NCBI GenBank assembly: GCA_903906315.1
Contig: CAIVJW010000266.1
Span: 1-40,212, forward strand
DNA: 40,212 bases
Source: an uncultured delta proteobacterium
GTDB taxonomy: Bacteria > Myxococcota_A > Polyangia > Polyangiales > Polyangiaceae
Reading direction: 5' to 3'
This document shows positions 1-40,212 of this stretch, piece by piece. The translations under genes were made by a program, and so were the position numbers. Position 1 is the first letter of the stretch; every line of letters starts with the position of its first letter. Below the pieces are notes generated by a model that was not told where the DNA came from, searched no databases, and saw nothing but the letters and a program-made list of their open reading frames with translations.

Positions 1-1
1 C

Positions 2-118
2 GGCGCGGGAGGCGCGGGCGCCACGGGCGGGGCAGGGGGCTCGGGTGGCACGATCGGCGCAGGGGGCATGGCCGGCGCTGGCGGCACCGGCGGCGCTGGC
101 GGCTTCATCTTCCCGTAG
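2..118 (+). CDS. C-terminal end of a glycine-rich protein (partial, cut by window start)
   Basis: The frame ending at the TAG at 116-118 encodes a run made almost wholly of Gly, Ala, Ser and Thr, ending in Gly-Phe-Ile-Phe-Pro. Only the C-terminal tail is visible, so the fold cannot be judged. The stop lies 14 bp before the flgH start on the same strand, so the gene is probably co-transcribed with the flagellar genes. In many flagellar operons flgA (P-ring chaperone) or flgG comes before flgH, but a glycine-rich tail is not typical of either, so no function is assigned. The repetitive GGCGGC-type sequence could also be non-coding low complexity, but the in-frame stop placed just before flgH favours a gene. 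Confidence 0.55.
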   Translation, partial: GAGGAGATGGAGGSGGTIGAGGMAGAGGTGGAGGFIFP

Positions 119-132
119 GCAAGGAGGGCACG

Positions 133-852
133 ATGCGAGGCGAGGCTTTCCCGAGGACGACCCGACGCGCGACGATCGCGGTCGTGGCGACGCTCGCCTT
201 CTGCGCGGCCTGCGGGCCCGCGCACGTCGCGCCCTTCACGCCGCGCGAGCGCGCCTACAAGCCCGGCGCGTACGCGCAGACCGGCGCCAAGTCCGCCGCG
301 GGCTCCCTCTTCAGCGACGTGCTCGGCGGCTACCTCGAGGACACGCGCGCGGTGCGCGTCGGCGACTCGGTCGTCATCCGCATCGACGAGAGCGCGGACG
401 CGCAGGGTAACGCCAGTACCGCGCTCAAGCGCGACAACACCGCGTCGACGGGCGTGGAGAACCTGCTCGGCCTGATGCCCGCCCTCAAGGAGGCGCACCC
501 GAACATCGACCCGGCGAAGCTCCTCGCGTTCGCGTCGTCGTCCGCCTTCAGCGGCGAGGGCGCGACCTCGCGCAAGGGCCAGCTCACGGGCAGCATCGCC
601 GTGCGCGTCGCGCGCATGATGCCGAACGGCGACCTCTTCCTCGAGGGCACCAAGGTGATCCTCATCAACCACGAGGAGTACCACCTCTACGTCTCGGGCC
701 TCGTGCGTCCGGCCGACATCCAGCAGGACAACTCGATCGCGTCCTCGCTCATCGCCGACGCCCAGATCGAGTTCACCGGCCGCGGCGACGTGGCGGACCA
801 GACGCGCAAGGGCTGGCTGAGCCGGCTGATCGACACGGTGAACCCGCTATGA
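133..852 (+). CDS. flgH: Flagellar L-ring lipoprotein FlgH
   Basis: FlgH forms the outer-membrane L-ring through which the flagellar rod passes. The 239-residue product starts with a basic stretch and a hydrophobic segment, then a lipobox-like Phe-Cys-Ala-Ala-Cys, with the lipidated Cys at about residue 27. The conserved FlgH features follow: a segment around residues 57-90 containing GSLFSD and VRVGDSVVIRIDE, then a C-terminal block (about 155-225) with LFLEGTKVI, a VSGLVRPADI motif and IADAQIEFTGRG. Length agrees with the family (about 220-240 aa). The stop overlaps the flgI start by 4 nt (ATGA), so translation is coupled. The ATG at 133 is preferred because it places the signal peptide at the N-terminus. 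Confidence 0.95.
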   Translation: MRGEAFPRTTRRATIAVVATLAFCAACGPAHVAPFTPRERAYKPGAYAQTGAKSAAGSLFSDVLGGYLEDTRAVRVGDSVVIRIDESADAQGNASTALKRDNTASTGVENLLGLMPALKEAHPNIDPAKLLAFASSSAFSGEGATSRKGQLTGSIAVRVARMMPNGDLFLEGTKVILINHEEYHLYVSGLVRPADIQQDNSIASSLIADAQIEFTGRGDVADQTRKGWLSRLIDTVNPL

Positions 853-1961
853 CCCTCCGCAAAGCCGCCCTCGTGCTCCTCGCGCTGCTGGCCTGCGCGC
901 TCGCGCCGCGCGACGCCCGTGCGGAGAAGATCCGCGATCTCTGCGAGATCGGCGGCGCCCGCGACAACCAGCTCCTCGGCTACGGCATCGTCACCGGCCT
1001 GAACGGCACGGGCGACGACATCACCGCCCCCATCGCCGCCCAGTCGCTCCTCTCGCTGCTGCGTCGCCTCGGCGTGCGCGTCGACAACCAGCAGCTCCGC
1101 CTGCGCAACGTCGCCGCGGTGCTCGTCACGTCCACGATCCCGCCGTTCGCCAAGACGGGCACCAAGCTCGACGTCACGGTCGCGTCCGTCGGCAACTCGA
1201 AGTCCCTCCAGGGCGGCGTGCTCGTGCAGACCCTGATGAAGGGCGCCGACCAGAAGACCTACGCCGTCGCGCAGGGCTCGATCCTGACCGGGGGCTTCAA
1301 GGCCGGCGGCTCGAGCGGCAGCTCCGTTCAGTCCGGCTCGACGACCACCGCGCGCATCCCCGAGGGCGCGATCGTCGAGCGCGAGATCCCGCAGGCCTTC
1401 GTGAACGACGGCGCTGTCCGCCTGGCCCTGCGCTCGCCGAGCTTCACGCTCGCGGCGCGCATGGCCGACGCGATCGACAAGGCGCTCGGGGCCGGCACCG
1501 CGCACGCGATCGACGGCGGGTCGGTCGTCGTGAAGGTCCCCGCCAAGTTCGACAAGAACACGGTCGAGCTGGTGGCGGCCCTCGAGGACGTCGAGGTCGG
1601 TACGGTCCGGAAGGCCCGCGTCGTGGTGAGCGAGCGCACGCAGACCATCGTCGCGGGCGGCGACGTGCGCCTCTCGCCCGCCGTCGTGGTGCACGGCGGC
1701 CTGACCATCGTCGTGAAGGAGGCGCCCATCGTCGTCCAGCCGAACGCGCCGCTCACGAACGGTCAGACGGCGGTCGTCCCGCGCACGCAGATCGAGGCGA
1801 ACGAAGGCGACAAGACCGTCCGCTACATGCAACCGTCGGCCACGCTCGCCGACGTCGCGTCCGCGCTCGGCTCGCTCGGCCTGTCGCCGCGCGAGCTCGC
1901 GAGCGTCCTCCAGGCGCTGCGCGCGGCCGGCGCTCTCGAGGCCGAGGTGGTGGTCCAGTGA
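849..1961 (+). CDS. flgI: Flagellar P-ring protein FlgI
   Basis: FlgI is the periplasmic P-ring subunit that works with the L-ring as a bushing for the rod. The 370-aa product has a Sec signal peptide (hydrophobic residues about 7-25, with a likely cleavage near Ala-Arg-Ala) and then the family's signature N-terminal block, with IGGARDNQLLGYGIVTGLNG at about residues 37-56. It continues with the conserved ALEDVEV, VVVSERTQTIVAGGDVR and LADVASALGSLGLSPRE segments near the C-terminus. Length is normal for FlgI. It is coupled at both ends: 4-nt overlaps with flgH (ATGA) and with flgJ (GTGA). Confidence 0.97.
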   Translation: MTLRKAALVLLALLACALAPRDARAEKIRDLCEIGGARDNQLLGYGIVTGLNGTGDDITAPIAAQSLLSLLRRLGVRVDNQQLRLRNVAAVLVTSTIPPFAKTGTKLDVTVASVGNSKSLQGGVLVQTLMKGADQKTYAVAQGSILTGGFKAGGSSGSSVQSGSTTTARIPEGAIVEREIPQAFVNDGAVRLALRSPSFTLAARMADAIDKALGAGTAHAIDGGSVVVKVPAKFDKNTVELVAALEDVEVGTVRKARVVVSERTQTIVAGGDVRLSPAVVVHGGLTIVVKEAPIVVQPNAPLTNGQTAVVPRTQIEANEGDKTVRYMQPSATLADVASALGSLGLSPRELASVLQALRAAGALEAEVVVQ

Positions 1962-2314
1962 AGATCGACGCCCTCACGTCCGCCGTTCCGTCCGTCGCGG
2001 CCGAGAAGCCTGCGGGTGCGCGCCCGGCCCACCCTTCGGACCCTCGCCTGGCGAAAGCCGCTCAAGATCTCGAAGGAATCTTCGTTAGACAACTGGTTGC
2101 CGCCGCCAAGCTCGGCGGCAAGTCCGCCGAAAGCGGCTACGGCGCCATGGCCGCCGACGCGCTGGCCACCGGCATTCAGGCTGGCGGAGGCCTGGGTCTT
2201 GCTAGACGTATCGAGGATGCGCTTTCGGGCAGCCTTCGTCCGGTGGCACCCGGGGTGCCTGTACCCACCGCCGCCGCCGGTACTCCATCCTCACCGACGG
2301 GGGGGCTTCGTTGA
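1958..2314 (+). CDS. flgJ: FlgJ-type rod-binding protein (rod-binding domain only)
   Basis: This 118-aa product matches the N-terminal rod-binding half of FlgJ, which caps the growing rod in the periplasm. The core is visible at about residues 34-90: KAAQDLEGIFVRQLV, then a Gly-rich YGAMAADALATGIQ segment and GLARRIEDAL. The peptidoglycan hydrolase half found in enterobacterial FlgJ is missing; a glucosaminidase is encoded separately at 5458-6189. The start is GTG at 1958, overlapping the flgI stop by 4 nt. The tail is short, and rich in Pro, Ala and Thr. The single-domain form is common outside the gamma-proteobacteria. Confidence 0.88.
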   Translation: MKIDALTSAVPSVAAEKPAGARPAHPSDPRLAKAAQDLEGIFVRQLVAAAKLGGKSAESGYGAMAADALATGIQAGGGLGLARRIEDALSGSLRPVAPGVPVPTAAAGTPSSPTGGLR

Positions 2315-2387
2315 TCCTCGCACGACCGCCTAAAGCCCGGTCGTCGTGGTCCGTCCCAACGAACGGGGACGAACGGAGAACGGTGCC

Positions 2388-2672
2388 ATGAGGATTCCGA
2401 ACGACGCTCAGGGACGCCAAGTAGCGCTCGAGCCGCGCGTGGGCGTCACGGACAAGGTCCGCGACACCCAGGCAGCGGTCGCCGCGCAGCCGGCCCAGGA
2501 CGCAAACGTCCGGGTCACCATCTCGGCGAGGGCGAAGGCGCTCGCCAGTACCGCGCCGAACGACGAGATCGATCAGGCGAAGGTCGAGCGGTTGCGCGAC
2601 GACATCGCCAACGGTCGCTTCACGGTCGAGCCTCACCGGCTCGCGCAGTCCATCTTGGATAAAGAGGGGTGA
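2388..2672 (+). CDS. flgM: Negative regulator of flagellin synthesis FlgM (anti-sigma-28)
   Basis: FlgM binds the flagellar sigma factor FliA and is exported once the hook is complete, which releases late-gene transcription. The 94-aa product has the typical disordered N-terminal half, and a C-terminal sigma-binding half with VTISARAKAL, then KVERLRDDIANGRFTVEP and RLAQSILD (about residues 63-92). The ATG at 2388 is chosen over an in-frame GTG at 2346 because GGAG sits 9 nt upstream and length fits the family. It is preceded by a 73-bp gap after flgJ and followed directly by flgN. Its presence implies a sigma-28 factor elsewhere in this genome. Confidence 0.85.
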   Translation: MRIPNDAQGRQVALEPRVGVTDKVRDTQAAVAAQPAQDANVRVTISARAKALASTAPNDEIDQAKVERLRDDIANGRFTVEPHRLAQSILDKEG

Positions 2673-2677
2673 GACCC

Positions 2678-3028
2678 ATGGCGACGATCGACGGCGCGCT
2701 CACGAGGCTCGAGACCCTGCTCCTGGAGGAGCGGGAGGCGATCTCGGGGCTCGACGCCGATCGTGTCGCGCGAATCTCCGCGGAGAAAGAGGCATTGTTC
2801 TCGATGCTGGAGGCCGCCACCGAGGTCGAGCGGCGCGCGTTCGCGCCCCGGCTCCATGGGCTCGCCCCGGCGCTTCGTCACAACGGGGTACTGCTCGCGC
2901 ACGCGCGGGACTGTCTGCGTGACGCGCTCGCCGCGATGGCCGGCGAGATGCCGTCCCTCGCGCGGCCGCGCGGCAACGCGCCGACCATCCCCGCTCCCCG
3001 TAGACCCCGCTTGTCCGTGACAGGGTAG
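2678..3028 (+). CDS. flgN: Flagellar export chaperone FlgN
   Basis: FlgN is the cytoplasmic chaperone that delivers the hook-filament junction proteins FlgK and FlgL to the export gate. The product (116 aa from the ATG at 2678) is a low-complexity helical protein with heptad-like spacing (LTRLETLLLEEREAISGLDA, then KEALFSMLEAATEVE), as in the FlgN fold. Sequence identity in this family is low, so the call rests mainly on its position between flgM and flgK, together with size and helical character. An in-frame GTG at 2669 overlapping the flgM stop is an alternative start. The stop lies 2 nt before the flgK ATG. Confidence 0.8.
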   Translation: MATIDGALTRLETLLLEEREAISGLDADRVARISAEKEALFSMLEAATEVERRAFAPRLHGLAPALRHNGVLLAHARDCLRDALAAMAGEMPSLARPRGNAPTIPAPRRPRLSVTG

Positions 3029-3030
3029 CC

Positions 3031-4401
3031 ATGCTGTCCTTGAATGGGCTCCTCGGGGTAGCTGGCGAGGCCATGGCCGCGCAGAGCGCGGGAGTTTCCG
3101 TCGCCGGTCAGAACGTGGCCAACGTCAACACCCCGGGCTACGTGCGGCGCAGCGCTCTCCTCGAGACTCGCAGGGACAACGGCGGCGTCAATCTGGTCGG
3201 CATCACCCGCGCGTTCGATCGGTTCGCCACGGGGCGGGTGGTCGGCGAGACGGCTCAGCAAGGCGCCGCCGACGCGCGTTCGTCCTCGCTCGCGACGGTC
3301 GAGTCGGCGCTTGCCCCCTCGGGGTCGCCGACCATTGGTGATCGCATCCAGTCACTCTTCGACTCGTTCACCAAGCTGGCGCAGAGCCCGTCGGATGGCG
3401 CCGCTCGCAAGCAGGTGCTTTCCGCCGCTGGGGACGTGGTCAATGGCATCAACGGCGCGGCGACGACCCTCGTCACCCAGCGCGCCGAGCTCCTTCAGCA
3501 GGCCCAGTCGACCGCCGTCGAGGTCAACCAGCGCCTCACGCGCATCGCCGATCTCAACACCAAGATCGCCGACGCCGGCGCCTTCGGCGAAGGCGCGCCG
3601 AGCCTGCGGGACGAGCGCGACCAGCTCGTGCGCGAGGTCGGCGAGCGCATCGGCGCGAAGGCCATCGAGGATCCGATGGGCCGCGTGACGCTGATGTCGT
3701 CGGGGACGACCCTCGTCGAGGCGGATCGGGCCTCGCAACTATCTGTTTCGACGTCGAAGGACGGCAATCTGAAGGTGGAGGTCCATCGCCCCGGCGGGGC
3801 GGTCGTCGACGTCACTTCGAATGTCGACTCGGGCCGGATCGGGGGCTTGCGGGAGGTCCGGGACAAGGACATCCCCGATCTGCAGGGGCGGCTCGACCAG
3901 CTCGCCTTCGACCTGGCCGGCAGCGTCAACGCGGTCCACGAGCAGGGCTTCGGCCTCGATGGGCAGAACGGGCGTCCGCTTTTCGCGGCGCCGGCGCAGA
4001 AGGACGGCGCGGCCTATAACCTGGCCATCGACGCGTCCGTGGCCGGCAACCCGAACGCGCTCGCGACCGCGAAGGCCGCGGGCGACCTGCCCGGCGGCAA
4101 CGACGTCGCGCTGGAGATCGCGGGGCTCGCCGGCAAGCCCCTCGGCTTGGCGTCGAACCCTGCCGCCGCGTGGGGCGATATCACGGGGACGCTCGGCACG
4201 AAGAAGTCCTCGGCCGACGCCGAGCTCGCGCTCCGCAGAGACACCGTGGCGCAGGCCGAGACGCTGCGCGAGAGCGCGAGCGGGGTGTCAATCGACGAGG
4301 AGATGGTCAATCTCTCGAAGTTCCAGCGGGCATTCCAGGCGTCGGTGCGCGTGCTGCAGACGGCGGACGAGCTGCTCGCCGGGCTGCTGCGGGGAGCGTA
4401 G
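3031..4401 (+). CDS. flgK: Flagellar hook-filament junction protein FlgK (HAP1)
   Basis: FlgK is the first junction protein between hook and filament. The 456-aa product has the conserved N-terminal rod-family helix (about residues 2-40) with GVSVAGQNVANVNTPGYVRR, a coiled region around residues 140-200, and the C-terminal block (about 420-455) with SIDEEMVNLSKFQRAFQAS and a terminal ADELLAGLL helix. It is at the short end for the family, implying a reduced variable domain. Start and stop are each separated from the neighbouring flgN and flgL genes by only 2 nt, with the same TAG-CC-ATG junction at both ends. Confidence 0.96.
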   Translation: MLSLNGLLGVAGEAMAAQSAGVSVAGQNVANVNTPGYVRRSALLETRRDNGGVNLVGITRAFDRFATGRVVGETAQQGAADARSSSLATVESALAPSGSPTIGDRIQSLFDSFTKLAQSPSDGAARKQVLSAAGDVVNGINGAATTLVTQRAELLQQAQSTAVEVNQRLTRIADLNTKIADAGAFGEGAPSLRDERDQLVREVGERIGAKAIEDPMGRVTLMSSGTTLVEADRASQLSVSTSKDGNLKVEVHRPGGAVVDVTSNVDSGRIGGLREVRDKDIPDLQGRLDQLAFDLAGSVNAVHEQGFGLDGQNGRPLFAAPAQKDGAAYNLAIDASVAGNPNALATAKAAGDLPGGNDVALEIAGLAGKPLGLASNPAAAWGDITGTLGTKKSSADAELALRRDTVAQAETLRESASGVSIDEEMVNLSKFQRAFQASVRVLQTADELLAGLLRGA

Positions 4402-4403
4402 CC

Positions 4404-5285
4404 ATGCGAGTCACGGATAACATGCGATTCCAGGAGGCCACGGCGAACACGTCGCAGGCGGCCGAGCGCGTGTACATGGCAGAGAAGCGCGCGGCCACCT
4501 TGAACCGCGTCGCCAAGCCTTCCGACGACCCCGCGGCCTACGTGTCGATCGCCGCCAAGGACGCGACGCTGTCCCGCCTCGAGGGGCGCAAGGAGACGCT
4601 GTCGCGCGCGCAAGGGGATCTCGAGCTCGCCGAGTCCACGCTCGCGACGGTCGGCGATCTCGTGGCCAAGGCGCGCGAGATCGCCGTCGACATGGCGAGC
4701 GGCGACAAGACCCCGTCGGACCGGGCCGTCGCCGCCAAGCAGGTGACGCAGCTGCGCCAGTCGCTCGTCGCCCTCGCGAACGCCAAAGGGGCGCGCGGTT
4801 ACCTGTTTAGCGGGACGAAGACTGACACGCCGGCGATCGACGAGGTCACGGGCACGTTCCTCGGCAACGATGGCCTGACGAACGTCGAGGTCGCCGACGG
4901 CGTGCTCGCGGCCGCCAACGCGAACGGTGCCACGGCGTTCACGGCGGCCGGCGGCACGGACGTCGTCGCCGAGCTCGACAACTTCGCGAAGGCGCTCGCG
5001 GCGAACGACGTGACCGGGATCCAGACCTCGATCGACACGATGTCCGCGAGCCACGCGCAGGTCGTTTCGGCGCGAGCGGACGTCGGCCTGTCGGCCGATC
5101 GGCTGCGCTCCGCGGCCGACGTGACGACCTCCGCGCTCGGCATCGTGATGTCGTCGCGGGCCTCGATCGCGCAGATCGATCCGACCGTGGCGTATTCGGC
5201 CCTCGCGAACGCGACCGCTATCTTCGATCGCGATCTCGCCATCACGAAGCAGATCCTCTCGATGGCTGCGTCCAACGCCGCCTGA
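4404..5285 (+). CDS. flgL: Flagellar hook-filament junction protein FlgL (HAP3)
   Basis: FlgL is the second junction protein and resembles a shortened flagellin. The 293-aa product starts MRVTDNMRF and has flagellin-type helices: LNRVAKPSDDPAAYVSIAAK (about 34-53), a block ending ARGYLFSGTKTDTPA (about 130-145), and a C-terminal helix with SALANATAIFDRDLAITKQI. The ATG at 4404 lies 2 nt after the flgK stop and is the standard FlgL start. A longer upstream in-frame extension would overlap flgK and is rejected. No csrA or fliW gene follows it, unlike in many other bacteria. Confidence 0.93.
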   Translation: MRVTDNMRFQEATANTSQAAERVYMAEKRAATLNRVAKPSDDPAAYVSIAAKDATLSRLEGRKETLSRAQGDLELAESTLATVGDLVAKAREIAVDMASGDKTPSDRAVAAKQVTQLRQSLVALANAKGARGYLFSGTKTDTPAIDEVTGTFLGNDGLTNVEVADGVLAAANANGATAFTAAGGTDVVAELDNFAKALAANDVTGIQTSIDTMSASHAQVVSARADVGLSADRLRSAADVTTSALGIVMSSRASIAQIDPTVAYSALANATAIFDRDLAITKQILSMAASNAA

Positions 5286-5415
5286 AGAGGTGGCCGTACG
5301 CGCGTCGCGGGCGTCGCGGCGCGAGGGACGTCGGCCCGGGAATACCGCGGCATCTCGCGAACGGCGGCCCACGCGAAGGCGTGCGCATTCGGTTCGCTGC
5401 CCGCCTCTTGCGGCT

Positions 5416-5431
5416 CGGCTCGATGCTTGCT
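5416..5431 (+). promoter_or_regulatory. Candidate sigma-54 (-24/-12) promoter for the glucosaminidase gene
   Basis: The 16-mer CGGCTCGATGCTTGCT has GG (5417-5418) and GC (5429-5430) separated by exactly 10 nt. It has a full TTGCT at -12 and a partial match (GGC-CG) at -24. The predicted transcript start is near 5442, just before a GGAGG (5444-5448) and the GTG start at 5458. The geometry is right, but this is a visual motif match only. Confidence 0.4.
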
Positions 5432-5457
5432 CCGGGGAATCCCGGAGGCTCGACCCC

Positions 5458-6189
5458 GTGTCCATCCAGCCCCTGTCGAACGTAACGATGGCCGCCGCGG
5501 CCGCTGCTCGCGCCACCCGCGCGCCCGCGACCCGCGAGGTCGCAGCCCGGCGCACGCCGCTCTCGGTCGGCCAGATCCGGTCCGCGCTCGCGACCGCCCA
5601 CCTCGAGGCGACCGGGCGGCCCGCTTCTGCCGCGACCCTCGACGTGCTCACCGCCCAGGTCTCGCACGAGACGGCGCGCGGTGACCGCATGTTCAATTAC
5701 AACTTCGGCGGCATCAAAGGCGCGGGCCCGAGCGGCGCGACCGCGCGGTACACGACCCACGAGCGCACCGCTGAGGGCGGCGACATCAAGATCGTCGACG
5801 GCTTCCGTGCGTACGCGACGCCGGCCGAGGGGGCCTCCGACTACCTGGCGTTGCTGAAGCGGCGCTTCGGCGGCGCCATGGCGGCCGCGGAGCACGGCGA
5901 CGTGCAGGGCTTCGCGACGGCGCTCAAGGAGCGCGGATACTACACCGCGCCGGTGGCCGACTACGCCAACGCGCTCCGCGGCCTCGCCCGTGAAAGCCGG
6001 TCCCCCGGCGTCGCGGTTGCGCCTGCGCCCGCGCTTCGCGCGGTCGAGCTCTCGCCGTCGCAGATCTCCATGGGCCCCGCGGGCGCCCCAGAGCTCCCCA
6101 CGACCCTCGAGATCGTGCGGGTCCTCGACGCCGTCGCGGCCATGTCCGCGCGCATTGGAGCCCCTGACGAAGAAGGAAATGCTCGGTAG
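5458..6189 (+). CDS. Glucosaminidase-domain protein, probable flagellar peptidoglycan hydrolase
   Basis: The product (243 aa from GTG 5458) carries a GH73-like fold. VSHETARGDRMFNYNFGGIK at about residues 67-86 corresponds to the family's LESGxG...NNLFGIK block, the Glu of SHETA being the likely catalytic acid. It is followed by FRAYATPAEGASDYLALLKR and a YYTAPVADYANALRGL tail. In enterobacteria this activity is the C-terminal half of FlgJ, which opens the wall for the rod; here it would supply that role as a separate protein. No signal peptide is evident, so it may be exported by the flagellar apparatus (inference). The GTG is chosen because GGAGG sits 9 nt upstream; an in-frame GTG at 5290 would add 56 atypical Arg-rich residues. 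Confidence 0.82.
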   Translation: MSIQPLSNVTMAAAAAARATRAPATREVAARRTPLSVGQIRSALATAHLEATGRPASAATLDVLTAQVSHETARGDRMFNYNFGGIKGAGPSGATARYTTHERTAEGGDIKIVDGFRAYATPAEGASDYLALLKRRFGGAMAAAEHGDVQGFATALKERGYYTAPVADYANALRGLARESRSPGVAVAPAPALRAVELSPSQISMGPAGAPELPTTLEIVRVLDAVAAMSARIGAPDEEGNAR

Positions 6190-6296
6190 GCTCAAGCAGT
6201 TCCGGTGCGGTCCGTCCCAGAGAACAACAAGGCAAACACCGCGCGGCAAGATGAGCGCGGTCGACCGACGCCCCAATCTCTCGGAAGGAGCACACC

Positions 6297-7127
6297 ATGG
6301 CACTCGTCCTGCAGACCAACGTCGCCTCTCTCGAAGCGCAGAAGAACCTCTCCTCGACGCAGCACTCGCTGCAGACCAACTTCCAGCGCCTCTCGAGCGG
6401 CTACCGGATCAACTCGGCCGCGGACGACGCCTCCGGCCTCGCGATCAGCGAGAGCCTCCGGTCGCAGGTCGGTTCGTTCACCGTCGCCGAGCGCAACGCG
6501 AACAACGCGATCAGCATGGCGCAGACGGCGGAAGGTTCGCTCGGTCAGATCGCCTCCACGCTCGGCCGCATGCGCGAGCTGGCCGTCCAGGGCGCCAACG
6601 GCGATCTCGGCTCGACCGACCGCGACTTCCTCCAGACGGAGTTCACCGCGCTGAGCTCGGAAATCGACCGCATCGCCGGCTCGAGCAAGTATAACGGCAA
6701 GGACCTGCTCGGCGGCGCGGCGACCTCGATCGACTTCCAGGTCGGCATCAACAACTCGTCGGCCGACAAGATCGCCGTGAGCTTCGGCGGCGTCTCGCTG
6801 GCCGACCTCAAGCTCGACACGACCGCGGTCTCCGGCTCCGACGCGACGAACTCCCTCGCGGCCATCGACTCGGTCGACGCGGCGCAGACGACGCTGTCGA
6901 CGATGCGCGCCGGCTACGGCGCCGCGATGAACCGCCTGCAGACGACCGTGTCGAACATCCAGACGTTCCGCTCGAACCTGTCGGCCGCCAACAGCCGCAT
7001 CCGCGACGCGGACGTCGCGGAGGAGGCCGCCCAGATGTCGCGGAACCAGGTGCTCCAGCAGGCCGGCGCCGCCGTCCTCGCCCAGGCGAACCAGTCCCCG
7101 CAGGTCGCCCTCAAGCTCCTCGGCTGA
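6297..7127 (+). CDS. fliC: Flagellin FliC
   Basis: This is the filament subunit. The 276-aa product has both conserved terminal regions: the N-terminal D0/D1 with LSSGYRINSAADDASGLAIS (about residues 32-51), AERNANNAISMAQTAEGSL and LGRMRELAVQ (about 89-98), and the C-terminal D1/D0 with RIRDADVAEEAAQMSRNQVL and a final NQSPQVALKLLG. The middle is very short, so the outer D2/D3 domains seen in enterobacterial flagellins are essentially missing. A strong Shine-Dalgarno (GGAAGGAG, about 6282-6289) precedes the ATG. The 107-bp leader shows no convincing sigma-28 motif; two weak GG-N10-GC spacings (6231-6244 and 6245-6258) are not persuasive. Confidence 0.98.
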   Translation: MALVLQTNVASLEAQKNLSSTQHSLQTNFQRLSSGYRINSAADDASGLAISESLRSQVGSFTVAERNANNAISMAQTAEGSLGQIASTLGRMRELAVQGANGDLGSTDRDFLQTEFTALSSEIDRIAGSSKYNGKDLLGGAATSIDFQVGINNSSADKIAVSFGGVSLADLKLDTTAVSGSDATNSLAAIDSVDAAQTTLSTMRAGYGAAMNRLQTTVSNIQTFRSNLSAANSRIRDADVAEEAAQMSRNQVLQQAGAAVLAQANQSPQVALKLLG

Positions 7128-7135
7128 TCCTCGCG

Positions 7136-7182
7136 GGCCGCGCGCCGCCGCACTCGCTGCGGACGGCGCGCTGGCCATTTCT
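7136..7182 (+). terminator. Hairpin terminator after fliC
   Basis: A long imperfect stem begins GGCCGCGCGCCG (7136-7147) and closes with CGGCGCGC and a GGCC ending at 7176. The apical part is CGCA-CTCGC-TGCG, and a short ATTTCT follows. The T-tract is weak, but the stem is long and GC-rich and lies 9 nt after the fliC stop. It probably makes fliC the last gene of its transcript or lowers read-through into fliD. Confidence 0.55.
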
Positions 7183-7224
7183 GGGTGTGCTTCCGATTCC
7201 GCCCTGCTATCCCCGGAGTGAGCC

Positions 7225-8589
7225 ATGGCATCGATCACGTTCGGCGGCCTCGCTTCGGGGATGGACACGGCTGGGATCGTCACGAGCCTGGTCGCCGCGG
7301 AGTCGATCCCGCTCACGCAGATCCAGAACCAGAAGTCGGCCATCGACAGGGCCAAGACCGACGTCTCGAGCTTCATGAGCCGGGTCTCGGACCTCCAGGC
7401 CGCAGCGAAGGCGCTGGCCGATCCCCTGCAGTGGAACGCCACGAAGGCGACGTCGAGCGACCCGGCCGTGGTGGCGACGACGAGCCTCGGCTCGGCGCCG
7501 GGCGTCCACTCGATCGAGGTCACGAGCCTCGCCCGGGAATCGCGGCACCAGAGCCTCCTGCAGAGCTCGAGCACCGACACGATCGACGGTGAGGGTCTCC
7601 TCACGCTCCACATCGGGGACACCTCGGCGGACGTCTCGGTCACGCTGACGGACTCCCTCACCGACATTGCCTCCAAGATCAACTCGAGCGGTCTTCGCGC
7701 GCAGGCGTCCGTCCTCTACGACGGGTCGAAGTACCGCATCGTCGTCCGCGGCCTCGACAGCGGAGAATCCCGCGGGGTGACCTTCGACGAGGGCGGCACG
7801 CTCGCCACGAAGCTCGGCCTGTCGGACCCGGCGAACAAGCTGCAGGCGGCCACCGACGCCAAGCTCAAGGTCGACGGCATCGAGATCACGCGCCCGACGA
7901 ACCAGATCGCCGGCGCGCTGCCGGGCGTGACGCTCGCGCTGACGAAGGAGACGACGTCGGCCGCGCAGCTCACGGTGGCTCCCGATTCCGAGGGGCTCTC
8001 GACGAAGGTCAAGGCCTTCGTCACGGCGTACAACGCCGCGGTCTCGGCTTCGCACCTGATGGCGGGCTACGGCTCGACGAAAGGCAATAACGCCCTCCTC
8101 CAGGGCGACTCGGCATTCCGTTCGACGCTCGACACCATCAGTCGCATCGTCGGGACCTCGGTGTCTGGCACGGGAGGCAAGTCGCTCGGACTGGCAGGCT
8201 TGTCGACTCAGAAGGATGGCAGTCTCACCTTCGACGACGGCAAGCTTCGGGCGCTCGTAGCGAGCGACCCGACGAGCGCCCGCAAGCTCTTCACCACCGA
8301 CCCGAGTGTCGGCGCGACCGGCGCGATGGGAGTGCTGTCGAAGGCGCTCGACACGGTGGCTGGCACGAATGGCACGCTCCAGCACCGCATCGACGGGTAC
8401 GCCGAGCGGACGACGCGCCTCGACCAGTCCGCGGACGCGCTGACCCGCCGGATTGCCGCCTACAAGGAGCAGATCCAGAAGCAGTTCGGCGCGATGGAGA
8501 CGGCCTTCAGCGTCGCCAAGACCCAGACGGCCGCGCTCGCGTCCCTGCTCGGCTCGTCCAGCAGCAACTCGTCGTCGAACAACGGCTGA
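7225..8589 (+). CDS. fliD: Flagellar filament cap protein FliD (HAP2)
   Basis: FliD forms the cap that folds incoming flagellin at the filament tip. The 454-aa product opens with the diagnostic FGGLASGMDTAGIVTSLVAA (residues 6-25) followed by a coiled helix. It has the conserved middle (GVHSIEVTSLAR, then ASKINSSGLRAQASVLYDGS) and ends with a long C-terminal helix (TRLDQSADALTRRIAAYKEQ and FGAMETAFSVAKTQTAALAS). The last residues are a Ser/Asn-rich tail. GGAG lies upstream of the ATG, and fliS follows 24 nt later. Confidence 0.96.
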   Translation: MASITFGGLASGMDTAGIVTSLVAAESIPLTQIQNQKSAIDRAKTDVSSFMSRVSDLQAAAKALADPLQWNATKATSSDPAVVATTSLGSAPGVHSIEVTSLARESRHQSLLQSSSTDTIDGEGLLTLHIGDTSADVSVTLTDSLTDIASKINSSGLRAQASVLYDGSKYRIVVRGLDSGESRGVTFDEGGTLATKLGLSDPANKLQAATDAKLKVDGIEITRPTNQIAGALPGVTLALTKETTSAAQLTVAPDSEGLSTKVKAFVTAYNAAVSASHLMAGYGSTKGNNALLQGDSAFRSTLDTISRIVGTSVSGTGGKSLGLAGLSTQKDGSLTFDDGKLRALVASDPTSARKLFTTDPSVGATGAMGVLSKALDTVAGTNGTLQHRIDGYAERTTRLDQSADALTRRIAAYKEQIQKQFGAMETAFSVAKTQTAALASLLGSSSSNSSSNNG

Positions 8590-8613
8590 CACTAGGACCT
8601 CTCGGAGGACACC

Positions 8614-9048
8614 ATGGTACCCCGCAGCTTGGCCACGCAACGATACCGTTCGACGCAGGTGACGACCTGCTCCCCGGGGCAGCTGCTCGTCCTCCTCTAC
8701 GACGGCCTCTTCCGCTTTCTCTCCGAGGCCAAGGGCGCGATCGAGGCTGGGGAGCGCGCGCGCACCGGGGAGCGACTCGACCGAGCGTACGCCATCCTCC
8801 AGGAGCTCGCGGGCGCGCTGCAGCCCTCGGCCTCGCCGACGCTGTGCGAAAACTTGCACGCGATTTATCTTTTCTGTATGGGCCGGATCGTCGAAGCGAA
8901 CCTTCACCGGGACGCAGCGGCCGTCGACGACGTCGTGCGTGTCCTCACCCCGCTCCGCGAGGCGTGGCGCGTCGCTGCCGCCGAGGCAGACAAGGCGGAG
9001 GCCCAGCGGACGCTCGCGAAGGTCGCGGGCAGCCGAGGTATGCGCTGA
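8614..9048 (+). CDS. fliS: Flagellar export chaperone FliS
   Basis: FliS binds flagellin in the cytoplasm and prevents early polymerisation. The 144-aa product shows the family signature CSPGQLLVLLYDGLFRFLSE (about residues 19-38), a helical bundle with ARTGERLDRAYAILQELAGA, and a C-terminal LTPLREAWRVAA helix. Length is normal for FliS. The ATG at 8614 has GGAGGA upstream. Standard context directly after fliD supports the call. A small GACCC-TCTC-GGGTC hairpin at 9069-9082 may end this transcript but lacks a T-tract. Confidence 0.93.
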   Translation: MVPRSLATQRYRSTQVTTCSPGQLLVLLYDGLFRFLSEAKGAIEAGERARTGERLDRAYAILQELAGALQPSASPTLCENLHAIYLFCMGRIVEANLHRDAAAVDDVVRVLTPLREAWRVAAAEADKAEAQRTLAKVAGSRGMR

Positions 9049-9160
9049 CCCGTCGCCGGGTCGCGCCTGACCCTCTCGGGTCGATTCTGCCGTTCATCCC
9101 AAGTTCAGCTTCCATCGCCCGAGAGAGGCCGCCATTCGGCGCGACCTTCGGACCGCGATC

Positions 9161-9229
9161 GGGTCAACCCTGACCCATGGGCCGGGCCCCCTCTGGGCGA
9201 CGTCCTGCGGCGAACCCGTAGCGAACCCG
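9161..9229. promoter_or_regulatory. Possible enhancer-binding region upstream of the sigma-54 activator gene
   Basis: Two repeated elements occur in the 235-bp gap between fliS and the activator: an inverted repeat GGGTCA-ACCC-TGACCC (9161-9176) and a direct repeat of GCGAACCCG (9210-9218 and 9221-9229, 11-nt period). They lie about 50-120 bp upstream of the transcript start predicted from the -24/-12 motif at 9254, where enhancer-binding proteins often bind. Function is inferred from position only. Confidence 0.35.
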
Positions 9230-9253
9230 CGCAATTCGACGATTCCTCCGAGA

Positions 9254-9269
9254 TGGCCTGGGGCTTGCG
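9254..9269 (+). promoter_or_regulatory. Sigma-54 (-24/-12) promoter overlapping the start of the activator gene
   Basis: TGGCCTGGGGCTTGCG has a full TGGC at -24 and a full TTGC at -12, with GG (9255-9256) and GC (9267-9268) spaced by exactly 10 nt. The predicted start of transcription is near 9280, one to four bases before the candidate start codons (GTG 9281, ATG 9284). The mRNA would then be leaderless or nearly so. The motif is clear by eye but untested. Confidence 0.55.
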
Positions 9270-9283
9270 TTAGCGACAAGGTG

Positions 9284-10336
9284 ATGACGCACCTTCCTGA
9301 AGACTTCGACGCCTCGGTCGGACCCGGCTCGGAAACGCGCGAGCGGCGCCCGACCCTGCGTCCGACGAGCCGCGGGAAGATCATCGGGTCGAGCGGCGTG
9401 CTTCGCGCGGTGTTGGACACGGTCGATCGCGTCGCGCGCTCCGCGTGCACGGTCCTCGTCACCGGCGAGAGCGGCACGGGCAAGGAGCTCATCGTCTCGG
9501 CGTTGCACGACGCCAGCCCGCGCCACGCCGGCCCGCTCGTGACCGTCAACTGCGGCGCGATCCCCGAGCAGCTGCTCGAGAGCGAGCTATTCGGTCACGC
9601 TCGAGGCGCGTTCACCGGCGCCGTCGCCGCCCGGCAGGGGCGGGTGGCCGCGGCCGAGGGCGGCACCTTGTTTCTCGACGAGATTGGTGAGTTGCCGCTA
9701 GCCCTCCAGGTGAAGCTCCTGCGCCTGCTGCAGCAGAGGGAGTACTCGCCGGTCGGCGATAGCCGCACGCTTCGCTGCGACATCCGCGTGGTTGCTGCCA
9801 CGAACCGGGACCTCGAGGTCGAGGTGACCGAGGGGCGCTTCCGCGAGGACCTCTACTACCGCCTGAACGTGATTCACGTGCACCTCCCGCCCCTTCGCGA
9901 GCGTGTCGGTGACGTCGAGCTCCTCGCGATGCACTTCTTTCGCGTTTGCGCGGACCGCTGCGGCCGCGACGACCTCACCGGGGTGTCGCCCGAGGCGCTC
10001 GGCGCCATCAAGGCGCACGAGTGGCCGGGCAACGTGCGCGCGCTCGAGAACGCGGTGGAGCACGCCGTGCTCCTCGCCGTGGGGCCCGAGCTGACCGTGA
10101 ACGACCTGCCGTCGCGCGTGCGCGGTGTCGAAGGGCGCGAGGACGGTCGGAAGCTGCTGCGTGAGCTGCCGCAGGCGGGCATCGACCTCCGAGCGACCGT
10201 CGAGGAGTACGAGAGCCGTCTCATCAAGCAGGCCCTCGACCGCACGGGCTGGAACAAGAACCGCGCGGCGCAGCTGCTCGGCTTGAACCGGACGACGCTC
10301 GTCGAGATGATCAAGCGCAAGCGCATCGCGAGCTGA
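9284..10336 (+). CDS. Sigma-54-dependent transcriptional activator (FleQ/FlrA-like, no receiver domain)
   Basis: This bacterial enhancer-binding protein would activate sigma-54 promoters, most likely of flagellar genes given its place after fliS. From the ATG at 9284 the 350-aa product has a short unstructured N-terminus (about 30 residues, with no REC, GAF or PAS domain). The AAA+ domain follows, with Walker A GESGTGKE (61-68), the sigma-54-contacting GAFTGA loop (108-113), Walker B TLFLDE (128-133) and an arginine-rich sensor region. The C-terminus is a Fis-type helix-turn-helix (about 305-350, ending [20 protein letters not shown]). With no receiver it is probably controlled by its own level or by a partner protein. 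The GTG at 9281 is an alternative start. Confidence 0.93.
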
Positions 10337-10354
10337 GCTCGGCCGAGTAGGATA

Positions 10355-10391
10355 GACCGCGTGGGCCACGGCCTGCGCGGTCTTTCTCGTT
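10355..10391 (+). terminator. Intrinsic terminator after the sigma-54 activator gene
   Basis: The stem GACCGCG (10355-10361) pairs with CGCGGTC (10376-10382), with an inner GGCC/GGCC pairing, and is followed by TTTCTCGTT. It lies 19 nt after the stop of the activator gene and before the convergent minus-strand gene, so it may also act in reverse, though the T-tract on that side is poor. Confidence 0.6.
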
Positions 10392-10445
10392 CCATGGCAG
10401 TCGGCGTCGCGCGCGGAGGCGTTCCCTCGGAGGCGCGACGCGGCG

Positions 10446-11756
10446 TCACCTGCGATGGACGGCTGGGCGTGTGGCCCCTTCCGGTGGAGGATCGAGCGGC
10501 TTCACGACGCGGATCACCCCGCCCTGGGCGCGCAGCGCGGCCGCCAGCTCCCGCAAGTCGGAGCGCGATCGGTCTTGCGGCGAGGGCGGGGCGTCGGTTC
10601 CCTCGTTCGTCTTCCGGCGGCGCGCCAGCGTCGGGCGCGGAGGCGGGTCGTTCGCGAGGTCGAGGTCGGGCTGGGGCCCGTTCGGGCAAGGCGCGGCGGC
10701 GTGGACCGTGCGAGCGGTCGTCGTCGCCGCGGATCGCGGGCCCACCGGCTCCTCGGGCGCGGGCGGGTGACCCCGCAGCTCGCCGAGTGCGACGCCCCCG
10801 AGCGCTGCGGCCGTCGCGATGAGCGCCTGCGCTGCGTACATGCGCCAGCGTCGCCCCTCGGGTTTCGCGATGGGTGCCACGTCGCCCTCCGTCGGGGGCG
10901 GCGGTGGTGCCTCCGATGGCGGCGGTGCGGTCGGATCTTGAGGCGGCTCGTGCGTCGGCGGAAGCGAGGCCTGCCACTCGGTCGGGATCCCGAGCCCGTC
11001 GCCCGTCGTGAGCGGTGCGTCGTCGACGTGGCCGTCCGGCGCTGGCGCAAAATCTTCGCCGGGGGAGGCGTAGGCGCTCTCCTGACCTCCGAAGAGGTCG
11101 GCGGCGTCGGCCGTGTATGCGTTATCGGGGGCGTGTTGCGAGAATGCGGCGTCCGGCTCGCCGCCGAACTCGCCTTCCGGTGGCGGGAATCCGTCGCCTT
11201 CGACCGAAAACAGCGCGTCCGCTTCATGGGTGGCGGCGCCGGATTCGGCAGAGAGCTCTGGCCCGGGCTCGGCCGGAAAGGAGCCGTCCTCGGGGGCGCC
11301 CTCGAGCGGCGCGGCGTCGTCGTTCCAGGCGGCCGCCGCGTTGTCGGAGCCCGCGACGTCGAAGGCTTCGCCGTCGTCCGGGGCAGCTTCGCCGTCGTCC
11401 GGGGCAGCTTCGCCGTCGTCCGGGGCAGCTTCGCCGTCGTCCGCCGCGGAGGCGTCGGCGTGGAAGCGGTGGCCCGGGGATCGCGAGGTGGGGGTCGGGC
11501 CTTCGTCGTTGGCGCCAATCCCGGGGGCTGAGAGGACGGACAGCGCGGCCTCGAGGTCGTCCGCGGGGGGGGCGTCCTCGGCGCCCCAGAGCTGGGGCGC
11601 GAGGTACGTCGTGCGCGCCTTGGGCGCGGTCCGCCACGTCATTTCGATGGCGGCTGCGCTCGTCGACGGCGGAACCGCTGCGGGCCCGTGGCGTCCTGGC
11701 GCGCCGGGCTGGCGTGCGCCTCTCCGCGGGCTCGTGCGATCTCGGTTGCCGGCCAT
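10446..11756 (-). CDS. Acidic, proline-rich single-pass membrane protein of unknown function
   Basis: No family recognised. From the ATG at 11756 (AGGAG 8 nt upstream) the product is 436 aa. Residues 1 to about 300 are very acidic and rich in Ala, Pro, Gly, Asp and Glu, including a perfect heptad repeat (unit DDGEAAP) encoded by the 21-bp DNA repeat at 11365-11444. A basic RRWR then leads into one membrane helix (about 306-326, MYAAQALIATAAALGGVALG). A C-terminal part of about 110 residues ends with a small predicted helix-strand segment (SDLRELAAALRAQGGVIRVV). The charge pattern suggests N-in, C-out. It lies downstream of a Ser/Thr kinase gene on the same strand and could be its substrate or partner (inference). 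An in-frame ATG at 11798 is a less likely start. Confidence 0.72.
   Translation of the reverse strand: MAGNRDRTSPRRGARQPGAPGRHGPAAVPPSTSAAAIEMTWRTAPKARTTYLAPQLWGAEDAPPADDLEAALSVLSAPGIGANDEGPTPTSRSPGHRFHADASAADDGEAAPDDGEAAPDDGEAAPDDGEAFDVAGSDNAAAAWNDDAAPLEGAPEDGSFPAEPGPELSAESGAATHEADALFSVEGDGFPPPEGEFGGEPDAAFSQHAPDNAYTADAADLFGGQESAYASPGEDFAPAPDGHVDDAPLTTGDGLGIPTEWQASLPPTHEPPQDPTAPPPSEAPPPPPTEGDVAPIAKPEGRRWRMYAAQALIATAAALGGVALGELRGHPPAPEEPVGPRSAATTTARTVHAAAPCPNGPQPDLDLANDPPPRPTLARRRKTNEGTDAPPSPQDRSRSDLRELAAALRAQGGVIRVVKPLDPPPEGATRPAVHRR
11365..11444. repeat. 21-bp in-frame tandem repeat (about 4 units) within the acidic protein gene
   Basis: Three identical 21-bp units (11365-11385, 11386-11406, 11407-11427; on the + strand each begins GCTTCGCCGTCGTCC) are followed by a fourth that diverges after about 16 nt. 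Each unit adds seven residues to the acidic protein without shifting the frame, so copy number can change freely by slippage or recombination. Confidence 0.95.
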
Positions 11757-11851
11757 GGGCGAGCTCCTGGGGCGGGCGCTCCACGCGTCCACACGCATCG
11801 AGACGGCCCACGGCGGGAGGAATTGAGGGGGGACGCGTCGGTGCGCGTCGA

Positions 11852-12934
11852 TCAGCGACGCCGCGGCTCGGCTCCGGGGGAGACCCTCGTGTGCTCGACG
11901 TCGTCGATCACGGCGGGCGTCCCGACTACGGGCGCCTCGCGCAAGGTGGTCGGCGCGTCATGCAGCTCGGTGAAGCCGCTCGGGTAGATGGGCACTTCCT
12001 CGTCGCCGCCCGCGGGCGGCTCGGGGGCGACGGGCGCTCCGGCGGCCACCGACGGCTCGAGCTCGTCGGCGAGGGGCTGGATGCGCGCGAGGCCCCGCAT
12101 GGCGTCCAGCATGGCGCGCGCGCTCGGGTAGCGGTCGTCGCGCTCGAAGGCGAGCGCCTTGTCGACCACGCGACAGACGTCCTCCGGGAGGTAAGGCGCG
12201 ACCGATCGGGTGGGCGGCGCCGGCTCGCGGGCCATTTTCTTCAGGAGCTCGAAGGCGCCCTCCGCCTTGTGGATGTAGCGACCCGTCAGCAGCCGGAAGA
12301 GCGTCGCCCCGACCGAGAACACGTCGGCGCGCTCGTCGATCGGGCGCCCCTTGGCCTGCTCCGGCGGCATGTAGGGCGTCGTCCCCATCGTGGTGCCCTC
12401 CTTCGTGAAGAGCCCATCGGCGAGGCCGGCCGCCTGGATGCGTGCGAGGCCGAAGTCGAGGACTTTCAGCTGGCCTTCGCGCGTGAGGAAGACGTTGGCC
12501 GGCTTGATGTCGCGGTGGATGATCCCCTGGTCATGCGCCGCGGCGAGCACGTCGAGGATGCGCTCGACGTGGAAGAGGGATTCGCCGACCGCCATCCTTC
12601 CGACCGCTCTCGAACGCTCGTCGAGAGATTGGCCGACGAGCAGCTCCATCACGAGGAATGGTGCTCCGTCCTCCGTCACGTCGATGTCGCGGATCTCGAC
12701 GGCGCCGGGGTGCCGGAAGCGGTTGACGGCCTGCGCCTCGCGCTCGAACCGAAGGCACACCTCGCGCGAGCGCGCTGCCTCGGGATGCAGGATCTTGATC
12801 GCGTCGTGACGTCCAATCCGGTGAACGCCGACGTAAACGGCGGCCATCCCGCCGACGCCAAGGAGCCGGACGAGCGTCCATTTGTCGCGGATCAGCGTCC
12901 CCACGCGCTGCTGGAAAGGCTCGTCGTTCGCCAT
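11852..12934 (-). CDS. Hanks-type serine/threonine protein kinase, cytosolic
   Basis: Eukaryotic-like kinase. From the ATG at 12934 the product is 360 aa and has all key motifs: glycine loop LGVGGMAAVYVG (25-36), the ATP-binding Lys in AIKIL (about residue 47), HRDIKPAN catalytic loop (140-147), DFG (160-162), and MPPEQ in the place of the usual APE (about 189-193). The catalytic domain ends near residue 285. A Pro/Ala/Glu-rich tail of about 75 residues follows, with no membrane helix and no PASTA or other sensor domain, so it is probably soluble. It lies 95 bp upstream of the acidic membrane protein gene on the same strand and diverges from the MopE-type lipoprotein gene. An ATG four codons upstream (12946) is an alternative start. 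Confidence 0.95.
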   Translation of the reverse strand: MANDEPFQQRVGTLIRDKWTLVRLLGVGGMAAVYVGVHRIGRHDAIKILHPEAARSREVCLRFEREAQAVNRFRHPGAVEIRDIDVTEDGAPFLVMELLVGQSLDERSRAVGRMAVGESLFHVERILDVLAAAHDQGIIHRDIKPANVFLTREGQLKVLDFGLARIQAAGLADGLFTKEGTTMGTTPYMPPEQAKGRPIDERADVFSVGATLFRLLTGRYIHKAEGAFELLKKMAREPAPPTRSVAPYLPEDVCRVVDKALAFERDDRYPSARAMLDAMRGLARIQPLADELEPSVAAGAPVAPEPPAGGDEEVPIYPSGFTELHDAPTTLREAPVVGTPAVIDDVEHTRVSPGAEPRRR

Positions 12935-13045
12935 GGATGCCACCATTCGATGGGCGTCGGGGGCGCGACGTCAAGCGCCCGGGCGCGAGCACCGGCCCGA
13001 CGTGCTCCCTTGGGCGGGACACGCGCAGAACGGACGGCCGCGGCG

Positions 13046-13074
13046 TTGAGAAAATTCGAGAGCCGGGCGACGAT
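13046..13074 (+). promoter_or_regulatory. Candidate sigma-70-type promoter for the MopE/IgGFc-type lipoprotein gene
   Basis: TTGAGA (13046-13051, 5/6 match to the -35 consensus) is followed after exactly 17 nt by GACGAT (13069-13074, 3/6 match to -10). The predicted start near 13081 leaves a leader of about 48 nt, with GGAGG before the ATG. The local AAAATT stands out in very GC-rich DNA. Confidence 0.35.
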
Positions 13075-13128
13075 GGCCTCGCGTGGGTCGGGCGCGTCGC
13101 CCCCCGCGCTACACCTGGAGGCCGACCG

Positions 13129-15489
13129 ATGCCCGTCTCGAAGCTCCGCAACCTGACCTGCATCGTGGCCTCCGCGCTCCTCGGAGCGGCGTGCAGCGGG
13201 GGCGCGAGCACCACGTCGCTGAACGGATCGGACGGCACCGACACGGGCGGCACCACGGGCGGGAACGGCGCGGGCGGCGCGACGACGACGGGCGGCGGCG
13301 GTGCCGGCACGACCACGACGGCGACCGGCAGCGGTGGGTCGACGAGCGCCGGCGGCAGCGGGACCGGCGGGAGCGGGACGGACGCGGACAAGGACGGCTT
13401 CGACGCGAAGGTCGATTGCGACGACTCCAATCCCGACGTGCACCCGGGCGCCAAGGAGATCTGCAACGGCCTCGATGACAACTGCGACACGCAGCTCGAC
13501 GAGGGCGTGACGACGACGTACTACGCCGACCTCGACGAGGACGGCTACGGCCTCGACGACCCCGCGACGAACCTCGCGGCGTGCGCCGCGCCTGCGGGTT
13601 ACGCGAGCCAGGCCGGCGACTGCGACGACAAGCGCAACGCGGTGCACCCGGGCGCGAAGGAGATCTGCGACGGAATCGACGACGACTGCAACCAGCAGGT
13701 CGACGAGGGCGTCACCACCACGTTCTACGTCGACGCCGACGGCGACGGATGGGGCGTCGACGACCCCGCGACCAACGTGTCGACGTGCTCACCGCCCATC
13801 GGCTACGCGGCGGAAAAGGGAGATTGCAACGACGCGGACCCCGCGATCCACCCCGGCGCCGCGGACGTCCTCGGCGACGGTGTCGATCAGGACTGCTCGG
13901 GCAGCGACCTGCCCTGCGCGGCCGGCCTCGCGGAGTGCTCGGGCGACGTGCTGCGGGTGTGCGACGCCAATGGCGTCTGGTCGTTGCCGACTGATTGCGC
14001 AGCGGCGGGTCAGATCTGTTCGCAGCAGCTCGGCTGCGTCGCGTGCTTGCCGGGCGTCGCGACGTGCGTCGGAGACGCTTCGCATGCGTGCCGGCCGGAC
14101 GGATCGGGCTTCGATGATATCGCGTGCGATCCCGTGCAGGGCAGCTCCTGCGATGCGCTGACCGGCGCGTGCAATGGCCCGTGCTCGCCTCAGGTGCTCG
14201 GCAAGAGCTACCTCGGCTGCGACTTCTACCCGACGGTCACGCAGCAGCTCGACAGCTACAACGTCCCGCCCGCGAACGTGTTCGCGGTCGCGGTGTCGAA
14301 CCCGACGGGCACACCGACGGACGTCCTGGTGACGCAGGGCGCGCAGACGATCGCGACCGCGACCGTCGGCGCCAACAGCCTCCAGATCATCAAGCTGCCC
14401 TGGGTCAACGCCCTCACGAAGGGCACCGGCCCGAGCGCGGTCGTCCCCAATGGCGCGTATCGCCTGCGGACCAAGGCCCCGGTCACCGTCTACCAGTACA
14501 ACCCGCTCGAGGCGACGGTGTCGAACGACGCGTCGCTGCTCCTGCCGGCGACGGCGTGGACGGGTAACTATGTGGTTGCCGCGTGGCCCCACTGGCTGAG
14601 CTACCCCGGGTGGTACGCGGTCACGGCGCGCGAGGACGCGACGACCGTCGTGCTCGCGCCGTCGGCGACGGGCATGAAGGTGCAGGCCGGCGGCGGCGTG
14701 ACCGCGACGGGCACGGGCACGGTGAAGCTCAACCGAGGCGACGTGCTCCAGGTCATGACGAGCGCCGGCGGCGATCTCACGGGCACGCTGGTGACGGCGG
14801 ACAAGCCGGTGCAGGTCCTCGGTGGCCACGAGTGCAGCGACGTGCCGCTGAACGTGACCTACTGCGATCACCTCGAAGAGGCGATGTTCCCGATCGAGAC
14901 GCTCGCCACCGAGTACGTCATCGCGCCGCCGGTGCAGGTGCCGAACGACAGCAAGGAGAAGGCTCAGGTGGTGCGCGTGATCGCGCCGTTCGCGAACACG
15001 ACGCTGACGTTCGATCCGGATCAGCCGGTGAACAAGGTGCTCGTGAAGGCGGGGGATTTCGTCGAGCTCTCGATGACGACGGCCCGCTTCGTCGTGAAGG
15101 CCGACAAGAAGATCCTCGTCTCGCAGTACATGGTCGGCCAGAGCGCCGGCTACGGCACGAGCGACCCGGCGATGGTGCTGGCCGTCAGTCCGGCTCAGTG
15201 GCGCAAGGGCTACCTCGTCCACGCGCCCGTGAGCTGGTCGGCGAACTATGTCGATCTGACGACGAAGACGGGGGCGAACATCAAGGTCGACGGGGCCGCC
15301 GTAGCGAACTGGCTGCCCATCGGCGCGACGGGCTATTCGATCGCGCACGTGAAGCTCGCCAATGCCGGCGGCGGCAACCACATCATCCTCGGCGACCAGA
15401 GCGTCGGCGTCTCGGTAATGGGCCTGCTCGATTACGGCAGCTACTGGTACCCAGGCGGGCTCGACCTCAAGGAGGTCATCATCCCTTGA
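13129..15489 (+). CDS. Surface lipoprotein with MopE-type metal-binding repeats and an IgGFc-binding-type domain
   Basis: The 786-aa product has a signal peptide with lipobox LGAAC (Cys22). A Gly/Thr/Ser spacer runs to about residue 84. Three putative metal-binding repeats of the MopE type follow (about 85-126, 135-194, 200-260), each with a Ca-type DxDxDG loop and C-D-D-x(n)-HPGAKEIC-(N/D)G-D-D-(N/D)C signature; the third is shortened. A Cys-rich linker covers about 263-330. The rest resembles the N-terminal domain of IgGFc-binding proteins (GKSYLGCDFYPTVTQQLD, then VTVYQYNPLE, and VLGGHECSDVP). Such architectures are frequent in Myxococcota and probably face the outside, but no ligand is known. 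The ATG at 13129 has GGAGG upstream; the longer in-frame extension lacks a signal peptide. Confidence 0.9.
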   Translation: MPVSKLRNLTCIVASALLGAACSGGASTTSLNGSDGTDTGGTTGGNGAGGATTTGGGGAGTTTTATGSGGSTSAGGSGTGGSGTDADKDGFDAKVDCDDSNPDVHPGAKEICNGLDDNCDTQLDEGVTTTYYADLDEDGYGLDDPATNLAACAAPAGYASQAGDCDDKRNAVHPGAKEICDGIDDDCNQQVDEGVTTTFYVDADGDGWGVDDPATNVSTCSPPIGYAAEKGDCNDADPAIHPGAADVLGDGVDQDCSGSDLPCAAGLAECSGDVLRVCDANGVWSLPTDCAAAGQICSQQLGCVACLPGVATCVGDASHACRPDGSGFDDIACDPVQGSSCDALTGACNGPCSPQVLGKSYLGCDFYPTVTQQLDSYNVPPANVFAVAVSNPTGTPTDVLVTQGAQTIATATVGANSLQIIKLPWVNALTKGTGPSAVVPNGAYRLRTKAPVTVYQYNPLEATVSNDASLLLPATAWTGNYVVAAWPHWLSYPGWYAVTAREDATTVVLAPSATGMKVQAGGGVTATGTGTVKLNRGDVLQVMTSAGGDLTGTLVTADKPVQVLGGHECSDVPLNVTYCDHLEEAMFPIETLATEYVIAPPVQVPNDSKEKAQVVRVIAPFANTTLTFDPDQPVNKVLVKAGDFVELSMTTARFVVKADKKILVSQYMVGQSAGYGTSDPAMVLAVSPAQWRKGYLVHAPVSWSANYVDLTTKTGANIKVDGAAVANWLPIGATGYSIAHVKLANAGGGNHIILGDQSVGVSVMGLLDYGSYWYPGGLDLKEVIIP

Positions 15490-15839
15490 TCGGCTCGACT
15501 GGCATCGTGCCAGTCACTCCGGCGGGGGGGGGGCGCAGTGGGCGAGACGGAGGATCGTGAGGAGCGAGGGCACGACGGGCCGATTCGTCTGGTCCGAGCG
15601 GACGGCCATCTCTCCGGTCGTCGGGATCGTGTTCCACGGTGCGGTGATTCAGGCTGCCCGGCGAGGTGCGGCCCCGGCGCGAAGCTCCCTCCGGTCGACG
15701 GGTTTCCGTCGACTCGTCGGGCGCAGATGTTGCGCCGCACAACCGTTGACAGCCGCGCGTTCTGCTGCAATTTAGGTCGTCGCTTGCTGCGCTGCAGCAT
15801 CGGTCGCGCCGCAGGCCTGGACCAACGCACAGGAGCACC
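15490..15839. other. 350-bp gap with two perfect hairpins and the SDR promoter region
   Basis: No convincing gene. It holds a perfect 8-bp-arm hairpin right after the lipoprotein stop (GACTGGCA-TCG-TGCCAGTC, 15497-15515; no T-tract, so at best a weak terminator), a run of ten G's near 15524-15533, and a second perfect hairpin or palindrome GTCGACGG-GTTT-CCGTCGAC (15694-15713). A shorter GTTG-N7-CAAC inverted repeat (about 15729-15743) lies immediately before the TTGACA of the candidate promoter. The last two elements are placed where a repressor or activator of the SDR/thiolase pair could bind. Confidence 0.6.
15746..15774 (+). promoter_or_regulatory. Candidate promoter for the SDR-thiolase operon
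   Basis: A perfect -35 hexamer TTGACA (15746-15751) is followed by an AT-rich AATTTA at the right distance (from about 15769). The -10 match is poor. The distance to the ATG is about 65 nt. Confidence 0.35.
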
Positions 15840-16631
15840 ATGGAACTCAACGGAGCAGTCGCAGTCATCACCGGCGGGGCGAGCGGGATCGGCGAGGCCG
15901 TCGCGAAGGGGCTGTCGTCCCGGGGCGCGCGCGTCGTCCTCGGCGACATGGACCAGCGGAACCTCGAGCGCGTGGCGGGCGAGATCGCCGCGGCGGGCGG
16001 CTCGGTGGCGTGGGCGAAGTGCAACGTCACCAGCGACGAGGACGTCGCGAGCCTCATGGACCTGGCGATCGACAAGTTCGGTCAGCTGAACGTCGTCGTC
16101 GCCTCGGCCGGCATCATCAAGGACGGCCTGATGATCAACCTCGACAAGGAGACGGGGAAGGTCAAGAAGGCGATGACGACCGAGCAGTTCAAGGCGGTCA
16201 TCGACGTCAACCTCGTTGGCGCCTTCATCACGGTGCGCGAGGCCGCGATCCGGATGGCGAACGGCGGCTGGCCGGGCCTCATCGTGCCGATCTCGTCGGT
16301 CAACAAGTCCGGTCAGACGGGGCAGATGAACTACTCGTCGGCGAAGGCGGCGATCGCGCTCTGGCCGAAGATCCTGTGCGGCGAGTTCCAGATGCGCGGA
16401 GTGTCGAACGTGCGCGTCGTGGCGATCGCGCCCGGCTACGTCGGCACGCCGATGGTCAAGGGGATGAACCAGGAGGCGCTGGCGGGCATCCTGAAGGGCG
16501 TGCACATCGGCCGGCTCATCGAGCCCTCCGAGATCGCCGACATCATCGCGTTCGCCGCGCAGAACGAGGCGGTCGATGCGACCTGCCTCGAGATCACCGG
16601 CGGGCTCATCGCCAACGGGCTCGCCAAGTAG
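15840..16631 (+). CDS. Short-chain dehydrogenase/reductase (3-hydroxyacyl or 3-oxoacyl type)
   Basis: Classical SDR, 263 aa. The NAD(P)-binding motif TGGASGIG is at residues 11-18. An acidic Asp in GDMDQ after beta-2 suggests NAD preference. The NAG motif is replaced by ASAG (about 88-91). The catalytic Ser is in VPISSV and the Tyr/Lys in NYSSAKAA. It ends in a typical APGYVGTPM and ITGGLIANG. Such enzymes interconvert hydroxy- and oxo-acyl thioesters or related alcohols and ketones; the adjacent thiolase, 20 nt downstream, points to acyl-CoA degradation or synthesis rather than a sugar substrate. The exact substrate cannot be read from the sequence. GGAG precedes the ATG. Confidence 0.92.
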   Translation: MELNGAVAVITGGASGIGEAVAKGLSSRGARVVLGDMDQRNLERVAGEIAAAGGSVAWAKCNVTSDEDVASLMDLAIDKFGQLNVVVASAGIIKDGLMINLDKETGKVKKAMTTEQFKAVIDVNLVGAFITVREAAIRMANGGWPGLIVPISSVNKSGQTGQMNYSSAKAAIALWPKILCGEFQMRGVSNVRVVAIAPGYVGTPMVKGMNQEALAGILKGVHIGRLIEPSEIADIIAFAAQNEAVDATCLEITGGLIANGLAK

Positions 16632-16651
16632 GGCGAGGGAGGGAGAGCATC

Positions 16652-17905
16652 ATGAGCAAGGTCAGCATCGTCGGCGCCTACAACACGAAGTTCGGCTCGC
16701 TCGTCGACGTGAAGGACATGATCTCCTTCAAGAAGAAGACGGACCGGCAGTCCTTCTACGATCTCCTCATCGAGGCCGGCCGCGGCGCGATCGCCGACGC
16801 GGGGCTCGACGCGAAGGACATCGACGCGGTCTGGATCGGCTCCTGTTCGCCGTCGCGCTTCGTGAACCAGGAGCACGTGGCGCCGATCGCGGTGGGCATC
16901 GACCCGTCGCTGCGCTTCAAGCCGATGACCCGCACCGAGTGCGCGTGCGCCTCGTCGTCGGTGGCCATTTACGACGCGACGTACGCGATCGAGGCCGGTC
17001 GATTCGACAACGTGCTCGTCGTCGGGGTCGAGAAGATGAACCTCGTCGACACGTCGTCGATGACGCAGACGCTCGCGACCTGCAGCTACTGGCCCGAGGA
17101 GGGGGGCAAGGGCTACACGTTCCCGGCTCTCTTCGCCGAGCTCGCGAAGGCGTACCTCGCGCGCTACGGGCTGTCGGAGGCCGAGTGGCGCAACCAGGCG
17201 GCGCATGTGTCGGCGCTCTCGTACCGGAACGCCGCGAAGAACCCGCTCGCGCACGTGCAGAACGGCCCCGCGACGGCCGAGGCGATCCTCGCGTTGCCGG
17301 ACGCGGGCAGGGGATCGAACATGATCATCGCCGCGCCGCTGCGGCTGCACGACTGCTCGCTGGTCACGGACGGCGCCGCGGCCGTCGTGCTCACCAGCAC
17401 CGCGAACGCGAAGGCGAACCGCAAGAAGGTGGTCGAGATCGCGGGCATCGGCCACGCGGAGGACTACCTCCCGCTGTCGAAGCGCGAGAACAAGCACGTG
17501 CTCGAGGCCGGCAAGGTCGCGGTCGCCAAGGCGTACAAGGAGGCCGGCATCGGCCCGCGCGACGTCGACCTGGCGGAGGTGCACGACTGCTTCAGCATCG
17601 CGCAGATCATGACGACCGAGGCGCTCGGCCTCTCGGACGACGGGCGCGCGGGCGCGGAGTACGTCGACGGGCGCTTCACCGCCGACGACGACCGCGTGTG
17701 CGTCAACCTGTCGGGCGGCCTCAAGGCGAAGGGGCACCCGGTGGGGGCGACGGGCGCGTCGATGCACGCGCTGGTCTACAAGCAGCTCATGGAGGAGCCG
17801 ATCGGCCTCGCGCCGACGAAGAAGACGCCCAGGGTCGGCGTGACGTTCAACGTCGGCGGCTCCGGCGTCAGCAACTGCGTGACCGTGCTGCGGCGCGCGC
17901 AGTAG
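16652..17905 (+). CDS. Thiolase family protein (SCP-x / acetyl-CoA acetyltransferase-like)
   Basis: The 417-aa product is a thiolase-fold protein of the SCP-x-like branch. It opens with SKVSIVGAYNTKFG. The nucleophile Cys lies in TRTECACASSSVA (about residues 91-103). The His of EVHDCFSIAQ (near 308) and the C-terminal KAKGHPVGATG (about 354-364) are the other active-site elements, and NVGGSGVSNCVTVL closes the domain. Expected chemistry is cleavage or formation of a 3-ketoacyl-CoA, but SCP-x-like members can be non-canonical. Together with the SDR it could perform the last two steps of a beta-oxidation-type cycle. The ATG at 16652 has GGGAGAG upstream. Confidence 0.9.
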   Translation: MSKVSIVGAYNTKFGSLVDVKDMISFKKKTDRQSFYDLLIEAGRGAIADAGLDAKDIDAVWIGSCSPSRFVNQEHVAPIAVGIDPSLRFKPMTRTECACASSSVAIYDATYAIEAGRFDNVLVVGVEKMNLVDTSSMTQTLATCSYWPEEGGKGYTFPALFAELAKAYLARYGLSEAEWRNQAAHVSALSYRNAAKNPLAHVQNGPATAEAILALPDAGRGSNMIIAAPLRLHDCSLVTDGAAAVVLTSTANAKANRKKVVEIAGIGHAEDYLPLSKRENKHVLEAGKVAVAKAYKEAGIGPRDVDLAEVHDCFSIAQIMTTEALGLSDDGRAGAEYVDGRFTADDDRVCVNLSGGLKAKGHPVGATGASMHALVYKQLMEEPIGLAPTKKTPRVGVTFNVGGSGVSNCVTVLRRAQ

Positions 17906-17993
17906 GAGCGGCGCCTCGAGACGCCGGAAGCGGAGAAGTCCCGGCACCGGTCGACGGCGACCTGGAAACCGTCAGTGCTTCTCGATGGTTACG

Positions 17994-18069
17994 TGGTGGG
18001 TCGAAAGGGACTCGAACCCTTGACCAACGGGTTAAAAGCCCGCAGCTCTACCGACTGAGCTATCGACCC
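17994..18069 (-). tRNA. tRNA-Lys (anticodon UUU)
   Basis: Read on the minus strand, a complete cloverleaf is present. The acceptor stem is GGGTCGA/TCGACCC and the D arm carries AGCTCAGTCGGTAGAGC. The anticodon arm is GCGGG-CTTTTAA-CCCGT with anticodon TTT. The T arm is AGGG-TTCGAGT-CCCTT-like, with discriminator A and an encoded 3' CCA (17994-17996). All invariant positions seen by eye are normal. It lies antisense to and between the thiolase and S1-domain genes. Confidence 0.97.
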
Positions 18070-18083
18070 CGGCTCACGGCGCG

Positions 18084-18089
18084 ACCCTA
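18084..18089 (-). promoter_or_regulatory. Possible -10 element of the tRNA-Lys promoter
   Basis: On the minus strand TAGGGT (complement of 18084-18089), preceded by TGTGC, looks like an extended -10 ending 15 nt before the tRNA 5' end. No good -35 is seen. Confidence 0.25.
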
Positions 18090-18216
18090 GCACAGGCCGT
18101 GCGGGTTCGTACCCCTCCGCGCCGCGGGACCTCTCGGTCCCGTCGCGGGCGCGGTCGGTGCGGTCGGCGTGCGAGTCCTTCCGCCCTGACCGCGGGTTCG
18201 TGCTAAGGCGTTCGCC

Positions 18217-18996
18217 GTGAACGGCGCAAAAGACGACGACTCCTTCGCGGCCCTGTTCGAGCGCTCCGGCGGCGCTCACCCAATGCAGCGGCGCTACCAC
18301 ACCGGCGAACGCATCGAGGTGCGGATCGTGGCCGTCAGCCAGACCTCGGTCTTCGCGGACCTCGGCGGCAAGCAGGAGGGCTACTTCGAGCGGATCGAGC
18401 TGAACGATGTCGAGGGCAAGCTGACCGTCGAGGTCGGAGCGCGCGTCGCTGCGGTCGTCGCCGGCGTCGACTCGCAGACCGGGCAGGTGAAGCTGTCGCC
18501 GGTCTTCGTGCGCGCGTCGGACGACCCTTCGGGGCATGCGCACGCGGCGGCGCAGCCGATCGGGCGGCCCGGCGGGCCGGTGCTCGTCGAGGGCACGAGG
18601 GTGCGCGGCAAGGTCACGGGCGTCGAGCGCTACGGCGTGTTCGTCCAGATCGAGGGGAGCAGCGGCCGGCAGGGTCGCGGGCTCGTGCCGGTCAGCGAGT
18701 CCGGCACGCCGCGCGGCGCGGACTTGAAGAAGCACTTCATCAACGGTCAGGACGTCGAGGCGAAGATCCTCGCGATCGACGAGGCCGGGAAGATCCGCCT
18801 GTCGATCAAGGCGCTCGCCGCCGACGAGGAGCGCAGCCAGTTCGAGTCGTTCATGAAGGGCGGCCCCGCGCCTGCGCCCGCTGACGACACGGCCGCGCCT
18901 GCGGTCCAGAAGCGGGGAGGCGGCGTGAAGAAGGCGCCCGAGCCGCGCGGCTTCGGCACGCTCGCCGACCTGCTCGCCAAGAAGACCAAGCGCTGA
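18217..18996 (+). CDS. S1 RNA-binding domain protein
   Basis: The 259-aa product has two S1 (OB-fold) modules. The first is at about residues 27-95 (RIEVRIVAVSQTSVFADLGG, then KQEGYFE). The second is at about 125-200 (GTRVRGKVTGVERYGVFVQI, with GLVPVSE and ILAIDEAGKIRLSIKAL). A Pro/Ala/Lys-rich tail ends in a short helix, GFGTLADLLAKKTKR. Two-S1 proteins of this size bind RNA or the ribosome, but the precise target is unknown; it is far shorter than ribosomal protein S1. The start is GTG 18217, with AAGG 8 nt upstream. It is convergent with dut. Confidence 0.85.
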   Translation: MNGAKDDDSFAALFERSGGAHPMQRRYHTGERIEVRIVAVSQTSVFADLGGKQEGYFERIELNDVEGKLTVEVGARVAAVVAGVDSQTGQVKLSPVFVRASDDPSGHAHAAAQPIGRPGGPVLVEGTRVRGKVTGVERYGVFVQIEGSSGRQGRGLVPVSESGTPRGADLKKHFINGQDVEAKILAIDEAGKIRLSIKALAADEERSQFESFMKGGPAPAPADDTAAPAVQKRGGGVKKAPEPRGFGTLADLLAKKTKR

Positions 18997-19015
18997 AGGG
19001 GGGGCGCGGGTCAGG

Positions 19016-19468
19016 TCAGCCGGCGACGCCGGTCGAACCGTAGCCACCCGCGCCGCGCTCCGTCGCGTCGAGGGCGTCGACGACGTCGATCTCGACGTGG
19101 GCGACGGCGGCGACGACGAGCTGCGCGATGCGATCGCCCGGCTCGATGACGAAGTCGTCCTCACCGTGATTCACGAGCACGACCTGGAGCTCGCCCCGGT
19201 AGTCCGCGTCGATCGTCCCCGGGGCGTTGAGGACGGTCACACCGTGCTTCAGCGCGAGGCCGGACCGCGGGCGCACCTGGCCCTCGAAGCCCACGGGGAC
19301 CGCGAATGCGAAGCCGGTTGGCACGAGGCGGCGGGCGCCACGGGGGATCACGATCGACTCGGGGATCGCGGCGCACAGATCGAGGCCTGCCGCGCCGGCG
19401 GAGCGGTACGCAGGCAGGGGTACGTCGGTCGCGCGGACGCGGAGGGTGGGGACGCGGAGGCTGCTCAC
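19016..19468 (-). CDS. dut: Deoxyuridine 5'-triphosphate nucleotidohydrolase (dUTPase)
   Basis: This enzyme hydrolyses dUTP to dUMP and pyrophosphate, keeping uracil out of DNA and feeding thymidylate synthesis. The 150-aa product has all five trimeric-dUTPase motifs: [10 protein letters not shown] (about 26-35), [11 protein letters not shown] (about 67-77), [13 protein letters not shown] (about 81-93), GDRIAQLV (about 111-118) and a C-terminal [10 protein letters not shown] (about 138-147) that closes over the substrate. Length is typical. It is convergent with the S1-domain gene and divergent from a small lipoprotein gene. Confidence 0.97.
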
Positions 19469-19656
19469 CGAGCGAGCGTACGACGCGCGGCGGCTCGCGT
19501 CGCGCGGCGCGCGCGAGGCCGGCGATGGGACTCGAGGGGGCGCTCTAGACGTTTCCCTCGCGCCGCCGGATGGACCAGGATGGTCGGACGCCGCGCGTCA
19601 CCCGCTCAAAACTCCCGGCGCTCGCCCGAGCCCGTCAGCTTCTGGAGACCGACCGA

Positions 19657-20103
19657 ATGACCTTTCGCCCCGCGCGCACCGCCCTCGCCCTGCTCGGCCT
19701 CGTGGTCGGGCTCTCGGCCTGCAACAAGAGGGCGTCGGAGTGTCAGCTGCTGATCCGCACGATCAACCCCCAGGTGGAGAAGCAGCAGGCGATCTCGCAG
19801 CGCAAGGTGGAGGGGCTCGACGACGTCGCGGTCGTGACGGCGGAGATCTCGAAGGTCGCTAGCGAGACGGCCGCGAAGCTCTCGGAGCTTCAGATAACGA
19901 TTCCTGAGCTCGTGAAATTCTCGGCGGACTATCAGAAAATGGAAAAAGAGTTCGCCGCGTCGGCCGAGGCGGCGGCCGAGGGCATCAAGGGAGGCTCGGT
20001 CGACGTCATGAAGAAGCTGACGGCCTTCGACGCGTCGGTGGACGCTGCGACGAAGAAAGAGACCGACCTCATCGAGGGCGTGAACAAGTTCTGCTCGAAC
20101 TAG
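19657..20103 (+). CDS. Small helical lipoprotein of unknown function
   Basis: No family recognised. The 148-aa product has a signal peptide with lipobox LSAC (Cys22). Most of the rest (about 35-140) is strongly helical and probably coiled coil, with alternating Glu/Lys and Ala. Two Cys remain in the mature part (near residue 29 and at the third-last position), possibly as a disulfide. The ATG at 19657 is preceded by GGAGACC. GC content dips slightly in the middle of the gene (GATAACGATT, GAAAATGGAAAAAG). A divergent promoter region shared with dut (19469-19656) shows no clear motif. Confidence 0.75.
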   Translation: MTFRPARTALALLGLVVGLSACNKRASECQLLIRTINPQVEKQQAISQRKVEGLDDVAVVTAEISKVASETAAKLSELQITIPELVKFSADYQKMEKEFAASAEAAAEGIKGGSVDVMKKLTAFDASVDAATKKETDLIEGVNKFCSN

Positions 20104-20144
20104 CCGCGCTCGCTCCTTGCCGAATCACCGGGGGGCGGGTCGGG

Positions 20145-20320
20145 GCCCCATTGAGCTGAGCAGCGCATCGGCAGGTGCGCGGGGTTTGGGGCTTGCGGCC
20201 CCATCGAGCCGAGCAGCGCATCGGCAGGTGCGCGGGGTTTGGGGGCGCTTGCGGCCCCATCGAGCCGAGCAGCGCATCGGCAGGTGCGCGGGGTTTGGGG
20301 GCGCTTGCGGCCCCATCGAG
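20145..20320. repeat. 53-56 bp tandem repeat, three full copies plus a partial, at a convergent gene junction
   Basis: Units start with GCCCCAT at 20145 (53 bp), 20198 (56 bp), 20254 (56 bp) and 20310 (11 bp partial). Copies two and three are identical; the first has two base changes and lacks 3 bp. Each unit contains CCGA-N8-TCGG and GCGCA-N8-TGCGC pairings that overlap, so alternative hairpins can form, and a GGGGTTTGGGG G-rich run. The array ends 1 bp before the stop codon of the M50 protease gene. With no variable spacers it is not CRISPR. Confidence 0.95.
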
Positions 20321-20321
20321 A

Positions 20322-21746
20322 CTACGCCCGCTCGGGTCGGGGGAGCACCGCCTCGAAGGCGTCGTCGGCGCGCACCGAGGCGAGCGCGGCGTCGGACCAG
20401 GCGCGCGGCGCGTCGGTGAAGCCCGCGGCTACCGCGCGGCGTAGCAGGTCGAGCGCCATGCGGCTCTCGCCGGCGCGCGCGTGGGCGCGGGCGGCGTCGT
20501 AGGCGTCCTCGGGCTGACCGTCGCGGCTGAAGACCGCCTCCCACAGGCGGGCCGCCCACTCGAATGCGCCGTCGTCGAAGGCGAGGGAGGCCATGCGACG
20601 GGCGTCCTCCTCGGACAGTTGCTCGACGATGTCGAGGGCCGTCGCCGCCGCGCGAGCGATGTCGCCCTGGGCGATCAGCACCTGGATGAGCGGGCCGACG
20701 ATCTCCTTGCGATCGTCGCCGGCGGCGCGGGCCGCCTCGAGCGCAGCGCGGGCGTCCTTCGGCTTGCCGCAGGCGAGCAGCACCGCGCCGACGAGGGCCG
20801 CGTCGACGTCGCCGAGCTTCTGCGCCCGCGCGAGTGCCGCGCGTGCGTCGTCCGGTCGCTGCTCGAGCAGGTACGACCACGCCACGACCTCGTGCGCGAC
20901 CAGAGCAGCGGCGGGCAGCGGCCCCGCCGGGGGCGCTTCGCCGCCGAGCTCGGAACCGGACCCGTCGCCCGCGAGCAGCTGTTCGGCGATCGCGCGCGCG
21001 CCGACGGGATCCTCGCTTGCGAGCGCGGCGCGGGCCTGCCGGATCAGCGACAGCACGGCGCCGGGAAGCGATGGGGCCTCGGCCGCGCGGCGATCGGGGG
21101 CGGCGCGCAGGCGCTCCGGGTTCGGCGCCCGGAGGCGCTGGAGGTTCTGCATCGCGGCCATGCCGAAGAGGAACACGCCCCAGTAGGAGTGCCGGCGCAG
21201 GAAGAACACGATGAGCAGCGCCGCGACCGCGAGCGAGATTCCCGCGGTGATGCGCGCGCGGCGCGGTCCGAGCGCGTGCTCGAGGATGTGGCCCCCGTCG
21301 AGCGGCAGGACCGGGATGAGGTTGAAGATGCTCCAGGCGAGGTTTATCGCCTCGAGGTACTGGATCGCGATGTAGATCGGCGTCGGCAGCGACGCATAGA
21401 CGCCCGGGGCGAGGACCCCGAAGAGGCGGAGAACGCCCCACAGGGCGAAGCCCGCGGCCGGCCCGGCGGCGCTGATCAGCACGTGGTCGCGGCGGCGGAG
21501 CGGCAGCACGGGGAGCCACGCGGTCGTGCCGCCCATCCAGTGCAGCGTGATTTCCGGCTCGATCTTGTGGCGCATCACGGCGGCCGCGTGGCCGAGCTCG
21601 TGCACGAGGACCGAGATCAGCACCACTGCGACCCAGATCACGATGTGGCGGTCGGGCATGCCGGAGTCTGGCCACCCGAGGAGGGCCGCCGTGATCCAGA
21701 AGCCCATCTGGATCTCGATGCTCACGCCGAACAGCCGGAAGCTCAT
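20322..21746 (-). CDS. M50 family (site-2-type) membrane metalloprotease with TPR-like tail
   Basis: The 474-aa product is an intramembrane zinc protease. A membrane segment carries VLVHELGHA with H49-E50 and H53 as zinc ligands and catalytic Glu. The second signature NLIPVLPLDGG is at 142-152 and supplies the Asp ligand. Four to five further membrane helices lie between residues 12 and 205. From about residue 225 the chain is soluble and made of Ala-rich helical pairs (for example DDARAALARAQKLGDVDAAL), resembling tetratricopeptide repeats. There is no PDZ or CBS domain. Such enzymes cleave membrane-bound anti-sigma factors or other transmembrane proteins; the TPR-like tail may recruit the substrate. 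The target is unknown. Confidence 0.9.
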   Translation of the reverse strand: MSFRLFGVSIEIQMGFWITAALLGWPDSGMPDRHIVIWVAVVLISVLVHELGHAAAVMRHKIEPEITLHWMGGTTAWLPVLPLRRRDHVLISAAGPAAGFALWGVLRLFGVLAPGVYASLPTPIYIAIQYLEAINLAWSIFNLIPVLPLDGGHILEHALGPRRARITAGISLAVAALLIVFFLRRHSYWGVFLFGMAAMQNLQRLRAPNPERLRAAPDRRAAEAPSLPGAVLSLIRQARAALASEDPVGARAIAEQLLAGDGSGSELGGEAPPAGPLPAAALVAHEVVAWSYLLEQRPDDARAALARAQKLGDVDAALVGAVLLACGKPKDARAALEAARAAGDDRKEIVGPLIQVLIAQGDIARAAATALDIVEQLSEEDARRMASLAFDDGAFEWAARLWEAVFSRDGQPEDAYDAARAHARAGESRMALDLLRRAVAAGFTDAPRAWSDAALASVRADDAFEAVLPRPERA

Positions 21747-21898
21747 TCGCCTGGAATCCTAGTACGCGGTTGCCTCGCGCGCCTCGACTATTGGCGCCCG
21801 CTGACCGTGCGTCGCCACGAAGGAGCAGAGCCCCGCGCCCGAGTGCTACCATTCCGAGGCGGGCTCGGAAGGTGGGCGCGCGGAGGCGGCGATCGGCG

Positions 21899-22822
21899 AT
21901 GAACGCGGCTCGGCGGAGGTTGGTTTCGGTCGACGCGGGGGCGGGGCGGCTCGCTCGCGCGCTTTCGGCCGGGGTGCTCGTGGTCGGCTGTGGCGGCGGA
22001 CCGGTCCCGCCGCTCTCCGCGCCAGCCATGCTCGCCGCCGCGCCGTCGGTGCTCGCGCCGGCGTCCGCGGCGGCCGGGGGCGAGGTCGAGTCGGCGCCGT
22101 CCGCTCGGTCGGCGAAGGGCGCGCCCGGCGCCGTCGACCTCGCGAAGCCCGCGCAGTCCGCCGGCCCGGCCGATCCGCCGCCCGCGCCGCCGCCGATCCC
22201 GAAGGGCACCGTCGTACTTCACATCGGCGACTCGTTCACGCTGTCCGGCTTCGCTCAAGCCCTCAAGCCTCGCTTTCTCGGCGTCGGCGCCAGGTACGAG
22301 GTCCGCGCGGAGCAGAGCTCCTTCACCACGACGTGGTCGGGCAAGCTGGGCCCGATCGTCTCGGCGACCCAGCCGGACCTCGTCATCATCACGCTGGGCG
22401 CCAACGAGGTCGCGAACACCGACCCGCCAGCGCACGCGCCCGCGGTGCGCAACATCGTCAAGCAGCTCGCCGGTCGGCCCTGCGTCTGGGTCTCGCCTCC
22501 GCTCTGGGCCAAGGAGACGGGCATCATCGACGTGCTCCGCGAGCACTCCGCTCCGTGCCGTTTCTTCGACTCGGACGCGATCGTGAAGCAGCCGATCCCG
22601 CGGCGAGGCGACAGGATCCATCCGACCCCGGAGGGGGGCGCGATCTGGGCGGACGCATTCTGGGACTGGCTCGGCAGCGAGCGGGCGAGCGATTCGCCAT
22701 TCCCGGGGCCCGCGGGCGCCACGAAGCCCGCCAAGCGCAGCCCTTGGCTGCTGCGCGAGGCGCCTTCGGACGAGCACGTCCCGCGCGGCAAGAAGGGCGC
22801 GGCGCCGGCGCCCGGGGGCTAG
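21899..22822 (+). CDS. SGNH/GDSL-type hydrolase-like lipoprotein
   Basis: The 307-aa product has an N-terminal signal with a lipobox-like VVGC (Cys31) and an Ala/Pro-rich spacer to about residue 100. The SGNH fold follows: block I LHIGDSFTLSG with the nucleophilic Ser, a Gly-containing middle part, block III ITLGANEV (ANE in place of GxND), and block V DRIHPTPEGG with the catalytic Asp/His. It probably acts on an envelope ester, such as O-acetyl groups of polysaccharide or peptidoglycan; the substrate cannot be told. The C-terminal 50 residues are basic and Pro-rich. The ATG at 21899 is used because it places the signal at the N-terminus. Confidence 0.8.
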   Translation: MNAARRRLVSVDAGAGRLARALSAGVLVVGCGGGPVPPLSAPAMLAAAPSVLAPASAAAGGEVESAPSARSAKGAPGAVDLAKPAQSAGPADPPPAPPPIPKGTVVLHIGDSFTLSGFAQALKPRFLGVGARYEVRAEQSSFTTTWSGKLGPIVSATQPDLVIITLGANEVANTDPPAHAPAVRNIVKQLAGRPCVWVSPPLWAKETGIIDVLREHSAPCRFFDSDAIVKQPIPRRGDRIHPTPEGGAIWADAFWDWLGSERASDSPFPGPAGATKPAKRSPWLLREAPSDEHVPRGKKGAAPAPGG

Positions 22823-22853
22823 CCCGCCGAACCGCGCGCGCGGCCGGGGCGTT

Positions 22854-23567
22854 TCAGCCGTCGCGCGCCTCGCGCATGGCGTCCTGCATCGCGGCGCGCA
22901 CGTCGGCCACGAGCTGCTTGCGGCCGTCGAGGCCGTAGGGCCTCGGATCGATGCGCGGACGCATCACGACGCGCGCCCGCTGGTTCGGCCGCACGCGGAA
23001 CCCGTGGGCGGGCAGCGCGTCGCGGGTGCCCCACAGCCCCACGGGCAGGATGGGCGTCCCGGTGTCGATCGCCATGCGGAAGCCCCCGCTCTTGAAGGGC
23101 AGGAGCTCGCCGGTGACGCTGCGCGTGCCTTCGGGCGCGATCCACAGTCGCGTGCCGTCCGTCAGCAGGCTCGTCGCTGCGCGCAGGCTCTCGACGGCCC
23201 GATCGTGGTGCTGCCGCTCGACGCGCACGAAGCCGGCCGCGATCATCGCGCGCCCCCAGATCGGGATCTCGAAGAGCTCGGCCTTCGCGACCATGCGGAG
23301 GCGCCCCGGGATGGACTGGAAGAGCACCGGCACGTCGTAGATGCTCTGGTGGTTCGACATCACGATGAGCGGCTCGGCGCCCCCGGCGTGATCGGCGCCG
23401 CGCACCTCGATCCGGAGCCCGCCGCGCCGCACGATGTCGCCCGACCACCAGTCGAGCCGCTCGTCGCAGCGCTGCGGCGTCAGGCGCCCCGTGAGGCCCT
23501 CCGCGACGGTGGGTGCGCTGATGCGCGCGGTGGCCGCGATGGCGTCGAGCCAGTGGAGGATCCCCAT
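22854..23567 (-). CDS. PlsC-type 1-acyl-sn-glycerol-3-phosphate acyltransferase
   Basis: The 237-aa product carries the acyltransferase motifs in order: NHQSIYD (72-78, the NHxxxxD variant), an FVRVER block (about 113-118), APEGTRS (145-151), and PVGLWGT further on. It would transfer an acyl chain to lysophosphatidate or a related lysolipid on the inner membrane face. No long membrane helix is evident, so association may be peripheral. It follows the YjbQ-family gene by 38 bp on the same strand, so the two are probably co-transcribed. It is convergent with the SGNH gene. Confidence 0.9.
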   Translation of the reverse strand: MGILHWLDAIAATARISAPTVAEGLTGRLTPQRCDERLDWWSGDIVRRGGLRIEVRGADHAGGAEPLIVMSNHQSIYDVPVLFQSIPGRLRMVAKAELFEIPIWGRAMIAAGFVRVERQHHDRAVESLRAATSLLTDGTRLWIAPEGTRSVTGELLPFKSGGFRMAIDTGTPILPVGLWGTRDALPAHGFRVRPNQRARVVMRPRIDPRPYGLDGRKQLVADVRAAMQDAMREARDG

Positions 23568-23605
23568 GATGGACTCGGCACGCTATCAAGCGCCACGCCC
23601 CCCTG

Positions 23606-24037
23606 TCAGCCTCCGCGGGCCGTGCCCTGCACGGTCACGACCAGCCGCCGCGCGTGCGGCGCGCGCCGGTGCTCCCAGACGTAGAGCGCCTGCCACGTCC
23701 CGAGCAGGAGCCGGCCACCCGAGACGGGGATCGTCTCGCTCGATCGGGTGATCGAGGCGCGGAGGTGGCCCGGCATGTCGTCCGGCCCCTCGTCGTCGTG
23801 CTCGTAGCCTGGGCCCTCCGGGGCGAGCTTCGCCATCCAGCGATCGAGGTCGCGGAGCACCGAAGGATCGGCGTTCTCCTGGATCACGAGGCTCGCCGAG
23901 GTGTGCTGCAGAAACACCGAGCACAGGCCCGCGTCGACGCCCGAGGCCGCGACCCGGGCGCCGATTTCGCGGGTCACGTCGTGGAGGCCGTGCCCGCGCG
24001 TCTGCACCGTGAGCGTGCCCTGCCACGTCGTCGTCAT
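23606..24037 (-). CDS. YjbQ family protein (UPF0047)
   Basis: The 143-aa product matches the YjbQ/UPF0047 family: an N-terminal GLHDVTREIGARV, the central FLQHTSASLVIQENAD (His in HTSA), a DDMPGHLRASI block and C-terminal LLLGTWQALYVWEHR. The fold is a small trimeric beta/alpha protein; weak thiamin-phosphate synthase activity has been reported for some members, but the physiological role is unsettled. The ATG at 24037 gives the usual family length (about 140 aa); longer upstream extensions are Arg/Ala-rich shadows. It is divergent from the metalloprotease gene. Confidence 0.9.
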   Translation of the reverse strand: MTTTWQGTLTVQTRGHGLHDVTREIGARVAASGVDAGLCSVFLQHTSASLVIQENADPSVLRDLDRWMAKLAPEGPGYEHDDEGPDDMPGHLRASITRSSETIPVSGGRLLLGTWQALYVWEHRRAPHARRLVVTVQGTARGG

Positions 24038-24134
24038 CGCCGCACTGTCGCACGCGCGCTGGCCCGCGGCGATCGGCGCGCGCGCCGGTCCGGCTTGTCC
24101 CCACGGCCGAACCTGGTGAAAGTGGCGTCGACTC

Positions 24135-25175
24135 ATGCTCACGTCCGTCCAACCGCGCCCGACGTCCTCGTCGCGGACCCGCTCCGGGCGTGGTGAGCGA
24201 ACCTTCGCCGTCGTGGCGGCGGTCGCGACTGGCGCGTGCGGGGCGCCGCGCGCGGCCACGACGGGATCGTCGCCCGCGACGATCGAGGCGATCGCCGCCG
24301 AGCTCGAGGCGATCGCGGGCCCGGCGGTCGGGCCGCACCCCGAGACCTTCCGCGCCATCCTGGCCGACACCCTGGCGAAGGACGCGTACGCCTGCATGCC
24401 GTCGCCGGCTGCGCTTTTCTTCGGCGCGGCGCCCGAGGGCGAGCGCGTGATCGACGGCGCGATGCCGCACTACGGCCTGTGGCTCGGGCCGATGCGCTAC
24501 CTCGTGCGCCGGCTCCCGCCACGTCCCGGTTCGGTCCGCGGCCGCTGGGAGGTGGCGCTGCGCGTCGTCGTCGACCCGCCCTCCGGCGGCACGCTCGAGC
24601 TGCCCGACTGCGCCTTGCGCGCCGAGCTCGACGGGCCCGTCGTCTGCGAAGGGGCCCCGTACGCGGCCTCTCCCTCGACGGAGGCGTGCCCCGGGACGGG
24701 CACGTTCCGCGCGCCCGCGACCGCGCACAACGTGGCCGCGCTGCTCGGCCGCCTCTCGCGCGAGGCGGCGCGCTACTGGCAGCGTGACGCCGACGCCTTC
24801 GGACTGCCAATCACCTACGACTTCGAGATCCTGGTCGCCGACCTCGCCGCTCGCGCCACCCGCGCCGAGATCCGACTGCCACTCTGGCCGACGTGCGGCA
24901 GGACTCCGTACTTCGCCGCGTTGCGGAGCGGCTGGTCGACGCCCATCGTCGCGCACGAGCTCGGCCATTTCCTGGGGCTGCTCGACGAGTACGAGGCCCT
25001 GTCCGGCGTGACTCGCCTCTACCCGAAGACGCCCTTCCTCGGCGCGGAGGTCAGCCGGATGGGGCTCTCGATGCGCGAGGGCACGCGCGTCCTGCCCCTG
25101 CACCACTACCTCGTGCTCCGGCGCTACCTCTGCGCGGAGCCGGGGAGCGGCGCCGCGTGGACCGGCGGAATTTGA
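24135..25175 (+). CDS. Secreted metzincin-like zinc metalloprotease
   Basis: The 346-aa product has a hydrophobic signal (about 24-34) ending in TGAC (Cys35, a weak lipobox), then about 230 residues without a recognisable domain. HELGHFLGLLDEY follows at 274-286. This HExxHxxGxxD-type motif supplies two His and Glu, with Asp or Glu-Tyr in the position of the third ligand, as in some metzincin and M64-like families. Six Cys in the mature region may form disulfides. It is likely exported to the envelope or outside. I cannot assign a specific peptidase family. The ATG at 24135 is the only start preserving the signal. Confidence 0.75.
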   Translation: MLTSVQPRPTSSSRTRSGRGERTFAVVAAVATGACGAPRAATTGSSPATIEAIAAELEAIAGPAVGPHPETFRAILADTLAKDAYACMPSPAALFFGAAPEGERVIDGAMPHYGLWLGPMRYLVRRLPPRPGSVRGRWEVALRVVVDPPSGGTLELPDCALRAELDGPVVCEGAPYAASPSTEACPGTGTFRAPATAHNVAALLGRLSREAARYWQRDADAFGLPITYDFEILVADLAARATRAEIRLPLWPTCGRTPYFAALRSGWSTPIVAHELGHFLGLLDEYEALSGVTRLYPKTPFLGAEVSRMGLSMREGTRVLPLHHYLVLRRYLCAEPGSGAAWTGGI

Positions 25176-25187
25176 CCGATCGGTCAA
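25172..25187. promoter_or_regulatory. Perfect 16-bp palindrome, TetR-type operator candidate
   Basis: TTGACCGATCGGTCAA is a perfect palindrome with no spacer. It overlaps the metalloprotease stop codon and lies about 63 bp upstream of the next gene's GTG start. Its form matches operators of TetR-family repressors. TTGACC could also serve as part of a -35 element. No TetR gene is in the window. Confidence 0.5.
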
Positions 25188-25249
25188 TCCGGACGCTGCC
25201 CCGGTCGATCCCCGTAGCCGCCGCCCAGCGGCCTCGCCAAGATGCCGCC

Positions 25250-26221
25250 GTGATCGCGCCGCCGACCCTCCACCGCCTGCTCCCGGCCCTCCTCGCCGCC
25301 CTCGCGCTCCCGCTCGCGGCGTGCGACTCGTGCGGCAAGCCCGGCGTCGCGCCGCCCGACGCCGCGCCCTCGGCGCTCGCCCCGCCTACGTCCGCCGCGC
25401 CGCCCGTCCCTTCGGCCGCGCCCGACGCCGGGGTCGCGCCTGCGCCGACGGTCGCTCGCCCGAAGCCGCGCTGCCCGCGCGACATGGTGCTCGTGAAGGA
25501 CCGCTACTGCGTCGACCGCTACGAGGCCGTGCTCGTCGACGCGAAGTCGGAGCAGGAGCTCTCGCCGTACTACCCGCCGGTGCGCAAGGCGGCGACGTCG
25601 ATGGCCACGCTCTGGGAGGAGCAGCGCTTCACGATGGGCGACGAGGAGGCGCAGCAGATGCCCCTGCCGCTCCTGCCCGAGTGGCAGAGGTCGCGCGACT
25701 TCGAGCCGAAGGCCGTGTCCCGAAAGGGCGCCACGCCCCAGGGCTACGCGAACGGCAACGTCGCCGCGGTCGCGTGCAAGGCCGCGGGCAAGCGCCTCTG
25801 CTCGCTCGACGAGTGGCGCACGGCCTGTCGCGGCGAGGAGGACCGGCAGTTTCCCTACGGCGACAAATATGTCGACGGCCGGTGCAACGTCTTCCGCGAC
25901 GCGCACCCGGCGATGGTGCTGCACGGCAACGCGAGCCTCGGGCACAACGACCCGCGCCTGAACCAGGTGAAGTCGAACGGCAAGCCGCTGCTGCGCAAGA
26001 CGGGCGAGACGGCGACCTGTTACAGCCGCTGGGGCGAGGACGCCGTCGCCGACATGGTCGGCAACCTCGACGAGTGGGTCGAGGACCCGAAGGGCGCGTT
26101 CGCGGGCGGCTTCTACTCGCGATCGAAGAAGGACGGCTGCGACTCGATCGTGCGCGCGCACGGCAACGACTACTGGGACTACTCCACGGGCGTCCGCTGC
26201 TGCGCCGATCCGCCTCCGTAG
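25250..26221 (+). CDS. Sulfatase-modifying-factor (FGE/SUMF1-type) domain lipoprotein
   Basis: The 323-aa product has a signal peptide with lipobox LAAC (Cys25) and an Ala/Pro spacer to about residue 72. It then has a domain of the formylglycine-generating-enzyme/sulfatase-modifying-factor family: RDMVLVKDRYCVDRYEAVL, AAVACKAAGKRLCSLDEWRT, FPYGD, VADMVGNLDEWVED, GGFYS and a C-terminal TGVRCCAD. In Myxococcota many such extracytoplasmic proteins probably use the fold for binding rather than catalysis, so enzyme activity is uncertain. The start is GTG 25250, chosen by signal peptide position. Its promoter region holds the 16-bp palindrome. Confidence 0.85.
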   Translation: MIAPPTLHRLLPALLAALALPLAACDSCGKPGVAPPDAAPSALAPPTSAAPPVPSAAPDAGVAPAPTVARPKPRCPRDMVLVKDRYCVDRYEAVLVDAKSEQELSPYYPPVRKAATSMATLWEEQRFTMGDEEAQQMPLPLLPEWQRSRDFEPKAVSRKGATPQGYANGNVAAVACKAAGKRLCSLDEWRTACRGEEDRQFPYGDKYVDGRCNVFRDAHPAMVLHGNASLGHNDPRLNQVKSNGKPLLRKTGETATCYSRWGEDAVADMVGNLDEWVEDPKGAFAGGFYSRSKKDGCDSIVRAHGNDYWDYSTGVRCCADPPP

Positions 26222-26276
26222 CGGCGCCTCGCGGCCGCGGCGTTCGTCCCCCCCCGGGCGCGCGGGGGGCGGCCGA

Positions 26277-28946
26277 TCAGTGCGCGGGGGGCGGGCCGAG
26301 CGAGATGCGGCTTCGGGAGCCGTGTGACTGCGTCTTGTCGATCAGGATCAGCGCAGCAGGCAGGATGACGACCGCGGCGAGCAGGCAGGCCACCTCGCCG
26401 ATGACGGCGGCGATGCCGAGGCTCCGCACCGCGAAGTTCGTCGATCGGACGAGCGCGAGGTAGCCCAGCGTCGTGGTCAGGCTGCAGAGGATGACCGCGC
26501 CGCCCGTCTCGCGGACGGCCGTGATCGCGCCGCCCGCGCCCTCGCGCTGGTAGCGCTGGACGATGTTGACCGCGTAGTCGACGCCGATGCCGAACGTGAT
26601 CGGCAGCGCGATGAAGTTCAGGAAGTTGAGCTTGACCTTCAGCAGCACGAGCAGGCCGGCCATCCACGCGATGCCGATGAGCAGGGCCGCGAGCACGGTC
26701 ATCGCGGCGCGCCCGCCGCGGAAGGCGACGACCACGACGAGGATGGTCGCGATGAGCGAGAAGAGGACGGCCGGCGGCACGTCGTCGACGATCGCCGACC
26801 ACATGTCGGCGTAGATGACCGCGCGACCCGAGCCGCGGACGACGCTGCCGTCGGGCAGCTTCGTCTCGCGGTACGAGTCCGCCCAGCGGAACAGGTAGTG
26901 CGCGTCGTCGACGGCCTCGATGCCCGTCGGGCTGATGTAGACGATGCGCCCGCGCGTGCCGTCGGTCTCGGTGAAGGCGCGCGCGAGCCCGGCGGGCAGC
27001 TCGGCGAGGTCGAACGCCTTGAGACCGTCAGGGGGCAGCACGCGCTCGATGCGCTTCCAGTCGTCGTCCTTGATGACGCCGCGCTTGTGCGCGCGGACGG
27101 CGCGGTCCTTGATGCGGGCGAGCAGGGGGATCTTCGCGGCCTGGTCGGCCGGGATGTAGTCCTGCAGCGAGTGGACGGCCTTGAAGGGCTCGAGGCCCTT
27201 CGGCGCGGCGTCGCGGCGCGCTTCGAGCTCCTTGCGCAGCGGAGCGACCTGGTCGGGCCGATCGACCAGGATGGCCATGCCGTCGGAGCCGACGTAGCCG
27301 GTGATCTCGTCGGCCATCTTGGAGAGCCGGATCTCCTGGGCCCGCGCGCTCTGGTCGGTGCGCAGGTTGCGGAGGTCGTATTCCATCGGGTCGCTCTTCA
27401 CGTAGACGAACGTCCCGACGAGGCCCGCGAGCGTGAGGGCGACGCCGACGGCCAGGATCGCGCGCGGCGCGCGGAGCACGATCGCCGCGATGGGCTTGCC
27501 GTAGCCGACCCCGCCCTCCGTGAGCCGCCGCAGCCGGGCGATCGGCCCCTTCTTCTCGCGCTCGAGCGGCGCGAACCGCTCGATGACCGTCAGGATGCTC
27601 GGCAGCGCGAGGTACGTGGCCGTCCAGCAGAGCAGCATGCCCGCGCCGCCGATCATGCCGAAGTCGCGGAAGCCGCGGAACTCCGTCACGAGGAGCGAGC
27701 CGTACGAGGCGCTCGCGGCGGCGCCGGCGGTCAGCGTCGGCACCCAGGTCTCGCGGTGCGCGATGCGGACGCCGTCGGTGAGGGGCGCGCCGTGGCGGCG
27801 GGCCTCGAGGTACCGCGCCATCCAGATGATGCTGAAGTTGATCCCGTTGCCCGCGACGATCGTGAACAGGAAGCCGGTGGCCATGTTCAGGTGGCCGATC
27901 GCGAGCTGCGTCATCCCGAACGTCCACGAGACGCCGATCAGGATGTTGAGCACCATCGTGAACAGCGTGCGGATGCGCAGGTAGTAGATGAAGACGACGC
28001 CCGCGATGAGGAGCGCGCCGGTGTAGCCGACCTCGGTGAGGTCCTTGTTGATCGCGTTGTACTCGGCGATGCCCGTCACCAGGTCGCCCGTCAGGTCGTG
28101 CGTGATGGCCGGGTCGAACCCGGCCGGGCTCACGCGCGAGACGACCGCCTTGATGCGCCGGAGAGCCTCGTTGCCCGCGGTGAAATCGCTGCCGAGCACC
28201 TTCGACCGCACGGCGACGACCACGGTCTGGCCGTCCTTCGACTGGTAGTAGCCGTCGGGGTAGCGCTCGAGCTCGGTCTCCTGCAGGCCGAAGGACTTCT
28301 TCAGGGTGGCGGAGTCGATCGGCGGCGGGACGTCGTCGTCGTCGAGGCGCGTGCCCGCCGCCTTGCCCACCTCGTATTCGAAGCGCGCGTCGACGTCGTC
28401 GCGGAGCTTCTCGAGCTTCGCGAGGTCGGCGTAGAGCCCCGCGCGCGGACCGAGGAACTTGTAGGCCTCGTGGACGCCGCTCTCTGCCGACCCGACCCAC
28501 GGGGCGCCGACCTTCTCGAGCTCCGGCACGAGCGCGTCGGCGGCCTTGCGGAGGGCCTGCGTGGTCGCCTTGCCGTGGCCCTCGAGGACGACGAACACCG
28601 TCGAGACGCCGGCGGTCTTCGCGGCGACGCGGTCGAGCTCCTTCACGCTCGGCCGATCCTCGGGGAGCAGCGACTCGAAGCCCGTGCGCATGTGCAGGCG
28701 CGACGCGAGCGCGAGCGAGATCACGGTGAGCAAGGCCGTGATCAGGAGCGGCACGCTCGGGCGGCTCACCTGGAGGTGGGCGAGCCAGTACGCGAACGCC
28801 GTGCTCTTGCGCGAGGGCGGCGAGGGGGCGATGGGCGAGCCCTCGAGGGTGATCCTCGGCAGCGCCGGCGGCGGCGGAATCTTCGGTGAGTGCGGGGAGC
28901 TCAGAACGGACCTCCGGCGCGGGGGGTACGCGGCGATGCATAACAC
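26277..28946 (-). CDS. RND/MMPL superfamily membrane transporter (HpnN-like)
   Basis: The product (889 aa from GTG 28946) is a two-fold repeated RND transporter with about 12 membrane helices. A first helix (about residues 68-87) is followed by a large periplasmic loop. Five helices follow, including GALLIAGVVFIYYLRIRTLF and the conserved IVAGNGINFSIIWMARY. A second half has a helix near ILAVGVALTLAGLVGTFVYV, another periplasmic loop, and a final bundle with FSLIATILVVVVAFRGG and FGIGVDYAVNIVQRY, whose Asp is the probable proton-relay residue. Related proteins export lipids such as hopanoids; the substrate here is unknown. The start is uncertain: CTG near 28905 (after GGAGG) and ATG 29063 are alternatives. 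Confidence 0.9.
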   Translation of the reverse strand: MLCIAAYPPRRRSVLSSPHSPKIPPPPALPRITLEGSPIAPSPPSRKSTAFAYWLAHLQVSRPSVPLLITALLTVISLALASRLHMRTGFESLLPEDRPSVKELDRVAAKTAGVSTVFVVLEGHGKATTQALRKAADALVPELEKVGAPWVGSAESGVHEAYKFLGPRAGLYADLAKLEKLRDDVDARFEYEVGKAAGTRLDDDDVPPPIDSATLKKSFGLQETELERYPDGYYQSKDGQTVVVAVRSKVLGSDFTAGNEALRRIKAVVSRVSPAGFDPAITHDLTGDLVTGIAEYNAINKDLTEVGYTGALLIAGVVFIYYLRIRTLFTMVLNILIGVSWTFGMTQLAIGHLNMATGFLFTIVAGNGINFSIIWMARYLEARRHGAPLTDGVRIAHRETWVPTLTAGAAASASYGSLLVTEFRGFRDFGMIGGAGMLLCWTATYLALPSILTVIERFAPLEREKKGPIARLRRLTEGGVGYGKPIAAIVLRAPRAILAVGVALTLAGLVGTFVYVKSDPMEYDLRNLRTDQSARAQEIRLSKMADEITGYVGSDGMAILVDRPDQVAPLRKELEARRDAAPKGLEPFKAVHSLQDYIPADQAAKIPLLARIKDRAVRAHKRGVIKDDDWKRIERVLPPDGLKAFDLAELPAGLARAFTETDGTRGRIVYISPTGIEAVDDAHYLFRWADSYRETKLPDGSVVRGSGRAVIYADMWSAIVDDVPPAVLFSLIATILVVVVAFRGGRAAMTVLAALLIGIAWMAGLLVLLKVKLNFLNFIALPITFGIGVDYAVNIVQRYQREGAGGAITAVRETGGAVILCSLTTTLGYLALVRSTNFAVRSLGIAAVIGEVACLLAAVVILPAALILIDKTQSHGSRSRISLGPPPAH

Positions 28947-29016
28947 GCCGCCTCCCGTGCGGGTGCGGCTCGATGATCGCAGCAGGATTGCGCCCGACGC
29001 CGACCGGGCGACCTCG

Positions 29017-29037
29017 ATCGCAACGTGTCGTTGCGAT
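29017..29037. promoter_or_regulatory. Perfect hairpin/palindrome between lipoprotein and RND genes
   Basis: ATCGCAACG-TGT-CGTTGCGAT has two 9-bp perfect arms around a 3-nt centre. It lies about 70 bp upstream of the likely RND start and 90 bp past the lipoprotein stop. It could be an operator or an RNA hairpin reducing read-through. No T-tract follows. Confidence 0.5.
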
Positions 29038-29127
29038 GCGTCGATCCGCGGGGATCGCGCCATTGCCGGCCGCGGATCCGAGATCGTGGTCGGCGCCGGG
29101 CGCGTCGTGCGCGGCCCGGACGGGCTG

Positions 29128-29799
29128 TCAGTTCGCGCGCTTGGCTGGCGGTGCCGCCGCGCTGCCGCTCGGCGCTGCCGGAGCGACGGCGCTGCCGCTC
29201 GGCGCGGGGGGAGCGATCGCGCTGGACCCGGGCGCGGGCGGAGCTGCCGCGCTCGGCGTGGGCTTCGCCGCGGAGGCGGCCGGCGCGACGTCGCCGGTCC
29301 AGCAGTCGCCCTTCGGCGGCGGGGGCAGCGTGAGCGCGTGGGTCGAGAGATCGCCCTTCTTCGTGGTGAGCTTGTCGGTCTTGTAGACGACCGCGTTGCC
29401 GCACTCGTACGCCGCGTGGTCGCCGCGGTCCGGCGCGCCCTTCTTCGCGTGATCGCCCACGACGGGCCGCGGGGCCAGCTCGTTTTCGCACTGGGCCCAC
29501 TCGACGACGTACTCCTCGGAGCCGTCGGGCAGCGAGACCGTGGCCGGCTTCGCCTTGTCGGTGCGCAGCCCGCGGAGCGTCGCGCGGCCGACGACGGCCT
29601 TGTCCTGCTTGACCGCGACCGTCACCGGGAAGCGCAGCCCGCCGCGCATGCGCGTCGCGTGCCCGACGCCCACCTCGAAGTCGCTGCAGACCGGCTCGCC
29701 CTGCACCGGCGACGGGACGGGCGGACCCGAGCAAGCAGCGGCGATCAGGGCCGGGAGGCCGAGGCCGACGGTGCGGACCAGCGTGCGGGAGATCTTCAC
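29128..29799 (-). CDS. Lipoprotein with Ala/Pro-rich tail, function unknown
   Basis: No family recognised. The 223-aa product has a signal peptide with lipobox IAAAC (Cys23). A middle domain (about 35-170) appears beta-rich (FPVTVAVKQDKAVVGRATLR, EEYVVEWAQCENE) and has four Cys. The last 50 residues are a low-complexity tail built from imperfect repeats of SGSAxAPPAP type, encoded by repeats of GCCGCTCGGCG-like DNA. It precedes the RND gene on the same strand with a 181-bp gap, so a shared role in envelope transport is possible but unproven. Confidence 0.72.
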   Translation of the reverse strand: MKISRTLVRTVGLGLPALIAAACSGPPVPSPVQGEPVCSDFEVGVGHATRMRGGLRFPVTVAVKQDKAVVGRATLRGLRTDKAKPATVSLPDGSEEYVVEWAQCENELAPRPVVGDHAKKGAPDRGDHAAYECGNAVVYKTDKLTTKKGDLSTHALTLPPPPKGDCWTGDVAPAASAAKPTPSAAAPPAPGSSAIAPPAPSGSAVAPAAPSGSAAAPPAKRAN

Positions 29800-29830
29800 G
29801 GCGCGAGCCTCGTTACCCGACCGCGGCGCG

Positions 29831-30277
29831 TCAAGCGTTCTTCGCCTTGCCGGCCTTGGGGATCTTCGTCTTGCCGAGCGCGAGGATGTGCTCGAAGTGC
29901 GCCTTCGACACGGGGACGACGCTCAGCCGCGATCGCTTGAGCAGGGCGATGTCTTCGAGCGCGGCGTCGCCGCGGACCGTATCGAGCGAGACGGGCGCCT
30001 TCACGGCCGTCAGGGCCTCGAGGTCGACGACGCTCCAGTCTTCCTCGGGCGCGGCGGGATCCGGGTACGCCTCGCGGGCGACGCGGGCGATGCCGACGAT
30101 CTCCTTGCCCTCGTTCGAGTGGTAGTAGAGGACGAGATCGCCTTCCTTCATCGCCCGCAGGTTGTTGCGCGCCTCGAAGTTCCGCACGCCGTCCCAGTTC
30201 GTCCGGCCGTCGCGGACGAGCTGCTGAAATGGGTACTTGGAAGGCTCGCTCTTCACGAGCCAGTGCTGCCTGGGCAA
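29831..30277 (-). CDS. EVE domain protein (PUA-like fold)
   Basis: EVE proteins are small PUA-like-fold proteins that bind modified bases. The 148-aa product has the full signature: HWLVKSEPSKYPFQQLV (5-21), WDGVRNFEARNNLRAMKEGD (about 28-47), VLYYHSN (about 49-55), and GIARVAREAYPDP (about 62-74), with a basic Lys-rich tail. Relatives (human THYN1, bacterial YTH/EVE) recognise modified cytosine or other bases; in bacteria some are linked to modification-dependent defence, but no restriction gene is nearby. The TTG at 30277 is chosen because GGAG lies 6 nt upstream and the protein then begins like other family members. Confidence 0.9.
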   Translation of the reverse strand: MPRQHWLVKSEPSKYPFQQLVRDGRTNWDGVRNFEARNNLRAMKEGDLVLYYHSNEGKEIVGIARVAREAYPDPAAPEEDWSVVDLEALTAVKAPVSLDTVRGDAALEDIALLKRSRLSVVPVSKAHFEHILALGKTKIPKAGKAKNA

Positions 30278-30333
30278 GGGCGACTCCGGCGAAAGGTGCG
30301 CGGACGATAGCACGCCGCGGCGCGTCGGCAGCT

Positions 30334-30849
30334 TCAGTCGCTGATCACGATGCGCGTGCCGTCTTTCACGAGCGACGCGACCTCGTCGATCTCGGCGTCG
30401 TCGAGCGCGATGCAGCCGAGCGTCCAGTCGGTCTCCTTGTGCACGCCCGCGAGCTCGCGCGATCCGACGCCGTGGATGCCGATCGAGTGCCCGACGCCGC
30501 GCCCTTTCGGGACCTCGCCGAGGCGCTTCAGCTCCCCGTAGCGCAGGCGATCCTCGTCGTTCGGGTAGCTCACGACCAGGAAGCGGTGGAACAGGCCCGG
30601 GATGCGGCCGCTCACGCGGTACGTCCCGACGGGCGTCTTCTGGTCGCCCTCCCACTGCTTCGGTCCGGCGCCGCCCGGGCCGAGCGCGACGCCGTACGTG
30701 CGGACCGCGGTGTCGCCGGCGAAGAGCGACAGGGTGTGGTCGCTCTTGTCGATGCGGATCTCCGTGACCTCGGGCGTGGCGGGGCGAGGGGGGCGGGCGG
30801 GTGCCGTGGCGGCGGTCAGGGCGGCGAGTGCGAGGATCGCGGTCTTCAT
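30334..30849 (-). CDS. L,D-transpeptidase-family protein (YkuD domain, YafK-like)
   Basis: The 171-aa product has a signal peptide (about 1-19) and a YkuD domain: an N-terminal IRIDKSDHTLSLFAGD, GDQKTPVGTYRVSGR (about 68-82), SIGIHGVGS (His126) and DWTLGCIALDDAEIDEV with nucleophile Cys146. The (T)xGCIAL form, instead of SHGCIR, is that of the YafK/DpaA-like branch, whose E. coli member releases Lpp from peptidoglycan. Here it may cross-link peptidoglycan or cut an envelope protein from it. It is divergent from the ECF-like gene. Confidence 0.9.
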   Translation of the reverse strand: MKTAILALAALTAATAPARPPRPATPEVTEIRIDKSDHTLSLFAGDTAVRTYGVALGPGGAGPKQWEGDQKTPVGTYRVSGRIPGLFHRFLVVSYPNDEDRLRYGELKRLGEVPKGRGVGHSIGIHGVGSRELAGVHKETDWTLGCIALDDAEIDEVASLVKDGTRIVISD

Positions 30850-30953
30850 GCCGGGACGTCGCGCGTCGGGCGCATTTCGTGACGCGGAGCGCGCGCGCGC
30901 GAATTTCGACCGAGGCTCGTCACACTCTGCGGGCCACGTCCGATACCCTCGCG

Positions 30954-32072
30954 ATGAGCACCGCGATGCCCACCGAGGAGCCCGCCCGCAAGGTCGCCAC
31001 GAGCGCCGCCGAGGATCCGCTCGGCGAGGTCGATACGCGCCGGTTTCTGGTCGAATTCGTGCGCAAGCGCGTCGCGCCCGCGGACGTCGAGGACGTCGTC
31101 CAGACGGTCCTGCTCGAGGCGCTCGCCGATGAGGGCCGGCCGACCGATCCGGCCGAGCTCCGCCGGTGGCTCACGGGGATCGCCCGCCACAAGGCCGCGG
31201 ACGTGCACCGCCGCGCCGGGCGCGAGCCGCTGGCCGAGCCGGTCGACCTGGAGGCCGGGCCGCCTCCGGTGGAGGCACGGGCCCTGGTCACGTGGGCCGA
31301 GGAGCAGGCCGCGAGCGTGCGCGACGCCGGCGAGACGCTGCGATGGATGGCGCGCGAAGGCGAGGGCGAGAAGCTCGAGACGATCGCCGCCGAGGAGCAC
31401 GTGCCGGCGGCGCGCGTGCGGCAGCGCGTCTCGCGGATGCGCCGGTGGATGAAGGACCGGTGGCTCGCGGAGCTCGCGCTCGTGGCCGCGATCGCCATCG
31501 CCGCGCTGGTCGCCTACCGGCTGCTGCGTGCGCCGCACGACCTGCCCGAGGCGCTGGTGCCGGAGCCGCCGAGCGCGATGCCGCCGGGGCCCGCGCCCGA
31601 TCCGACCCCGCTCGACCGCGCGCGCGCCCTGCGGGCCGAGTCGCTCGATCGCTGCGACCGCGCCGAGTGGAGCGGATGCCTCGACGGGCTGGATCGCGCC
31701 GCCCGGGTCGACCCCGCGGGCGATCGCGATCCGCCGGTAGCCGCTGCCCGCGAGCGCGCTCGCGCGGCGCTCGCACCGGACGCGCCCGCGCAGAAATCGA
31801 GCGCGTCGCCGCCGATCCCGGCGCCGTCAGCGGCCCCGACGGCGGTCCCGCTGAACGGCCCGTCGGACGCGCCGAACGCGCCGCCGAAGAAGGCTCCGCC
31901 GAAGGCCGCTCCGGAGGCGCGGCCGCCGAACGCACCGCCGAAGTCCGCGAAGCCGTCGTCGAAGAACGACTCGAATGCGCCCTTCGACGGGTTCGGGCCG
32001 GGCGGCGGGTCGATCGGGGGCGACGCGAACGCGCCCCCCATGACCAAGGGCGGACCGGTCCGCAAGAAGTGA
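30954..32072 (+). CDS. ECF-sigma-factor-like protein fused to a transmembrane helix and Pro/Ala-rich tail
   Basis: The 372-aa product starts with a sigma-70-like part: region 2 at about 28-87 (PADVEDVVQTVLLEAL, then RRWLTGIARHKAADVHRR, typical of ECF factors) and region 4 at about 135-168 (EKLETIAAEEHVPAARVRQR, then VSRMRRWM). Immediately after comes a membrane helix (about 172-192, LAELALVAAIAIAALVAYRL). A C-terminal half follows with one small helical segment holding two Cys (SLDRCDRAEWSGCLDGLDRA) and a long Pro/Ala/Lys-rich disordered tail. The sigma part would lie at the membrane on the cytosolic side, with the tail in the periplasm. No separate anti-sigma gene is next to it. The ATG at 30954 is chosen over the in-frame 30801 start, which adds Arg-rich shadow sequence. 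Confidence 0.8.
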   Translation: MSTAMPTEEPARKVATSAAEDPLGEVDTRRFLVEFVRKRVAPADVEDVVQTVLLEALADEGRPTDPAELRRWLTGIARHKAADVHRRAGREPLAEPVDLEAGPPPVEARALVTWAEEQAASVRDAGETLRWMAREGEGEKLETIAAEEHVPAARVRQRVSRMRRWMKDRWLAELALVAAIAIAALVAYRLLRAPHDLPEALVPEPPSAMPPGPAPDPTPLDRARALRAESLDRCDRAEWSGCLDGLDRAARVDPAGDRDPPVAAARERARAALAPDAPAQKSSASPPIPAPSAAPTAVPLNGPSDAPNAPPKKAPPKAAPEARPPNAPPKSAKPSSKNDSNAPFDGFGPGGGSIGGDANAPPMTKGGPVRKK

Positions 32073-32155
32073 GCGAGGTCCGTCCTCGACGGGCATCGGC
32101 CGCGGCGAGGCAGGACGCTGCACGCGGCCAGGTCGTTTCCGGTATATCTGGCTCC

Positions 32156-33868
32156 TTGAGCCGCGAGCCGCGCCCGTTGCCCCTCCGGGGCTCTCCGCAT
32201 CTCGACAAGGTCACGAGGCGCCTCGGGGCTGCCGCTGCGATCGCAGCGGCGATGGCCTCGTTCGCGTCCCCGGCCGCCGCCCTCGAGCCCTGGTCCGACG
32301 CGGATCCACCCGCGCCGCCCGAGCGGTTCGCGCTCGGCAACTTCGGGTTCCGCGGCGCCGCCGAGTACCGCGCGCAGGCGGTCTACGTGAACCCGATCGC
32401 GCTCTCCAGCGAGACCGGGCGCCGGCTGACCTTCGTCGAGCAGCGACTGCGCCTCGACGGCGGCGTCGACTTTCAGGACAAGGTTCGGCTCACGACCTCG
32501 CTCGACGTCCTCGACGGGCTGCTCTGGGGCGACAACGGGACGTTCGGCGGCACGCCCGCGCCGAACGCCGGCACCAACGTCGGCGCGAAGAGCCCGAGCT
32601 TCGCGAAGGCGTGCATCGGCTACCGAGGCGGCGACCCGCTCAAGCCCGAGGCGTACGGCTACACGCTCTGCGACGCGACGGCCGTGACCGTGCGCAAGCT
32701 GTACGCGGACGCCGCGCTCCCGTTCGGCCTGCTTCGCGTCGGTCGCCAGCCGGCGAACGCGGGCACGGGCGTGCAATCGGCCGACGCCGACGGGCGCCCG
32801 AACCGGTTCGGCATCAGCCGCGGCGGCAACATGGTCGACCGCGTCCTCTTCGCGACCAAGCCGCTCGAAGCCTTCAAGCCGGCCGCCGAGCGCAGCCGGT
32901 CCGAGAGCGAGGGGATGTTCGTCGGCGTCTCGTACGACCGCCTCGTCGGCGACGACCCGCACCTCTTCGCCGACGACGTGCACCAGATCGCCGTCGGCGT
33001 GCGCTACCTCCAGCCCAAGTGGGCCGCGGGCCGCGATCTCTGGCTCTCGGGCTACTACGTGCATCGCTGGGACGGGCAGTTCGCGACGCGCCTCAACAGC
33101 CTCGGCGCGCGCGGGTATTCGCGCTTCGGGCCGAAGGGCCGGCTCGCGCTCGGCTTCGATATCGCGGCCAACCTCGGGACGACGCGCGAGATCTCCGAGG
33201 CGTACAAGGTCATCTCCAACGACCCGGCGGTCGATCAGCGCGTGCGCCAGATCGGCGCTCGTGCGGCGGTCCGCTACGACACGAAGTACCTGACCCCGTA
33301 CCTCGAGATCGACTACGCGTCCGGCAACTCCGACCCGCAGGCGCGCGCCCCGCTCACGCAGTTCGTGTTCGCCGAGGACACGAACGTCGGCCTCCTGCTC
33401 TTCAAGCACGTGCTCGCGTTTCAGACCGCGCGATCGTCGGCCGCCGCGCTCGAGACGATGCGGCGCCTCGGGGCGCCGAGCTACCCGGCGGAGGCCATCG
33501 CCACCCGCGGCGCGTTCACGAACGCCTTTGCCCTGTTTCCGCAGCTCGACGTGCGCCCTCACAAGAACGTGCTCGTGCGCGCGGGCGTCCTCTTCGCGTG
33601 GGCGCCCGCCCCGGTGAACGACCCGGTCGCGTCGCTCAAGCGGCGCGACGGCGCGAGCATTCAGGACGACCTCGTCAACTTCAACGGCGGCAAGCCGGGC
33701 ACCTACTACGGCACCGAGCTCGACGGGCGCGTGCAGTACCGGTTCCTCGAGCACTTCGCCTTCGATCTCGAGGCCGCGGTCCTCTTCCCCGGGGACGCGC
33801 TGCGGGACGTCGACGGCAACGCCGTGCGCAGCGTGCTCGTCCAGGGCCGCACCACCTTCTTCTTCTGA
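32156..33868 (+). CDS. Outer-membrane beta-barrel (porin-like) protein
   Basis: The 570-aa product has a signal peptide (RRLGAAAAIAAAMASFASPA with a cleavage near Ala-Ala-Ala/Leu-Glu-Pro) and then alternating polar/hydrophobic strands throughout (for example RLTFVEQRLRLDGGVDF, LWLSGYYVHRWDGQF, TPYLEIDYASGNSD, VRAGVLFAWAP). It ends in Thr-Phe-Phe-Phe, and a C-terminal aromatic is the usual signal for the barrel-assembly machinery. The alternation and the length suit a 16-20-stranded barrel of the alginate-export/porin kind, but the specific family and cargo are not recognised. The start is uncertain; TTG 32156 is the best in-frame choice. It overlaps the following lipoprotein gene by one base (TGATG). 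Confidence 0.8.
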   Translation: MSREPRPLPLRGSPHLDKVTRRLGAAAAIAAAMASFASPAAALEPWSDADPPAPPERFALGNFGFRGAAEYRAQAVYVNPIALSSETGRRLTFVEQRLRLDGGVDFQDKVRLTTSLDVLDGLLWGDNGTFGGTPAPNAGTNVGAKSPSFAKACIGYRGGDPLKPEAYGYTLCDATAVTVRKLYADAALPFGLLRVGRQPANAGTGVQSADADGRPNRFGISRGGNMVDRVLFATKPLEAFKPAAERSRSESEGMFVGVSYDRLVGDDPHLFADDVHQIAVGVRYLQPKWAAGRDLWLSGYYVHRWDGQFATRLNSLGARGYSRFGPKGRLALGFDIAANLGTTREISEAYKVISNDPAVDQRVRQIGARAAVRYDTKYLTPYLEIDYASGNSDPQARAPLTQFVFAEDTNVGLLLFKHVLAFQTARSSAAALETMRRLGAPSYPAEAIATRGAFTNAFALFPQLDVRPHKNVLVRAGVLFAWAPAPVNDPVASLKRRDGASIQDDLVNFNGGKPGTYYGTELDGRVQYRFLEHFAFDLEAAVLFPGDALRDVDGNAVRSVLVQGRTTFFF

Positions 33869-34956
33869 TGGAGCCGCCCGTGAGCCACGCGACTCGACGA
33901 ATCCTCCCGCCCCTCGGCGCGGTCGCTCTCGCCCTCGCCGCGCTTGGCTGCGAGACCTACGAGGGGCCGCCCCGCATCGTCATCGACGGCCTGTCGAACG
34001 GCCTGCTCTCGGATGCGAAGGCGCCCATCGTCATCGGCTTCTCGAAGCCGATCGATCCGGCGACGCTGCGGTTCAAGCTCGCGCGCAACGTCGTCGACAG
34101 CGAGGGTAACGTCAACGACACCGACGATGACGAGATCACGTCGATGGACGTGCTGCTCGAGCACGCGCCCGGGCAGGATGACGTCGGCGGCGACGTCGAG
34201 ATCGCCGCCGACGCGCAGTCGGTGACGATCTTGCCGAGCGCCCCGCTCCAGGTTGGGCCGAAGCTCACGCTGATCGTGGACTCGGGGCTCTCCGACACGA
34301 CGGGGCACGCGACGGCCGTGCGCCGCCGCCTCGTCTTCGGGTACCGATTCGACCTGAAGTGCGACGCGCCCGTGAAGGGCTTCGACCCGGCGGGGACGTT
34401 CTTCCTGGTCGAGGTGCGCAAGCCGATCCCGACGCAGATCAAGCTCTGGGCCCTCATGGAGGTCGACGCGGCGACCGGCCGCACGGTCGCGCAGTTCACG
34501 GCCGGCCGTCGCAACCAGACCGTCGGCCGATGCCCGATGGCGTGCGCCGACACGGACGTGTGCCGCCTCCTGCCGCAGCCGGCGTGCGTCCCGCCCTCGG
34601 AGAAGATGGGCTCGGTCGACGAGTACCCGGACTACGTGCCGAACGTCTCGCCGCCGAGCGGCTACAGCTTCGCCACCACGGGCTGCGTGGTCGAGCAGGG
34701 GGACGGCAGCTTCGCGTTCGCCAACGCGCCGGTCGACGTGGAGGTGATGAGCCCGCACGTCACCCTCCGCAACACGAAGCTCACCGTGTCGTTCACCAAC
34801 GCGGGCGGCGTGCTGCGCGGGCAGGGGTCGCTCGTCGCCGATGCGGTCCTGCTCGGGACGGCCCCGAGCGGCGAGGGGGAGGGGGACCTCACCGCGCGCG
34901 AGCTCCCGGCCGCGGACGTGCCGGCCGGCCTGCCGAGGCCCCCGGGCAAGCCCTGA
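33868..34956 (+). CDS. Lipoprotein with Ig-like (Big_5-type) domain, partner of the barrel
   Basis: The 362-aa product has a signal peptide with lipobox LALGC-type sequence (Cys28). Residues about 35-155 resemble a bacterial Ig-like domain of the SbsA/Big_5 kind: PRIVIDGLSNGLLSDAKAPI, then IVIGFSKPIDPATLRFKL, and SVTILPSAPLQVGPKLTLIV, and SGLSDTTGHA. The remainder has a Cys cluster (GRCPMACADTDVC, CVPPSEK) and a beta-rich end. Translation is coupled to the barrel gene (stop and start share the A in TGATG), suggesting an outer-membrane complex. The function is unknown. Confidence 0.78.
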   Translation: MEPPVSHATRRILPPLGAVALALAALGCETYEGPPRIVIDGLSNGLLSDAKAPIVIGFSKPIDPATLRFKLARNVVDSEGNVNDTDDDEITSMDVLLEHAPGQDDVGGDVEIAADAQSVTILPSAPLQVGPKLTLIVDSGLSDTTGHATAVRRRLVFGYRFDLKCDAPVKGFDPAGTFFLVEVRKPIPTQIKLWALMEVDAATGRTVAQFTAGRRNQTVGRCPMACADTDVCRLLPQPACVPPSEKMGSVDEYPDYVPNVSPPSGYSFATTGCVVEQGDGSFAFANAPVDVEVMSPHVTLRNTKLTVSFTNAGGVLRGQGSLVADAVLLGTAPSGEGEGDLTARELPAADVPAGLPRPPGKP

Positions 34957-35386
34957 CCGCGGGGCCATTGCACGGCTGATCGGCGTGAAGCCCCGTTTGG
35001 TGCAGAGGTGGAATCGGGGGCCCGCCATCTGCTCGAAATCGAACGCAATTCGCCTGGCACGACCGCTGCACTAAGGGACGACGCGCCGCGACGCGAGACC
35101 TACCCCCCCCGGGTGTCCGTCGTGGCGCTTTTCGTTTCGAACGCGCGGACGCCTATCGACGCTGGAGCTTCAAGAGCTCGCGTTGCGCGTCGGGGCGGCT
35201 GGTCCCTCACCGCGTAGCGCTGGCAGTGCGCCGCTGCGAGCGGAGGTCGCCGGGGTGGGGCGCGCCGGGCCATCCCGATTCCGCCCGCGACGGTGCCGGA
35301 GTGCATCCATGATGGCGCTTGTTTCAGTGTTGAGCTGGCTGCGTGGAATGACCTGCTCAAGTATATGAATTGACGCCCATTGCGTC

Positions 35387-35402
35387 TGGCATGCAGGGTG
35401 CT
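35387..35402 (+). promoter_or_regulatory. Sigma-54-like (-24/-12) promoter 14 bp before a terminator hairpin
   Basis: TGGCATGCAGGGTGCT matches the -24/-12 consensus at about 10 of 12 defined positions (TGGCA-G and -TGCT), with GG (35388-35389) and GC (35400-35401) spaced by exactly 10 nt. Predicted transcription starts near 35413, so the RNA would consist almost wholly of the terminator hairpin. Confidence 0.4.
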
Positions 35403-35415
35403 TAGGCAGCTGTCG

Positions 35416-35471
35416 GCGCCGCGACGCCGACCGTTCTCCCCCCCAACGGTTCGTCGCGGCGCTTTTTCTTT
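35416..35471 (+). terminator. Very strong intrinsic terminator
   Basis: GCGCCGCGACG (35416-35426) pairs with CGTCGCGGCGC (35452-35462), and ACCGTT (35430-35435) with AACGGT (35445-35450), giving 17 bp broken by one small internal loop. The apical loop is C-rich, and TTTTTCTTT follows directly. It reads on the + strand. It may end the barrel-lipoprotein transcript 460 bp upstream, or a small RNA started at the motif above. A competing hairpin, GTCGGCG-CCGCGA-CGCCGAC (35412-35431), uses part of the left arm. Confidence 0.85.
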
Positions 35472-35542
35472 CCATCGCTGCCTCCCGCCTCCCTCCGGCG
35501 CGAGCGAGCGACGCGAGGCCGACCGCGCGGGGGGCGTGGTGG

Positions 35543-35560
35543 CGACGCGCAGTCGCGTCG
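35543..35560 (-). terminator. Hairpin downstream of the giant lipoprotein gene
   Basis: CGACGCG-CAGT-CGCGTCG is a perfect 7-bp-arm hairpin 65 bp past the minus-strand stop. There is no T-tract in either direction, so termination would need Rho or another aid. Confidence 0.3.
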
Positions 35561-35624
35561 GATCGAGGCGGCTCGCTCCTCGACGTGCTCGCGGGGCGCG
35601 ACCCGGCCCCTCGGGTGGCGCGAG

Positions 35625-38600
35625 TCAGCGCCGGTCGGTCGAGGCGACGAGGGCGCCGAGGGCCTCGCGGGCCACGCGATCGCGGTCCTCGCCCTTCGTC
35701 GCGGGGGCGCGCAGTGTCCGGAGCGCGTCGCAGAGCGGGGCGCGAGGGCCCGGTGGGAAGGTCTCGCAGACGAGCTCGTAGCGCGCGCGCTCGGCGTCGG
35801 GCGGGATGGGCTTCCCCGTGAGCACGAGCGCGGCGTGGTCGATGACGAGCGCCGCGGTGACGGCGGCCGGGTCGAGCTGGGTCCAGCGGTCCACGAAGCG
35901 CGGCTGCGAGGCGAGCCTGGCCAGCAGATCGAAGCGGCGCGCGCGGAGCGAGAGGTCGCTCACGAAGAGGACGAGGCGAAAATTGCGCGACGCATCGGGT
36001 AGCGAGCGCGTCTCGAGGTCCATGGCGAGCACGTCGTCGTCGAAGCGCGCGTCCGGGCTCGCGGCCGCGCAGTTCACCGCGACGGCGAGCAGGTCGGCGC
36101 GCACGGACGGGCCGAGCAGGGGCGATCGACCGAGGCTCCGCGCGACGTTCGACAGGGTCGGGCTGCAATGCCCTTCGCGGCGCTGGCGGGTCAGCAGCAC
36201 GGCGGCCTCGTAGGCGCGGCCGTCGCCGTGCAGGGCCTCGACCGCATGCGTGAACGCGTCCGGGTCGTAGCTGCCCTTGTCGGCGCCCCCGAGGAACGCA
36301 TCGAGCGCGCGGATCGGGCCGCAACCGGGCTCCGCGCCCGTGCCTTGTGCGAGGCGCGGGAGCTTGCTCACGGCGTCCGCGACGCGCAGCGACAGCGCGA
36401 GGGGGTAGCTCTCGCACGCCGGCTTCTCGAAGGCGGATCGGTCGACCTTGGCCTCCGTGCACGCGAGCGGATCGGCGAGCACGCGCAGCGCCCGCTGGGC
36501 CCGGCGCGCGGTCGCGGTGGCGCCGGGCAGGCCCGCGAGACCGACGGGCAGCGGCTCGAGGAGGCGGCCGACCGCCGCGTCGTCGGCATCCGCGGGGATC
36601 GCGCTGCGCACGATCGTGAAGAGATCGCCCGCGAGGAACGGCAGGCCGGCGTCGGCCGCGAGCTGGGCGTCGAGGGCGAGGAGCGCGCGCGCGCCCGAGG
36701 CCGCGGCGCTCGGGCTCTCGGCTGCGGCGCGGCGGTCGCCGAGGCGCACGCCGCCGACGATGGCCGCGATCGCGCGGTGGGCGGCGCGGGTGGCGTGGTC
36801 GCGGTCGCCGTCGAGGAAGTGGTACGCGGCCGTGAGCGCCGAGGCGTAGACGTAGTAGCGCGCCGCGTCCGCCGCGGCCTGCGGGCCGCTCGGCGGCTCG
36901 AACGTGGTGGTGAGCGCGCCCTCCGGGGTGCCCGCCGATCGGACGCCGAGGCCGAGCTGGAAGGAGCTCGCGCCCTCGACGAGGCCGGTGCCGAGCGAGA
37001 CGCCGAGCGAGAGCGCGAGCACCTTCGTCGCGGTGCGCTCCTCGTAGCGGTACGTGACGAGCGGCAAGGCGAGGCCCTTGTCCTCCATGCGCGCGAGCAG
37101 ATCGTCGAGCGACCGGCGGGCCTCGACGCGCTTGCCGGCGCCGTAATCGCGGATCGCTTCCATGACGGCGACCGGGGTGTCGACGTCGGCGACCGCGCAG
37201 GCGGCGGCCTGGGCCGCCTTCACGCCCGGCGCGTACGAGGCCGGGTCGGGCGCCGCGCCGCCGCGCACCCGCTGGGTGTCCGCGGCGAACCGCAGCGCCC
37301 ACTCGATGCGGCTCTTCTGGTCGCGCGCGAGATCGATCGAGGCCTGCGCAGGCTCGGTGTGCGCGATCGAGGAGAGGACCAGCGTGCCGAGCAGGCAGAG
37401 GTCGGCCTGGTCGGGCTGGCCCCGCTCGCGAAAGGCCTTCCCGTAGGCGAGCAGCGCGCGGAGGGCGTCGTCGCCGCTCGCGCCTTCACCGGGGAGCTTG
37501 ATCGCCGCGAGCGCGTCGACGAGCGCGACGCCCGCGGATCCGCCGCCGTCTTTGCGGAACCAGCCGAGGAGGCCGGCGACGACGCGTCGGGCCTTGCCGC
37601 CGCTCGATGCGACGAACGCCTCGGGGCGCTCCGCGGCCACGTACTCGCGCGCGAGGGCGTAGGCTCCCGCCACCGCGTCGGCGGCGCCTCGGTCGTCCCA
37701 CTCGCGCAGCGCGTCGGCGGCGAAGCGCTCGGCGTCCGCGGTCGTGATCGTCAGCACGGGCCTCGGGCCGGGGCGCGCCGCGACGTCCATCGCGTCCGAG
37801 ATCACCGCGACGAGCAGGCGCGCGCGCCGCACCCACGCGCCGTCGCCGGACTTGAAGCGCGGGTGCCCGAGGATGCGCCGGCGGACGTCGCCGAGCTTCG
37901 CGAACGATCGCCGCACGCGCGGGTCCATCGCGGGCGGCCCCTTGGCGTCGCAGACGGGCCCCTTCGCGGCCCGCGGATCGCGCACGAAAGCCTTGCCCTT
38001 CGCGTCCGTCACCGGGGTCGGGGCGGCGGCCGGGGTCGTGTCGACGAGCGTCGCCACCGCCGCGGCGACGACGCCGTCGACCAGGTCGGTCACGTCGTCG
38101 AGCACGTTGTTCGGCGCCTCGCCAGGATCGCCGAGCCCCGCGATTGCGCGCCGTAGCGCCTCGCGCGCCTGCCGTCGCTCGGCCGGCAGCTCCTCGGGCT
38201 TGCGGCGCGCGGGGTCGAGCTCGCCGCTCGACGAGAGCGCGGCGTAGCGGGCGGCGCTCGCCGCCAGCGCGCCGAGGGCGGGGCGGGGCAGGGCGCGGTC
38301 GTCCTCGAGCGCGCGCGCGACGTGGAGCGCGGAGGCGCCGAGCCCCGGCCGGTCCTTCGTGAAGGCGCGCAGCACGCCGTCCGCCGCGAACAGGCCGGCC
38401 ACGGCCCAGCCCGTGCGCTGCGAGAGATCGCCCCGGAGCCGCGCGGCGAACGCGCTCTGCACCGCGAGCAGCTGCTCGGTGCGGATCGCCGGCGGGTACG
38501 ACATGCCGGCGAACGCCCCGGCCGCGAGACCTTCGAGCACGCCCGTCGGGTCCGGCGCGCGCGCGACCTTGTCGGCTACGCTCGCCTGGAGCAGCTTCAC

Positions 38601-40010
38601 GAGCTCCGATCGCAGCCGGTCGTCCTCCAGCACGCCGGGCGAGTAGGCGAGGGGGACCGCGGCCATCGCGCGGAAGCGATCGGGCTGCGCCTTCTCGAGC
38701 GCGGCGAGCGCAGCGAGGTGCCTCGATCCGAGCTCCGTCGCGCGTCGGTACGACGACGTGCCGCCCGCGCGCAGGCCGTGGATCTCGCCGCGCTCGGCCA
38801 GCAGGGAAGGCAGGTGCGACCACGCCGTGCCCGCGCGCTCGACGGCCGCGGTCGCGGCCTCGTGCCGCGGTAGCCACGCGCCGATCGGGAGCCGACCGCG
38901 CGCCTCGTCGGCAGGCTCGCGGGCCAGCGCGCCGGGCAGGCGGCCGAGGAGCACGAGGTCGCGCGGTCCCGTGATCGGCGGCGGCGCGTGGGCGCTGCAC
39001 GCGGCGTCCTCGAAGAGTGCGCCGAGGACGGCCTGCCTGCCGGCAGGGAGCCGGGCAGCGATCGTCTTCATGCGGCCGGCCCACGCGGCCCGCTCGTCCT
39101 TGGCCGACCGCACGCGCAGGAGCGCGCCGTAGGGCGTCTCGGCGTCCGTCGGCGCGGGGAGCGGCGTCGCGTTGCCGGGGTCGAACGCCGGCTTGCTCGC
39201 GCTCTCGAGCGAGATCCCCGCGGACGCGAGCACGTCGAGCGCGTAGCGCGCCCGGATCGTGGGCTCGCTCGCGACCGGACGGCTCGTCAGGAGCGCCTCG
39301 AGCGTGTCCGCCTCGCGCGCAGCCTCCACGTAGCGGAACGCGGACGCGTGGCCGAGGGCGCGCCGCACCGACGCCTCGAGGGCCACGTCGGCCGCGAGTC
39401 GGTCGATCGCGCCGTCGTCGCGCACGGCCGATCCGACCCCGGCGACGAAGGGCGCGAGCGGGTCCGCCGCGAAGATCTCGTCGACGCGCACGGCCGCGCT
39501 GGCGGGCCTCACGCGGATCACGAGGGGCACGCCCGCGGCGGTGGCCATCGCCGCCACGAGGTCCTCGCTCGCGATCGAGGCCGGCTCGTCGAGCGCGGGC
39601 ATGTCGAGGAACGCGACCGCCTCGCCGGCGCCCTTCGCGGCTGCGCGCGCCCGCTCCGCGGCTGCGCCCTCGCCGAGGACCAGCGCCACGTTCGGCCGCG
39701 CCGTGAGCGCGTCACGCAGGCGAGCCCAGCCGCCGGCGCCGTCGCGGGCCGCGACGCCCTTCACGTAGGCCGACAGGAGATCGCGGTCGGCGGGGTCGAG
39801 ATCGGTCCGGTCGAATCGTCCCGCCGTGAAGGCGGCGGCGAGCTTGACCTCGCACCCGGCGAGCTCGGCCGTCGCGCAGGCGCCGGCGGTGCGCATCGGG
39901 GTCGCAGGCGCTGCCGGCGCGCCGCAGCCGGCGCCGATCGCGCCGAGGACCAGGAGGAGCGCGGAGAGCGAACGCGCGCGGGTCGATCCGCGCGGAGAAC
40001 GCCGTACCAT
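35625..40010 (-). CDS. Giant (about 1,460 aa) lipoprotein of unknown function
   Basis: No domain recognised. From the ATG at 40010 the product has an Arg-rich n-region, a hydrophobic stretch and GAGC (Cys29), so it is probably a lipoprotein, though Gly at -3 is atypical. The body is almost entirely alpha-helical and Ala/Leu/Arg-rich (for example RDALTARPNVALVLGEGAA, and ASALTAAYHFLDGDRDHATR), resembling a long TPR- or HEAT-like solenoid without clear repeat consensus. Cysteines are spread along its length (ACATAELAGC near the N-terminus, PLACTEAKVD and KPACESYPL near residue 1200), suggesting disulfides and a periplasmic or surface location. Codon use is even throughout, with no frameshift. 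An ATG at 40028 is an alternative start. Confidence 0.8.
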   Translation of the reverse strand: MVRRSPRGSTRARSLSALLLVLGAIGAGCGAPAAPATPMRTAGACATAELAGCEVKLAAAFTAGRFDRTDLDPADRDLLSAYVKGVAARDGAGGWARLRDALTARPNVALVLGEGAAAERARAAAKGAGEAVAFLDMPALDEPASIASEDLVAAMATAAGVPLVIRVRPASAAVRVDEIFAADPLAPFVAGVGSAVRDDGAIDRLAADVALEASVRRALGHASAFRYVEAAREADTLEALLTSRPVASEPTIRARYALDVLASAGISLESASKPAFDPGNATPLPAPTDAETPYGALLRVRSAKDERAAWAGRMKTIAARLPAGRQAVLGALFEDAACSAHAPPPITGPRDLVLLGRLPGALAREPADEARGRLPIGAWLPRHEAATAAVERAGTAWSHLPSLLAERGEIHGLRAGGTSSYRRATELGSRHLAALAALEKAQPDRFRAMAAVPLAYSPGVLEDDRLRSELVKLLQASVADKVARAPDPTGVLEGLAAGAFAGMSYPPAIRTEQLLAVQSAFAARLRGDLSQRTGWAVAGLFAADGVLRAFTKDRPGLGASALHVARALEDDRALPRPALGALAASAARYAALSSSGELDPARRKPEELPAERRQAREALRRAIAGLGDPGEAPNNVLDDVTDLVDGVVAAAVATLVDTTPAAAPTPVTDAKGKAFVRDPRAAKGPVCDAKGPPAMDPRVRRSFAKLGDVRRRILGHPRFKSGDGAWVRRARLLVAVISDAMDVAARPGPRPVLTITTADAERFAADALREWDDRGAADAVAGAYALAREYVAAERPEAFVASSGGKARRVVAGLLGWFRKDGGGSAGVALVDALAAIKLPGEGASGDDALRALLAYGKAFRERGQPDQADLCLLGTLVLSSIAHTEPAQASIDLARDQKSRIEWALRFAADTQRVRGGAAPDPASYAPGVKAAQAAACAVADVDTPVAVMEAIRDYGAGKRVEARRSLDDLLARMEDKGLALPLVTYRYEERTATKVLALSLGVSLGTGLVEGASSFQLGLGVRSAGTPEGALTTTFEPPSGPQAAADAARYYVYASALTAAYHFLDGDRDHATRAAHRAIAAIVGGVRLGDRRAAAESPSAAASGARALLALDAQLAADAGLPFLAGDLFTIVRSAIPADADDAAVGRLLEPLPVGLAGLPGATATARRAQRALRVLADPLACTEAKVDRSAFEKPACESYPLALSLRVADAVSKLPRLAQGTGAEPGCGPIRALDAFLGGADKGSYDPDAFTHAVEALHGDGRAYEAAVLLTRQRREGHCSPTLSNVARSLGRSPLLGPSVRADLLAVAVNCAAASPDARFDDDVLAMDLETRSLPDASRNFRLVLFVSDLSLRARRFDLLARLASQPRFVDRWTQLDPAAVTAALVIDHAALVLTGKPIPPDAERARYELVCETFPPGPRAPLCDALRTLRAPATKGEDRDRVAREALGALVASTDRR

Positions 40011-40110
40011 CGGGATCGCGGGTGCCATGCAGCGGTCACGATAGCCGCGCTGCCTGCATCCTGGGAATCGCCCGCTCCACCCAGGTTGCCGCCGGGGGAG
40101 CGCAGTCGGA

Positions 40111-40212
40111 TCAGCCGCCGTCGCCAGCGTCGGGCGCACCGGCTCCGCCGCTGCCGCCTGCGCCGCCGTTGCCCATGCCGCCGCTGCCGCCTGCGCCGCA
40201 GCTGCCCATGCC
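40111..40212 (-). CDS. C-terminal end of a glycine-rich protein (partial, cut by window end)
   Basis: On the minus strand the last 33 codons before the TGA at 40111-40113 encode Gly/Ala/Ser-rich sequence with Met and a single Cys (GMGSCGAGGSGG at the visible start), ending in Ala-Pro-Asp-Ala-Gly-Asp-Gly-Gly. Only this tail is inside the window. It resembles the Gly-rich spacers common in Myxococcota surface proteins but sits at the C-terminus. It is 100 bp upstream of the giant lipoprotein gene on the same strand and may be in one operon with it. Confidence 0.5.
   Translation of the reverse strand, partial: GMGSCGAGGSGGMGNGGAGGSGGAGAPDAGDGG

Follow-up and report, generated by a model that had tools for sequence, protein, structure and literature searches.

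Paired sigma-54-type promoters and C-loop hairpins in a Polyangiaceae genome suggest a family of small hairpin RNAs

We analysed a window of 40,212 nucleotides (contig CAIVJW010000266.1, positions 1 to 40,212, of GenBank assembly GCA_903906315.1) from an uncultured delta proteobacterium of the family Polyangiaceae. A preliminary description of this DNA had pointed to a sigma-54-like promoter that would fire straight into a terminator hairpin and might yield a tiny RNA. The observation is real, and it extends further than described: the site holds two such modules, W1 and W2, 332 bp apart, with W1 lying upstream and having the better promoter match. In each, a -24/-12 element is followed 13 nt later by a hairpin that has a C7 or C8 loop and ends in a U tail, and the RNA predicted from each is about 55 nt long. 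The proteins encoded around the modules (32281-40139; barrel-like, lipoprotein-like and 1504 aa) had no Pfam match at E ≤ 0.001. As had been noted, no gene follows on the same strand, the next large open reading frame being on the minus strand, and the hairpin is not a leader attenuator. Elsewhere the window carries a tRNA gene (17997-18069, minus strand; Rfam RF00005, 75.7 bits). The features that matter here are as follows.

9380-9880, plus strand: sigma-54 activator domain (Pfam PF00158, E 7e-70) in a 421-aa open frame
34968-34973, plus strand: TTGCAC, candidate activator half-site upstream of W1, of the enriched TTGCR/YGCAA type
35035-35039, plus strand: GAAAT, phased upstream element of W1, lying 20 nt 5' of the T of -24
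35055-35070, plus strand: W1 -24/-12 element TGGCACGACCGCTGCA, one mismatch
35081-35132, plus strand: predicted W1 RNA, about 52 nt, its start placed from -12 and its end from the T run
35083-35128, plus strand: W1 hairpin, fold -31.3 kcal/mol, loop C8 at 35103-35110, followed by T4 at 35129-35132
35359-35371, plus strand: AA (35359-35360) and GAATT (35367-35371), phased upstream elements of W2, an AA-N6-8-GAWW motif
35387-35402, plus strand: W2 -24/-12 element TGGCATGCAGGGTGCT, two mismatches from TGGCACGNNNNTTGCW
35413-35468, plus strand: predicted W2 RNA, about 56 nt, its ends placed in the same way
35415-35463, plus strand: W2 hairpin, 19 pairs (12 + 7) with a 2-nt 5' bulge, fold -32.6 kcal/mol
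35436-35444, plus strand: W2 loop CTCCCCCCC (CTC7)
35463-35467, plus strand: W2 T run

The preliminary description had called the W2 hairpin the strongest terminator of the window. In a scan for hairpins followed by at least four T's it indeed ranked first (-32.3 kcal/mol), W1 came second (-31.3 kcal/mol) and the next candidate reached -25.3 kcal/mol. Both have the make-up of an intrinsic terminator, in which a T run (T5 in W2, T4 in W1) comes after a stable G+C stem. A simple terminator scan of the window did not list the W2 hairpin, presumably owing to the bulge and the 9-nt loop. Folding z-scores were -6.1 for the W2 region (35412-35475) and -4.8 for the W1 region (35068-35140). The start proposed near 35413 agrees with the +1 that we predict by taking C35401 as the -12 position. 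The sigma-54-like element of W2 lies where it had been placed, but taken alone it is no better than chance: the window contains five sites within two mismatches of the -24/-12 consensus, 4.03 were expected, and 40 of 100 shuffled sequences reached five. We therefore rejected the W2 promoter match as stand-alone evidence.

We searched for the modules in the 8.79-Mb assembly of the same organism and in related genomes. A pattern joining the promoter to the stem ends matched twice in the assembly, at W1 and W2, and its reversed form matched nowhere. Covariance model R2 recovered W1 (35054-35138, E 3.5e-14) and W2 (35386-35472, E 8.3e-18) in a whole-genome search and, at E ≤ 1, found only two further modules; with its 455 contigs, the assembly may conceal more copies. 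These two form a second tandem pair with the same fold, 297 bp apart. Searched at the DNA level, 108 genomes of the family yielded two clear matches beyond the window, in G045 (E 5e-13) and G101 (E 3e-8), the others being weak; G045 has two modules 353 bp apart and G101 has three within about 6 kb. The largest group that we describe, reached through one of the weak matches, is an array of nine modules in G006, in which each module has a -24/-12-like element, a hairpin with a C8 to C11 loop and another C-loop hairpin with T's after it, and the most similar copies are spaced by 383-390 bp and the others by 442-572 bp.

L018 6999-7381 (contig C178 of the window's own genome, G000): second tandem pair, adjoining a carboxyl transferase gene
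L015 (G006:C1:9569000-9588000), about 5120-8670, minus strand: nine-module array of double-hairpin modules

With model R2, matches at E ≤ 1e-3 were present in 96 of 106 family genomes, with up to 15 copies per genome; G013 has a single match, a single-loop module. Among 80 genomes from outside the family, the same threshold was reached in 12/24 of the same order, 2/17 of the same class and 2/39 of the same phylum. Thirteen comparison genomes gave matches at E ≤ 1e-3 at three places in two genomes, the best at 1.1e-5, and distant matches weaker than about 1e-6 are therefore doubtful. At a best E ≤ 1e-6, the family count was 89 of 106 and the count for the other genomes 8 of 80. A possible module in Myxococcus sp. 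RHSTA-1-4 (L133 1578, minus strand; E 1.1e-5) places its hairpin shortly 5' of an ATG and may be a leader version. A broader pattern was not specific, with matches in 94 of 108 genomes, overlaps counted repeatedly and many matches of the reversed control, and we therefore used it solely as a source of candidates; it led us to the tandem pair on C178, and another of its matches, on contig C94 of the window's genome, showed no such hairpin.

Are promoter and hairpin linked? When 12 modules were first aligned, the GGC of -24, the TGC of -12 and the spacing between them proved invariant. A scripted collection then gave 88 modules, 10 of them Pxr (see below), from which two chance-like ones were dropped before later counts. 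The script required GG, a C-run of at least six and TGC; the A, C and G after TGGC, which it did not require, were present in 77, 70 and 67 of the 88 modules. An earlier spacing control (40 at spacing 8, 0-2 at six others) was biased because the loci had been picked on spacing 8, and it is superseded by two other tests. One was a search of the 108 family genomes with the hairpin core only, blind to everything upstream. It returned 22 C-loop hairpins in 13 genomes, and the reversed pattern matched at one place. Fifteen of the 22 carry a strict [CT]GGC-N8-TGC 26-29 nt 5' of the core and five a one-base variant at the same spot, while one has no such element and one is interrupted by N, so that the GG-N10-GC spacing is conserved in loci chosen regardless of the promoter. 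Among the other spacings from 3 to 15, only 3 and 14 occur in this set, and these share the same TGC. The second test covered 797 kb of G000 and G101 not chosen for modules, in which a loose form of the architecture (C6 or longer) was found 0-3 times per spacing over nine spacings, and twice at the sigma-54 spacing. The preliminary description had proposed -24/-12 conservation as a check; in relatives the element is kept together with the hairpin, and not the terminator alone.

In 40 modules aligned to covariance model R1, all 16 stem pairs change on both sides, double changes fill 125 cells versus 39.4 after shuffling, and 84.2% of cells are paired versus 33-54% when the alignment is slid, figures that are favoured by an alignment fitted to the structure. 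The loop is nearly pure C while the stems vary with compensation, and the C-run, 6-11 long and most often 8, was itself a search criterion (at least six). Going outward from the loop, the stem is first interrupted on the 5' side only in 40 of 63 nonredundant modules, on the 3' side only in 10 and on both sides in 12; one module has no interruption. Of 86 modules, 53 have a clear T-rich tail just after their first hairpin; the other 33 lack one, and hence not all modules end at the first hairpin.

Two further details of the preliminary description fared differently in this collection. It had noted a small inverted repeat abutting the -24 element; GACGC..GCGTC is present, and such a repeat occurs in 2 of the 86 modules, W2 included. 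It had also suggested that a competing 7-bp hairpin (35412-35431) could let the RNA switch between two folds. The hairpin exists (-11.8 kcal/mol alone, -12.6 kcal/mol in the RNA), but the alternative is 20 kcal/mol weaker than the main fold (-32.6 kcal/mol) and a 5'-arm hairpin was found in 2/86 modules, again with W2 included, and we rejected the switch on these grounds. What stands of the proposed tiny RNA is, by comparison with relatives, a promoter placed to fire into a short, U-tailed hairpin RNA. W2 proved to have a tandem partner and to be among four copies in the genome, and what is conserved is the C-tract loop. That loop, W1 (35055-35132) and the phased upstream elements were absent from the earlier account.

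GAAAT in W1 and GAATT in W2 both lie at -20 from the T of -24, and AA precedes the element in W2 only. Across 69 nonredundant non-Pxr modules, GAWW occurs at -21 in 16 and at -20 in 13, and AA-N6-8-GAWW occurs 26 times at -29/-28, compared with at most 3 at any one position in 500 shuffles. Upstream of the same modules, TTGCR/YGCAA words number 125 (19-38 in 20 shuffles) and YTGAAA-type words 41 (0-9 when shuffled); all these controls were mononucleotide shuffles. The genome has one RpoN match and 41 matches to the sigma-54 activator domain. The closest one within the window, at 9380-9880, lies some 25 kb away from the modules and is a candidate regulator by proximity only. None of 20 flanking proteins tested in the window and in relatives contains an activator domain; no theme was common to these neighbours, and 8 of the 20 had no Pfam match at all.

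The closest likeness to a described RNA is with Pxr of Myxococcus, a gatekeeper of fruiting-body formation that is said to have arisen recently in the Cystobacterineae (PMC5568312, PMC11928866). Pxr has a predicted sigma-54 promoter and three stem-loops (PMC5568312, PMC5684412), and tandem pxr paralogs are described in Cystobacter (PMC5568312). By means of a published primer, we found 13 pxr loci among 15 stretches of sequence; the promoter is in view in 12 of them, each with TGGCACG-N5-TGC at a distance of 44 nt 5' of the UUC7 stretch. A contig titled Comamonas sp. KCTC 72670 (L039 1421) carries a Myxococcus-like pxr locus, promoter included, and is perhaps a misnamed record. The window modules share with Pxr the -24/-12 promoter type and the occurrence in tandem. 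The first Pxr hairpin has a 5' bulge (1 nt in our fold of M. xanthus pxr), a 3-bp inner stem and a UUC7 loop, and W2 likewise has a 5' bulge, of 2 nt, and a CTC7 loop. All five nonredundant pxr loci also have AA-N6-8-GAWW upstream, at -40, roughly a helical turn beyond the -29/-28 of the modules. In contrast, Pxr is 108 nt long with three stem-loops, whereas each window RNA is predicted to have one hairpin and a U tail, and Pxr adjoins pxrR, a sigma-54 response regulator, whereas we found no activator gene beside the window modules.

The Pxr family model separates the two groups. RF01812 identified both pxr loci on which we ran Rfam and passed its gathering score in both Myxococcus/Hyalangium genomes searched, but in none of 13 genomes of the window's order, three of which had sub-threshold matches (E 0.09-0.64). 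The window itself gave no RF01812 match, and neither the window modules nor eight other module loci matched any Rfam family above its gathering score. Conversely, model R1 gave weak matches to 12 pxr loci, one at E 2.8e-4 and the remaining 11 at 0.028-0.098, and R2 gave E 0.008 for the Hyalangium pxr and 0.16 for that of M. xanthus. We rejected identity with Pxr, as the RF01812 cut-off was not reached; the window modules look like the first arm of Pxr, and the weak R1 and R2 matches do not imply shared ancestry. In the titles and abstract openings of the open-licence literature, no account of such RNAs outside the Pxr clade was present among the matches listed. The Qrr small RNAs of Vibrio are likewise several sigma-54-dependent siblings under enhancer-binding proteins, and they differ from the window modules in sequence, structure and loop.

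We consider it probable that the modules are a new family of sigma-54-activated, stand-alone, often tandem hairpin RNAs that act in trans, with the C-tract loop as working surface. An enhancer-binding protein at the sites 5' of -24 would let sigma-54 RNA polymerase open the -24/-12 promoter, and the polymerase would make about 55 nt and stop at the hairpin's own U tail. The product would be a stable bulged stem that presents a C7 or C8 tract in its loop, and this tract may bind in trans, either to G-rich stretches in a limited number of mRNAs or to an RNA-binding protein. With several copies, each under its own promoter, dose and output would rise. The DNA itself shows the promoter element, the hairpin with its loop, the covariation, the copies in tandem and their conservation; we infer transcription, the activator, action in trans and the target. 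In favour of this reading, changing the fifth base of the SL1 loop of Pxr, which has the same promoter type and loop, from C to A abolished function while accumulation was kept (PMC5684412). Against it count the 33 modules that lack a clear T-rich tail, the absence of an activator domain from the 20 flanking proteins and the W2 promoter match, which is weak when taken alone. Avoidance of G runs gave no clue to the targets: the window's genome has 45 runs of at least seven G/C in 397 kb (49-52 simulated) and G101 has 40 in 400 kb (54-68 simulated).

CsrB/RsmZ and CrcZ are RNAs that act as protein decoys, and the repeated C-tract loops might similarly titrate an RNA-binding protein instead of pairing with mRNA. 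Rho prefers C, and Rho or a cold-shock-type protein would be an example of a C-preferring partner. We regard the decoy as a serious rival, though as the less likely reading. A loop that stays nearly pure C on a stem that varies with compensation suits it, and so does the titration-like design in which a second C-loop hairpin lies within 150 nt in 32 of 86 modules (by a loose criterion of five C) and arrays reach nine modules. Runs of five G, moreover, are rare in predicted ribosome-binding sites (0 of 85 genes in G000, 2 of 87 in G101). The lone single-loop module of G013 speaks against titration, and the authors of the Pxr work consider that Pxr may pair with targets or bind a chaperone (PMC5684412).

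The loop could instead block ribosome-binding sites broadly, in the manner of generic anti-Shine-Dalgarno RNAs such as cuckoo/CcsR, which we think unlikely. In CcsR RNAs a C-rich motif sits in the loop. The family (RF02791) resembles the window modules in having several copies in one locus and a C-rich motif in its name, some relatives carry CCCTCCCCCC in the loop, and the CcsR1 model finds a resemblance at 35382-35465, which at 14 bits (E 1.4) is far below the gathering score of 65.3. The four CcsR RNAs of one locus have a CCUCCUCCC motif and an RpoHI/RpoHII promoter and are cut from a protein-sRNA transcript (PMC10253847), whereas the window loops are C7 or C8 and lack a CCTCC core. Near predicted starts, GAGG is enriched (19/85 in G000 and 21/87 in G101, against 5-7 in upstream control windows) and GGAGG is enriched in G101 (11 versus 3 and 0) but not in G000 (2 versus 2 and 1). 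Runs of five G are not enriched there, on heuristic starts and a small sample, and for this reason a generic anti-Shine-Dalgarno role is disfavoured.

We think it very unlikely that the hairpins are ordinary intrinsic terminators serving the barrel/lipoprotein operon upstream and that the -24/-12 match arose by chance. In favour of this, the W1 hairpin, with its T run, begins about 130 nt 3' of the last stop codon before it, the W2 promoter match is at chance level by itself, and G101 has one terminator-like C-loop hairpin without a proper promoter. The latter (L181, near 17612-17650, minus strand) follows soon after a TGA and has the loop UCCCCCCC; the sole -24/-12-like match upstream of it, AGGTCGAGCTCGTGC, fits poorly and lies at a greater distance than usual. 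Against chance stand the conserved -24/-12 element at fixed spacing in relatives and the tandem arrangement of two such hairpins. The nearest upstream gene is divergent and within 200 nt in 7 of 20 loci (heuristic gene picks; two of the seven are orthologous); those modules have nothing to terminate and thus cannot be operon ends. C-loops are not a general feature of terminators here: the 797 kb of G000 and G101 yielded 182 hairpin-plus-T candidates, of which one has such a loop. Least probable of all is a mobile or repetitive, REP-like element spreading by copying, which would suit the multiple copies, the tandem arrays and the period of about 385 bp in part of the G006 array, but not the compensatory divergence of the stems, the promoter spacing and upstream phasing kept across copies, or the mere four copies in the window's own genome.

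Overall, our analysis favours trans-acting hairpin RNAs, and the module family suggests a wider sigma-54 RNA circuit in myxobacteria. Tentatively, Pxr might be one offshoot of an old and far wider network of sigma-54-fired C-loop hairpin RNAs, of which the window's family would run up to fifteen in parallel, with a common kind of activator site and a common loop code, gating starvation or developmental decisions. The direct targets of Pxr are described as not known (PMC5568312, PMC11928866). A multi-copy family with the Pxr promoter type and loop, present in most genomes of another myxobacterial family, would offer a comparative set for finding the partner of the C-loop, and the rule of promoter plus loop can be tested in any sequenced strain.
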